The notes beneath the pieces were generated by a model, which saw only the letters and a list, made by a program, of their open reading frames with translations, searched no databases and was not told the DNA's origin. The position numbers were made by a program, and so were the translations under genes. A DNA stretch of 46,214 nt from Saprospiraceae bacterium (GTDB lineage: Bacteria; Bacteroidota; Bacteroidia; Chitinophagales; Saprospiraceae): NCBI GenBank assembly GCA_028285085.1, contig JANQQI010000137.1, forward strand, positions 1 through 46,214, in the 5' to 3' direction. This document shows, one piece after another, positions 1 through 46,214 of the stretch. Numbering within the stretch: position 1 is the stretch's first letter; every line of letters begins with the position of its first letter.

Positions 1-1096
1 GCTGTTCTTGTTTTTCGCGTTGACGTTCACGATTATCTCGACGCAGTCGTTGGCGTTTTTTCTTGTTACCGCCAGACATGCGCGCCATAGTCTGTTTGAT
101 TTTCTCGTCGATCTCCTTCTTTGATACCTCTTTGACCTCATCACGACGATTACCACCCCGGCGATTACCTCCTCCGCCTTGATTGCGTCGGTTATCAACG
201 GAAATGGAGACTTTTTTACGACGGCGCTTGCGCTTTGGTCTGTCTTCTTCTTTATTTCCGGGCTTATTACCTGGTTTATTACCCGGCTTGGCAGGTGCTT
301 TATTGTCCTGCGTTTGCGGAGTTGGTTTTTCTTTTTTCTTCTTTTTAGGCTTTTTCAACTTATCGGTATCAATCTTACCGAGAATTTTCAAGCCTTTCAA
401 TTGAGGTGCCTCAGCCCGTACAACTTCATCTTTGTTGCTTTTAGCGGGCGCCGGTGGTGTCGCTTCTTCTGCCTTTTCTTCCGTATCAGGTGCTGAAGTC
501 GCTTCTTCAGGTTTCTTTTCTTCCACTGGTTCAGACGCAGGCGCAGGCGTTTCCTCAACTGGTTCTGGTTGCTCTTCGCTCACTACGGGAGGCGTTTCTT
601 CTACTGGCGGCTTTTCCTCTTTTGGTGGCTCCTCCTCTTTAGGCGCTTGTTTTTTGGCGGGCTTTTTCGCATCCAGATCGATTTTACCTTTGATCTTCAA
701 TCCTACACGCGGACGATCTTCGGGTGTTTCCTCTACTTTGGGTGCTTCTTCAACGACTGGCTCTTCCGGAGCTGCTTCGACAACAGGCTCTTCCACTACT
801 GGGGGCGTCGGAGGGGTTGGTGGAGTTGCGGGGGGAGGTGGTGCTACGGGAGCCTCTACTTCCGCGGCAGGTTCTTCTTTCTTACCAGCAGGTCTTGTCC
901 CAATGACCAGCTGATCTGCTTGTTCCTTGATGGCGATGGATTTTTGGAACTCCTTTAACAGCTCATTGTACATCTCCTCGGAAACCTTTGCCGTAGGCTT
1001 ATTTTCGATATCGAAACCACTTTTTTGTAAGTGCTCGACAATCGAAGCCGTACCGACATTCAATTCTTTTGCTATCTTGACTAATCTTTTCGACAT
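1..1096 (-). CDS. infB: Translation initiation factor IF-2, N-terminal part (3' end outside window)
   Basis: IF-2 is the GTPase that places fMet-tRNA on the 30S subunit and promotes subunit joining. Only about 365 N-terminal codons lie in the window; the G domain is beyond position 1. The protein starts MSKRLVKIAKELNVGTASIV, the small helical IF2-N domain usual in Bacteroidota InfB. A long Pro/Glu/Val-rich linker follows with two repeated GLKI-GKID type segments (LKIKGKIDLD and LKILGKIDTD), then a basic Lys/Arg/Asn/Gly-rich stretch. The low-complexity linker produces long open frames on the opposite strand between 179 and 958, which are shadows. It lies downstream of nusA on the same strand, as in the conserved rimP-nusA-infB cluster, but 381 bp away and with its own putative promoter. 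The start at 1096 fits the conserved MSKRL beginning. Confidence 0.95.
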   Translation of the reverse strand, partial: MSKRLVKIAKELNVGTASIVEHLQKSGFDIENKPTAKVSEEMYNELLKEFQKSIAIKEQADQLVIGTRPAGKKEEPAAEVEAPVAPPPPATPPTPPTPPVVEEPVVEAAPEEPVVEEAPKVEETPEDRPRVGLKIKGKIDLDAKKPAKKQAPKEEEPPKEEKPPVEETPPVVSEEQPEPVEETPAPASEPVEEKKPEEATSAPDTEEKAEEATPPAPAKSNKDEVVRAEAPQLKGLKILGKIDTDKLKKPKKKKKEKPTPQTQDNKAPAKPGNKPGNKPGNKEEDRPKRKRRRKKVSISVDNRRNQGGGGNRRGGNRRDEVKEVSKKEIDEKIKQTMARMSGGNKKKRQRLRRDNRERQREKQEQ

Positions 1097-1142
1097 TCTG
1101 ATGTTTTATCTGATCGCTAAAACAGATATTTTAGTGAATAAG

Positions 1143-1231
1143 ATAGACAAAAGCGCTTCCCGATAAATTGTTGGTACTAGATCAACTGTTTTTTACCATC
1201 GTAAAACTCATCTTGAAAGCTATTTGTCTAT
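1143..1231 (-). promoter_or_regulatory. Structured 5' leader of infB
   Basis: A perfect 9-bp inverted repeat (ATAGACAAA at 1143-1151, TTTGTCTAT at 1223-1231) encloses 71 nt inside the predicted infB leader. Within it are a 6-bp hairpin with a 4-nt loop (1191-1196 with 1201-1206), a smaller GTTG/CAAC pairing (170-173 with 183-186 of the second kilobase) and the palindrome AAGCGCTT (1151-1158). Together they could fold as a multibranched junction. Whether it regulates anything is unknown. Confidence 0.3.
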
Positions 1232-1252
1232 TAAAAAATATATAATTGCGGT

Positions 1253-1261
1253 GCAAAAATA
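1253..1261 (-). promoter_or_regulatory. Putative infB promoter (-7 element)
   Basis: The minus strand reads TATTTTTGC, matching the Bacteroidota -7 consensus TAnnTTTG. A start about 5 nt downstream would give an infB leader of roughly 150 nt. I see no TTG at the usual 19-21 nt spacing. It implies that infB can be transcribed separately from rimP-nusA. Confidence 0.5.
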
Positions 1262-1400
1262 AAGGAAAACTCGCGATTCCCTGACTGTTTATTGCAAAAA
1301 CAATTCATTTAATGCTCAAAAACAGCAGTTTAGTTCCTAAAAACAGGAGAAATTGTGTTTTTGGCCATCTTGAGTTCGCTAAATCCCTCTATTTATTATG

Positions 1401-1452
1401 TTCAAAACGATGGACTATTGTCAAACAGAATTGATACGTCCACCGTTTTGAA
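1401..1452 (-). repeat. Long imperfect inverted repeat between nusA and infB
   Basis: TTCAAAACG-a-TGGAC at 1401-1415 pairs with GTCCA-c-CGTTTTGAA at 438-452 past 1000 (1438-1452), giving 14 bp and one mismatch around a 22-nt loop. It starts 26 bp after the nusA stop. No T-run follows on the minus strand, so it is not a standard intrinsic terminator. It may be an mRNA processing or stabilising element or a weak operon-internal terminator. Confidence 0.5.
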
Positions 1453-1477
1453 TCGTGTCTTAAATTTTGAAGAACAA

Positions 1478-2716
1478 TTAGTCTTCAAATTCAGACGCTA
1501 GAATTTTCAACACATCGTCCACAGTTTCTTCTTCCAAGTCACTGCGTCTTACCAGCTCTTCGCGACTTAAATCGAGTACTGAACGAGCCGTATCACATCC
1601 GATATTCTTCAGGGAATCGATAATCCAGCTTTCGATTTCATCTGCAAATTCTTCTAAATCGACATCGTCGATTTCTACCTCGTCTGTGTTACGATAGACA
1701 TCAATCTCAAAACCCGTAAGCTTTGATGCCAATTTAATATTGGTTCCACCTTTTCCAATAGCCAGAGAGACTTGGTCAGGCTCTAGATATACCGAAGCTT
1801 GCATAGTCTCTAAATCCAAATCGATATTGGTCACCTTGGCTGGCGTCAAAGAACGTTGGATGAACAGTGATTGGTTATTTGTGAAATTGACGATATCAAT
1901 ATTTTCATTGCGTAGCTCGCGTACAATACCGTGGATACGTGATCCTTTCATTCCCACACATGCTCCTACCGGATCGATACGATCATCATAAGATTCTACG
2001 GCTACTTTAGCACGCTCACCGGGCATTCGGACAATCTTACGAACAGTGATCAAACCATCCTCAATTTCGGGTACTTCCTGCTCCAACAACTTCTCGAGGA
2101 ACATACTATCAGTACGAGAAACGATAACGACTGGTGTATTATTTTTCATTTCCACTTTACGAATAACGCCTCGTACCATATCTCCTTTACGGAAAAAATC
2201 GCCACGAATCATTTCGTTACGCGGCAAGATAAGTTCATTCCCCGTCGCATCATCAAGAATAAGAATCTCACGCTTCAGAATCTGGTGTACTTCACCGAGC
2301 ACGATTTCGCCGATGCGCTCAGAGTAACGACGGTAGACATCGTCTTTCTCCAGCTCCATAATTCGGGAAATCAACGTTTGGCGAGCGGCCATAATGGCAC
2401 GACGACCGAAGTCTTCCAAATGCAATTGCTCGTAGCATTCCTCTCCAATTTCATAATCTTCATCAATGCTTAATGCCTCAGAAATGGATACTTCGCTGCG
2501 ATCATCCAAAACCTCGCCATCCGGGACGATGGCACGTACCCGCCAAAGTTCGAGGTCACCCTTAGTGGTATTTACGATGACATCAAAGTTGTCATCAGAG
2601 CCATATTTTTTACGAATCAATGTTCGAAAAACGTCCTCCAATACACGCACCATCGTTGGACGATCGATATTCTTTCCCGCTTTAAAGTCGGAGAAAGTTT
2701 CTACCAGATTCATCAT
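1478..2716 (-). CDS. nusA: Transcription termination/antitermination factor NusA
   Basis: NusA binds RNA polymerase and modulates pausing, termination and antitermination. The 412-residue protein has the NusA N-terminal domain (about 1-125), an S1 domain (about 130-205, around LGEVHQILKREILILDD), and two KH domains whose GxxG loops are visible as GMKGSRIHGIV (about 255) and AIGKGGTNIKLA (about 320). A short acidic, helix-rich tail follows. This length without long acidic repeats is normal for Bacteroidota. Two adjacent ATGs (2716 and 2713) are possible; MNLVETF is the core start. The gene follows rimP by 62 bp on the same strand and should be co-transcribed with it. Confidence 0.97.
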   Translation of the reverse strand: MMNLVETFSDFKAGKNIDRPTMVRVLEDVFRTLIRKKYGSDDNFDVIVNTTKGDLELWRVRAIVPDGEVLDDRSEVSISEALSIDEDYEIGEECYEQLHLEDFGRRAIMAARQTLISRIMELEKDDVYRRYSERIGEIVLGEVHQILKREILILDDATGNELILPRNEMIRGDFFRKGDMVRGVIRKVEMKNNTPVVIVSRTDSMFLEKLLEQEVPEIEDGLITVRKIVRMPGERAKVAVESYDDRIDPVGACVGMKGSRIHGIVRELRNENIDIVNFTNNQSLFIQRSLTPAKVTNIDLDLETMQASVYLEPDQVSLAIGKGGTNIKLASKLTGFEIDVYRNTDEVEIDDVDLEEFADEIESWIIDSLKNIGCDTARSVLDLSREELVRRSDLEEETVDDVLKILASEFED

Positions 2717-2778
2717 ATTATTGGAATTTTAAATTTTATAAAAACAAGTTGCGGCAAATATTTTGCTCACCTCTTGAA

Positions 2779-3252
2779 TTAAAATGTAATCTTAACCACA
2801 GCTTTTTCAATATCCACGTAGGGGACTGCCGTTTCGATTATTTTATTTCTTTTCTTATTGCCTTCTTTGACTCTCACTTTCGATTCCAACCGAATCCCAT
2901 CTTCATCTGCACTCACCAATGTGCCTGTATGCTTACTACCATCCGTCAACTTGACCTCGAGCTTACGCCCCACATTTTTGACGTACTGACGAGTAAATTT
3001 CAAAGGCCGACCTACTCCCGGCGAAGACACATCAATTGTATATCGTTCCCCCAACCACTCATTCTCTTCGATGTGATGCTCTAGATAACGACTGATCTTT
3101 TGACACTTCCCGAAGGTCATTCCCGAATCACTATCCACAAAAATTTCTACTTTTTGATTGGCTGGCAAGTTGATTTCAACCAAATAACAATCAGCAAAAT
3201 CAGGTTCTTTAAACTTTTCGGCCAGTAGTGCAGTCAGCTTCTCTTCTAGCAT
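2779..3252 (-). CDS. rimP: Ribosome maturation factor RimP
   Basis: RimP assists late 30S subunit assembly. The 157-residue protein has the usual two domains: an N-terminal alpha/beta domain with the motif VEIFVDSDSGMTFGKCQKIS (about 35-54) followed by YTIDVSSPGVGRPL (about 71-84), which is highly diagnostic, and a C-terminal SH3-like domain beginning near VKNVGRKLEVKL. It is the first gene of the rimP-nusA-infB cluster. A putative promoter and an intrinsic-terminator-like hairpin lie immediately upstream (3311-3365), so expression of this cluster may be controlled in the leader. Confidence 0.96.
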   Translation of the reverse strand: MLEEKLTALLAEKFKEPDFADCYLVEINLPANQKVEIFVDSDSGMTFGKCQKISRYLEHHIEENEWLGERYTIDVSSPGVGRPLKFTRQYVKNVGRKLEVKLTDGSKHTGTLVSADEDGIRLESKVRVKEGNKKRNKIIETAVPYVDIEKAVVKITF

Positions 3253-3310
3253 TTCGGTTAATAATTCGAAGATCGTTCTTAGATAAACTTTACAAACAAG
3301 CGATAAATAA

Positions 3311-3337
3311 AAAGAGGGAACGTGGTGTTCCCTCTTT
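3311..3337 (-). terminator. Terminator-like hairpin in the rimP leader
   Basis: A perfect 11-bp stem (AAAGAGGGAAC at 3311-3321, GTTCCCTCTTT at 3327-3337) has a 5-nt loop. Read on the minus strand it is followed by TTTTTATTTAT, a good intrinsic-terminator tail; on the plus strand the tail is poorer. It lies between a divergent pair (rimP minus, mqnC plus), so it terminates no annotated upstream gene. It sits in the first nucleotides of the predicted rimP-nusA-infB transcript. Confidence 0.75.
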
Positions 3338-3356
3338 CTTTAAGAGTCATTCTGGC

Positions 3357-3365
3357 GCAAATATA
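3357..3365 (-). promoter_or_regulatory. Putative rimP operon promoter (-7 element)
   Basis: The minus strand reads TATATTTGC, an exact TAnnTTTG match. It would start transcription near 3353, about 100 nt before the rimP ATG and just before the 3311-3337 hairpin. Confidence 0.55.
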
Positions 3366-3476
3366 AGGGTTTTTATCGCAAATAGCAATACTACGAAGGC
3401 CACGTACACAAAGTACAGATTTAAAACTTTCAATATTTTTTGAAAATTGCTAGACTATTTTAAACCAGCCGATTCG

Positions 3477-3485
3477 TATCTTTGT
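3477..3485 (+). promoter_or_regulatory. Putative mqnC promoter (-7 element)
   Basis: TATCTTTGT matches TAnnTTTG exactly. The predicted transcript would begin near 3489, so the open frame upstream of 3510 cannot be part of mqnC. No well-spaced TTG element is visible. Confidence 0.6.
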
Positions 3486-3509
3486 TGGAAAGAAAAAATA
3501 AACGCTATA

Positions 3510-4655
3510 ATGATGCAGGTAGATACTTTGCTGCAACGCGCCTTAAATCTGGAATTCCTCAGCGCCGAAGAAGGGGTTTTCTTATTCGAAAATGCTTCAA
3601 CGGGAGATCTTATATACGTTGGCAATCAACTACGCCAACATCACGTACCGGGTGATATCGTCACTTGGATTATCGATCGCAATTCGAACACCACCAATGT
3701 TTGTATCGCGAATTGTAAGTTTTGTAACTTCTATCGCCGGCCCGGCCATGATGAGTCTTACATTACAAGCATTGAAGAATACAAGCAAAAAATCGAAGAG
3801 ACCTTTGCTTTTGGTGGGGAGCAACTATTACTACAAGGTGGACACCACCCTGATTTAGGTCTGCAATATTATTGCGATTTATTCCGGGAACTCAAGACAC
3901 TTTATCCCGATTTAAAACTCCACGCCCTCGGCCCACCCGAAATAGCGCACATCGCCAAGCTGGAGCAAGCAACACATATTGAGGTGCTACGTGCGCTCAA
4001 AGAATCGGGCCTTGACTCTTTACCTGGCGCCGGTGCCGAAATTTTGAACGACCGCGTCCGACGCCTCATCTCAAAAGGTAAATGTGGCGGGCAAGAATGG
4101 CTTGACGTCATGCGCGCTGCTCACCAATTAGATATCACGACTTCGGCCACGATGATGTTCGGCCATATCGAAACGAATTACGAGCGCATGGAGCACTTTG
4201 TGCGCTTGCGCGAAGTCCAAGCCGAGAAACCCGCCCATGCTAAGGGCTTCCTGGCTTTTATTCCATGGCCTTTCATGGACGAAGGAACATTGCTGAAAAA
4301 ACTTAAACGCGCGCGCAATACCTGCACCGGTGACGAATATGTCCGTATGATCGCGATGAGTCGCATCATGCTTCCCAATGTCGTGAATATTCAAGCCTCT
4401 TGGCTCACTGTTGGTAAGCAGACGGCGCAATTGTGCCTACACGCTGGAGCCAATGATTTTGGCAGCATTATGATCGAAGAAAATGTGGTATCCGCCGCAG
4501 GAGCGGCCTTCCGCTTTACTGCCGACGGTATTCAGCAAGCCATTCGTGATGCTGGTTTTCAAGCACAGCTACGCAACCAGCAATACGAGTTTCGGGAGTT
4601 GCCTAGCCATACGGTGCAACAAGAACTGGATCGCAGCAAAATGATTGTGGATTAA
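3510..4655 (+). CDS. mqnC: Cyclic dehypoxanthinyl futalosine synthase (radical SAM)
   Basis: MqnC is the radical SAM enzyme that cyclises dehypoxanthinyl futalosine in the futalosine route to menaquinone. The 381-residue protein carries the iron-sulfur motif CIANCKFC (Cys65, Cys69, Cys72 from this start). It also has the pathway-typical segments GGEQLLLQGGHHPDLGLQYY and LDSLPGAGAEIL and a C-terminal region with SIMIEENVVSAAG. The open frame extends upstream to 3447, but I chose ATG 3510 because a TAnnTTTG promoter ends at 3484 and the family begins at about this point; ATG 3513 is equally possible. MqnE is the nearest paralogue, but the Asn-Phe-Tyr-Arg context after the cluster and the GAGAEI segment fit MqnC better. 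The purine nucleoside phosphorylase gene follows after 31 bp, probably in one transcript. Confidence 0.93.
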   Translation: MMQVDTLLQRALNLEFLSAEEGVFLFENASTGDLIYVGNQLRQHHVPGDIVTWIIDRNSNTTNVCIANCKFCNFYRRPGHDESYITSIEEYKQKIEETFAFGGEQLLLQGGHHPDLGLQYYCDLFRELKTLYPDLKLHALGPPEIAHIAKLEQATHIEVLRALKESGLDSLPGAGAEILNDRVRRLISKGKCGGQEWLDVMRAAHQLDITTSATMMFGHIETNYERMEHFVRLREVQAEKPAHAKGFLAFIPWPFMDEGTLLKKLKRARNTCTGDEYVRMIAMSRIMLPNVVNIQASWLTVGKQTAQLCLHAGANDFGSIMIEENVVSAAGAAFRFTADGIQQAIRDAGFQAQLRNQQYEFRELPSHTVQQELDRSKMIVD

Positions 4656-4686
4656 GTTTTATCTTCGCTGAAAACCCAGTGAAGCT

Positions 4687-5505
4687 ATGCTCTACGATCA
4701 GATTCAGGAAGCACTCACCTATATTCGCAACAAGACAGATTTCCAACCCCAATTTGGAATTATCTTGGGTACTGGCTTGGGTGGATTAGCGGATGAAATT
4801 GAGCTGGTTCACGCCATTGACTATGCCGATTTACCTCATTTCCCGGTATCTACAGTCCAGAGCCACCGTGGGCAACTACTGTTTGGTCATCTTGCAGGGC
4901 AAGCGATTGTAGCTATGGCTGGACGCTTCCACTATTATGAAGGTTATAGCATGCAGCAGGTTACCTTCCCGGTGAGAGTAATGGCTATGATGGGCATCAA
5001 GCGCTTATTTATATCGAATGTTTCCGGGAGTACTAATGCCGCAATTGAGGCGGGGGATATCGTTTTCGTGCGCGACCATATCAATCTACAACCGGAAAAT
5101 CCGCTACGCGGCACTAATGATGAACGCTTGGGGCCACGCTTTCCCGACATGCTGGGTACTTACGACAAACCGATGATTGCGCGAGCGATGGAAATCGCAG
5201 CGGCTGAAAATATTCGGGCGCACGAGGGGGTCTACGTTGCTTTACAAGGTCCAAATCTGGAGACGCCCGCCGAGTATGGATTTTTACATCGTATCGGCGG
5301 AGACTTGGTAGGCATGTCTACGGTACCAGAAGTATTAGTGGCCCGCCATATGGGGCTGGCCGTATTTGTTATTTCCGTGGTTTCAAATAAATGCTATCCG
5401 TTAGAGATTATTGCACCAACTACGGTAGAATCTGTAATTGCGCTGGCGCGTAAGGCAGAGCCACGCATGCGACTGATTGTAAAAACGTTATTACAGGAAA
5501 GCTAG
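4687..5505 (+). CDS. Purine nucleoside phosphorylase, trimeric class II type
   Basis: The enzyme splits purine nucleosides with phosphate into free base and (deoxy)ribose-1-phosphate for purine salvage. The 272-residue sequence shows IILGTGLGGLADEI (about 25-38), the phosphate-binding HRGQ, SNVSGSTNAAIEAGDIV, DHINLQPENPLRG, QGPNLETPAEYGFL with the substrate Glu, and the VVSNKCYP loop with the base-binding Asn. These match the PunA/human PNP family rather than hexameric DeoD. It follows mqnC by 31 bp. It is not the futalosine hydrolase MqnB, although co-transcription with a gene whose pathway releases hypoxanthine is suggestive. It ends 27 bp from the convergent pth stop codon. Confidence 0.93.
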   Translation: MLYDQIQEALTYIRNKTDFQPQFGIILGTGLGGLADEIELVHAIDYADLPHFPVSTVQSHRGQLLFGHLAGQAIVAMAGRFHYYEGYSMQQVTFPVRVMAMMGIKRLFISNVSGSTNAAIEAGDIVFVRDHINLQPENPLRGTNDERLGPRFPDMLGTYDKPMIARAMEIAAAENIRAHEGVYVALQGPNLETPAEYGFLHRIGGDLVGMSTVPEVLVARHMGLAVFVISVVSNKCYPLEIIAPTTVESVIALARKAEPRMRLIVKTLLQES

Positions 5506-5532
5506 TGCTTGCTTAATCAAGGAAATAAGTTC

Positions 5533-6156
5533 TTAACTCCCTTTGGTATTAAACTGATTCATAGTGCGTGCCAAACCAATAGTACCAAAACTCTTCACAG
5601 TATCCACAGCGGTTTTAATGACCTGAGGTAGTTGTTCTCGCTCCTGCTCGGACCATTTTCCAAGTACAAAGTCGACTTGTCGCCCACGAGAGAAATTGTC
5701 GCCGATGCCAATCCGTAGGCGAGCATATTTATTACCACCATTGAGCTGATCAATGCTTTTCAAACCATTATGCCCACCATCGCTACCCTTAGCACGCAGT
5801 CGCTGCCGCCCGTAAGGTAAATTGAGGTCATCAACGATCACCAATAAGTTTTCTTTCTGTACTTTCTTCTTTTGCAACCAGTAGCGCACTGCTTTTCCAC
5901 TCAAATTCATGTAAGTAGATGGCTTGAGCAGGATAAAGGTCCGTCCCTTATGGCGAAACTCTGCGAGGTCGCCTAGTTGTTCGTGCTTAAAAGATACTTC
6001 GGCGTCTTTGGCTAGTGCGTCTACGACGTCAAAGCCTATATTATGGCGGGTATCATCATACTCGGCCCCCATGTTGCCGAGTCCGACAATCAAATATTTC
6101 ATTGGATCAGGTACTGATTCGGTGGTTTGAAAAAGTTGTTTTATCCAGTTGAGCAT
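5533..6156 (-). CDS. pth: Peptidyl-tRNA hydrolase
   Basis: Pth releases peptides from peptidyl-tRNAs dropped by stalled ribosomes. The core begins at MKYLIVGLGNMGAEYDDTRH (residues 19-38), with the active-site His in DTRHNIGFDVVDAL. KPSTYMNLSGKAV, VIVDDLNLPYGRQRL and GSDGGHNGLKSI follow in the family order. An 18-residue N-terminal extension (MLNWIKQLFQTTESVPDP) precedes the standard start; ATG 6102 is the alternative start. I kept 6156 because a TAnnTTTG promoter ends about 20 bp upstream of it and similar amphipathic extensions occur in other Bacteroidota Pth proteins. It is probably transcribed alone. Confidence 0.95.
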   Translation of the reverse strand: MLNWIKQLFQTTESVPDPMKYLIVGLGNMGAEYDDTRHNIGFDVVDALAKDAEVSFKHEQLGDLAEFRHKGRTFILLKPSTYMNLSGKAVRYWLQKKKVQKENLLVIVDDLNLPYGRQRLRAKGSDGGHNGLKSIDQLNGGNKYARLRIGIGDNFSRGRQVDFVLGKWSEQEREQLPQVIKTAVDTVKSFGTIGLARTMNQFNTKGS

Positions 6157-6177
6157 GGCGGCTTAGCTTTTGCGGCG

Positions 6178-6186
6178 GCAAATTTA
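6178..6186 (-). promoter_or_regulatory. Putative pth promoter (-7 element)
   Basis: The minus strand reads TAAATTTGC, matching TAnnTTTG. It gives a leader of about 18 nt to the ATG at 6156. Confidence 0.5.
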
Positions 6187-6265
6187 AGAAACTGTTCTGA
6201 ATGAATGCATAATTGCCAATCACTCATAACATACAATAAAGCTCAACTTGGTGTTAGAAAGTTCC

Positions 6266-6700
6266 TTATTCGACCAAAACTGCGGAAGAGATGGCGTACA
6301 TCAATTCATTCCGGTCCGTGTTGTTAAGGCTCAGTACTCCTCGCAAGGTAATTTGCTCGGAAGTGTATTCAATGGGAGCGCTTGCTTTCACTTGCATCAC
6401 AGTCTCTGGGCCGGCGGCACCGCAGAAGAAACAGGAACTATAGGGGAAAGCCGAGAAAACGAAATTACTTTGCCCGCCGTAATCTTCGAGAGGAATGATA
6501 TAGCCTTTGACTACCACTTCTTTACCATCCAGGGCCTGCACATCCTGACTGAATACCGGCACATCAACTTTGAAGCCCATGCTTTCGTCGTATTCCTTTT
6601 TATAGGTGATCTTTGACAACGTTCTCCAGACATTATTTTGTGCAGCCACCAAACTGGCAGTCCCACACAAAAACAACAGCAGCATCATTTTCTTAATCAT
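6266..6700 (-). CDS. Secreted DUF3299-like protein with CFFCG motif (paralogue 2)
   Basis: The 144-residue protein has a Sec signal peptide (cleavage probably after SLVAA, residue 20) and then one small domain. Landmarks are VWRTL (24-28), ALDGKEVVVKGYIIPL (56-71), FSAFPYSSCFFCGAAGPE (82-99) with Cys90 and Cys93, and a short C-terminal beta-rich part. The LDGK-VxxxGYxxPL pattern resembles DUF3299, an OB-like periplasmic family often found beside FtsX-type ABC transporters. The family assignment is from memory and tentative. It is the last gene of the minus-strand operon starting at the ROK kinase and is a clear paralogue of the gene immediately upstream (6722-7180), which suggests tandem duplication. 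The CxxC could bind metal or form a disulfide. Confidence 0.75.
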   Translation of the reverse strand: MIKKMMLLLFLCGTASLVAAQNNVWRTLSKITYKKEYDESMGFKVDVPVFSQDVQALDGKEVVVKGYIIPLEDYGGQSNFVFSAFPYSSCFFCGAAGPETVMQVKASAPIEYTSEQITLRGVLSLNNTDRNELMYAISSAVLVE

Positions 6701-6721
6701 AATCCCTCTTTTTAAAATTAT

Positions 6722-7180
6722 CTAACCTTCGACTAAAACGGCATCCTCCAGGGTAAACATAATATCTTCCGGGTTGCGAGACGTAAAGCGAAAAATACCT
6801 TTAATTAAAATTGTATCGTCAGAATACTCAATTTTCTCATCTCCCTTCGCAAACACCTCCATCACGGATTCCGGTCCTGCATTGCCACAAAAAAAGCAAT
6901 TAGCATAAGGATAAGCCGAAAACATAAAGTGACTCTGTGCCTTACGACCATTGAGTGGAATAACGTAGCCTTTGACCGTCACCTCTTTGCCATCCAGGGC
7001 TTCGATCATCGGAATAATCTTGCCCGAGGAAGCAAATCCACCATTATCATCTTGCCGCTCAAATTTCATCAAAGCCAACGTACGCCAGATATTTTGCTCC
7101 TGTTGTATATCCGTACCTTGTGTACTAAAGCCAAGAAGCAATGCTAAGAATAATGTGATATAACTTGGACAGATAATCAT
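6722..7180 (-). CDS. Secreted DUF3299-like protein with CFFCG motif (paralogue 1)
   Basis: The 152-residue protein has an N-terminal hydrophobic segment (ITLFLALLLGFSTQG, 8-22), probably a signal peptide, followed by the same domain as its neighbour. IWRTLALMKF is at 31-40, ALDGKEVTVKGYVIPLNG at 61-78, and FSAYPYANCFFCGNAGPE at 87-104 with Cys95 and Cys98. It lies 35 bp downstream of the ABC permease gene and 21 bp upstream of its paralogue, so it is part of the same transcript. The likely role is an extracytoplasmic accessory protein of that transporter, by context. Its substrate is not shown by the sequence. Confidence 0.75.
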   Translation of the reverse strand: MIICPSYITLFLALLLGFSTQGTDIQQEQNIWRTLALMKFERQDDNGGFASSGKIIPMIEALDGKEVTVKGYVIPLNGRKAQSHFMFSAYPYANCFFCGNAGPESVMEVFAKGDEKIEYSDDTILIKGIFRFTSRNPEDIMFTLEDAVLVEG

Positions 7181-7215
7181 AACCGCAAATTAACGTTTTC
7201 CAGAAAGTCTTTGTT

Positions 7216-8448
7216 TTAAGCTTCTGTTAAAGTATCCGAAATATCGGTCATTGACGCCTGCACAGCGGGGATTATTGCCGCCCCAATACCGATTGCCAAG
7301 GCTGCACCCAACAAATACAACTCTTCTTTTACAAACAATAAGGCATTGAAATCATAGCGATAGGCCTCTTCCAGATAGTCGGATAAGATAAATAATCCTA
7401 AATGACTCAGCAGCATTCCGAATAAATAACCCAAGATGGCTAAAATCAATCCCTCAAGGATGATCATGAGTAAGAGGACGCCACGCGAGGCACCCATGAC
7501 GCGCATTAGGGCCAGTTCGTAGCGCCGATCCCGCAAAGAATCGAAAAGGATAATGAAAATACTAAAGCCGGAAACACAAATAATAATATAGGCTAAGGTG
7601 CGCAAAGCATCTTCACCGGTTCCCATCAAATCGTAGAGTCGATTAATTTCGATGGCGGGCGCCGCAGCCTGCAAATTCGTGCTTTCGTTAATATTACGGG
7701 CTAGATTGAGTGTTTTGAAATTGCGCTTTCGGTATTGCACCAACAAACTCGTAATATCCTGATCAACGGCATCGCGTAGTGCCACCACGGTGTCTTGATG
7801 GGCCTCACCTTCTTCGCCGTGCCCACTATGTACTTTCCAAATACTTTGTGTATTGGTGAGAATTAATTGATCGATTACCGAGCCCGTGGCTTGTAAGATG
7901 CCGACAATACGAAAGGGTTCAGTATCACTGTGTTCAAGTCCCTCATCATCTACTAAACCATGGGAACTAAAAAACGTATCCCCTAGTTTCAACCCTCTAG
8001 CCTCAGCCACTTTAGCGCCGATGGTCGCTTCAAAGTCTTTTTCCCAGAGCTGGCCGGAGGCCAACTGGGCTTTGTAGAGCTCTACGATATCCGTCGTGGT
8101 GCCAACAATTCGATAGCCTTTGTAGCTATCCCCAACAGAAACCGGAATCGCCTTTTTGATCAAAGGATGTTCGGGGTTCATAAAAGGCCGCGCATCTTGA
8201 ATCGATACATTCCCTGTAGGTGCATCAAGATGATACATATTACAGAGGATCAACTGAAGGGGACTTCCTTTTGCGCCGATCACTAAATCAATGCCCGCCA
8301 AATTTTTATCAAATTTCTCCTCCAATTGTCGATTCAGTAACAACAGAATTGAAATCAATCCAACGCCAAGCGCGAACAAGATCAAGCTTAGCAAAGTTGC
8401 CAAGGGTTTGTTGATCAGATTTTTCCAACTGAGCTTAAATAAATTCAT
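7216..8448 (-). CDS. ABC transporter permease, FtsX/MacB type
   Basis: The 410-residue protein has the type VII ABC layout: one N-terminal membrane helix (about 18-39), a large extracytoplasmic domain (about 40-285) and three C-terminal helices (about 286-310, 325-350 and 380-400). LALMRVMGASRGVLL near the second helix is the typical FtsX-like coupling segment. The motif GAKGSPLQLILCNMYHLDAP (58-77) is conserved in permeases found with DUF3299 partners. The periplasmic domain contains HSGHGEEGEAH (207-217) and an acidic/His patch at 163-173, a reduced version of the His-rich loops of zinc-associated relatives. The start overlaps the ATPase stop as ATGA (8445-8448), showing translational coupling. 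A metal-linked role is an inference. Confidence 0.88.
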   Translation of the reverse strand: MNLFKLSWKNLINKPLATLLSLILFALGVGLISILLLLNRQLEEKFDKNLAGIDLVIGAKGSPLQLILCNMYHLDAPTGNVSIQDARPFMNPEHPLIKKAIPVSVGDSYKGYRIVGTTTDIVELYKAQLASGQLWEKDFEATIGAKVAEARGLKLGDTFFSSHGLVDDEGLEHSDTEPFRIVGILQATGSVIDQLILTNTQSIWKVHSGHGEEGEAHQDTVVALRDAVDQDITSLLVQYRKRNFKTLNLARNINESTNLQAAAPAIEINRLYDLMGTGEDALRTLAYIIICVSGFSIFIILFDSLRDRRYELALMRVMGASRGVLLLMIILEGLILAILGYLFGMLLSHLGLFILSDYLEEAYRYDFNALLFVKEELYLLGAALAIGIGAAIIPAVQASMTDISDTLTEA

Positions 8449-9086
8449 AGTTTGGTATCGGACAAGATGATTTGATTGGAAAAGCGGGATTTTAATCGAC
8501 CATCGTGCGTAACGATCAGGAGTGTGGCATTTTCTTCGCTAGCCTGTTGTTCGAGTAGCTCTATCACCTCTTCGCAATTAACGTCATCCAGAGCGGAGGT
8601 CGGCTCGTCGGCCAGAATAACGGCCGGCCGATTGATCAAGGCGCGGGCGATTGCGACACGCTGTTGTTCGCCAATACTCAGCGCATCGGTGCGGGATTTA
8701 AGTTTGTCTCCAACATTGAGTCGCTCCAATAATTCATTGATACGGCCAGTATCGGTGGGTTTGCCGGCAAGTCGTTGAGCAAGCAACAAATTGTCTCGCA
8801 CATTGAGCGAGCGGACAAAATGGGCTTTTTGAAAGACGATACCGATATTTTGGCCGCGAAAACGATCAAGACGAGCGGCAGGCATACTGTCTAGGCGTAC
8901 TTCGTTGATCAGGACTTCGCCGCCGGTAGTTTGCCGCAGGCCACCGAGTAAATGCAAAAGCGTCGTCTTTCCACTCCCGGATTGTCCCAACAACAGGCAT
9001 TTGTCTCCCTTACCGCATTGAATATCGGGGAATCGGAGCAATTGCTGCCCGTCGTAAGTATAGGTTAAATTCTTTGTTTGTAACAT
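8445..9086 (-). CDS. ABC transporter ATP-binding protein, LolD/MacB-like
   Basis: The 213-residue ATPase has Walker A GQSGSGKTT (34-42), a Q-loop at VFQKAHF (84-90), signature LSIGEQQ (136-142) and Walker B VILADEPTSALD with Asp160/Glu161. The LSIGEQ signature and the short length place it in the MacB/LolD-type group that energises mechanotransmission rather than ordinary import. It lies 12 bp downstream of the ROK kinase gene and overlaps the permease by 4 bp. The pair therefore forms one transporter, with the DUF3299-like proteins as probable partners. Confidence 0.93.
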   Translation of the reverse strand: MLQTKNLTYTYDGQQLLRFPDIQCGKGDKCLLLGQSGSGKTTLLHLLGGLRQTTGGEVLINEVRLDSMPAARLDRFRGQNIGIVFQKAHFVRSLNVRDNLLLAQRLAGKPTDTGRINELLERLNVGDKLKSRTDALSIGEQQRVAIARALINRPAVILADEPTSALDDVNCEEVIELLEQQASEENATLLIVTHDGRLKSRFSNQIILSDTKL

Positions 9087-9098
9087 TCGCTTATATCA

Positions 9099-10001
9099 TT
9101 ATAGCAAGGCCGCCCCGAATACGCCGGCACTATCGCCGAGACTAGGTCGCAAAAAGGGCGTTTCAAGGGTGTGATTAAAAATATGTTTTTCCACTTCCCA
9201 GCGTCCTTCTTCGTATAGTAAATCAATATTACCTACTCCTCCTCCAATTACAACAGCGTCGGGATCGAGGATGTTGATGATATTAGACATCGCTCGACCA
9301 AAAAAATTGAGCATCCGATGTACCGTACGCGTCGCGACTTCATCTTTACCTTCTTTATGAAGCTCTACAATCTCTTTCAGTTTTTTAGGGACGCCCATAA
9401 TGTCGGCGTAGTATGCTTCCAGTGCTGGTCCCGAAAGAATACGTTCTACACATCCCTTCTTTCCGCAGTAACACTCTCCCCCAGAATCATCGAGGAAATT
9501 ATGTCCCCATTCACCGGCAATCCCCTGCCGACCACCCAGCACTTGACCGTTGACGACTACGCCGCCGCCAACGCCAGTTCCCATGATTACCCCAAAGACA
9601 ACCTTAGCGTCCGGCACCTTTTTTTTCACTACTCCCAGATTTGCCTCGGCAATGGCAAAACAGTTCGCATCGTTCGCCATGACGATATCCAGTCCAAGGG
9701 CATTTTCCAGATCACGTTTGAAAGGCATTCCATTCAAACAAGTCGTATTACTATTTTTCATCAATTGGCTGGACGGCTCCAAAGTACCCGGTGTACCGAT
9801 ACCAATGCGGCCGGGCTTTAAGCCGGTTTCAGCCGTCAAGACTTCTATCAAGCGCGCAATCTGATCAATGATATGCTCATAGCCTTTGTGCGCTTCGGTT
9901 GGAATACGTAGCCGTCTCAGTACATTGGGCGTATCGCGATCTTCCAGGATAACGCCTTCAATTTTTGTCCCACCTAGGTCAATACCCCAAACAGGTCCCA
10001 T
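9099..10001 (-). CDS. ROK family sugar kinase (glucokinase-like)
   Basis: ROK kinases phosphorylate hexoses with ATP. The 300-residue protein shows the phosphate-binding GIDLGGTKIEG (5-15), the sugar-binding ANDANCFAIAEA with the catalytic Asp, GTGVGGGVVVNG, GEWGHNFLDDSGG, and the ROK zinc motif CYCGKKGCVE. No N-terminal helix-turn-helix is present, so it is an enzyme and not a NagC-type repressor. Glucose is the most likely substrate, but fructose or an amino sugar cannot be excluded. It is the first gene of the operon with the ABC transporter; a functional link is not obvious. The divergent ileS leader begins about 130 bp upstream of its start. Confidence 0.88.
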   Translation of the reverse strand: MGPVWGIDLGGTKIEGVILEDRDTPNVLRRLRIPTEAHKGYEHIIDQIARLIEVLTAETGLKPGRIGIGTPGTLEPSSQLMKNSNTTCLNGMPFKRDLENALGLDIVMANDANCFAIAEANLGVVKKKVPDAKVVFGVIMGTGVGGGVVVNGQVLGGRQGIAGEWGHNFLDDSGGECYCGKKGCVERILSGPALEAYYADIMGVPKKLKEIVELHKEGKDEVATRTVHRMLNFFGRAMSNIINILDPDAVVIGGGVGNIDLLYEEGRWEVEKHIFNHTLETPFLRPSLGDSAGVFGAALL

Positions 10002-10127
10002 AGTGTTATTATTTTTTGGTTCGTTAGATACTCTATCTTAAGTCGAAACTTGGTGTTTTCAACCCTAATCCACCATTCCCAAATCAACTCAATATTTGAA
10101 AATGGAACTTTTTGCTTAAAATTTGTT

Positions 10128-10136
10128 TATAATTGC
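10128..10136 (+). promoter_or_regulatory. Putative promoter of the ileS leader (-7 element)
   Basis: TATAATTGC matches TAnnTTTG at seven of eight positions. Transcription would start near 10140, about 29 nt before the leader peptide ATG. A well-spaced -33 TTG is not visible, so this is a weak call made partly because the leader needs a promoter here. Confidence 0.4.
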
Positions 10137-10168
10137 GTAGCGACTTTTGTTCCAAAAAAGATCGACTG

Positions 10169-10222
10169 ATGAATTATCACTCAAATATAATAATTAGCAT
10201 TATCATTCGACGATTGTCCTGA
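10169..10222 (+). CDS. ileS leader peptide, isoleucine-rich
   Basis: This 17-codon ORF encodes MNYHSNIIISIIIRRLS. Six of the seven codons from 10187 to 10207 are isoleucine (ATA ATA ATT, then AGC, then ATT ATC ATT). It lies in the untranslated region of the isoleucyl-tRNA synthetase gene and ends in TGA at 10220-10222, exactly at the boundary of two mutually exclusive RNA pairings. An A-rich stretch precedes the ATG, as is usual for Bacteroidota starts. The peptide itself probably has no function; its translation rate would report the level of charged tRNA-Ile. The two ATA codons need the minor tRNA-Ile but the same synthetase. The second Ile triplet (10199-10207) is best placed for a stalled ribosome to cover attenuator segment 1 at 10212-10218. 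Confidence 0.85.
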   Translation: MNYHSNIIISIIIRRLS

Positions 10223-10272
10223 CAATCTGTGAAGTGCTGATTTATTCATACACAAGGGCTCTGGCAGATTGT
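10212..10272 (+). promoter_or_regulatory. Anti-antiterminator and antiterminator pairings of the ileS attenuator
   Basis: Segment 1 (GATTGTC, 10212-10218) is complementary to segment 2 (GACAATC, 10221-10227). With a realistic loop the 1:2 pairing is 5 bp. Segment 2 extended (ACAATCTG, 10222-10229) is perfectly complementary over 8 bp to segment 3 (CAGATTGT, 10265-10272), and segment 3 is also the upper 5' arm of the terminator. The three pairings are mutually exclusive. A ribosome stalled at the late Ile codons masks segment 1 and frees 2 to pair with 3. A ribosome at the TGA masks segment 2, so the terminator forms. Confidence 0.75.
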
Positions 10273-10292
10273 ACATCTGCCAGAGCTTTTTT
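10258..10292 (+). terminator. Intrinsic terminator of the ileS attenuator
   Basis: A perfect 12-bp stem (GCTCTGGCAGAT at 10258-10269, ATCTGCCAGAGC at 10275-10286) with a 5-nt loop is followed directly by six T (10287-10292). It lies between divergent genes, so it ends no upstream gene. It can only terminate a transcript heading into ileS, about 115 nt before the ileS start codon. Confidence 0.92.
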
Positions 10293-10295
10293 GTG

Positions 10296-10304
10296 TATCT
10301 TTGC
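10296..10304 (+). promoter_or_regulatory. Possible second ileS promoter downstream of the attenuator
   Basis: TATCTTTGC is an exact TAnnTTTG match lying 4 nt after the terminator T-run. If active it would give a basal ileS transcript that bypasses attenuation. A TTG at 10269-10271 is 24 nt upstream, slightly longer than the usual spacing. It overlaps the terminator hairpin on the DNA. Confidence 0.4.
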
Positions 10305-10405
10305 GGCGTTTTTAAAAAGCCATTTTTGGGACAAAAGTTGTTATTCAACAAGCAAGAAACCTGTATTAATTGCAGGTTGAATTTGAAAAAGAAAATTTCA
10401 CCCAC

Positions 10406-13400
10406 ATGTATAAAGAATTTAAAGGACTGAATTTGCCGGAAATCGACCAGACTATCCTGGATTTTTGGAAGAAGGAAAATGTTTTTCAAAAAAGTATCGA
10501 GCAGCGCGATAAGAATAACAGCTTTGTCTTTTACGAAGGACCTCCCTCTGCTAACGGCAAACCAGGTATCCACCACGTAATGGCCAGAACGGTAAAGGAT
10601 TTGTTCTGTCGTTTTCAAACGATGAAAGGAAAGCGCGTTGAGCGGAAAGGTGGATGGGATACGCACGGGCTACCCATTGAGCTGAGTGTAGAAAAAGAAC
10701 TTGGGATCACAAAAGAAGATATTGGTAAATCCATCTCGGTAGACGATTATAACAAAGCCTGCCGCGAAACGGTAATGCGTTATAAAGATTTGTGGGACGA
10801 TCTCACCGTTAAAATGGGATATTGGGTGGATCTTGACCATCCTTACATTACTTATGAAAATGAGTATATAGAAAGTGTTTGGTGGTTATTGAAAAGATTG
10901 TACGATAAGGATTTACTGTACAAAGGCTACACCATCCAACCTTATTCTCCGGCTGCGGGTACGGGTTTAAGTACCCACGAGTTGAATCAACCCGGTTGCT
11001 ACCGCGACGTCAAGGACACTACAGTTGTAGCTATGTTTAAGGTTAAACAAGATGAGCGTTCTGCTTTTTTATTCGATGATGAGCAGGAAGATGTGCGTAT
11101 CATGGCCTGGACGACGACTCCTTGGACTTTACCATCAAATACCGGCCTCATTGTCGGTCCCAAAATCGATTATGTTAAGATCAAAACGACGAATCCCTAT
11201 ACTGAAGCGTCAGTGAGTGTCGTCCTTGCAAAGGATCTCGTTACAAAGTGGTTTGGCGCTAAGAATCAACCTGAAATTCTATCAGAAAGCGAGACCTTCA
11301 AAGGGCCACAATTGGCTGATATCCGTTATGAGCAGCTCTTGGATTTTAATAATCCTATCGAACCATTAAACGGTAATACGGATGCCTTTAAAGTGATGGT
11401 CGACAACTATGTGACCACCGAAGATGGTACCGGTATCGTCCATTCAGCGCCTTCGTTTGGTGCGGATGACCGCCGAGTAGGATCCGCTAACGGAATGGGT
11501 ACCCTAACCCTGGTCGATAAGCAAGGAAAATTTATCAGTACCACCGGAGAGTTCTCTAATCGCTACGTCAAGGATTATAAAGATGACCCTGATTATGTTT
11601 CAGTAGACATCGATATCGCTGTCAAACTCAAAAAAGAAGGAAAAGCTTTCAACGTAGCTAAATATAGTCACAACTATCCACATTGCTGGCGTACTGATAA
11701 GCCGGTACTTTACTATCCATTGGATAGCTGGTTTGTCAAAGCGTCGAAGGTCAAGGAACGCATGTTCGAACTCAATCAGACCATCAATTGGAAGCCTGCC
11801 TCCACCGGAGAAGGTCGTTTTGGTAAGTGGCTGGAAAATCTTCAGGATTGGAACCTCTCACGCTCGCGTTACTGGGGTATCCCACTTCCTATCTGGCGAA
11901 CAGAAGACGGTAAACTCGAAAAGTGTATTAGCTCCGTCGCTGATCTGCAAGCTGAAATTGAAAAAGCAAATTCAGCCTTGGGGCTCAATCAAGATGTTCC
12001 TAAAGATTTGCACCGACCATACATTGACGACGTGGTACTCGTCAGCGAAGATGGCCAACCTATGCGACGCGAACTCGATCTGATTGACGTATGGTTCGAC
12101 AGTGGCTCTATGCCTTATGCACAGTGGCACTATCCTTTTGAAAACGAAGAAAAATTCAAGCATAATTTCCCCGCAGATTTCATTGCCGAAGGGGTAGATC
12201 AGACGCGCGGTTGGTTTTACACACTGCACGCCATTGCCACCATGGCTTTCGATAGCGTTGCTTACAAGAACGTAGTTTCGAATGGCCTCGTCTTGGATGC
12301 CAAGGGACTAAAAATGTCAAAACGGCTGGGTAATGCCGTTGATCCATTTGATACGCTAGCAACCTACGGCGCGGATGCTGTTCGTTGGTACATGATTTCA
12401 AATTCTTCACCCTGGGATAATCTCAAGTTTGACTTGAACGGGGTCACAGAAGTGCGTAATAAGTTTTTCGGAAAGCTCTATCAGACGTATTCGTTTTTTG
12501 CACTTTACGCAAATATCGATGGATTCAAATTCGCCGAAGCAGAGGTTCCGATGGTCGAGCGACCAGAGATTGATCGGTGGATTATCTCCTTACTGAACAC
12601 CTTGGTGAAAGAAGTTGATGCAGACTTTGCGGCTTACGAGCCTACACAGGCAGCCCGCAAGATTCAGGATTTCGTAGTAGAGAATCTGAGTAACTGGTAT
12701 GTACGTCTTTGCCGTCGCCGTTTCTGGAAAGGAGAATACGGCACGGATAAAATCGCAGCGTATCAAACCTTGTACACATGTTTGACTACCATCTCCAAAT
12801 TGATTGCTCCGGTGGCACCTTTCTTTTCAGAGTGGTTGTATAATAATTTAAATGAAGCCACTCAGAAAGAAGCGTCCGAAAGCGTTCACTTGTCGTTGTT
12901 GCCAGAAGTACAGACGGCGTTGATCGATGAGAAGCTTGAGCAACGTATGGAATACGCTCAGACTATTTCTTCCTTAGTGCTATCGCTGCGCAAATCGAAG
13001 AAAATCCAAGTGCGCCAGCCATTGCAAAAAATCATGTTGCCCGTCTTGGATAGTGAATTCCAAGAACAGGTAGAAGCCGTGAAAGATTACATTCTGGCGG
13101 AAGTGAATATTAAGACGATTGAATTCATCACGGATACCAGTGGCGTTATTAAAAAACGAATCAAGCCGAATTTCAAAACCCTGGGCCGCCGGCTGGGCAA
13201 AAACATGAAAGCGGCGGCAGCAGCGATCAATCAATTCAGCCAAGACGATATCGCCGCGCTTGAGGCATCAGGCCAATATCTCTTGGAGGTCGACGGTGAG
13301 CAATTTGAACTGGGGCTAGAAGATTTTGAAATCAGCTCAGAGGATATTCCGGGCTGGTTGGTCGCCAACAGTGGTGCGATCACCGTCGCCCTGGATATCA

Positions 13401-13672
13401 CCATTACCGAAGACCTCAAGGCCGAAGGAATGGCGCGTGAGTTGGTGAATCGTATCCAGAATTTGCGTAAGAGCAAAGAGTTCAACGTCACGGATAAGAT
13501 CGTGGTGCGTCTGGAAGCTCATGATAGCATTAGCCCCGCTGTTGATCAATTCGGTGACTATATCCGTACGGAGACGTTGGCTAAAGATTTACAGTTGAGT
13601 GATGGCGTCGAAGGTGATTTGATTGATCTCGCCGACGATGTACAATTGAACATTGAGGTAGCATTGGCTTAG
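10406..13672 (+). CDS. ileS: Isoleucyl-tRNA synthetase
   Basis: IleRS charges tRNA-Ile and edits misactivated valine. The 1088-residue protein has the catalytic signature NGKPGIHHVMAR (50-61, the HIGH equivalent), the tryptophan/threonine-rich editing-domain segment MAWTTTPWTLPSNTGL, WFDSGSMPYAQW, and KMSKR at 636-640. The long C-terminal anticodon-binding and appended domains are as in eukaryote-like (type 2) IleRS, the form usual in Bacteroidota. The open frame extends upstream to 10370. I chose ATG 10406 because MYKEFKGLNLPEIDQTIL is the conserved family start and the upstream 12 residues are atypical. The gene is monocistronic: a strong terminator follows. Its leader contains an Ile-codon-rich peptide and attenuator (10128-10292). 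Confidence 0.97.
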   Translation: MYKEFKGLNLPEIDQTILDFWKKENVFQKSIEQRDKNNSFVFYEGPPSANGKPGIHHVMARTVKDLFCRFQTMKGKRVERKGGWDTHGLPIELSVEKELGITKEDIGKSISVDDYNKACRETVMRYKDLWDDLTVKMGYWVDLDHPYITYENEYIESVWWLLKRLYDKDLLYKGYTIQPYSPAAGTGLSTHELNQPGCYRDVKDTTVVAMFKVKQDERSAFLFDDEQEDVRIMAWTTTPWTLPSNTGLIVGPKIDYVKIKTTNPYTEASVSVVLAKDLVTKWFGAKNQPEILSESETFKGPQLADIRYEQLLDFNNPIEPLNGNTDAFKVMVDNYVTTEDGTGIVHSAPSFGADDRRVGSANGMGTLTLVDKQGKFISTTGEFSNRYVKDYKDDPDYVSVDIDIAVKLKKEGKAFNVAKYSHNYPHCWRTDKPVLYYPLDSWFVKASKVKERMFELNQTINWKPASTGEGRFGKWLENLQDWNLSRSRYWGIPLPIWRTEDGKLEKCISSVADLQAEIEKANSALGLNQDVPKDLHRPYIDDVVLVSEDGQPMRRELDLIDVWFDSGSMPYAQWHYPFENEEKFKHNFPADFIAEGVDQTRGWFYTLHAIATMAFDSVAYKNVVSNGLVLDAKGLKMSKRLGNAVDPFDTLATYGADAVRWYMISNSSPWDNLKFDLNGVTEVRNKFFGKLYQTYSFFALYANIDGFKFAEAEVPMVERPEIDRWIISLLNTLVKEVDADFAAYEPTQAARKIQDFVVENLSNWYVRLCRRRFWKGEYGTDKIAAYQTLYTCLTTISKLIAPVAPFFSEWLYNNLNEATQKEASESVHLSLLPEVQTALIDEKLEQRMEYAQTISSLVLSLRKSKKIQVRQPLQKIMLPVLDSEFQEQVEAVKDYILAEVNIKTIEFITDTSGVIKKRIKPNFKTLGRRLGKNMKAAAAAINQFSQDDIAALEASGQYLLEVDGEQFELGLEDFEISSEDIPGWLVANSGAITVALDITITEDLKAEGMARELVNRIQNLRKSKEFNVTDKIVVRLEAHDSISPAVDQFGDYIRTETLAKDLQLSDGVEGDLIDLADDVQLNIEVALA

Positions 13673-13692
13673 CCCCCCCTTTTCTTTCATAC

Positions 13693-13726
13693 AAAAGGTC
13701 GAAAGTATCTAAACTTTCGACCTTTT
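13693..13726. terminator. Bidirectional intrinsic terminator between ileS and the convergent gene
   Basis: AAAAGGTCGAAAGT (13693-13706) and ACTTTCGACCTTTT (13713-13726) form a perfect 14-bp stem with a 6-nt loop. The stem ends in A and T runs, so it can act on both strands. It separates ileS from the minus-strand gene ending at 13734. Confidence 0.93.
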
Positions 13727-13733
13727 CTGTTTT

Positions 13734-14672
13734 CTAAAATTTCACCCGTTTTCCCCATTCGTCTAGCTCTTCATCGGTCCACAATTCGGGATAGAAGATA
13801 ACACGTTGATTTTTCGGGGGGAGATATTTTTGCCAATTCGTACCGCCTGTAGCTTCGATAACTTTGGGCTTATTATCCAGGTAGCGCACTGCGGAGCGAT
13901 AATGAGATAGGGGCCAAAGCACATTAGCGTTGTGGTCGTGTTCGCGGAGGAGTTGAATCAGCTCTTCATCCTGCTGAGCATCGGGGCTAAGCTGCTGATA
14001 GCATCGGCGCAAATTGCGATGTTTGTACGAGCGCGCCTGGCGAATGAAATAAGTAGAATATTTATTTTCAAACTGGCGTAGTGTCAGGGTTTTCTTACCG
14101 GTAGCCAATTCGGTTGCTCCTGATTTCCAATAAAGAATTTGGTATAAATCTTCTACGCTTTGGTCATCATAGACTTGATTGCGCTTGCTCGGGTGGACTA
14201 ACTGAGGTAAATCTGTACTCGCGATCTCAATCAAACGATACTGTGCTGATTGAAAGCCACTTGCAGGTAGCAAGCTCATTCTAAATTTTAAAAACTCCTC
14301 TTTATCCATTCCCTCCACCATCACATCAAAGGACTTGATCAGGCTTTGAAAATAGCGATTAACCCGGCCTACCTGACGTTTCATTAGAGTCAAATCCGGA
14401 ACGCCATCTTGGTTTAAGCGTTCAATAGCTTGTAGGATAAGCTTGAAGTATAATTCCGTAATTTGATGGTAGATTATAAAAATTTCTTCGTCCGGGAACC
14501 TCGTCTTGGGATTTTGTAAACTCAGTAGCGTATCCAGGTGAATATAATCCCAATAGGTAAGATAGTCTGCATGCAACAGTCCATCCAAATAAGATTGCAT
14601 ATTCTGTCCCATCGCCGCATATTTCTCTTCCAGCTTCTCCAGCCGGGTCAACATGTCGTGGGTTAGCTCCAT
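13734..14672 (-). CDS. Tryptophan 2,3-dioxygenase family protein
   Basis: TDO is a haem enzyme that opens the indole ring of tryptophan to N-formylkynurenine. The 312-residue helical protein keeps the family landmarks: FIIYHQITELYFK (65-77) with the Phe65 and His69 equivalents of the active site, RMSLLPASGFQSAQYRLIE (131-149) with the substrate-binding Arg131, and WPLSHYRSAVRYL with His257 as the probable haem ligand. The usual GTGGS loop is replaced by EATGGTNWQKYL. It is therefore a divergent member whose substrate may still be tryptophan. It lies 26 bp downstream of crcB and is the last gene of a minus-strand run. No other kynurenine-pathway gene is visible nearby. Confidence 0.85.
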   Translation of the reverse strand: MELTHDMLTRLEKLEEKYAAMGQNMQSYLDGLLHADYLTYWDYIHLDTLLSLQNPKTRFPDEEIFIIYHQITELYFKLILQAIERLNQDGVPDLTLMKRQVGRVNRYFQSLIKSFDVMVEGMDKEEFLKFRMSLLPASGFQSAQYRLIEIASTDLPQLVHPSKRNQVYDDQSVEDLYQILYWKSGATELATGKKTLTLRQFENKYSTYFIRQARSYKHRNLRRCYQQLSPDAQQDEELIQLLREHDHNANVLWPLSHYRSAVRYLDNKPKVIEATGGTNWQKYLPPKNQRVIFYPELWTDEELDEWGKRVKF

Positions 14673-14698
14673 AATATTGGTCAGGTTTTTTGGCTTGT

Positions 14699-15058
14699 CT
14701 AAAGGATGATTTTAACACCTAAATATAGACAAAATAGGCCAATCAACACGCTGACCAATACATTTCCGAAAGCGGTTAGCATTTCACCGGATTGTAGCAG
14801 TTGATAGGTCTCAAGCGTAAAGGTCGAAAAAGTACTGAAGCCACCGCAAAAGCCTGTCATAAGGAGTAGCTTCCAAGGATCACTCATCGGCTGACGCATG
14901 CTCCAGCCAACCAAAAGTCCCAAGATGAAGCAACTTAGCATGTTAGCCAGAACTGTTCCCCAGAAAAATGGATAGTCCGTTTGTTGAATCCAACGACTCA
15001 GACTAAAGCGGCATAAACTACCCAAGCCGCCGCCAATAAATACCATAATGAGGTGCAA
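14699..15058 (-). CDS. crcB: Fluoride channel CrcB/Fluc
   Basis: CrcB/Fluc proteins form dual-topology dimers that export fluoride. The 119-residue sequence has four membrane helices and the family signatures GGGLGSLCRFSLSRW (8-22), GTVLANMLSCFILG (34-47) and GFCGGFSTFSTFTLE (69-83) with the conserved phenylalanines of the pore. It is preceded within 35 bp by the WecA-like gene and followed by the TDO-family gene, apparently in one transcript. I see no fluoride riboswitch in front of it. A single crcB gene would act as a homodimer. Confidence 0.95.
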   Translation of the reverse strand: MHLIMVFIGGGLGSLCRFSLSRWIQQTDYPFFWGTVLANMLSCFILGLLVGWSMRQPMSDPWKLLLMTGFCGGFSTFSTFTLETYQLLQSGEMLTAFGNVLVSVLIGLFCLYLGVKIIL

Positions 15059-15092
15059 AATCTTTGATCGAGTCTAGGTCAGTTAAAAAGAA

Positions 15093-16163
15093 TCAGCCCG
15101 TTGTTGGCGTCTTATTCAATCGCTTACGCGATACGACGTAATATAAGGTGCCGGATAAAAACATCGCAAGGGCGACCACTAAAACGAGCAAGTTGAAGGC
15201 TCCAATATCTTGGAGAGCGAGTACCATTAAAATGAAAAGAACATTTACAAATACCAAAATTCCTGTCGCCTGCATATGTGTCAAACCATAGTCGATCAAC
15301 AAATGATGGATATGTGTCCGATCCGGATGGAAAGGTGAACGACCGCGTAAAGCCCGGGTAACAAATACGCGCAAGGTGTCAAACAAAGGCAGGATCATAA
15401 TGCCAAAGGCAACGGCCGGAATCGCATTGATGCGCCACTGGTGCCCTTCTTCGAGTTGACTATTAGATTCCATAAATTGAATAGCCAAAATCGAGCACAC
15501 CAGCCCCACTAGTAATGAGCCAGTATCACCCATAAAAATCTTCGCGGGGGTGAAATTGTATTTTAAAAAAGCAATTACGGCACCAGCTAAGGAAAAGCCT
15601 AAAATAGCGTAGGCAATCTGATCAGTTAGAAAAAACCAAATCCCCAAAGTTATTGCGATTAAAGTTCCTATACTTCCTGAAAGTCCATTGATCCCATCAA
15701 TCAGGTTAAAAGCATTAATGATTACCAGAATGGTAAACATAGTAAGGACAATACTCAAAATCTCCGGCATTTCGTATATCCCGAAGATGCCATACATACT
15801 ACTGATTTTTAAATCTGATTTAAATACCAGAATCGCTGCCGCCATGACCTCTCCGATCAGCTTTTTATTCGGTGCGATGGGGATAATATCATCTTTGGCT
15901 CCAATGAGGAAAATAATGATAAACGCACAGAGTATATACTGCAAGTCTCCACCTGATTCTTTAAATGGTGTCCACAGAATAATTGAAAAAATGACTCCCG
16001 CAAAAATACCGATCCCCCCTAAAGATGGTGTACTTACGGTATGGGACCGACGCTCACCCGGTTCGTCACACAAATTCTTTACTTTGGCAATATTGATAAT
16101 CGACGGGATAGCAAAGTAAGTGAGCGTAAAGGCCGTGAGGAAGCTTAAAATTACGTCAAACAT
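15093..16163 (-). CDS. WecA/TagO-family undecaprenyl-phosphate sugar-1-phosphate transferase
   Basis: This polytopic enzyme (about 11 membrane helices, 356 residues) transfers a sugar-1-phosphate, usually GlcNAc-1-P, from the UDP-sugar to undecaprenyl phosphate, starting cell-surface polysaccharide. Visible motifs are RRSHTVSTPSLGGIGIFAG (38-56), the catalytic Asp pair in IGAKDDIIPIAPNKK, NAFNLIDGINGLSG, KIFMGDTGSLLVG, and the PFHPDRTHIHHLL loop. The last of these is typical of the WecA/TagO side of the family rather than MraY. Its neighbours are the M3 peptidase upstream (84 bp) and crcB downstream (34 bp). The exact donor sugar cannot be read from sequence. Confidence 0.93.
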   Translation of the reverse strand: MFDVILSFLTAFTLTYFAIPSIINIAKVKNLCDEPGERRSHTVSTPSLGGIGIFAGVIFSIILWTPFKESGGDLQYILCAFIIIFLIGAKDDIIPIAPNKKLIGEVMAAAILVFKSDLKISSMYGIFGIYEMPEILSIVLTMFTILVIINAFNLIDGINGLSGSIGTLIAITLGIWFFLTDQIAYAILGFSLAGAVIAFLKYNFTPAKIFMGDTGSLLVGLVCSILAIQFMESNSQLEEGHQWRINAIPAVAFGIMILPLFDTLRVFVTRALRGRSPFHPDRTHIHHLLIDYGLTHMQATGILVFVNVLFILMVLALQDIGAFNLLVLVVALAMFLSGTLYYVVSRKRLNKTPTTG

Positions 16164-16247
16164 TGGTGATGGTGTTTGCTTGAATTGAAAATGGCGAAGG
16201 GAGACTTAATTAACCCTCCCAAACTCCGTACCGGAAGTACATAACTA

Positions 16248-17942
16248 TTAGAAACGAGTATCGTCGATACTGTCCAGCCAAGCTTTAATGTCGCCGACTA
16301 CTGATTCTACACAACCTGATTCAAACGGAGATGTTAAATTAGCCAGTTTTACCAGTTCCAAAAACGAATGACTACCGCCTACTTTACAAAGGTTTACGTA
16401 ATCTTTCCAGGCTTGTTCATGATTTGTGCGATCTTTTTTCCAAAACTGGAAAGCACAAATTTGCGCTAGTGTGTAGTCAATATAGTAAAATGGTGTTGTA
16501 AAGATATGACTTTGGCGCTGCCAATAACCGCCTTTCTCCAAAAATAAATTGCCATCATAGTTTCGATGGGGCAAGTATTTATTTTCGATTGCTTTCCAAG
16601 CTTGGTTGCGTTCCTCTGGCGTTGCCTCGGGGTTTTCGTACACAAAATGCTGGAATTCATCCACCGCTACTCCATATGGCAAAAACAGTATGGCTCCAGA
16701 GAGGTGACCAAATTTATACTTATCGGTATCCTTCTGGAAAAAATAATTCATCCATGGCCAAGTAAAAAACTCCATACTCATGGAGTGAATCTCACAAGCC
16801 TCGTAGGTCGGCCAATTATATTCCTTAATGCCTAGATTACGGCTGGAGTAGACCTGAAAAGCATGCCCCGCTTCGTGTGTCAATACATCAATATCACCAC
16901 TGGTTCCATTGAAATTTGAGAAAATATACGGGGCTTTATAAGCATCGATATAAGTACAATATCCTCCGGTAGCCTTTCCTTTTCGGTTGACAAGGTCCAT
17001 TAGATTATTATGTCGCATGAAGTCGAAAAATGTACCAGTTTCCTCCGATAACTCATGGTACATCTTCGTGGCCTTTTCGACGATCCACTTAGGCTCACCT
17101 TGTGGTTTGGGATTGCCACTGGCAAAACGAAAATCCTCATCGTAGTATTTCAACTGGTCGAGCCCCAGGCGCTGACGCTGACGTTCGTACAAGCTACTCG
17201 CAATCGGTACAATGAATTCTCTAACCTGTTCTCGAAATCCGGCTACCTGGCTTGCATCATAATCGGATCGCAACATACGCGCATAACCCAATTCGACAAA
17301 ATTTTGGTAACCCAATTTACGGGCGATCCGATGCCGCAACTTTACCTGTTCATCAAAAATGCTCTCGATCACAGGTGCCTGCTCCGCGTAGAATGCCCAT
17401 TTTGCTTCGGCGGCCGCCTTGCGCGTCTCACGATCTTGCGAAGTTTCCAAAGGCAGCAAAGCAGGAATCGTATACTCTTCACCCCGGAATTTGATCTTGG
17501 CGGCAGCTTTTACTTTCACATAATCAGATACCAGCTTATTCTCGGCTTGTAAATCCTCCAAAATAACGGGCTCAAAGGTCTTTAGACTCAGCTCTGCAAT
17601 TACAAAAAGTTGCTGCCCCCAGAAAGCTTCTAATTCTGAGCGGAAACGAGAATCCAGCAGTAATCGATAGAATCGATTCGTCAAAGCCGCTACCGTCGGA
17701 TTATTGGTATCGAAAAAGCTGTTTTCTTTTTCATAAAATTGATCTGCCGTATCAATAGTATGTCGGATATGGCAGATGTTATACATCGTGGAAAATTGCT
17801 TGCGAATCGAGTTGATTTTTTCAAACAGGTCTTTCTGCTCTTCAAATGTCTCAGCATTTGCGAAGGCGTCTAGTAAACGTGTAAACTCTTCTTCGAAACT
17901 AGCCATAATCGGCCGCTCATATCGAAAGTTTTCGAACTTCAT
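16248..17942 (-). CDS. M3 family oligoendopeptidase
   Basis: This is a cytoplasmic zinc metallopeptidase of the oligoendopeptidase F/thimet type that cleaves short peptides. The 564-residue protein has the zinc motif HEAGH (His356, Glu357, His360) and a third ligand Glu384 in ACEIHSMSMEFF, 24 residues later, as expected. An N-terminal helical half covers the first 200 residues. Other M3 landmarks are GGYCTYIDAYKAPYIFSNF before the motif and HRNYDGNLFLEKGGYWQRQ near the end. The start MKFENFRYERP fits the usual short N-terminus; a later Met at residue 13 is less likely. It begins a four-gene minus-strand run. A TTG-N20-TATCTTTG promoter lies 38-68 bp upstream. Confidence 0.94.
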   Translation of the reverse strand: MKFENFRYERPIMASFEEEFTRLLDAFANAETFEEQKDLFEKINSIRKQFSTMYNICHIRHTIDTADQFYEKENSFFDTNNPTVAALTNRFYRLLLDSRFRSELEAFWGQQLFVIAELSLKTFEPVILEDLQAENKLVSDYVKVKAAAKIKFRGEEYTIPALLPLETSQDRETRKAAAEAKWAFYAEQAPVIESIFDEQVKLRHRIARKLGYQNFVELGYARMLRSDYDASQVAGFREQVREFIVPIASSLYERQRQRLGLDQLKYYDEDFRFASGNPKPQGEPKWIVEKATKMYHELSEETGTFFDFMRHNNLMDLVNRKGKATGGYCTYIDAYKAPYIFSNFNGTSGDIDVLTHEAGHAFQVYSSRNLGIKEYNWPTYEACEIHSMSMEFFTWPWMNYFFQKDTDKYKFGHLSGAILFLPYGVAVDEFQHFVYENPEATPEERNQAWKAIENKYLPHRNYDGNLFLEKGGYWQRQSHIFTTPFYYIDYTLAQICAFQFWKKDRTNHEQAWKDYVNLCKVGGSHSFLELVKLANLTSPFESGCVESVVGDIKAWLDSIDDTRF

Positions 17943-17978
17943 AAAATTCCTTTATTACAGGTCGTTTTCAAACCAGCC

Positions 17979-18010
17979 TCAAAGATAGGAACATTCCAAA
18001 GAAGGGGCAA
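17979..18010 (-). promoter_or_regulatory. Putative promoter of the M3 peptidase gene
   Basis: On the minus strand a TTG (18010-18008) is followed after 20 nt by TATCTTTG (17987-17980). Both the elements and the spacing match the Bacteroidota -33/-7 consensus. It would serve the peptidase-WecA-crcB-TDO run. Confidence 0.65.
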
Positions 18011-18134
18011 GCAAGGTACTACGCTTTGCTAATAGGGCGCTGAATGATCCGTAAAATATATCGTCTCCACTCGCCCATGTTCTTCTTCCATAATGCCCGT
18101 ATAACGGGAGACCTTAATTTTAGTATTCTTTTCG

Positions 18135-18143
18135 TAACTTTGT
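18135..18143 (+). promoter_or_regulatory. Putative uppS promoter (-7 element)
   Basis: TAACTTTGT matches TAnnTTTG. The start near 18147 leaves a leader of about 32 nt to the ATG at 18179, which supports that start over the longer frame from 18044. Confidence 0.6.
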
Positions 18144-18178
18144 GCGGATTTTTTAAAAACAAGCCAGTAGCGAAAAAT

Positions 18179-18925
18179 ATGGATTTGAAGTCTCAGATCA
18201 ACTTAGACGCGCTCCCTAAACACATCGCGGTGATCATGGATGGCAACGGGCGTTGGGCTAAACAACACGGGAAACCACGTGTGTTTGGCCATCGCAACGG
18301 CGTAAAGTCCGTGCGAGAAGTAACGGAAGCAGCCGCTGAGCTAGGAGTTCAATACGTTACGCTCTACGCTTTTTCAACCGAAAACTGGAATCGGCCTCAA
18401 CTGGAGGTAACCGCGCTGATGACCTTGTTGGTAGAGACACTACGCAAGGAAATTAATACTTTAAATAAGAATAATATTCGCCTTAAGGCCATCGGAGATC
18501 TCAAAAAATTACCTTCCAAAACTTACAAGGCTTTGCTGGAAGGTATTGAAAATACAAAAAATAATAGCCGTATGACCCTTGTCTTGGCCCTGAACTACAG
18601 TGCCAAATGGGACATTTTGCAAGCGACACGAAAATTAGCCGACGCCGTTGCTCAACAAGAACTCAATAGCGAGTCCATTGACGAAACGGTATTCTCTAAT
18701 GCTTTGAGCACTCAAGGTATTCCAGACCCAGAGTTGATGATCCGTACTAGTGGTGAAGCTAGAATTAGTAATTTTTTGCTTTGGCAACTCGCTTATGCAG
18801 AACTTTATTTTAGCCCGATCTTCTGGCCAGAATTTCGCAAAGCCAATCTTTATGAGGCCATTATCGATTTTCAAAGACGAGAACGCCGATTCGGTAAAAC
18901 CAGTGAACAATTGATCAAAAGTTAA
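18179..18925 (+). CDS. uppS: Undecaprenyl diphosphate synthase (cis-prenyltransferase)
   Basis: UppS elongates farnesyl diphosphate with isopentenyl units to the C55 lipid carrier for peptidoglycan and polysaccharide. The 248-residue protein has HIAVIMDGNGRWAKQHGKPR (15-34) with catalytic Asp21, VTLYAFSTENWNRP, ALNYSAKWDI in place of the usual NYGGR-type segment, PELMIRTSGEARISNFLLWQ and FWPEFRKANL. The variant NYSAKWDI is common in Bacteroidota. The open frame extends to 18044, but the promoter at 18135 and the family length favour ATG 18179. bamA follows after 140 bp on the same strand, a conserved pairing of envelope genes. Confidence 0.96.
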   Translation: MDLKSQINLDALPKHIAVIMDGNGRWAKQHGKPRVFGHRNGVKSVREVTEAAAELGVQYVTLYAFSTENWNRPQLEVTALMTLLVETLRKEINTLNKNNIRLKAIGDLKKLPSKTYKALLEGIENTKNNSRMTLVLALNYSAKWDILQATRKLADAVAQQELNSESIDETVFSNALSTQGIPDPELMIRTSGEARISNFLLWQLAYAELYFSPIFWPEFRKANLYEAIIDFQRRERRFGKTSEQLIKS

Positions 18926-19065
18926 AATTCACCTCGACGTACAACCTTCTACTGTCGTAAGAAGAACATTAATGAATAGAATGCCGGAATCAGGAAGCAA
19001 CACCTTTGATCATCATACGTTCCTTTACTGATTCTTTTAGACTTAAAAAACACAACTAGACATAG

Positions 19066-21612
19066 ATGAGACTAGCTTTAGCTGTACTGACCGTCCTTAT
19101 CTTAGCGGGTTTTCCAAAAATAGCATTTACCCAAACAGCCCAGGACACCCTTCCGGTGATCGATTACTCGACACCACGCGATTTTGAAATTGGAGGGATC
19201 AAAGTTATCGGTGCTGAATATAGTGATGATAATGCCTTGATTGCCATCGCAGGCTTGAAAGTAGGAGATAAAGTTCGCATCCCCGGTGAAGATGTATATC
19301 GTGCCATCAAAGCGCTTTGGAAACTACGCCTGTTTACCGATGTGCAGATTTATAAAGAAAAAATCATTGGTGATGTGATCTTCCTAGAAATTCAAGTACA
19401 GGAACGCCCTCGGCTATCACGTTATTCTTATACAGGTGCCAAGAAATCTCGACACGATGACCTCAATGATGAAGTCAGTTCATTTCTATTAAAAGGTGGG
19501 ATTGTAACCGAAAACGTTAAAACGAACGCCAGTAATGCTATTAAAAATTACTATCGTGCTAAGGGTTACCTGGATGTTGATGTGGTCGTAGACGAGGTCC
19601 CCGACGAAAAAATGGTCAACGCTGTTCGATTGGTTTTTAATGTTGTTAAAAATAAACGAGTAAAGATCAACGACATTACTTTCTCCGGCAATGAGAATGT
19701 GAAGTCAAAGAAGTTGCGTAAAAAGATGGGGAACACCAAGCGCAAACGCAAGCTGTTCTCTTCCTCTAAGTTCATTCGCGACGAATACGAGGATGACAAA
19801 AATAGCATCATCGCTTATTACAATACGATCGGCTTCCGAGATGCCCGCATTCTGAATGATAGCATCTGGCGTAATGATAAAGGCCAGTTAATGATCCACA
19901 TGGATATCGATGAGGGCAATCGCTATTTCTTCCGTAATATTTCCTGGAAAGGTAATTCCATTTACGATAGTGAACGTTTGAGTACTGTGCTCGGTATCCA
20001 AAAAGGAGAGGTTTATAATCAAGAACTACTCGAAACCCGCTTGCGATTTAGTATGGACGGCCGGGATATCAGTACGTTGTATATGGACAACGGGTATTTG
20101 TTTTTCCAGGTTGACCCCATTGAAACATCAATTGTAGAAGATTCGATTGATTTGGAATTACGCATTCAGGAAGGGCCGCAGGCGACGATCGATCGAGTAA
20201 TCATCAGAGGTAACGATCGAACCCACGAGCACGTTATCCGACGAGAACTACGTACCCGCCCCGGGGAGAAATTTAGTCGCTCGGATATTATCCGCTCACA
20301 GCGTGAAATCATCAATCTTGGTTATTTCAACCCGGAAAGTCTTGGCATTAATACCCCGGTTAATCCACAGCGAGGTACCGTAGATATCGAATATACAGTA
20401 GAAGAAAAACCTTCGGATCAGCTAGAACTCTCTGCCGGTTGGGCCGGTGGTGGTCGCGGGGTGATTGGTACCCTTGGGGTATCATTCAATAACTTCTCGA
20501 TGCGGAATATCTTTAAGAAAGAAGCCTGGAGCCCACTTCCTCAGGGTGACGGTCAGCGCTTGTCACTCCGTGCTCAGACCAATGGTCGCTTCTTTCAATC
20601 TTACAATATTTCGTTCACGGAGCCTTGGCTTGGTGGTAAAAAACCAAATTCGTTTACTGTAGCCGGTTTTATCAACCGCTTTGCTTTCGGTGATCGAGAT
20701 TTCTCGACTTTCCAAAAATTCGTCATTCTCGGTGCGTCAGTGACTTTGGGTACCCGATTGAAGTTCCCTGATGATAACTTCGTTTCTCAAACCACCCTTA
20801 CCTTCCAGAATCTATCACTAGAAAACTGGATTACGGGTTTGTTTATCACTGATGATGGATTCGTTGTAACCGACGGTAATTACTATAACATCAGCATCAA
20901 GCAAACTATCACTAGAAGCACTGTAAGTGATCCACTCTTCCCACGTAGTGGTTCACGTTTTACGCTGTCGGCACAATTAACACCACCTTACTCCCTGTTC
21001 AACAACCGGGATTACAGCGACCTCCCCGTCGACGAGCGCTTCCGTTGGTTGGAATATCATAAATGGCGTTTTAATGCTGAATGGTACACTGAATTAGCAC
21101 CAAAATTAGTACTGAGAACGGCAGTTAAGTTGGGAATGATCGATGCTTATAATGATGATATCGGTATTGCACCTTTCGAACGCTTCCAAATCGGTGGCGA
21201 TGGTTTCGCCAACCAGCAAGCAGGTGCTTTCAATGGTGTAGATTTGATTGCTTTGCGTGGTTACGATGAAAACGAGCTCCCTAATAACTTGCTCAACAAT
21301 CGCCTCGTGGCGACACCAATTTTTAATAAATACACAGTTGAATTACGTTATCCGCTATCCCTCAATCCAAGTTCGACGATTTATGCCTTGGCTTTCGTAG
21401 AAGGAGGTAACTCATTCCGCAGTTATCGCGAATTCAACCCATTCGATGTTAATCGAGCCGTGGGTATGGGGCTACGGGTCTTCCTACCAATGTTCGGTAC
21501 CCTTGGATTCGACTACGGTCTCGGTTTTGATAAAGATGTAGTCGGGGCGGGAGGATCTATTTTCAGTAATTATGGCCGATTTAACATTATCCTTGGTTTC
21601 GAGCCAGAATAG
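19066..21612 (+). CDS. bamA: Outer membrane protein assembly factor BamA
   Basis: BamA inserts beta-barrel proteins into the outer membrane. The 848-residue protein has a signal peptide (1 to about 23, ending KIAFTQ), five POTRA domains (about 35-440; for example FEIGGIKVIGAEY, VKINDITFSGNENV, YFFRNISWKGNSIY and ATIDRVIIRGNDRTHEHV), and a C-terminal 16-strand barrel. The barrel contains the FQIGGDGF and ALRGYDENELPNN region corresponding to the conserved VRGF loop. The sequence ends NIILGFEPE, slightly past the usual terminal aromatic. It follows uppS by 140 bp, and an intrinsic terminator lies 22 bp after its stop. Confidence 0.96.
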   Translation: MRLALAVLTVLILAGFPKIAFTQTAQDTLPVIDYSTPRDFEIGGIKVIGAEYSDDNALIAIAGLKVGDKVRIPGEDVYRAIKALWKLRLFTDVQIYKEKIIGDVIFLEIQVQERPRLSRYSYTGAKKSRHDDLNDEVSSFLLKGGIVTENVKTNASNAIKNYYRAKGYLDVDVVVDEVPDEKMVNAVRLVFNVVKNKRVKINDITFSGNENVKSKKLRKKMGNTKRKRKLFSSSKFIRDEYEDDKNSIIAYYNTIGFRDARILNDSIWRNDKGQLMIHMDIDEGNRYFFRNISWKGNSIYDSERLSTVLGIQKGEVYNQELLETRLRFSMDGRDISTLYMDNGYLFFQVDPIETSIVEDSIDLELRIQEGPQATIDRVIIRGNDRTHEHVIRRELRTRPGEKFSRSDIIRSQREIINLGYFNPESLGINTPVNPQRGTVDIEYTVEEKPSDQLELSAGWAGGGRGVIGTLGVSFNNFSMRNIFKKEAWSPLPQGDGQRLSLRAQTNGRFFQSYNISFTEPWLGGKKPNSFTVAGFINRFAFGDRDFSTFQKFVILGASVTLGTRLKFPDDNFVSQTTLTFQNLSLENWITGLFITDDGFVVTDGNYYNISIKQTITRSTVSDPLFPRSGSRFTLSAQLTPPYSLFNNRDYSDLPVDERFRWLEYHKWRFNAEWYTELAPKLVLRTAVKLGMIDAYNDDIGIAPFERFQIGGDGFANQQAGAFNGVDLIALRGYDENELPNNLLNNRLVATPIFNKYTVELRYPLSLNPSSTIYALAFVEGGNSFRSYREFNPFDVNRAVGMGLRVFLPMFGTLGFDYGLGFDKDVVGAGGSIFSNYGRFNIILGFEPE

Positions 21613-21633
21613 ACTTTTGACAAGTCAATGACA

Positions 21634-21678
21634 AGAAGCGCCGCTTATCGGAAAGATAGGCGGCGCTTCTTGCTTTTT
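21634..21678 (+). terminator. Intrinsic terminator after bamA
   Basis: AGAAGCGCCGC (21634-21644) pairs with GCGGCGCTTCT (21660-21670), with four more inner pairs (TATC/GATA) around the loop. The tail TGCTTTTT follows. It lies between bamA and the receptor gene. Confidence 0.9.
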
Positions 21679-21695
21679 ATCCGCAGGTTAATCGA

Positions 21696-21704
21696 TAACT
21701 TTGT
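21696..21704 (+). promoter_or_regulatory. Putative promoter of the TonB-dependent receptor gene (-7 element)
   Basis: TAACTTTGT matches TAnnTTTG and lies just after the bamA terminator, 17 bp before the ATG at 21722. It indicates independent transcription with a very short leader. Confidence 0.55.
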
Positions 21705-21721
21705 TCCAAGATTAAACTCGA

Positions 21722-23602
21722 ATGATAATTCAACGACTAGGCTGGAGTTTGGGTATTTGGATATTAGGTATGATGACCTTATCAGCGCAAACTGATACCT
21801 CGCTGGATATAGATACAATCGTCGTTGTATCTTCTAAACCCGTTCCAATCATCAATTCTGCTTTCCGTGTTTGGAACCGCGAAGCGTTAGAAAACACTAG
21901 TAGTAACACCATTCCGGAGTTACTCGAAAGAGAAGGGGTTTATATTAAAAACTATGGCCCAGGTAGTATCGCCACCTCTTCGATACGGGGTGGCAGTGCC
22001 GGACATACCTTAATGTTGTGGAATGGATTACCACTACAAAGTCCAATGCTGGGTTTGTTTGATTTATCTATGCTGCCCATTAGCGGTCCCGAAGAAGTGA
22101 TCCTGCAAAAAGGTGGCTATTCTGCTATGTGGGGCAGTGGTGCCATCGGTGGAATCATCTCGTTAAACAACCGGCCTGATTTCAGTCAACGCTTATTGTT
22201 TCAAAGTCAAAGCCGTTCGGGTAGTTTTGGACTATTCGAGCAACAGTTCAAAGTTGGAGTAGGTAATGAGCGTTTTCAAAGCGTTACTAAGTTTAATCAT
22301 CTACAAGTTGATAATAACTTCCCCTACCGGCCTTTGCCCGAACTCCCCGAGCGAAAGCAGACGAACGCTGCCTTCTCCCAGCAAAACTTTTTACAAGATA
22401 TCTACTGGCGCATCAATGACCAACAACAACTTTCTGCCCATTTTTGGCGACAGTCGGTCGAACGAGAGATTCCGCCCACTTTAACGCAAACGCGGAGCAA
22501 CGCGCAGCAGTCGGATGCGTCCACTCGCTTGTTGGTCAACTGGCAGATGACGCATACCAAGAGTATTTGGCAAGCGCGCATTGGCCTTTTCGATGAAGAC
22601 CTTATCTATACCAATGAGCGCATTGGCCTGGAGTCGCCCAGCAACTTTAAAACCTTGTTGGCAGAGTTTTCAACCCAATGGCAATGGAAAAATCACCATT
22701 GGTTTTTTGGCACCACTCAGAATTACACCGAAGCAAGTACCACCAACTACAATGACGGGGTTTCAGAATTCCGCCCCTCCATCTTTACTAATTATAAATT
22801 CCAACAAGCGAACTGGCAGGTACAGGCCAGCTTAAGGCAAGAATGGTCAGATGATCGTCGGGTTCCCTTGATTCCCACAGTGGAGCTGAACTATCAACCG
22901 ATTGAGATGCTGGAACTCAATGTCAAAATGAGCAGAAACTATCGACTCCCTACACTCAACGACCGTTTTTGGCTGCCTGGGGGTACCCCGGATTTACGAC
23001 CGGAAGATGGCTGGAGCCAAGAAATAGCTATCAGTAGCCAACAGCATTGGGGAAAGCTTAAAATGATTGCTTCGCTGACAGCTTTCAATCGTCAGATCGA
23101 CGATTGGATCCTATGGAGTGTTCAACCGGGCCAAACGTTTTGGTCCGCCAATAATATCACCAAGGTTTGGAGTCGCGGCCTCGAACCCCGCTTGAACATT
23201 TCACAATCCTTTCGCCAATGGCAATGGCAGTGGCGACTCGGCTACGATTTTATTCGCTCCACCAATCAGGTGGCGCTTGAAGCACCGAGGATGGCTAAAG
23301 GACAGCAATTGATCTATACACCTCGCCATCAAGCCCATACTAGTCTATCCATTAAATGGCGCCAATGGGCTTTAAGCTATCAACATTTTTACTTTGGCGC
23401 TACTCAGGGTATTAATGACCCACTTGATGCGTATCAACTCGCTCACGCTCGCCTGCAATATCAAGTGCAAGAAGGTGCTTATGGTGGCACTATTTTTCTG
23501 AATGTAAATAATCTGTGGGATGCGGATTATTTAGTGGTGGAACGCCGAGCGATGCCGGGCATCAATTACAGCTTGGGAGTACGTTTTCGTTTTAGACAGT
23601 AA
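21722..23602 (+). CDS. TonB-dependent outer membrane receptor (BtuB-like size)
   Basis: The 626-residue protein has a signal peptide (about 1-22, ending MTLSAQ) and a short DTIVVVSSKP segment in the TonB-box position. A plug domain (about 40-150) contains TIPELLEREGVYIKNYGPG, SIRGGSAGHTLMLWNGLPL and GSGAIGGIISL, and a 22-strand barrel follows, ending YSLGVRFRFRQ. There is no CarboxypepD-like N-terminal domain, so it is a BtuB-like receptor rather than a SusC-type one. The substrate could be a corrinoid, haem or siderophore; no riboswitch or partner gene in the window decides this. It has its own promoter, and the convergent GH25 gene ends 5 bp away. Confidence 0.88.
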   Translation: MIIQRLGWSLGIWILGMMTLSAQTDTSLDIDTIVVVSSKPVPIINSAFRVWNREALENTSSNTIPELLEREGVYIKNYGPGSIATSSIRGGSAGHTLMLWNGLPLQSPMLGLFDLSMLPISGPEEVILQKGGYSAMWGSGAIGGIISLNNRPDFSQRLLFQSQSRSGSFGLFEQQFKVGVGNERFQSVTKFNHLQVDNNFPYRPLPELPERKQTNAAFSQQNFLQDIYWRINDQQQLSAHFWRQSVEREIPPTLTQTRSNAQQSDASTRLLVNWQMTHTKSIWQARIGLFDEDLIYTNERIGLESPSNFKTLLAEFSTQWQWKNHHWFFGTTQNYTEASTTNYNDGVSEFRPSIFTNYKFQQANWQVQASLRQEWSDDRRVPLIPTVELNYQPIEMLELNVKMSRNYRLPTLNDRFWLPGGTPDLRPEDGWSQEIAISSQQHWGKLKMIASLTAFNRQIDDWILWSVQPGQTFWSANNITKVWSRGLEPRLNISQSFRQWQWQWRLGYDFIRSTNQVALEAPRMAKGQQLIYTPRHQAHTSLSIKWRQWALSYQHFYFGATQGINDPLDAYQLAHARLQYQVQEGAYGGTIFLNVNNLWDADYLVVERRAMPGINYSLGVRFRFRQ

Positions 23603-23607
23603 AACAA

Positions 23608-24315
23608 CTATTCTACCTTCATACTCAACACCCGAGGTCGGGGTACGCATAAGGCTTCCAGTTCCTCCGGTTGCCCAAAAAATACATTGAAGTCTACATC
23701 GCCATTAATGCCCTCAATACGTCCGCGATCGCCATATTGCCAAAAATGCCATTGGCGATCATCGTCCAGCTTTGGACTTCGTTTGTTATAGCGTGCGATC
23801 CAAAGAGGATAATCATCGAAATTACCCGCGATATATTCGTGGTAGAAATTAAGGTTAGTATAAATAATGGGTCGAATGCGGTAATGGCTTTCAATCATTT
23901 CCAGCCAAGTCTGAATTCGCATTACCGTTATGGCGTTAGAAGCACCGTTGGTCACTTCTACATCCAGCACTGGCGGCAAATCTCCCGCTTCCAACTTGAC
24001 TTGCGAGATAAAATTTCGTGCCTGTTTGTATACAGAGCGGGTGGGACGAAAGAAATGATACGCACCACGCTTGATGCCAACGCGTTTTAGCGCGGCCCAA
24101 TTAGATTGAAAAAGGCTATCGGTGAAATCTTCTCCTTCTGAGGCTTTGACGAAGGCAAAAGAAATATTTTGGCTAGCAATGGCTTCCCAGTTGACCTGAG
24201 CTTGGTAGTGAGACACATCGATACCGTGTAGCAAATAGCCCGTCATCCGCTCCGTGAACGGCGTACATGAGTGAAAACTCAGGACGAACAATAAGGCGAC
24301 AATTAGGTATCTCAT
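23608..24315 (-). CDS. Glycoside hydrolase family 25 (lysozyme-like) protein
   Basis: GH25 enzymes cleave the MurNAc-GlcNAc bond of peptidoglycan. The 235-residue protein has a hydrophobic leader (1-17) ending in FHSC, a possible but non-ideal lipobox. The catalytic domain runs from GIDVSHYQ (31-38, Asp33) through FAFVKASEG, GAYHFFRP and LDVEV (117-121, the Asp118/Glu120 acidic pair) to WQYGDRGRIEGINGDVDFNV. This motif order is standard for GH25. It is probably exported and may serve cell-wall remodelling or attack on other bacteria. It converges on the receptor gene with a 5-bp gap, and the PhyH-family gene lies 89 bp upstream on the same strand. Confidence 0.92.
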   Translation of the reverse strand: MRYLIVALLFVLSFHSCTPFTERMTGYLLHGIDVSHYQAQVNWEAIASQNISFAFVKASEGEDFTDSLFQSNWAALKRVGIKRGAYHFFRPTRSVYKQARNFISQVKLEAGDLPPVLDVEVTNGASNAITVMRIQTWLEMIESHYRIRPIIYTNLNFYHEYIAGNFDDYPLWIARYNKRSPKLDDDRQWHFWQYGDRGRIEGINGDVDFNVFFGQPEELEALCVPRPRVLSMKVE

Positions 24316-24404
24316 CTAATTAATAAAATCTCTTTACCTTTTAAAAGTAACGCAATTCACCCAAAAAAGTATGCGCAAATTGGACAGAAGCGTCAGATTA
24401 TTTG

Positions 24405-25268
24405 CTAAACGACACTTTCCATATCTTGAAAGGGTAGCTGTGTACGGCGCTGTAGCCAGTTGTCTTTCGGCCAGTGGCAAGCTAAGTCAATCAAATGCAA
24501 AACGTAGGCATGCCGAGAATGTTCGGAGCGGTTAGCGGAACTTGCGTGGACTAAAGAGCCATGTAATAGAATTAGATCGCCTTTTGCGGCAGGTATCGGG
24601 ATCAATTTTTCTTCCGGCCAAGTCACACGCTCCGCTGTTGTTTCCACAAATTTTGTTCCTGTCTCGGCATTCCTAACAAAACGCTCTTGTAATGGATAAG
24701 CCCGGTGGGAGCCTGGTAGCACCAATAAACATCCATTTTGCTCGTGTGCTTTTTCCAGCGCGATCCACACCCCGAGACAAGACAGCGGTTCAGAGTAGAT
24801 GAATGTGGAATCCGTATGCGCGCGTACCACTCCGCCGATACGTGCTTGCTTACAAATGTATTGGCTTTGGACAATTGAAGGCCGTTGCATGCCTAGCGTT
24901 CGAGCAATCGACAACAATTCCGATCGGTAAGAAAATCGCTGAAATTCGGGCAGTAAGTCATGCATCGCATGCCCAATTTTATTGATGGCTTTTTCGAGCG
25001 GCACCTGGATTTGGCCCTCAGCATCAAAGGCATCTTCCTCAAAAAAACAACGAATTTGGTCACCACTTTCCAAAAAATAGCGGTCACTGGTGTGGCGTTG
25101 AGCTTGTGTGGAAAACACTGTCCTTTCTTCGGCTTCAAATTGAGTCATTATATTTTGGGCTTGCTGCCGCAGATGATCAATGTCTACATGGTCAGCATAG
25201 GCTGGCAGATGTAAATAGCCGTGCTCTTGGTAAAATTGAATTTGGGTAGGATCTAAATAGGAATTCAA
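24405..25268 (-). CDS. Phytanoyl-CoA dioxygenase (PhyH) family protein
   Basis: The family comprises Fe(II)/2-oxoglutarate oxygenases that hydroxylate varied small molecules. The 287-residue protein has the iron triad His151-x-Asp153 (VRAHTDSTF) and His241 (LVHASSANRS), and an Arg252 for 2-oxoglutarate in SRHAYVLHL. The family segment GCLLVLPGSHRAYPL (179-193) precedes the second His. The start at DPTQIQFYQEHGYLHLP is the usual PhyH opening. The substrate is unknown; bacterial homologues act in secondary metabolism and compatible-solute synthesis (ectoine hydroxylase), but no such genes are nearby. The gene is divergent from the membrane-protein gene at 25358. Confidence 0.85.
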   Translation of the reverse strand: MNSYLDPTQIQFYQEHGYLHLPAYADHVDIDHLRQQAQNIMTQFEAEERTVFSTQAQRHTSDRYFLESGDQIRCFFEEDAFDAEGQIQVPLEKAINKIGHAMHDLLPEFQRFSYRSELLSIARTLGMQRPSIVQSQYICKQARIGGVVRAHTDSTFIYSEPLSCLGVWIALEKAHEQNGCLLVLPGSHRAYPLQERFVRNAETGTKFVETTAERVTWPEEKLIPIPAAKGDLILLHGSLVHASSANRSEHSRHAYVLHLIDLACHWPKDNWLQRRTQLPFQDMESVV

Positions 25269-25322
25269 CCTGATGGATTTTATATTATATTAGCATAAAT
25301 AGATATAGAAAAACGGTATTAG

Positions 25323-25330
25323 TATCTTTA
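25323..25330 (+). promoter_or_regulatory. Weak putative promoter of the 25358 gene (-7 element)
   Basis: TATCTTTA matches TAnnTTTG at seven of eight positions. It lies 28 bp before the ATG at 25358 and would start the four-gene plus-strand run. Confidence 0.35.
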
Positions 25331-25357
25331 AAAGTAGCAGATATAGAGGATAAAACT

Positions 25358-26668
25358 ATGGATTCTTCTCCGCAAAAATTACCGAAGTGGTTAGCTGAAC
25401 AGCAATTTCATAGCTGGCAGATAGAGATTCTTATTGCAAGCGGTTTAGTTTATTTTTTGTCTCAAGTCCCGGACTATCTCCGACAGTTTTTTACATCCCA
25501 GGCACAAGCAAGTGGTGGCTCAGTAGAAGAAACCATTTTACTTTCGGGCGGGATTAGTTTTAGTCAAGCGCTTTTAATGGGTTTTGTAGTCAACCTAATA
25601 CTGCGCGCCATTTGGCTAGCCTATCTCGGCATCAATTTCAGTTTTCCTAAAGGCATTAATTATCAGCAGCTAGGCTACGATGATTTTTTCAACCTTCGCA
25701 ATGAAGAACGTAAAAGTCTCGTCGATCGCATCTTGACGATTGAAAAGCTATGTAGCCTATCTTATTCCGTAACCATCATTATGACGCTTGTCACCTTGGG
25801 CGCATTTTGGATGCTGCTGCTGACACTTTGGACAAGTGAACTGTTTACTGATTGGTTATATAATATCTCTATGCGAGGAGGCGTGGCTTTATTTCTCTTT
25901 TGGTTTGTCGTTATGTTAGGTGGTTTTGATTATTTGTTCTTTCGCCTTCTCCCGGGAGCCGCAAGATGGTACTACCCCATTCATCGCATTCTGAATATTA
26001 TTGCGCTCCGCTTCCTCTACAATCGAGAGTTGACTACTCTCATATCTCACACCACCCGTTGGAAGGTACATCTTACCTTTTTGATGTACATTACTACTGC
26101 TTTTTTCCTGACTTTTAATGAAATCGGTAAGTACACGGATATTGACCCTTTGTTTAAATTCGACTGGGGAGATAGTAGAGGTTACGCAAGAATGACTACC
26201 CGACAAACTATCGATAGCGATGAGTATTGTAATCGCATTAAGAAAGGGCAATACATCTCGTCCGTCTGTGTAGATGATGAAATTATAAAAAGTCACCACC
26301 TTCCACTCTTTGTCGTTTATCGAAAATGGATGGATAAAGGATTAGATTATTTTTTTGAAAAAAACGGCGTCTTAACAGAAAGAGATACGATTCTTAGTAG
26401 CATAGATATGCTCAATACTAACGATAGTCTGGTTCAAGTGAGTTTCGATGAGTTTTTTGAAGTTGAAATTTCAAAAAGGATTTTTAAAAATTTAAAATGG
26501 TATTATCATCGCCATCCAACAACTCAAGAATTAGGATTTCGCACACATGTTCCGCTAGATAGTATACCCCAAGGTATACAAGAGATGGAACTATTCTATT
26601 ACTGGCCTAGAGCAGATACGCTGAGTCGATCAATGTATCGATTCGTACCTTTTGTTAAAGACTACTGA
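25358..26668 (+). CDS. Uncharacterised polytopic membrane protein
   Basis: I do not recognise the family. The 436-residue protein has a short cytoplasmic N-terminus and at least five hydrophobic segments: about 25-40 (EILIASGLVYFLSQV), 65-90, 130-155 (VTIIMTLVTLGAFWMLLLTL), 170-195 (GVALFLFWFVVMLGG) and 240-258 (HLTFLMYITTAFFLTF). A soluble, mostly charged C-terminal domain of about 175 residues follows, with two Cys (CNRIKKGQYISSVCVDDE). There is no signal peptide and no known catalytic motif. It lies 29 bp upstream of the aminotransferase gene and is probably in the same transcript as the VWA/AAA pair. A membrane partner or sensor is possible but unsupported. Confidence 0.85.
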   Translation: MDSSPQKLPKWLAEQQFHSWQIEILIASGLVYFLSQVPDYLRQFFTSQAQASGGSVEETILLSGGISFSQALLMGFVVNLILRAIWLAYLGINFSFPKGINYQQLGYDDFFNLRNEERKSLVDRILTIEKLCSLSYSVTIIMTLVTLGAFWMLLLTLWTSELFTDWLYNISMRGGVALFLFWFVVMLGGFDYLFFRLLPGAARWYYPIHRILNIIALRFLYNRELTTLISHTTRWKVHLTFLMYITTAFFLTFNEIGKYTDIDPLFKFDWGDSRGYARMTTRQTIDSDEYCNRIKKGQYISSVCVDDEIIKSHHLPLFVVYRKWMDKGLDYFFEKNGVLTERDTILSSIDMLNTNDSLVQVSFDEFFEVEISKRIFKNLKWYYHRHPTTQELGFRTHVPLDSIPQGIQEMELFYYWPRADTLSRSMYRFVPFVKDY

Positions 26669-26697
26669 TAAATCATTTTGATCTAACGGATATAACT

Positions 26698-27894
26698 ATG
26701 GCTCAACTCCGCCAATTATTTTTACAACATCTTGCCCAAACCTCTGATTTCCCATTGATGCTGGAAATCGAACGAGCCGAAGGTCTTTATTTGTACGATC
26801 CAGACGGCAAAGCCTATCTCGATCTCATTTCAGGTATTGGCGTAAGCGGATTAGGCCACCGCCACCCTCGGGTAGTGGCAGCCGCCAAAGATCAATTAGA
26901 TCGTTATTTACATACCTTGGTCTACGGTGAGTTTGTGCTCAGTCCTCAGGTGGAATTAGCCAGTCTGCTCGCCAAGCTACTGCCCGATCCGCTCGATAGT
27001 GTTTACTTTGTCAATTCGGGCAGCGAAGCCACCGAAGGGGCCATGAAACTCGCCAAGCGCTACACCGGACGTCATGAAATCATCTCCTGCCATAAAGCGT
27101 ATCATGGCAGTACTCAAGGTTCCGCCAGCCTCATGAGCGAGCCCTTCTTCACCCAGCCTTATCGCCCATTACTGCCGGGCATTCGTCATATCGAATTCAA
27201 CTGCGAATGGTGTTTACAACAGATTACGAAGCGCACCGCCGCGGTGATCGTTGAAACGGTACAAGGGGAATGGGGTGTTCGAAAGCCTCACGGCGATTAT
27301 CTTAAAAAACTGCGGCAACGCTGCGATGAGACGGGCACTTTGCTCATCCTGGATGAAATTCAGGCAGGTTGCGGGCGTACCGGTACCCTCTTCGCCTTCG
27401 AGCAATACGGTATTGTACCAGATATTTTACTCCTAGCCAAAGGACTTGGCGGAGGAATGCCTATCGGTGCCTTCATTGCGGCACGGGATACGATGCAAGT
27501 CTTAGCCCATAACCCACTACTCGGCCACATCACTACTTTTGGTGGCCACCCCGTTTGCTGTGCCGCCGCGCTAGCAACCATGCAAGAACTAACCGAAGCA
27601 GACTGGATAAAACAGGTTCCCGCCAAGGCAGCCTTGTTCCGCGAATTATTGGTTCATCCCGACATCGTCGAGATTCGTAACGCCGGATTACTTATGGCCG
27701 TCCAATTAGACAGCTTTGAGCGAATACAAGCGGTAATTAAACATTGTTTGGAGCAAGGGTTAATCACCGACTGGTTTCTCTTCAATGATCAGTCTTTACG
27801 CATTGCACCGCCCTTAATTATTACCGAAGCGGCTATTCGCGAGGCCTGTGCTATCATTTTGACAGCACTCGATAAAACGTCACCAGGCACGTGA
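26698..27894 (+). CDS. Class III (acetylornithine/GABA-type) aminotransferase
   Basis: PLP-dependent fold-type I aminotransferases of this class act on omega-amino groups. The 398-residue protein has YLDLISGIGVSGLGHRHPRV near the N-terminus, VNSGSEATEGAMKLAKRYTG (PLP phosphate binding), KAYHGSTQGSASLMS, LILDEIQAGCGRTG with the cofactor Asp, and LLLAKGLGGGMPIGAF with the Schiff-base Lys248. THTFGGHP-type binding is present as ITTFGGHPVC. The exact substrate is not determinable; acetylornithine, ornithine or a diamine are candidates, and no arginine genes are adjacent. The stop overlaps the next start as GTGA (27891-27894), so it is translationally coupled to the metallopeptidase/VWA gene. Confidence 0.9.
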   Translation: MAQLRQLFLQHLAQTSDFPLMLEIERAEGLYLYDPDGKAYLDLISGIGVSGLGHRHPRVVAAAKDQLDRYLHTLVYGEFVLSPQVELASLLAKLLPDPLDSVYFVNSGSEATEGAMKLAKRYTGRHEIISCHKAYHGSTQGSASLMSEPFFTQPYRPLLPGIRHIEFNCEWCLQQITKRTAAVIVETVQGEWGVRKPHGDYLKKLRQRCDETGTLLILDEIQAGCGRTGTLFAFEQYGIVPDILLLAKGLGGGMPIGAFIAARDTMQVLAHNPLLGHITTFGGHPVCCAAALATMQELTEADWIKQVPAKAALFRELLVHPDIVEIRNAGLLMAVQLDSFERIQAVIKHCLEQGLITDWFLFNDQSLRIAPPLIITEAAIREACAIILTALDKTSPGT

Positions 27895-29078
27895 ACATTT
27901 TCGAGGATATTGCCCGGGCCAGCATCCACTTACTGCTGACGCAACCCTTCTACGCGCATTACCTCACCGCGCTCAATAAAGTTATTGATTCGGAACAAGC
28001 ACAAAGTCTACTTATTAAAAGTGAACCAAGTGGTTTCACACTCTATATTCACCCTGCATTTTGGCAAAGTCTTAAAGAAGAAGACATCAAAGCTGGTGCA
28101 TTGCTACACGAACTTCTACATTGGTTGCTCCGCCATCCGTTTCAAGCAACGCAGTATAAAAATCGACAACTTTTTAATCTGGCAGCAGACTTGGTTGTTA
28201 ATCAATATCTTCGCAAAGAGCGGCGCCAGCCTAATATACCGATCATAGACACCAACTTTCCTCTTGACGTTAAAACACCACTGTCCCTTTCTAATTGTTA
28301 TAATCTGCTTTCTCATATTTGGCAACAGCCACAGTCACCGGCCTACCCTCTGTTATGGCGATGGCTTGAAGACGCTGATTTTTCGTCACATCAACACTGG
28401 TGGAACACCTCCAGCCCATTGATTAGAACCGCCTGGGAAAATAATTGGCAACAGCAAAATAAGACGGTGAAGCTTCGGATAACCAAAGAGGGCATCACAC
28501 GCTTGCCAGAAGCGATTCAACGTAATATTGGGGTGAACATAGCTCAGACCGATTATCTCAACTGGAGAAAGCAATTACGTATGTTTACCGCTTCAAGTCG
28601 TCAAACGCGACTGGTCCCAACTGTACGTCGCCCGTCCCGACGATATGGAACCACTCCCGGACTAAGTGTTCGACGAAAGCAGTCTTTATTGGTTGCAGTA
28701 GATAGTTCAGGGAGTATCCAGCAAGAGGATTTGGCGCTATTTTTCCGAGAAGTTTATCAAATTTGGCGAGCGGGGGCAGAAATCACAGTAATAGAGTGTG
28801 ACGATACGATTCGCCATATATGGCCATATCGCGGTCAAAATGTACAAAAAGCTCAGGGTGGTGGAGGAACTTTATTTGATCCAGTCATGCAATATATCCA
28901 AAGTCATCCAGGTTTTGACGGCTTAATTTATTTCACAGATGGACGAGCGAATGCCCCTGTGATGCCTTGCTCCATTCCATTGCTCTGGGTAATCAGTCCT
29001 GGAGGAATTACGCCAGATGAGGATCATTACCGTCGCTTACCCGGACAAAAAATTAAACTTTATGCCACTCCAAAATAA
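27891..29078 (+). CDS. Putative metallopeptidase-like plus VWA-like protein (DUF2201 family)
   Basis: The 395-residue protein starts at GTG 27891, overlapping the aminotransferase stop. The N-terminal domain has HELLHWLLRH with the zinc-type HExxH (His73, Glu74, His77), as in the DUF2201 N-terminal putative metallopeptidase domain. The C-terminal half is a von Willebrand A-like domain with the metal site DSSGS (271-275), GGGGTLF carrying the conserved Thr, and YFTDGRAN. This two-domain arrangement is typical of DUF2201 proteins, which pair with MoxR-type AAA+ ATPases. Here the ATPase gene overlaps the 3' end. The pair is likely a chaperone or metal-insertion machine acting on an unidentified client. 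Confidence 0.88.
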   Translation: MNIFEDIARASIHLLLTQPFYAHYLTALNKVIDSEQAQSLLIKSEPSGFTLYIHPAFWQSLKEEDIKAGALLHELLHWLLRHPFQATQYKNRQLFNLAADLVVNQYLRKERRQPNIPIIDTNFPLDVKTPLSLSNCYNLLSHIWQQPQSPAYPLLWRWLEDADFSSHQHWWNTSSPLIRTAWENNWQQQNKTVKLRITKEGITRLPEAIQRNIGVNIAQTDYLNWRKQLRMFTASSRQTRLVPTVRRPSRRYGTTPGLSVRRKQSLLVAVDSSGSIQQEDLALFFREVYQIWRAGAEITVIECDDTIRHIWPYRGQNVQKAQGGGGTLFDPVMQYIQSHPGFDGLIYFTDGRANAPVMPCSIPLLWVISPGGITPDEDHYRRLPGQKIKLYATPK

Positions 29079-30171
29079 TACGACCTACGGTACCCTATGC
29101 CAAGCTCCCAAGCTCGAAAAGTTGTTACGCCATTTGCTGGATCATACGTTTAAGAATGAGGATGCTAGTCCTCCATTGTGTATTTGGGGGAGTCACGGGA
29201 TAGGAAAAACCGAAATCGTACAAGCGCTAGCGATGCAATACGATTGCCCTTTAATACAAATTGCTCCGGCACAATTTGAGGAAATGGGTGATCTGATTGG
29301 GATGCCACGTTTAGTTACCAACGAATTAGCCGAAGTGCAAACGCAACTTGCGCCACCCAACTGGATACCACAGGGCGAAGGCCCGGGCATTTTACTGATC
29401 GATGATGTTAACCGGGCCGACGATCGTATTCTGCGCGGGATTATGCAATTGCTCCAATCGCGGCGCCTCATTAGTTGGCAATTGCCACCGCACTGGCAAA
29501 TTGTCTTAACGGCCAACCCGGAAGGAGGCAATTACTCGATCACCCCGATGGATGATGCCATGCTAACGCGGATGTTGCATGCCACCTTGGTTTTCGATGC
29601 CAGCGCCTGGGCAGTTTGGGCACAAACTGCAGGAATTGATGAACGGGGCATTCATTTCGTACTGGCCTATCCGGAATTAGTTAATCAAAAACGCACCACG
29701 CCGCGCACCTTGGTGCAGTGTTTTCGAGAGCTAGAAAAAGTAAGCGATTGGCAAGAACAGGCTGACTTAGTGCAGATGCTAACGGCCGCTACTTTGGATC
29801 GTGAAGTTAGTGCCGCCTTCATAAGCTTTCTAAAAACGTGGCAAGAGCCATTGCTCTCTGCAGAACACCTACTCAATGCTGAACAATTCGATACGGTGGC
29901 CACTCAATTGCGACAACTTGCGAATGAAAAAGTACAACGTATCGATTTACTCATGCTCATTTTTTCTCGACTGGCTCATTTAGTTCACCACTCTGAGACA
30001 ACCCTATCGGAACTACAGCTCCACAATTTGAAAGCATTTTTGACCTTAGACTTCCTCCCTAATGATCTGCAGCTGGGCCTTGCCCAGGACCTGAGTCAAA
30101 GTCAACGACCGGAGGTCGTTCAATTGATTAGCCAGCCGGAAGTCGCCCGGTTGCTCTTGTCTAGGATGTAA
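29062..30171 (+). CDS. MoxR-type AAA+ ATPase
   Basis: The 369-residue ATPase has Walker A GSHGIGKT (43-50), Walker B ILLIDD (110-115), an Arg-rich sensor region at NRADDRILRGIMQLLQSRRL, and sensor-1 VLTANPEGGNYS. It belongs to the MoxR-like AAA+ group that works with VWA proteins. The open frame runs upstream to 29017, but ATG 29062 gives MPLQNN and a 17-bp overlap with the upstream gene, which is more plausible; I cannot exclude 29017. The last 140 residues are helical without a recognised domain. The stop codon (30169-30171) touches the stop codon of the convergent gene. Confidence 0.9.
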   Translation: MPLQNNTTYGTLCQAPKLEKLLRHLLDHTFKNEDASPPLCIWGSHGIGKTEIVQALAMQYDCPLIQIAPAQFEEMGDLIGMPRLVTNELAEVQTQLAPPNWIPQGEGPGILLIDDVNRADDRILRGIMQLLQSRRLISWQLPPHWQIVLTANPEGGNYSITPMDDAMLTRMLHATLVFDASAWAVWAQTAGIDERGIHFVLAYPELVNQKRTTPRTLVQCFRELEKVSDWQEQADLVQMLTAATLDREVSAAFISFLKTWQEPLLSAEHLLNAEQFDTVATQLRQLANEKVQRIDLLMLIFSRLAHLVHHSETTLSELQLHNLKAFLTLDFLPNDLQLGLAQDLSQSQRPEVVQLISQPEVARLLLSRM

Positions 30172-30696
30172 TTATTGGGAGCGAAAAGGGGCGAGGGCTT
30201 TGAGTACTTTGCGGCCACGGGAGTGGAACCCGGGCGTACCATGCTCCCAACCATCCTCAATCAATAAGCAAAGTTCATCTGAAAGGGCAGGCTCCCGTAA
30301 GCAGACCTTATGCAAAATTTCCATACTGAAACAGTGGATGGCCGTCGGTTCCTTGGGGCTAGCCAAGAGGTCAAAACAGATAGTCGTTAAATCACCTAAT
30401 AAATCTTCCGAGATATCGAGTTCTTTCATAATGCGCAAGCTATTTCGCTTGACGGCATCATGGACCGGTCGCTTGAGGTTATCAATCATTTCAGGCAGAT
30501 GGGGTACAACAATTTTGGGATGTGCTTCCACACAATGCATAACCACCCAAGCTGCTCGTTGAGTGATTCGCCATTCATCCTGCAGAAATAAACGCATCAA
30601 AGTAGCGAATCGCTCGGCATCATTACCGATATAGCTAGCAATACGCATAGCCTGGGCTTTAGAATGCTCTTCTATCAATGCTTCACGAATATCCAT
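30172..30696 (-). CDS. HEAT-repeat-like helical protein
   Basis: The 174-residue protein is predicted all-helical, with repeated pairs of amphipathic helices. Examples are ITQRAAWVVMHCVEAHPKIV, KRPVHDAVKRNSLRIMKEL and EPTAIHCFSMEILHKVC, which look like degenerate HEAT/adaptin repeats. It has no signal peptide or catalytic motif. Its stop codon directly abuts that of the AAA+ gene (TAA followed by TTA). A protein-protein interaction role is the most that can be inferred. Confidence 0.8.
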   Translation of the reverse strand: MDIREALIEEHSKAQAMRIASYIGNDAERFATLMRLFLQDEWRITQRAAWVVMHCVEAHPKIVVPHLPEMIDNLKRPVHDAVKRNSLRIMKELDISEDLLGDLTTICFDLLASPKEPTAIHCFSMEILHKVCLREPALSDELCLLIEDGWEHGTPGFHSRGRKVLKALAPFRSQ

Positions 30697-30924
30697 AAGT
30701 TAGTGGCGTCATTTTTTCTTTGATAAAGCTGGTCATTTCTCAACAAGGTGAAGAAAACGAACTTATCTGAAACCTTAAGTCCCACCAAAGTTCAAATTAC
30801 CAAGCTCAATCAAAGAATGAAATTTTTGATTTTAATGATTTGAGTATTAGCTCGACGGCGCGACAGAAACCAAATCTCAAATACAGTTGCAAGCTAAGTT
30901 TTTTCCAAAATATAAGAAGCCCTC

Positions 30925-30957
30925 TTGTTTTTAATTATAAAAAAATATTATATTTGC
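30925..30957 (+). promoter_or_regulatory. Strong putative promoter in a gene-free region
   Basis: TTG at 30925-30927 is followed after 21 nt by TATATTTGC at 30949-30957. Both elements match the Bacteroidota consensus with correct spacing, the best promoter match in the window. No convincing ORF starts after it for over 600 bp. Confidence 0.7.
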
Positions 30958-30962
30958 ATGAG

Positions 30963-31460
30963 TGAGCATACTTACGCATGCTTTTCCATCCCAATCACCT
31001 ACCGTTATAAATTCCCAATCACCGATCAATTTTGATTGCGCATTTTAAATGCGTTACCTACTTGTTTCACTTCAATTAAAAACCGCTGAAGCGAAAGCAA
31101 AAAGGTCTGTATACAATTGTTACTATGAGGAAACAAGGTATAGTACCTTAATTCGCAAAACTTATTTTCAGGAGGTTTGAAATAGACGCCGAGTCGTTTA
31201 TTTCCTTACAATTTTTTACAACCAAATACTTATATAATTCCCTAAACAGAGCATGTTTAGAAGGGAATAAAGAATCAATTGTACAATTACAATTGTAATC
31301 TCATGATTTTCATCCTTGTCATTTTTACTAAATCAGGATGAAGTCTTAGCAGTTCGACATGTCAAACTGCAAAGCTCGAAATGCTCACGAAAGTGAGCTT
31401 TCTCAAATCTGTTTTTGGGATGTAGCCCCTCTCCACAGACCAGGAGAGGGGAATTTTTTT
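30963..31460 (+). ncRNA. Candidate structured non-coding RNA
   Basis: Between the promoter at 30925 and the terminator ending at 31460 there is no convincing coding frame but many inverted repeats. They are AAGGTA/TACCTT (31135-31149), a long stem TTCCC-TAAACA with TGTTTA-GGGAA (about 31237-31268), overlapping palindromes of 12 and 14 bp (31277-31299), TTCATCCT/AGGATGAA (31309-31342), a near-perfect 22-nt palindrome (31349-31370), and GCTCAC-GAAA-GTGAGC with four further pairs (31378-31402). The last has a stable GNRA-type tetraloop. I do not recognise tmRNA, RNase P or SRP RNA signatures. The region could instead be a long leader of the 31704 gene or a relic of a dispersed repeat. I see nothing in 30697-30924 or 31461-31703 beyond AT-rich spacer. 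Confidence 0.4.
31426..31460 (+). terminator. Intrinsic terminator of the candidate ncRNA
   Basis: CCCCTCTCC (31426-31434) and GGAGAGGGG (31443-31451) form a 9-bp GC-rich stem with an 8-nt loop, followed by AA and seven T. Only the plus strand has the T-run. It lies 243 bp before the next gene, so it would block transcripts from 30949 unless read through. Similar CCCCTCTCC palindromes occur as dispersed repeats in Bacteroidota, from memory. Confidence 0.8.
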
Positions 31461-31703
31461 GCCCTATTCCCTCCTCAACGATCTCATCACCATTAGTTCT
31501 ACAATAGAATTCACAATCAAAACACATTATATTTTTTTCATTTTGTAATACTTTTAATTTAGTGATAGTTCTTTTTTAAAAGGATGATTATGTGTTTGGA
31601 TTACAATTTGACACTACAATTTCCAGAATTTGTTTTTGAAGCTACTGCCACAATGCTCTATTTTCGTAAGCATCTATTAGTTTGCACGAAATATATAAAT
31701 CTC

Positions 31704-33680
31704 ATGAAACGTATTACCTTCTGTTTAACTTGTCTACTATTGACAATATCGAGCTTTGCTCAGATTACGATCACTTCTCCCTGTGAATCTATTGTGTCTT
31801 GTCTACCCTTCGAGAGTTGCACAACGACAATCGTTAACTCCGCGCTTATGGCGACCACGGATTGTAGCTCCTCCGATGTGATCACCTATTCCTATATCAT
31901 TGACCTGTACAATGATGGTTCAATCGATGCGGACGGCACCGGAAATAGTATCGACTATGACTATCCACAAGGCGTACATCAAATTACAATGGTCGCCAGT
32001 GATGCCTGCGGAGAAACCGAAAACTGCATTAACCTAATTGACATTCAGGATTGTTTCGCACCTACTGTAATGACTTATCCAGGTCTAGGTCTGAATCTAA
32101 ATGATGGTACCTATGAAATCACTGCTGCTAGTATTAATAATAATAGCTCTGACGCTTGCGGTATCGATTCCTTTCTGATAGTCATCCCATCGCAAGGACT
32201 CGGGCAGAGTACTCCACCGGTTGATGCCGCCTCTTCAATCATATTGAATTGTGATAATTTTGGAACGAACACTTTTGATTTGTGGGCGGTGGATGTTAAC
32301 GGCAACTGGGGCTACACCTCATCTTATATATCCGTCGATGAAAACGACGATGCTTGCCATCCCTTTGGCATCTACCCCATTGGATTCGATTGGGGTGATA
32401 TGTTTTTGGGACTAGATAGTCTACTCGTTTCTATTGATCCAGAAAGTACTCCGGGGCTTCCCGACTTTGATTATTATCAAATCCATTATAGCATAAATCC
32501 GCCACCTTATTACAGCTACCAAAACCAGTATTACCCAACCCCGCCACCTGCCTATGTGAACGCTGACTGGACCTTAATGCCTCGTCGTCAAGTCGATGCA
32601 ATGAGTGGCGTATCAACTCTTGATTTAGTACAAATTGCCCAACTTATTTTAGGCATCGATGAATTCAATATCTACCAGCATGTGGCCGCTGACTTCAACA
32701 ACTCTGGTTCCATTTCGGTATTGGACATCATTGATCTGCGTAGATTGATCTTAGGGTTATTAGATGATGACGAAATCGAGGTAGCGGAAACCATCCTCTT
32801 TTTTGATCTGGATTCCATGCCGACACCCGACAATGGGCTGCCTCTTAAACTTATGGAGCAACAAGAATACACCAATTTCTCAAGAGCTGACCCTAATTTA
32901 TTTTCACTTGTTCCTGTCAAAAAGGGTGACATTGATTTAAACGAGAGTCTAGGATTTACCAGCAATGACCCCGCCGAGGTGCGCAGCGATGGAGAGGTCT
33001 ATTTTCATGTACCAGAGCTTAATTTGCAGGCGGGCGAAAGCTATCAGGTACCGGTACAGCTCGAGGCCGGAGAAGAGGTGATTGGTTTCCAGTTCAAATG
33101 GCGTTTTGATCCAAACCTGCTGAGCATTGACAGTATTATTCCGGCTAATCTCTCGGAATTTGGAAGCGGGAATTATAATGATAACCTGCTCGCCGAAGGT
33201 GAACTTCCGATGACCTGGTCACATTCTCAATTACAGCCCGCCGAAAATGACGGCCCACTGTTCTATCTCAACATCAGTGCCTCTGCCAATGGTTATCTAT
33301 CTGATGTCTTTTGGCTAGACCAATCTAATCCGCTGCTCCCCGAAGCTTATTCGCCAGAGCTAATGGTTTCGGAGGCCAGATTACAATTTAATGGTGCGGT
33401 AAGTACCGTAGCGCCAGAAAAAGCGATCAGCCAGGTCCATAACTATCCCAATCCGTTTTATACCTCAACAGCTATCCATTTTCATCAAGCAACTGCTGGC
33501 TCGGTTGCGCTCCGAATTTTCGATAGCCAAGGTCAGCTCGTTCACGAACAACATGACCACTACACTCAGGGCTACAACAAGATTAAGCTAAACGATGAAC
33601 ACTTAAAACAGAGCGGTATCTATTATTTCCAATTGGAGAGTCCGCAGGGCACCTACGCTCAAAAGATGATGAAGTTATAA
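31704..33680 (+). CDS. T9SS-secreted protein with dockerin-like and cohesin-like segments
   Basis: From ATG 31704 the 658-residue protein begins with a signal peptide (MKRITFCLTC...SSFAQ, about 20 residues). The frame is open from 31584, but that extension lacks signal-peptide features. Cys-rich HYR-like repeats occupy about 25-190. A dockerin-I-like pair lies near 296-352: a degenerate first copy (VDAMSGVSTLDLVQIAQLIL) and a canonical second copy (ADFNNSGSISVLDIIDLRRL). A cohesin-like beta segment follows (AGESYQVPVQLEAGEEVIGF). The C-terminus (NYPNPF, about 575, then IFDSQGQLV, ending QKMMKL) is a type A T9SS sorting domain. It is presumably a cell-surface or secreted adhesin/scaffold; no catalytic domain is visible. 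A terminator follows it. Confidence 0.88.
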   Translation: MKRITFCLTCLLLTISSFAQITITSPCESIVSCLPFESCTTTIVNSALMATTDCSSSDVITYSYIIDLYNDGSIDADGTGNSIDYDYPQGVHQITMVASDACGETENCINLIDIQDCFAPTVMTYPGLGLNLNDGTYEITAASINNNSSDACGIDSFLIVIPSQGLGQSTPPVDAASSIILNCDNFGTNTFDLWAVDVNGNWGYTSSYISVDENDDACHPFGIYPIGFDWGDMFLGLDSLLVSIDPESTPGLPDFDYYQIHYSINPPPYYSYQNQYYPTPPPAYVNADWTLMPRRQVDAMSGVSTLDLVQIAQLILGIDEFNIYQHVAADFNNSGSISVLDIIDLRRLILGLLDDDEIEVAETILFFDLDSMPTPDNGLPLKLMEQQEYTNFSRADPNLFSLVPVKKGDIDLNESLGFTSNDPAEVRSDGEVYFHVPELNLQAGESYQVPVQLEAGEEVIGFQFKWRFDPNLLSIDSIIPANLSEFGSGNYNDNLLAEGELPMTWSHSQLQPAENDGPLFYLNISASANGYLSDVFWLDQSNPLLPEAYSPELMVSEARLQFNGAVSTVAPEKAISQVHNYPNPFYTSTAIHFHQATAGSVALRIFDSQGQLVHEQHDHYTQGYNKIKLNDEHLKQSGIYYFQLESPQGTYAQKMMKL

Positions 33681-33759
33681 TCAACTCTAGTTGCGATTAA
33701 TTAATGACGATTTGAATAGTTTCTCATTTTTCTATCACTTGCCAAATCATACATAAAAC

Positions 33760-33788
33760 AACGGGATGCCACTTAGTGGCATCCCGTT
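33760..33788. terminator. Bidirectional intrinsic terminator
   Basis: AACGGGATGCCAC (33760-33772) and GTGGCATCCCGTT (33776-33788) form a perfect 13-bp stem with a 3-nt loop, followed by ATCTTTT. It separates the convergent T9SS-protein and GH3-family genes. Confidence 0.9.
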
Positions 33789-33820
33789 ATCTTTTAGGCG
33801 TCTATTGATTTATTCTTGAA

Positions 33821-35362
33821 TTAGACTTGTGGCCTTTCAAGAAAAGTGATAATCTCATCTATATACTGCCGATTGTTCGACAGACGTGGCACCTTACTTT
33901 GGTTTCCGTAACGTCCTTTGGAGCGCAGCCAGTTGAGGAAAGTCCCCCTCGGTAGCGCGCGCAAGCGCAACTGTTCGAGCGCCATATTTTTGTAGCGTTT
34001 CGCTTCATAATCAGAATTGATGCGCTGTAGTTTTGAATCCAATAGAATATTGAAAGCATCCAAATCTTGCGGTGCTTTTTCAAATTCGATTAGCCACTCG
34101 TGGCCGCCTTTACCGCTTCCTTTGAAGTATACCGGAGCAACAGTATATTCCGCTACGATGGCGTTCATCTCGTGACAAGCCTCTTCGAGTGCTTTATCCG
34201 TATTTGATACCATAACCTCTTCACCAAAAGCATTCACAAACTGCTTGGTACGCCCCGTGATCTTGATCTTGTATGGCGTCTTAGACGTGAACATGACTGT
34301 ATCTCCAATCAGATAGCGCCACAAACCAGCATTGGTACTAATGACAATAGCATAGTTCTTACCTAACTCAACGTCTTCAAGCGAAATGGCCTGTGGATCA
34401 TCCTTGTGCCATTCTTCCATTGGTAAAAACTCATAATAAACGCCATTATTCAGCAAGAGCAGCATATCCTGTTCGCCGATATTAGGCTGCGTCGCGAAAT
34501 ACCCTTCAGAAGCATTGTATACCTCGAAGTAGTTGACCTGTTCTGACGGCAGGAAGTGTTGAAATTGCTCACGGTAAGGGGCCATACTGACTCCTCCGTG
34601 GATATACAATTCAAAGTTCGGCCAGACCTCCAAGATGTTAGACTTCCCACTGTGCTCCAGAATATGTCGGAAAAAGACGATAATCCAGGTAGGCACCCCT
34701 CCAACCATACGGATTAGCGGGGCAACATCTTCACGGCAAGCTACTTCGGCCATTAATTTAATCTTTGATTCCCAATCGTCGCGTAGTACAATGTCCAAGT
34801 CCGGCTCGAAAAACGGCAAGGCGATCTTGGGCATGTTGCGGATCATCAAAGCCGAAACATCACCGTAGATGGTTTCGGGATTATCGGGATAACGGTCGTG
34901 ATTCCCCGCCATGAGGAAACTCTTCCCATAAAACACCTGACAGTCAGGCAACTGATTGTATACCAATGTCATCGTATCCCATGAACCACGGATGTGGCTA
35001 TCACGGAAATTCTCGGATGATACTGGAATGTATTTGCTTTTATCGTTCGTTGTTCCAGAGGATTTGGAAAACATCTTGACTCTACCACTCCACAACAAAT
35101 CTTTCTCCCCTTCCATCATTCGGACAATGTAAGGTTTAAACGCTTCGTAGTCTTGTACAGGTAGGCTTTTACGAAAATCTTTGGCATTCTTGACTGAAGG
35201 ATAACCGTATTTCTTCCCCCACTCAGTGCCTTGTGCCGTTTGGATCAATTTTTTAAAAATACGATCCTGAGCCTCCTTCGGATGCTGCATAAAGCGTTGC
35301 ATCCGCTTGTATCGCCATTGATAAAATTTCTTAAAAGTGCTATTAACCAGCGTTCTCATCAA
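33821..35362 (-). CDS. GH3 auxin-responsive promoter family protein (acyl-adenylating)
   Basis: GH3 proteins are acyl-acid-amido synthetases of the ANL adenylating superfamily; in Bacteroidota their substrate is unknown. The 513-residue protein shows FSKSSGTTNDKSKYIPVS (the phosphate-binding loop region, about 100-117), YNASEGYFATQPN (about 290), LWRYLIGDTVMFTSKTPYKI with the adenylation Asp, and GRTKQFVNAFGEEVMVSNTD (hinge and C-terminal lobe). Full length and intact motifs argue for an active enzyme. It stands between a terminator and uvrA and is probably monocistronic. Confidence 0.92.
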   Translation of the reverse strand: MMRTLVNSTFKKFYQWRYKRMQRFMQHPKEAQDRIFKKLIQTAQGTEWGKKYGYPSVKNAKDFRKSLPVQDYEAFKPYIVRMMEGEKDLLWSGRVKMFSKSSGTTNDKSKYIPVSSENFRDSHIRGSWDTMTLVYNQLPDCQVFYGKSFLMAGNHDRYPDNPETIYGDVSALMIRNMPKIALPFFEPDLDIVLRDDWESKIKLMAEVACREDVAPLIRMVGGVPTWIIVFFRHILEHSGKSNILEVWPNFELYIHGGVSMAPYREQFQHFLPSEQVNYFEVYNASEGYFATQPNIGEQDMLLLLNNGVYYEFLPMEEWHKDDPQAISLEDVELGKNYAIVISTNAGLWRYLIGDTVMFTSKTPYKIKITGRTKQFVNAFGEEVMVSNTDKALEEACHEMNAIVAEYTVAPVYFKGSGKGGHEWLIEFEKAPQDLDAFNILLDSKLQRINSDYEAKRYKNMALEQLRLRALPRGTFLNWLRSKGRYGNQSKVPRLSNNRQYIDEIITFLERPQV

Positions 35363-35533
35363 TTACTCAGAATAGTTTGTTTAGTATAAAAATAATGATT
35401 CTTTGATAAATTCCGTGATTCTGGGCCAACCAAAATGAAATCGGGTATCGTAGGAGTTATGGGACGATCTATAAAAAAATCATCTGAACCAGGGACATTG
35501 AAACGCCCAAATGTTGACAAAACGTGTATCTGG

Positions 35534-38398
35534 TTACTTTAGCTCAGTTTTCAGGAAATGACTGGTATGGCTCTTTTTATGTTTTGCGACCTTCTCAGGG
35601 GTACCTTGCACGACGACAGTACCACCGCGATTCCCACCTTCAGGCCCCATATCTATGATATAGTCTGCGACCTTAATGACATCCAAATTATGCTCGATTA
35701 CAATGATCGTATTGCCCTTGTCGACCAACTTATTTAACACGGCCAATAACTGGCGAATATCGCCAAAATGGAGTCCCGTTGTCGGCTCATCCAGGATATA
35801 GACCGTGTTGCCCGTATCGCGCTTGGCGAGTTCCTCCGCCAATTTCACCCGTTGCGCTTCTCCACCGGATAAGGTGGTTGCCTGCTGACCAAGGGTGATG
35901 TAACCCAAGCCAACATCTTTGAGGGTCTTCATTTTCCGGTATATATTCGGGATATTTTGGAAAAAGTCAACCGCCTCACTTACCGTCATATTCAGGACAT
36001 CATTGATCGACTTTCCTTTGTAGAGGATTTCTAAGGTTTCGCGATTGTAGCGTCGGCCCATGCAGCTCTCACAATCCACTTGCACATCCGGCAAGAAATT
36101 CATTTCAATCACGCGTTTTCCTGCGCCATGACATACTTCGCAACGTCCACCTTTTACATTGAAAGAAAAACGGCCCGGCTTATAGCCACGAATTTTAGAT
36201 TCCGGTAATTCCGAAAAGATTTTGCGAATATCTGTAAAAACACCTGTGTAAGTAGCCGGATTTGAGCGAGGTGTCCGACCAATGGGAGATTGATCAATTT
36301 CAATCACCTTATCCACTTTATCCAAACCGTCAATCGATTTGTAAGGCATTGGCTTTTGTCGACTTCGATAAAAGTGTTGGCGCAGGATCGGGTAAAGTGT
36401 TTCATTGATCAAGGTAGACTTGCCACTTCCCGACACTCCCGTAACACAGCAAAACGTTCCTAGGGGAATGCTAATATCTACATTTTTAAGATTATTTCCT
36501 TGGGCGCCTTTGAGTACCAGTTTCTCTCCGGTTCCTTTACGTCGCTTCTTGGGTACTTCAATCTGCTCACGATCTTGCAAATAGGCTGAAGTCAAGGTCG
36601 ATTTAGTCAAAAATAGCTTAGGCTCCCCTTCGCCAACCACTTCACCACCGTGCTTACCCGCTCCGGGGCCCAGATCGATTAGGTAATCAGAAGCCAGCAT
36701 AATGTCCTTATCGTGCTCAACCACTAAAACCGTATTGCCAATTTCGGTCAGTTCTTTCAAGGCTTCGATGAGCCGTTGATTGTCCCGTTGGTGCAAGCCA
36801 ATACTTGGCTCATCCAGAATGTAAGTGATTCCGGTCAATTGAGAACCGATCTGAGTGGCGAGACGGATACGTTGTGACTCTCCTCCGGAGAGCGTTCGCG
36901 CGGGACGATCCAAAGTCAAATAATCCAGCCCGACGTGGAGCAGAAAACCAAGACGCAGTCGAATTTCTTTGAGGATATCACGGGCAATAGTTCGTTGCCG
37001 CTCCGTAAGGTGATCTTCTAGTTGATCCATCCAGGCTGCCAACTCGGCAATGTCCATATTGGCCAGCTCCGCGATATTTTTACCGCCCAACTTGAAATGT
37101 AGTGACTCTTTTTTGAGGCGCTGTCCATTACAATCCGGGCAAACCGCAATCGTCATAAACTCTTCTGCCCACCGACGAATCTTATCCGAGGAAGAATCGC
37201 GATACCACCGCTGTAGCATGTTCACTAACCCTTCGTAGGCTAAATTATAAGTGAAATCATGCTTGCTATATCCGAGATTGACATCAAAGTTTTCGTTCCC
37301 TCCGTACAGTATCGTATCCAGTGCTTCCTTGGGAATATCCTTAATTGGAGTCGAAAAGGTGAATTTGTATTTCTTGGCGATAGCGCGGAGTTGTTTGAAA
37401 GTCATATTCTCCCGTACCTCACCAAAAGGGGCAATCCCTGTATCATTAATACTCTTCGTATAATCGGGAATGACTTTTTCCATATCCACTTTATTGACTT
37501 GTCCCAATCCTTTACACGTTGGACAAGCACCATAAGGTGAATTGAAGGAAAACGCATTAGGGGATGGCTCTTCGTATGAGATGCCAGTATCTGGATCCAT
37601 AAGGTGCTTACTGTACGGGAACACCTCATCGGAGTCACTTTCCATTACCATGATCAAGCCGTTGCCCATCTTCAATGCCGTTTGCAAGGAAGTGGCAAGG
37701 CGCTCTCGGCGATCATCAGATACTTTCAGTCGATCTACGACTACCTCGATATCGTGCGTTTTGTATCGGTCAACTTGCATCCCCGTAGTAATATCCAAAA
37801 TCACTTTATCTACCCGTACTTTGGTGTACCCCTGCTTGCGCACTTGATCAAACAGTTCCCGGTAGTGCCCTTTACGCGCTCGTACCAATGGCGCGAGAAG
37901 AAGAATTTTTTTATTGTGAAAATTTTGGAAGATATGCTCAATCATTTGATCCTCGTTGTATCGGACCATCCGCTTACCCGTAGCGTGAGAGTAAGCCTCA
38001 CCAATACGAGCGTAGAGCAATCGCATAAAGTCATAAATTTCGGTAATCGTACCGACCGTAGACCGTGGGTTTTTACCCGTTGTTTTCTGTTCGATGCTAA
38101 TCACCGGACTAAGACCAGAGATTTTTTCAACATCGGGTCGCTCCATCTCTCCAATAAATTGACGAGCGTAGGCGGTAAAGGTTTCCATATAACGGCGCTG
38201 CCCCTCTGCGTAGATCGTATCAAAAGCCAGAGAGGACTTTCCACTACCACTAATTCCCGTAATAACAACTAGTTTATTACGTGGAATTCGAACATCAATT
38301 TCCTTAAGATTGTGGACACGTGCACCGATCACTTCGATGAAGTCTTCCTGTACAACATCCACTTCTTTTTCAACAACTTTATTATCAGCCTTCGCCAT
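35534..38398 (-). CDS. uvrA: Excinuclease ABC subunit A
   Basis: UvrA recognises bulky DNA damage in nucleotide excision repair and loads UvrB. The 954-residue protein has two ABC ATPase modules: Walker [10 protein letters not shown] near the N-terminus and [13 protein letters not shown] near residue 640, and signatures [13 protein letters not shown] and [13 protein letters not shown]. It has zinc-binding Cys pairs [17 protein letters not shown] and the [10 protein letters not shown]...[10 protein letters not shown] finger. The start [16 protein letters not shown] adds a short charged tail before [16 protein letters not shown]. It is a single-gene transcript with a TAnnTTTG promoter upstream. 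Confidence 0.98.
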
Positions 38399-38456
38399 AG
38401 TAACACCAACAGATTAAGGCCGGATCGGGAGCCGCCGGCAGGAAACAAAACAATTC

Positions 38457-38465
38457 ACAAAAATA
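38457..38465 (-). promoter_or_regulatory. Putative uvrA promoter (-7 element)
   Basis: The minus strand reads TATTTTTGT, matching TAnnTTTG, with a predicted leader of about 55 nt to the uvrA ATG at 38398. No LexA-type palindrome is evident near it. Confidence 0.45.
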
Positions 38466-38677
38466 CGGAAAGAAAATGGCTCTGCCTAGGTAAATCTTAA
38501 TTTTGCCCACTTGTACAAGAGCACCTCAAAAGGAGAAACAGAACCAGCCACTATCCACGCTCATTCCAACAAGTTAAGGATTGAATAGTTTAGGATCGCA
38601 CCAGCACGGAAAAGCTAATTTTTATCCTCATCCCACCAAAATATCCAGCCCCATGCATCTTATCTAAAAACCAGATT

Positions 38678-38872
38678 ATGAAAAAGCAATACGTCACGCT
38701 CGCCTTATTAGGAATTGTGCTATTGTTGGGCTTCCTGCTTTACCAACAACACCAGCAGGAGCGTCCTACTCAGTCAGCACAAGAAATGGACAAAGAGTAT
38801 AGAATTGAAATGTCTAATTACGATCCTCCCACAATGACAACAATAGATAGTCAAAACACTCAAAATGATTAG
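38678..38872 (+). CDS. Small single-pass membrane protein, uncharacterised
   Basis: The 64-residue ORF begins MKKQYVTLALLGIVLLLGFL, a positively charged start and one membrane helix (about 6-22). A Gln-rich polar tail of about 42 residues (YQQHQQERPTQSAQEMDKEY and on) follows. The start is preceded by an A-rich stretch (TAAAAACCAGATT). It stands alone between divergent uvrA and the convergent methyltransferase gene, whose stop is 5 bp away. The frame looks like a real small protein rather than noise, but I recognise no family and no promoter. Confidence 0.5.
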   Translation: MKKQYVTLALLGIVLLLGFLLYQQHQQERPTQSAQEMDKEYRIEMSNYDPPTMTTIDSQNTQND

Positions 38873-38877
38873 TCCGC

Positions 38878-40035
38878 CTATTCTAGCAAGCGTTCCAGAT
38901 AATGCCACTCGATACCGAATTGGGCTTTGAGTTCTTCAATTTGAGTGGCCATCTCAGGCTTGGGTGTCGATTTTATACCGACGATCATCAGATTTTTTGC
39001 TGTATGTTCGGTTGAAATAAATTCGAAAACTTTGGTGCGATAGCCATGTTGCTCCAACAGCAGCGCCCGTAGGCCATCGGTTACCAATTCGGCCTGCCGT
39101 TCAGCAAGAATACCGTGGCGCAGTACGGCGCCCAAAGCCGTTTGGTTATTCATTTGCTGGCGGATTTGTTTGTGGCAGCAGGGCGCTACGATAATGGTCC
39201 GCGCCCCGGCCCGAATCCCTTTAGCAATCGCAATATCCGTAGCGATATCACAAGCGTGTAGGGCAATAAGCATATCAAGTGGGCCCGTATCGTAAGCATG
39301 AATATCACTTGCCACGAAATCAAGCCCCTGGTAACCACAAGATTCAGCCAACTCATTGCACAGCTCTACTAGCTTGGGACGTAACTCAATGCCCGTAATA
39401 CGGGCAGTCCGCTGCGCATTATTTTGGAGATAATCGTACAAAGCGAAGGTCAAATAACCTTTACCACTCCCCATATCAACCACCCGTAATGGGCGGTCAT
39501 CGACTGCTGGCGGCAGCAAGCCTTGCAAGATTTCGATATACTTATTGATTTGTCGGAATTTGCGCTGGCCAGCTTTAAGGACTTTCCCATCAACACCAGT
39601 GACTCCAAGGGCGTGCAAATATTTTTGTTGGTCGGCTGCGACCAAGCGCCGCTTTTCTCGATTGTGCTGAGTAGAAGGCAAAGCCGTTTGTGAAGGCGGC
39701 TTGCGCAGTAATCGAGGTCGACGTTTTTTGTTAAACAGCAAATGAAAATCAGCTTCCGTCGTCATTAAAGTAGCGTGTAAAAATCGATCTCCTAACCAAA
39801 GCGCAAGCATCCCAATAGCCGATGGAATATCGTAATTCTTAACCTCATCTCGAGTCGGGTAGCGTAAAGTCATCGATAAATGAGAAACGCCTTTCAGCAA
39901 AATATGCCGGATCAATACTTTTTCGATCTCCTCTTTTCGATCTGGTTTACCCAAACTTAGTTTGACGAAAGTCGATTGCTCCACAGCCTCCTGCACCGCT
40001 TCCATGAATGCTGTTTTATCCATCCTGTCCTCCAT
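38878..40035 (-). CDS. SAM-dependent methyltransferase (Methyltransf_32 / TRM13-GSTCD-like)
   Basis: The 385-residue protein has an N-terminal domain (about 1-140) with KLSLGKPDRK and TLRYPTRDEVKNYD. A Rossmann-type methyltransferase domain follows: motif I VVDMGSGKGYLTFALYDYL (about 185-203), GIELRPKLVELCNELA, LDFVASDIHAYD, and LIALHACDIATDIAI ending in IIVAPCCHKQIRQQM. The PCCHK sequence is the hallmark of the Methyltransf_32 group, which includes the tRNA methyltransferase TRM13 and GSTCD. An RNA substrate is plausible but unproven. The start could be residue 5 (MDKTAF). It is convergent with the small membrane ORF. Confidence 0.87.
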   Translation of the reverse strand: MEDRMDKTAFMEAVQEAVEQSTFVKLSLGKPDRKEEIEKVLIRHILLKGVSHLSMTLRYPTRDEVKNYDIPSAIGMLALWLGDRFLHATLMTTEADFHLLFNKKRRPRLLRKPPSQTALPSTQHNREKRRLVAADQQKYLHALGVTGVDGKVLKAGQRKFRQINKYIEILQGLLPPAVDDRPLRVVDMGSGKGYLTFALYDYLQNNAQRTARITGIELRPKLVELCNELAESCGYQGLDFVASDIHAYDTGPLDMLIALHACDIATDIAIAKGIRAGARTIIVAPCCHKQIRQQMNNQTALGAVLRHGILAERQAELVTDGLRALLLEQHGYRTKVFEFISTEHTAKNLMIVGIKSTPKPEMATQIEELKAQFGIEWHYLERLLE

Positions 40036-40168
40036 TATGGATTATATTTCCGGTTTGATCTTTTTCAGTTTTGTACTGTTGAATGCATAGTGTATCCTCA
40101 AGAAGCTGCCTTTATTTTATTGCTCCCCGAAGGCGTCAAGTCACACATTCCAGAACAAAATTAATCAA

Positions 40169-40177
40169 TATATTTGT
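40169..40177 (+). promoter_or_regulatory. Putative promoter of the amidohydrolase pair (-7 element)
   Basis: TATATTTGT matches TAnnTTTG exactly. The predicted start near 40181 gives a leader of about 62 nt to the ATG at 40243. Confidence 0.55.
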
Positions 40178-40242
40178 CAACATTCAATTGGCTTAATCCA
40201 GTATTCAAGTCTTAGAAACGTTTACTATTCAAAACTCACTAC

Positions 40243-43233
40243 ATGAAAAGTGCTTTACTATTAATGACACTGTGCTGTCTAACCCTAGGCTGGTTATCCG
40301 CACAGGTTACATTTCCTAATGATGGCGTCTATGATCATCGAGAAGGACATTATGTTTTTAAAAATGCCACCATCCATACCGATTATCAAAATACAATCGA
40401 AAATGGTATGATGGTCATCAAATACGGTAAGATCGTTGCCGTGGGTAAGTCACTAGCGACGCCAGCTGGTGCAGTTGTTGTAGATTTAGAAGGAAACCAT
40501 CTTTATCCTTCCTTTATCGACCTCTATACCAACTATGGATTACCTGAACCTAAGGCAGTAGGCCAGCGGCCGCGAAAACAGCCTCAGATGCTGTCCAATA
40601 AAGACGGTGCCTACAGTTGGAACGAAGCCCTAAAACCAGAGTTCAAGGCCGTTGAACATTTTAAAGGCGACGATAAAGTCGCCGGTGGATTGCGCAAGCA
40701 AGGTTTTGGCACCGCACTATCTCATCAGATGGATGGTATCTCACGGGGTATTTCTAGTCTCATCTTGCTTGGTAGTGAGCGCGAGCACTTAGCCATCGTA
40801 CAAGAACACAGTGCTCATCACTTATCCTTTCGTAAAGGCAAGTCCACCCAAAACTATCCCAGCTCTCTAATGGGAGCCATTTCTCTACTGCGCCAAACCT
40901 ATTATGATGGCCAGTGGTACAGTGAGCATGGCCATCAGGAAGAGAAAAATCTATCTCTGGAAGCATGGAATGCCGCTCAGGGAGTTCCACAAATCTTCGA
41001 AATTGGCAATTGGATGGAAGCATTGCGCGCCCAGAAAGTCGCCAATGAATTCGGCCTCAAATTTATCTATAAAGGCAGTGGTGACGAATACCAACGCATT
41101 GAAGCGCTGAAAAATACGGCGGCTGCTTTCATTCTACCGCTGACTTTTCCCAAAGCATACGATGTGGAAGACCCTTACGATGCCCTGCAGGCCAGCCTGG
41201 CCGACCTGCGGCACTGGGAGCTGGCCCCAACTAATCCCGGCAGCCTCGAAGCCGCAGGCATTGACTTTGCGCTCACCAGCCATGGCCTCAAATCAAAAGG
41301 CGAATTCCTGGGACGCGTCCGCAAAGCCATCAAGCATGGTCTCAGCGAAAGCGGCGCCTTGAAAGCGCTGACGCATACTCCAGCTCAATTATTAAAGGCC
41401 GATGATCAAATTGGTAGCTTGGCTAGTGGAAAAATTGCCAATTTCATCGTGACCACCGGTCCGGTCTTCGATAAGAACAGCAAGATTCTGCACAACTGGG
41501 TCCGCGGTAAAGCCCACGTTTTTAAAGACCTTAAAATGCCTGATTTACTCGGTGTGTACAACTTGAACGTAGGCAGTCAAAGCTATCGACTCCACGTGAA
41601 AGGCAAACCAGCCAGCCCAAAGATGGTGATCGAGGTAAATGATTCTACCGAGCTAAAAGTGAAACACGCTTACAGCAATGGTCTGATTACGCTGAGTTTT
41701 CCACCGGAGAAAGGCGCTAGCAATCGCGTTCGACTTTCTGGCGCAGTGACCAATACTGGATGGAACGGCAACGGTAATTTACCGGATGGAAATTGGGTCA
41801 GCTGGAGCGCGACTTACACGCGCGCTTTACCGGATCGTGATGAGGAAGAATCAAAGGACAAAGAAACCCAGGTCGAAGAATTAGTATCTAAAATTACTTA
41901 CCCCTTCTTATCCTATGGTCGTACCGAGATGCCAAAACAAAAGACCTTCTTAATTCGTAATGCAACCGTTTGGACCAATGAGTCCGAAGGTATCTTACAA
42001 CGAACCGACGTTTTGGTTCGTGATGGTAAGGTTGAAAAAATTGGCTCTAACATTCAAGATCGTAGCGCTGTCGTCATTGATGGCACCGGTAAACATTTGA
42101 CTTGTGGGGTTATCGACGAGCATTCTCATATCGCGATTAGTCGTGGTGTTAACGAGGGAACACAAGTCAGCTCGGCCGAAGTCAGTATTGCCGATGTGGT
42201 GAATTCGGAAGATATCAATATCTATCGTCAATTGGCGGGCGGTGTAACCACTTCGCAGTTGCTACATGGTTCGGCTAACCCCATTGGTGGACAGTCGGCG
42301 ATCGTGAAATGGCGCTGGGGCGCTACGCCGGATGAAATGCAATTCGAAAATGCAGCGCCCTTTATCAAGTTTGCATTGGGAGAAAATGTAAAACAATCCA
42401 ACTGGGGTGACAATTACGATATCCGTTTCCCACAAACACGTATGGGGGTAGAGCAAGTCTACGAAGATTATTTCACCCGGGCCCGTGAGTACGGCGATCT
42501 CAAAAAATCAGGCAAGCCCTATCGCAAGAATTTAGATTTGGAAGCCGTATTAGAAATCATTGAAAGTAAACGCTTCATTTCTTGCCATTCCTATCAGCAA
42601 GGGGAAATTAATATGTTGATGAAAGTTGCGGAGCGTCATGGCTTCCGCGTCAACACCTTCACTCATATTCTCGAAGGCTACAAAATAGCCGATAAAATGG
42701 CCAAGCACGGTGCCGGAGGCTCCAGCTTCTCTGACTGGTGGGCTTATAAGTACGAAGTTATTGACGCAATTCCTTACAATGGGGCTATTATGCACCGTGC
42801 CGGAGTTGTGACCGCCTTCAACTCGGATGATGCAGAGATGGCCCGCCGCCTAAATCAAGAAGCGGGCAAAGCAGTGATGTACGGCAACGTCCCTGAAGAA
42901 GAGGCATGGAAATTCGTGACTCTCAACCCCGCCAAGTTGTTACATATCGACGATCGTGTAGGAAGTATTAAGGTTGGGAAAGATGCTGATCTCGTACTCT
43001 GGTCCGAGCATCCCATGTCCATTTATACTAAAGCTGAACTCACCTTTGTGGATGGCCGAAAAATGTTCGACCGCAAAGAAGACGAAACCATGCGTCAGCA
43101 AATCCGTGAAGAGCGTGAAAAGCTTATCCAAAAAATGCTGGCAGAGAAACAGAATGGTGGAAAAACACGCCCGGTAAGTGCCAAACATAAGCACCACTAC
43201 CATTGTGACACCATTCACGACGAAATGCATTAA
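40243..43233 (+). CDS. Secreted double-domain amidohydrolase family protein
   Basis: The 996-residue protein has a signal peptide (1 to about 20, ending GWLSAQ) and two amidohydrolase (imidazolonepropionase/prolidase-like) modules. The C-terminal module (about 565-965) looks active: GVIDEHSHIAI carries the HxH pair, further His are in SCHSYQQGEIN and NTFTHILEGY, and AFNSDDAEMARRL carries the catalytic Asp. The N-terminal module (about 30-430) keeps the fold signs (YGKIVAVGKSL, ALTHTPAQLLKADDQIGSL, GKIANFIV). However, its HxH position reads YPSFIDLYTNYGL, so it has lost the metal ligands and is probably structural. The neighbouring gene 37 bp downstream encodes a second degenerate member, so the two likely form a periplasmic complex. 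The substrate is unknown. Confidence 0.88.
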   Translation: MKSALLLMTLCCLTLGWLSAQVTFPNDGVYDHREGHYVFKNATIHTDYQNTIENGMMVIKYGKIVAVGKSLATPAGAVVVDLEGNHLYPSFIDLYTNYGLPEPKAVGQRPRKQPQMLSNKDGAYSWNEALKPEFKAVEHFKGDDKVAGGLRKQGFGTALSHQMDGISRGISSLILLGSEREHLAIVQEHSAHHLSFRKGKSTQNYPSSLMGAISLLRQTYYDGQWYSEHGHQEEKNLSLEAWNAAQGVPQIFEIGNWMEALRAQKVANEFGLKFIYKGSGDEYQRIEALKNTAAAFILPLTFPKAYDVEDPYDALQASLADLRHWELAPTNPGSLEAAGIDFALTSHGLKSKGEFLGRVRKAIKHGLSESGALKALTHTPAQLLKADDQIGSLASGKIANFIVTTGPVFDKNSKILHNWVRGKAHVFKDLKMPDLLGVYNLNVGSQSYRLHVKGKPASPKMVIEVNDSTELKVKHAYSNGLITLSFPPEKGASNRVRLSGAVTNTGWNGNGNLPDGNWVSWSATYTRALPDRDEEESKDKETQVEELVSKITYPFLSYGRTEMPKQKTFLIRNATVWTNESEGILQRTDVLVRDGKVEKIGSNIQDRSAVVIDGTGKHLTCGVIDEHSHIAISRGVNEGTQVSSAEVSIADVVNSEDINIYRQLAGGVTTSQLLHGSANPIGGQSAIVKWRWGATPDEMQFENAAPFIKFALGENVKQSNWGDNYDIRFPQTRMGVEQVYEDYFTRAREYGDLKKSGKPYRKNLDLEAVLEIIESKRFISCHSYQQGEINMLMKVAERHGFRVNTFTHILEGYKIADKMAKHGAGGSSFSDWWAYKYEVIDAIPYNGAIMHRAGVVTAFNSDDAEMARRLNQEAGKAVMYGNVPEEEAWKFVTLNPAKLLHIDDRVGSIKVGKDADLVLWSEHPMSIYTKAELTFVDGRKMFDRKEDETMRQQIREEREKLIQKMLAEKQNGGKTRPVSAKHKHHYHCDTIHDEMH

Positions 43234-43270
43234 TTCTTATTGGTTTTTTGACAAAAACAACTTTCTAAAA

Positions 43271-44554
43271 ATGAAATCTTTCATTATCACCATACAATTA
43301 ATCGGCCTGACTTTCTTAATGGGTTTTGCGCAGCAAACGCCAGCCCCACCACAAGCTAAGCCGATTCTTATTCTGGGCGCTAAAGCCCATCTCGGCAACG
43401 GCCAAGTGATTGAAAACAGTGCCATTGGTTTTGAAAATGGCAAATTGACCGTTGTCTCCGATGCGACGAGCATTCGTATTGACCGCACTGCTTACGATAT
43501 CATCGATGCCACAGGCAAAGAAGTTTATCCCGGTTTTATCGGGACCAATACCCGGCTTGGACTCGTAGAGATCGATGCGGTTAGATCCACCAATGATTAT
43601 CGCGAAGTGGGGTATATGAATCCCAACGTTCGCGCAATCATTGCTTACAATACAGATTCGAAAGTCACCCCAACGGTGCGCTCCAATGGCGTATTGATGG
43701 CTCAAATCACGCCTAGCGGTGGTCGAATTTCGGGCAGTTCAAGCGTCGTCTCTCTGGATGCCTGGAATTGGGAAGATGCCAGCTACGCAGCAGATATAGG
43801 CATTCACCTCAACTGGCCGCGCCTATTTCGCTTTACTGGTTGGTGGGCCGAACCGGGCGAAATCAAGAAAAACGATAAGTACGACGAGCAAGTCCGTGCC
43901 ATCAAAGATTTTTTCGCAGAAGCGAAGGCTTATCAGGATCAAAAAGGGCCGAAAAATCTGAAGTTTGAAGCCATGCGAGGTGTCTTCGATGGCAATAAAA
44001 CGCTATTTATCCACACTAACGATGCCAAAACGATGACCGAAGCCATCTTGTTTGCAGAGATGTACAAAGCTAAAATTGTAATCGTTGGCGGCCGAGATGC
44101 CTGGATGATTGCGGATTTCTTACGAGATCATAAAGTGGGAGTTATTTTACGACAAACACAAAGCCTGCCGGGAAGAGAAGACAGCGATATTGATCAGCCG
44201 TTCAAAACCCCAGCGCAACTACATGCTGCAGGTGTCACTTTTGCTTTTAATATTGGTGGAGCGTGGGAACAACGCAATTTACCCTTTCAAGCGGGGCAGG
44301 CCGTAGGATTTGGTCTAGATTACGAGGCTGCCGTGAGTGGGTTAACACTTAATACGGCCAAAATTTTAGGTGTGGACGCCACTCTAGGGTCATTGGAAGT
44401 GGGTAAGGATGCGACCTTATTTATCTCCGAAGGAGATGCGTTGGACATGCGTACTTGTAAGATCGAACGCGCCTTTATCCAAGGTCGGGACATCGATTTG
44501 GACAATAAGCAAAAAGCCCTTTACCGAAAGTTTAAGACGAAGTTGGGCCAGTAG
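43271..44554 (+). CDS. Secreted amidohydrolase-like protein lacking metal ligands
   Basis: The 427-residue protein starts at ATG 43271 with a signal peptide (MKSFIITIQLIGLTFLMGFA, residues 1-20). The frame is open from 43178 but overlaps the upstream gene. It has the amidohydrolase end pattern GLTLNTAKILGVDATLGSLEVGKDATLF split over about 368-395. The usual PGFIDxHxH reads YPGFIGTNTRLGL, so the first two metal ligands are absent, and later His positions are also replaced (VIVGGRDAW, AFNIGGAW). It is therefore probably a pseudoenzyme partner of the protein encoded just upstream. Its last 23 bp overlap the convergent O-antigen ligase gene. Confidence 0.88.
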   Translation: MKSFIITIQLIGLTFLMGFAQQTPAPPQAKPILILGAKAHLGNGQVIENSAIGFENGKLTVVSDATSIRIDRTAYDIIDATGKEVYPGFIGTNTRLGLVEIDAVRSTNDYREVGYMNPNVRAIIAYNTDSKVTPTVRSNGVLMAQITPSGGRISGSSSVVSLDAWNWEDASYAADIGIHLNWPRLFRFTGWWAEPGEIKKNDKYDEQVRAIKDFFAEAKAYQDQKGPKNLKFEAMRGVFDGNKTLFIHTNDAKTMTEAILFAEMYKAKIVIVGGRDAWMIADFLRDHKVGVILRQTQSLPGREDSDIDQPFKTPAQLHAAGVTFAFNIGGAWEQRNLPFQAGQAVGFGLDYEAAVSGLTLNTAKILGVDATLGSLEVGKDATLFISEGDALDMRTCKIERAFIQGRDIDLDNKQKALYRKFKTKLGQ

Positions 44555-46046
44555 GCAAAGGCGGCGGAATACTGCTAGGCGGAGCGGCCTTGGGAGCATG
44601 ATCCTGAGGCCGTTTCGCATTCCAGCCATCGCTATTGACCAGAAAAGCCAGAAACATAAAAAAGAAGGATCCCATTTTATCCGTTTCGATCATATCGTTG
44701 ATCAAAATAAAGGCCAGAATAATGATCAAGGATAGCATGGAAGCCATTACAATGCCACGTTCCGCCTTATTCTCTTTTTGTATCGTCGCGTAAATCTTTT
44801 CCCCTCGAATCAGTGCGAAAAAGCAGAGCGCCAAAAAGATCAAAAGCCCTGGAATCCCTTGTTCGACCAAAGTCATTAAGTAATAACTATGAATGCCTGA
44901 TTTCTCGGGATTATCGCTCACATAAGTTTCGAAACTAGAGACGGTATAAGATTTATAAAAATTGTAAAAATTACCTGGACCAAATCCTACCAAGGGCTTC
45001 TCTCCACTCATATAACCTCCCGCAATCCAACGGTAAAAGCGCTCCATCGTGGAAATATCCTGCATCTTATAGGTCGCCTCCACCAAGTTATCAAAATCAT
45101 GGTGGGTCACGGTTTTCTCAAAATCGGGTGCGAATTGCAAATAGTTATTGTTACTGACCATAAACCCAATCAAGAGCCCCCCAACCACCAAGGAGGCCAC
45201 CAAAACCAAGCGTACCAATTGCAGGCGAATAATAAAAAAAGCGCCTATGGCAATCATCAAGGTAAGATAAGCAGTGCGCGTGTAGGAAAACTGTATAGCT
45301 AGTAAGAGAATGACTAAACCGATATTAACTGCCCAGCGGTTGAGGCTCCCAGATGGATACCACTGCCTTGCAAACCAAACAAAAGGCGTAAAAAGCGCCA
45401 GCAAAGCGGCGTAGTTAACGTGATTACGGTAGAAAGGATCGAGCACACCACTTACGGTATCAAAGCTAAACCCCGTTTGCGCGTGCCGCGCCCAAATGAA
45501 CATAATGGTGGCTATCAGCGGCAGTAAAATGCTCCAAAAAAACAGGCGAATATCCTGTGGTCGCTTGAGTATACTGCCGGCCATGAAAAAGAACACCACA
45601 ATGTACCAAAGCTTGGCCAGTGAAAACTTGAAAGAAACCATCAAATTCTCAGAGGTAATCGAGGTGGCAAAAATCCAAAACAAGTGCAGCAGCACCAATA
45701 GCGTAATCGGATGTCGTAAAAAACGGCTCCCCATTTCTCGGCCGTGCCGAAGGCAGTAAAGGCCATACACCAGCATTAAGCCCACCATTAAGGGCTCGGT
45801 GGGTAAATCTGTAGCCAATCCATTCGGAAAATAAAACTCTGTGGATAGTGGCAAACAAATCAGCAGTAGAAAGAATACCTTCCGAAAGTCAACGAGCGTT
45901 AGGTAAGTCAAGAGTAAAAAAGCTGGAATTCCCGCCAGATAGTACATATCCAACGCAATGCCAACGAAAAGACTGGCCAGCAGAATCACCGCAAAACCAC
46001 GAAACATCGTTTCGGATTGCTGTCGTGCCGCCAAGACCTTATCCAT
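44532..46046 (-). CDS. O-antigen ligase/polymerase family membrane protein
   Basis: The protein of about 504 residues has ten or more membrane helices and the Wzy_C/WaaL-type extracytoplasmic loop. TRTAYLTLMIAIGAFFIIRL is typical, and GFGPGNFYNFYKSY is followed by IHSYYLMTLVEQGIPGLLIF, the conserved glycine-rich and His-containing segments. It would polymerise or ligate undecaprenyl-linked polysaccharide at the periplasmic face. Starts at 46058 or 46046 are possible; I chose ATG 46046, which overlaps the upstream stop codon by 8 bp. The C-terminus is Pro-rich and overlaps the convergent amidohydrolase-like gene by 23 bp. Confidence 0.88.
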   Translation of the reverse strand: MDKVLAARQQSETMFRGFAVILLASLFVGIALDMYYLAGIPAFLLLTYLTLVDFRKVFFLLLICLPLSTEFYFPNGLATDLPTEPLMVGLMLVYGLYCLRHGREMGSRFLRHPITLLVLLHLFWIFATSITSENLMVSFKFSLAKLWYIVVFFFMAGSILKRPQDIRLFFWSILLPLIATIMFIWARHAQTGFSFDTVSGVLDPFYRNHVNYAALLALFTPFVWFARQWYPSGSLNRWAVNIGLVILLLAIQFSYTRTAYLTLMIAIGAFFIIRLQLVRLVLVASLVVGGLLIGFMVSNNNYLQFAPDFEKTVTHHDFDNLVEATYKMQDISTMERFYRWIAGGYMSGEKPLVGFGPGNFYNFYKSYTVSSFETYVSDNPEKSGIHSYYLMTLVEQGIPGLLIFLALCFFALIRGEKIYATIQKENKAERGIVMASMLSLIIILAFILINDMIETDKMGSFFFMFLAFLVNSDGWNAKRPQDHAPKAAPPSSIPPPLPTGPTSS

Positions 46047-46214
46047 TATAGATATCACGCCAGTTGACGTCTTTGTAATGCTCCAGAATTAGTACCGTAA
46101 AAACGCTCAGTAGCAAAGCAATGAATACCGCCGCAATGCAGATAATCGAGCGGACTGGTCTGGATTTATAAATCGGCACTTCCCCAGCTTCGACCAGAAA
46201 GATCGTATTGAAAC
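46039..46214 (-). CDS. C-terminal end of a Wzz/GNVR-type chain-length determinant protein (5' end outside window)
   Basis: An open minus-strand frame enters from the window edge and ends with TAA at 46039-46041. Its last 57 residues read FLVEAGEVPIYKSRPVRS, then a membrane helix (SIICIAAVFIALLLSVFTVL) and a short cytoplasmic tail ILEHYKDVNWRDIYNG. The pattern PxKSRPxRSxI followed by a final membrane helix is typical of polysaccharide co-polymerase (Wzz/Chain-length determinant) proteins. It overlaps the O-antigen ligase start and fits the same polysaccharide operon. The rest of the protein is not visible. Confidence 0.8.
   Translation of the reverse strand, partial: FNTIFLVEAGEVPIYKSRPVRSIICIAAVFIALLLSVFTVLILEHYKDVNWRDIYNG

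Follow-up and report, generated by a model that had tools for sequence, protein, structure and literature searches.

The DNA analysed here, referred to as the window, is a stretch of 46,214 nucleotides from a member of the Saprospiraceae, and its home is contig C39 of a 7.47-Mb genome in 140 contigs. On the forward strand, to which all features of the window described below belong, positions 10406–13672 hold ileS, the gene for isoleucine–tRNA ligase, whose identity is certain: the product scores 1005 bits against TIGR00392, well over the cut-off of 621, it also matches PF00133, PF08264, and PF19302, and its closest named records are from Saprospiraceae. Upstream of the gene lies a putative −7 promoter element, P1 (TATAATTG, 10128–10135), which agrees with TAnnTTTG in seven of eight positions and lies 34 nt before the ATG of a short leader ORF (10169–10222; ATG at 10169, stop codon TGA at 10220–10222). 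This ORF, supported by the sequence, its homologues, and a leader scan, encodes the peptide MNYHSNIIISIIIRRLS and contains six isoleucine codons in seven (ATA ATA ATT AGC ATT ATC ATT, 10187–10207), the putative site of ribosome stalling. Close to its end are segment 1 (10212–10217) and segment 2 (10222–10229, with the segment 2 sequence GACAATCTG read at 10221–10229); the latter is one strand of an antiterminator whose other strand, segment 3 (CAGATTGT, 10265–10272), forms 8 bp with 10222–10229. Segment 3 in turn overlaps the 5′ arm (10258–10269) of a terminator, supported by the terminator scan, covariation, and folding, whose 3′ arm (10275–10286), evident from the sequence, the scan, and covariation, is followed by a run of six T (10287–10292). 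The terminator stem measures 12 bp with a 5-nt loop and −20.9 kcal/mol, and the T-run lies 113 nt from ileS. Behind it, a second putative −7 element, P2 (TATCTTTG, 10296–10303), is recognized from the sequence and its homologues.

A preliminary description, made from sequence alone, had claimed the isoleucine leader ORF, the segments, the terminator, and its T-run, and the coordinates of all of these agree with the sequence; the 8-bp pairing of segments 2 and 3 and the 12-bp pairing of segments 3 and 4 that it proposed also held, both covarying across the family. Its 1:2 helix held only in part, as the 7 bp claimed would leave a 2-nt loop, and RNAfold gives 6 bp (10212–10217 with 10222–10227) enclosed within a larger, 14-bp hairpin of 10192–10206 with 10229–10242. 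This larger hairpin, here called the protector, had been missed: the antiterminator appears to compete mainly with the pairing of the isoleucine-codon stretch 10192–10206 to 10229–10242, so that the 5′ strand of the protector lies within the isoleucine codons themselves. Both strands of the protector are given by RNAfold and by covariation.

The window on its own would not carry the case. A terminator scan of it was weak, with 3 terminators found against a shuffle mean of 1.3, and we dropped enrichment of the bare pattern ATH3-NNN-ATH3 as evidence, as it has 6 matches in the genome against 2 in the reversed control, the match in the window being the sole intergenic leader among the six. Since neither the bare isoleucine pattern nor the terminator scan is decisive, the case rests on conservation.

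To this end, we relied on a model-free scan, which uses no model of the element and reports short ORFs upstream of ileS with at least 5 isoleucine codons in 7. The search for ileS covered 59 genomes, of which 58 gave a match, which in some was merely to a related synthetase; upstream DNA was obtained from 56 genomes and reached at least 300 nt in 55, 33 of these belonging to the family of the window and 22 to other families within the order. Of the 33 family genomes, 12 have an isoleucine-rich leader upstream of ileS, where 20 shuffles gave 0.05 on average and never more than 1; none of the 22 genomes from the other families has one. When the same scan was run for V, F, T, S, or K instead of isoleucine, it returned 0 each, and for L it returned 3, where shuffles averaged 0.5. 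Homologous leaders include MNYSPNIIISIIIQRL, MNRKSTIISIIIIGLPGNLR, and MHQAFRHIIISIIIPDSGLLG. Across the 86 homologous sequences that could be read as leaders, the third positions of ATN codons between the first and last isoleucine are T in 346 cases, A in 105, C in 71, and G in 2, so that ATG accounts for just 2 of 524 ATN codons within the isoleucine runs and the third position is otherwise free among T, A, and C.

For a wider view, 16 attenuators, some with fewer isoleucine codons, were chosen by eye and aligned to build a covariance model, which matched 154 of 398 family genomes and 61 of 112 genera, training genomes counted in; 244 of the 398 family genomes gave no match, and the filters of large searches lose weak matches. 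Among the best 30 family matches, ileS lies downstream in 29. The alignment of matches had 96 rows, two of which are opposite-strand echoes, and of the remaining 94 matches (a few loci occur twice) ileS is downstream within the stretch examined in 90 and within 330 nt in 83, at a median of 67 nt, while three of the four without ileS stop at a contig edge. With a further six loci left out and identical sequences merged, 88 homologues remain for the pairing statistics, of which 84 were modelled for ribosome states; five of the six omitted loci are second copies of loci already present, and the sixth, L172 (the element of G384), was left out without good reason.

All three competing helices show compensatory changes. 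The terminator (3:4) is paired in 98.7% of cells, with double changes in 9 of 11 pairs. The antiterminator (2:3), a helix that was left out of the model used for alignment, is paired in 87.5%, with double changes in 8 of 8 pairs, against 26–37% in slid controls. The protector, between isoleucine codons and linker, is paired in 83%, with double changes in 6 of 7 pairs and a covariation score of 0.301 against 0.140 in shuffles. The protector and the terminator were the helices to which this alignment had been fitted, and the counts lean towards both accordingly; the number of doubly changed pairs in the protector was reached in 89 of 500 shuffles. When the protector is slid by 3 columns, 59–66% of cells still pair because the isoleucine codons form a triplet repeat, and the covariation score falls below 0.09. 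An earlier MAFFT alignment of the 16 gave 72.4% pairing for the protector, 92.9% for the antiterminator, and 98.8% for the terminator. Cognate duplexes also beat all 300 between-genome permutations, with z of −12.6 for 2:3, −11.7 for the protector, and −6.9 for 1:2, and the cognate duplex was better than shuffled letters from its own genome in 85, 75, and 69 of the 88 homologues, respectively; none of the permutation and shuffle controls used here corrects for relatedness. The antiterminator and the terminator are mutually exclusive structures maintained by compensatory changes, and the comparison that the preliminary description had proposed, a look upstream of ileS for an isoleucine-rich ORF and for covariation in helices 2:3 and 3:4, is positive in many genomes of the family.

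Folding with and without a ribosome is consistent with this anatomy. In the window, an untranslated leader through segment 3 folds into one hairpin, the protector around 1:2, whereas RNA that is free from 10205 on forms the 2:3 helix instead. In the model, the ribosome was assumed to cover 12 nt beyond the A site when stalled at the third isoleucine codon and 9 nt at the last isoleucine codon or the stop. The modelled 2:3 pairing before arm 4 emerges, averaged over 84 sequences, is 0.44 without a ribosome, 0.87 with a stall at the third isoleucine, 0.78 with the ribosome at the last isoleucine, and 0.03 at the stop; the corresponding probabilities for the window are 0.50, 1.0, 1.0, and 0.0. 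It exceeds 0.5 in 36 of the 84 without a ribosome, in 80 with a third-isoleucine stall, and in 2 with the ribosome at the stop, one of these two exceptions being L021, whose leader has just 10 codons. Stalling raises the modelled pairing above the ribosome-free value in 82 of the 84, and in 51 the 3′ edge of segment 2 is where the leader stop codon starts. The model also predicts that the protector is not decisive everywhere: with 36 of 84 sequences favouring 2:3 without a ribosome, the untranslated state is ambiguous.

The promoter motifs recur as well. TAnnTTTG is the −7 consensus of Bacteroidota (PMC7366714, PMC9723704), and although P1 of the window carries one mismatch, 37 of 88 homologues have an exact TAnnTTTG at 20–60 nt upstream of the leader, where shuffled sequences gave a mean of 2.2 and at most 8, and 56 of the 88 have one no more than about 60 nt past the T-run, against a mean of 5.5 and at most 11 in shuffles. 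From this we infer, in the absence of RNA data, a regulated P1 and a constitutive P2. The motif directly after the terminator extends the preliminary picture, as it could bypass the switch, and it is possible that a P2-like promoter leaves the attenuator little quantitative weight.

Taken together, the element is very likely a ribosome-mediated transcription attenuator for ileS, a judgement made without RNA or translation data. Its anatomy, its conservation, the compensatory changes in the three competing helices, and its thermodynamic consistency are established, whereas the activity of P1 and P2 as promoters, a ribosome that trails the polymerase closely, and a response to isoleucine are inferred, the rise in read-through being only modelled. 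In the proposed mechanism, the transcript would begin at P1 and a ribosome would start on the leader peptide. Were charged tRNA-Ile scarce, the ribosome would stall in the run of isoleucine codons and, because these codons double as the 5′ strand of the protector, would open that hairpin and free segment 2, which could then pair with the emerging segment 3, so that no terminator would form and ileS would be transcribed. Were Ile-tRNA plentiful, the ribosome would reach the stop codon at segment 2 and cover this segment, the terminator would form, and the P1 transcript would end. If the leader remained untranslated, the protector would compete for segment 2, favouring termination in about half of the sequences, and P2 behind the terminator would provide a basal supply of the essential IleS. 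The preliminary description had already proposed that a stall at isoleucine allows 2:3 and that a ribosome at the stop leads to termination; comparison and modelling support this logic, and the response itself remains an inference. Further support comes from the match between the amino acid of the leader and the regulated gene, and from an Ile/Val leader at ilvD of the same genome.

Three rival readings deserve discussion. The one that survives best retains the same switch but takes its chief signal to be a shortage of IleS activity, as in autogenous control or the presence of IleS inhibitors, rather than the supply of isoleucine. It can be argued, by inference, that any slowing at the isoleucine codons would stall the ribosome alike and that the regulated gene encodes the charging enzyme; on the other hand, the Ile/Val leader of ilvD in the same genome points to amino-acid supply. 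The two signals cannot be distinguished from sequence; we lean away from this reading. The second rival sees an insulating terminator between divergent genes, with P2 alone driving ileS and the isoleucine ORF a product of chance or a relic. In its favour are the promoter motif immediately behind the terminator and the many family genomes without the element. Against it, the isoleucine codons and segment 2, for which a terminator has no need, are conserved and covary with their partners, and the third codon positions vary among T, A, and C and yet give ATG in just 2 of 524 cases, and we consider it unlikely. The weakest rival, that the element works not by termination but by an effect on translation, such as reinitiation at the leader, or on RNA stability, can invoke short leader ORFs near genes, which are widespread and linked to reinitiation (PMC4833913), but is very improbable given the strongly covarying 12-bp GC-rich stem and T-run between leader and ileS, the distance of 113 nt to ileS, and a P2 that would yield ileS transcripts without the leader.

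In the genomes sampled, the ileS element is restricted to one family, and to only part of it. A phylum-wide search with the covariance model, subject to the same loss of weak matches to search filters, matched 6 of 395 genomes and found no phylum-wide ileS attenuator; two of the six are in the family of the window, one (L225) is an isoleucine leader before ilvE-ilvD, and three (L224, L226, and L227) look like ordinary terminators behind genes, which puts chance matches of the model near 1%. Because many family genomes have no match, the element must be dispensable. Genomes with the attenuator are spread over the ileS tree, with 12 changes among 29 rows, and a single clean origin is unsupported, since 485 of 500 sets of shuffled labels gave as low a number; one row labelled absent (L002), with no more than 21 nt of upstream DNA, allows no judgement. 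The scatter may reflect repeated loss or transfer of ileS. On the same tree of 29 relatives, the four genomes of the window's genus do not form one group, and the window's ileS pairs with that of G018. In G187, two contigs (C68, L175; C126, L176) each carry an attenuator followed by ileS, possibly a second ileS or contamination (5% in the table).

Several genomes carry more than one copy of the element, with other genes in between. G374 (L167:768–4611, contig C13) has five tandem attenuators, followed in turn by Uma2, Uma2, UPF0175/DUF3368, VapB/PIN, and ileS. G240 (L169:1997–3598, C86) has an attenuator, Uma2, an attenuator, and DUF433/DUF5615, with ileS about 30 bp further on and no third attenuator. 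In G081 (L168:2038–3575, C95) the order is attenuator, Fic, attenuator, ileS, and the two copies, 1,397 bp apart, are part of a perfect direct repeat of 207 bp, which contains both the promoter motif and the attenuator; the Fic gene may well be a recent acquisition. G139 has two copies with 93% identity, between which there is just an opposite-strand ORF without a Pfam match. Single copies with other genes before or instead of ileS involve MNT/HepT (L144), Abi_C (L184), a 23S IVP (L237), PIN (L246), VapB (L264), and a type IIG restriction enzyme (L174). Counter to this pattern, L228 has just a sub-threshold DUF6308 match, and the ORF at L232 reads like a lipoprotein, though without a domain search. 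Of the 24 genomes in which the model matched more than once, 4 have true tandem copies. These cases were met by following multiple matches and not through a survey, so that no rate can be given and chance enrichment is not excluded. As a separate observation, three of the five copies in G374 have the same palindromic insert (CCCGATAGCTATCGGG) in their linker. A bolder and only possible reading is that the ileS attenuator has come to form a cassette boundary in some members of the family, with toxin–antitoxin-like, Uma2, and Fic genes acquired between copies and a copy directly before the cargo, so that the starvation switch would control defence or stress genes together with ileS. The duplicated attenuators raise the question of how and why such genes settle there.

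By its anatomy, the switch should raise the charging enzyme when isoleucine runs short, and it offers an anatomically complete, covariation-supported route by which a lineage of Bacteroidota that uses no T-box here could match a synthetase to its cognate amino acid. The preliminary description had remarked that T-boxes seem absent from this phylum; within the window, a search with 4227 Rfam families, the T-box included, gave no match at gathering score. Attenuation of this type depends on a ribosome that follows the polymerase closely, and a conserved attenuator is therefore also indirect evidence for coupled transcription and translation. Bacteroidota mRNAs lack Shine-Dalgarno sequences (PMC6847099), and coupling in such a phylum becomes testable in cultured Saprospiraceae, among which Flavilitoribacter nigricans DSM 23189 (L075) and Neolewinella aquimaris DSM 105137 (L089) carry the element.

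Related leaders are found before other genes. In the genome of the window (G000), ilvD (C69, L198) is preceded by the leader MKTFINIISIIIIVIGSQ, then a hairpin and a T-run, and several of 29 ilvD loci have Ile/Val-rich short ORFs upstream, under a loose threshold and without a shuffle control. The ileS model itself found an ilvD-ilvB leader in G272. Ile/Val-rich leaders with terminator-like hairpins before ilvD were also observed at L195, L201, L205, L207, and L178, and in another family of the class (G505, L225:1501–3121) the ileS model finds the leader MNRFLNIIISIVIISSPPS and a terminator before ilvE-ilvD. These ilvD leaders, in the same genome and in relatives, share with the ileS element a branched-chain leader, a hairpin, and a T-run, and differ from it by their mixed Ile/Val content and the biosynthetic operon that follows; it is possible, as speculation, that the ileS element derives from an ilv attenuator. 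For leuS, pheS, and valS, a crude scan of 26 leuS loci, 22 pheS loci, and 20 valS stretches (24 genomes searched each for leuS and pheS, with some leuS loci and one valS stretch of 187 nt truncated) gave no consistent leader. Its candidates, three unrelated Leu-rich and three unrelated Phe-rich ORFs and no Val-rich ORF, were rejected; one of the Leu-rich ORFs, from the window's genome (L282), is a long way upstream of leuS and without counterpart in the other genomes.

In the open-access literature searched we recognized no leader-peptide attenuator of ileS, in keeping with the preliminary description, which knew of none described in this phylum; one could be contained in Lopatovskaya et al. 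2010, which by its title deals with the attenuation of operons for aminoacyl-tRNA biosynthesis (cited in PMC4833913). Vitreschak et al. 2004 reportedly predicted some attenuators in Bacteroidetes/Chlorobi. Rfam contains a Bacteroid-trp motif. For Flavobacterium psychrophilum, leader-peptide attenuation has been proposed for amino-acid biosynthesis operons (PMC9723704), and the same work mentions mRNAs of aminoacyl-tRNA synthetases, unnamed in the relevant text, with structured 5′ UTRs; phylum and proposed mechanism are thus shared with the element described here, but no ileS element is named there. The translational ileS T-box of Actinobacteria (PMC1262725) shares the gene and, in effect, the signal, uncharged tRNA-Ile; however, it binds the tRNA directly and controls translation initiation, whereas the Saprospiraceae element would sense charging through a translated ORF. 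Synthetase attenuators of the present class are known for pheST, and for trpS and leuS in Streptomyces (PMC1262725). With pheST/trp-type attenuation the ileS element shares a leader peptide rich in the cognate amino acid, competing helices, and a terminator before the synthetase gene; its own features are isoleucine and ileS, its occurrence in Bacteroidota, control codons that also serve as a strand of the competing hairpin, and a promoter motif behind the terminator. Judged against the open-access literature searched, the type of attenuation is the known one of trp and pheST, and what is likely new is its target, the lineage in which it occurs, and the fact that the competing hairpin takes one of its strands from the control codons.
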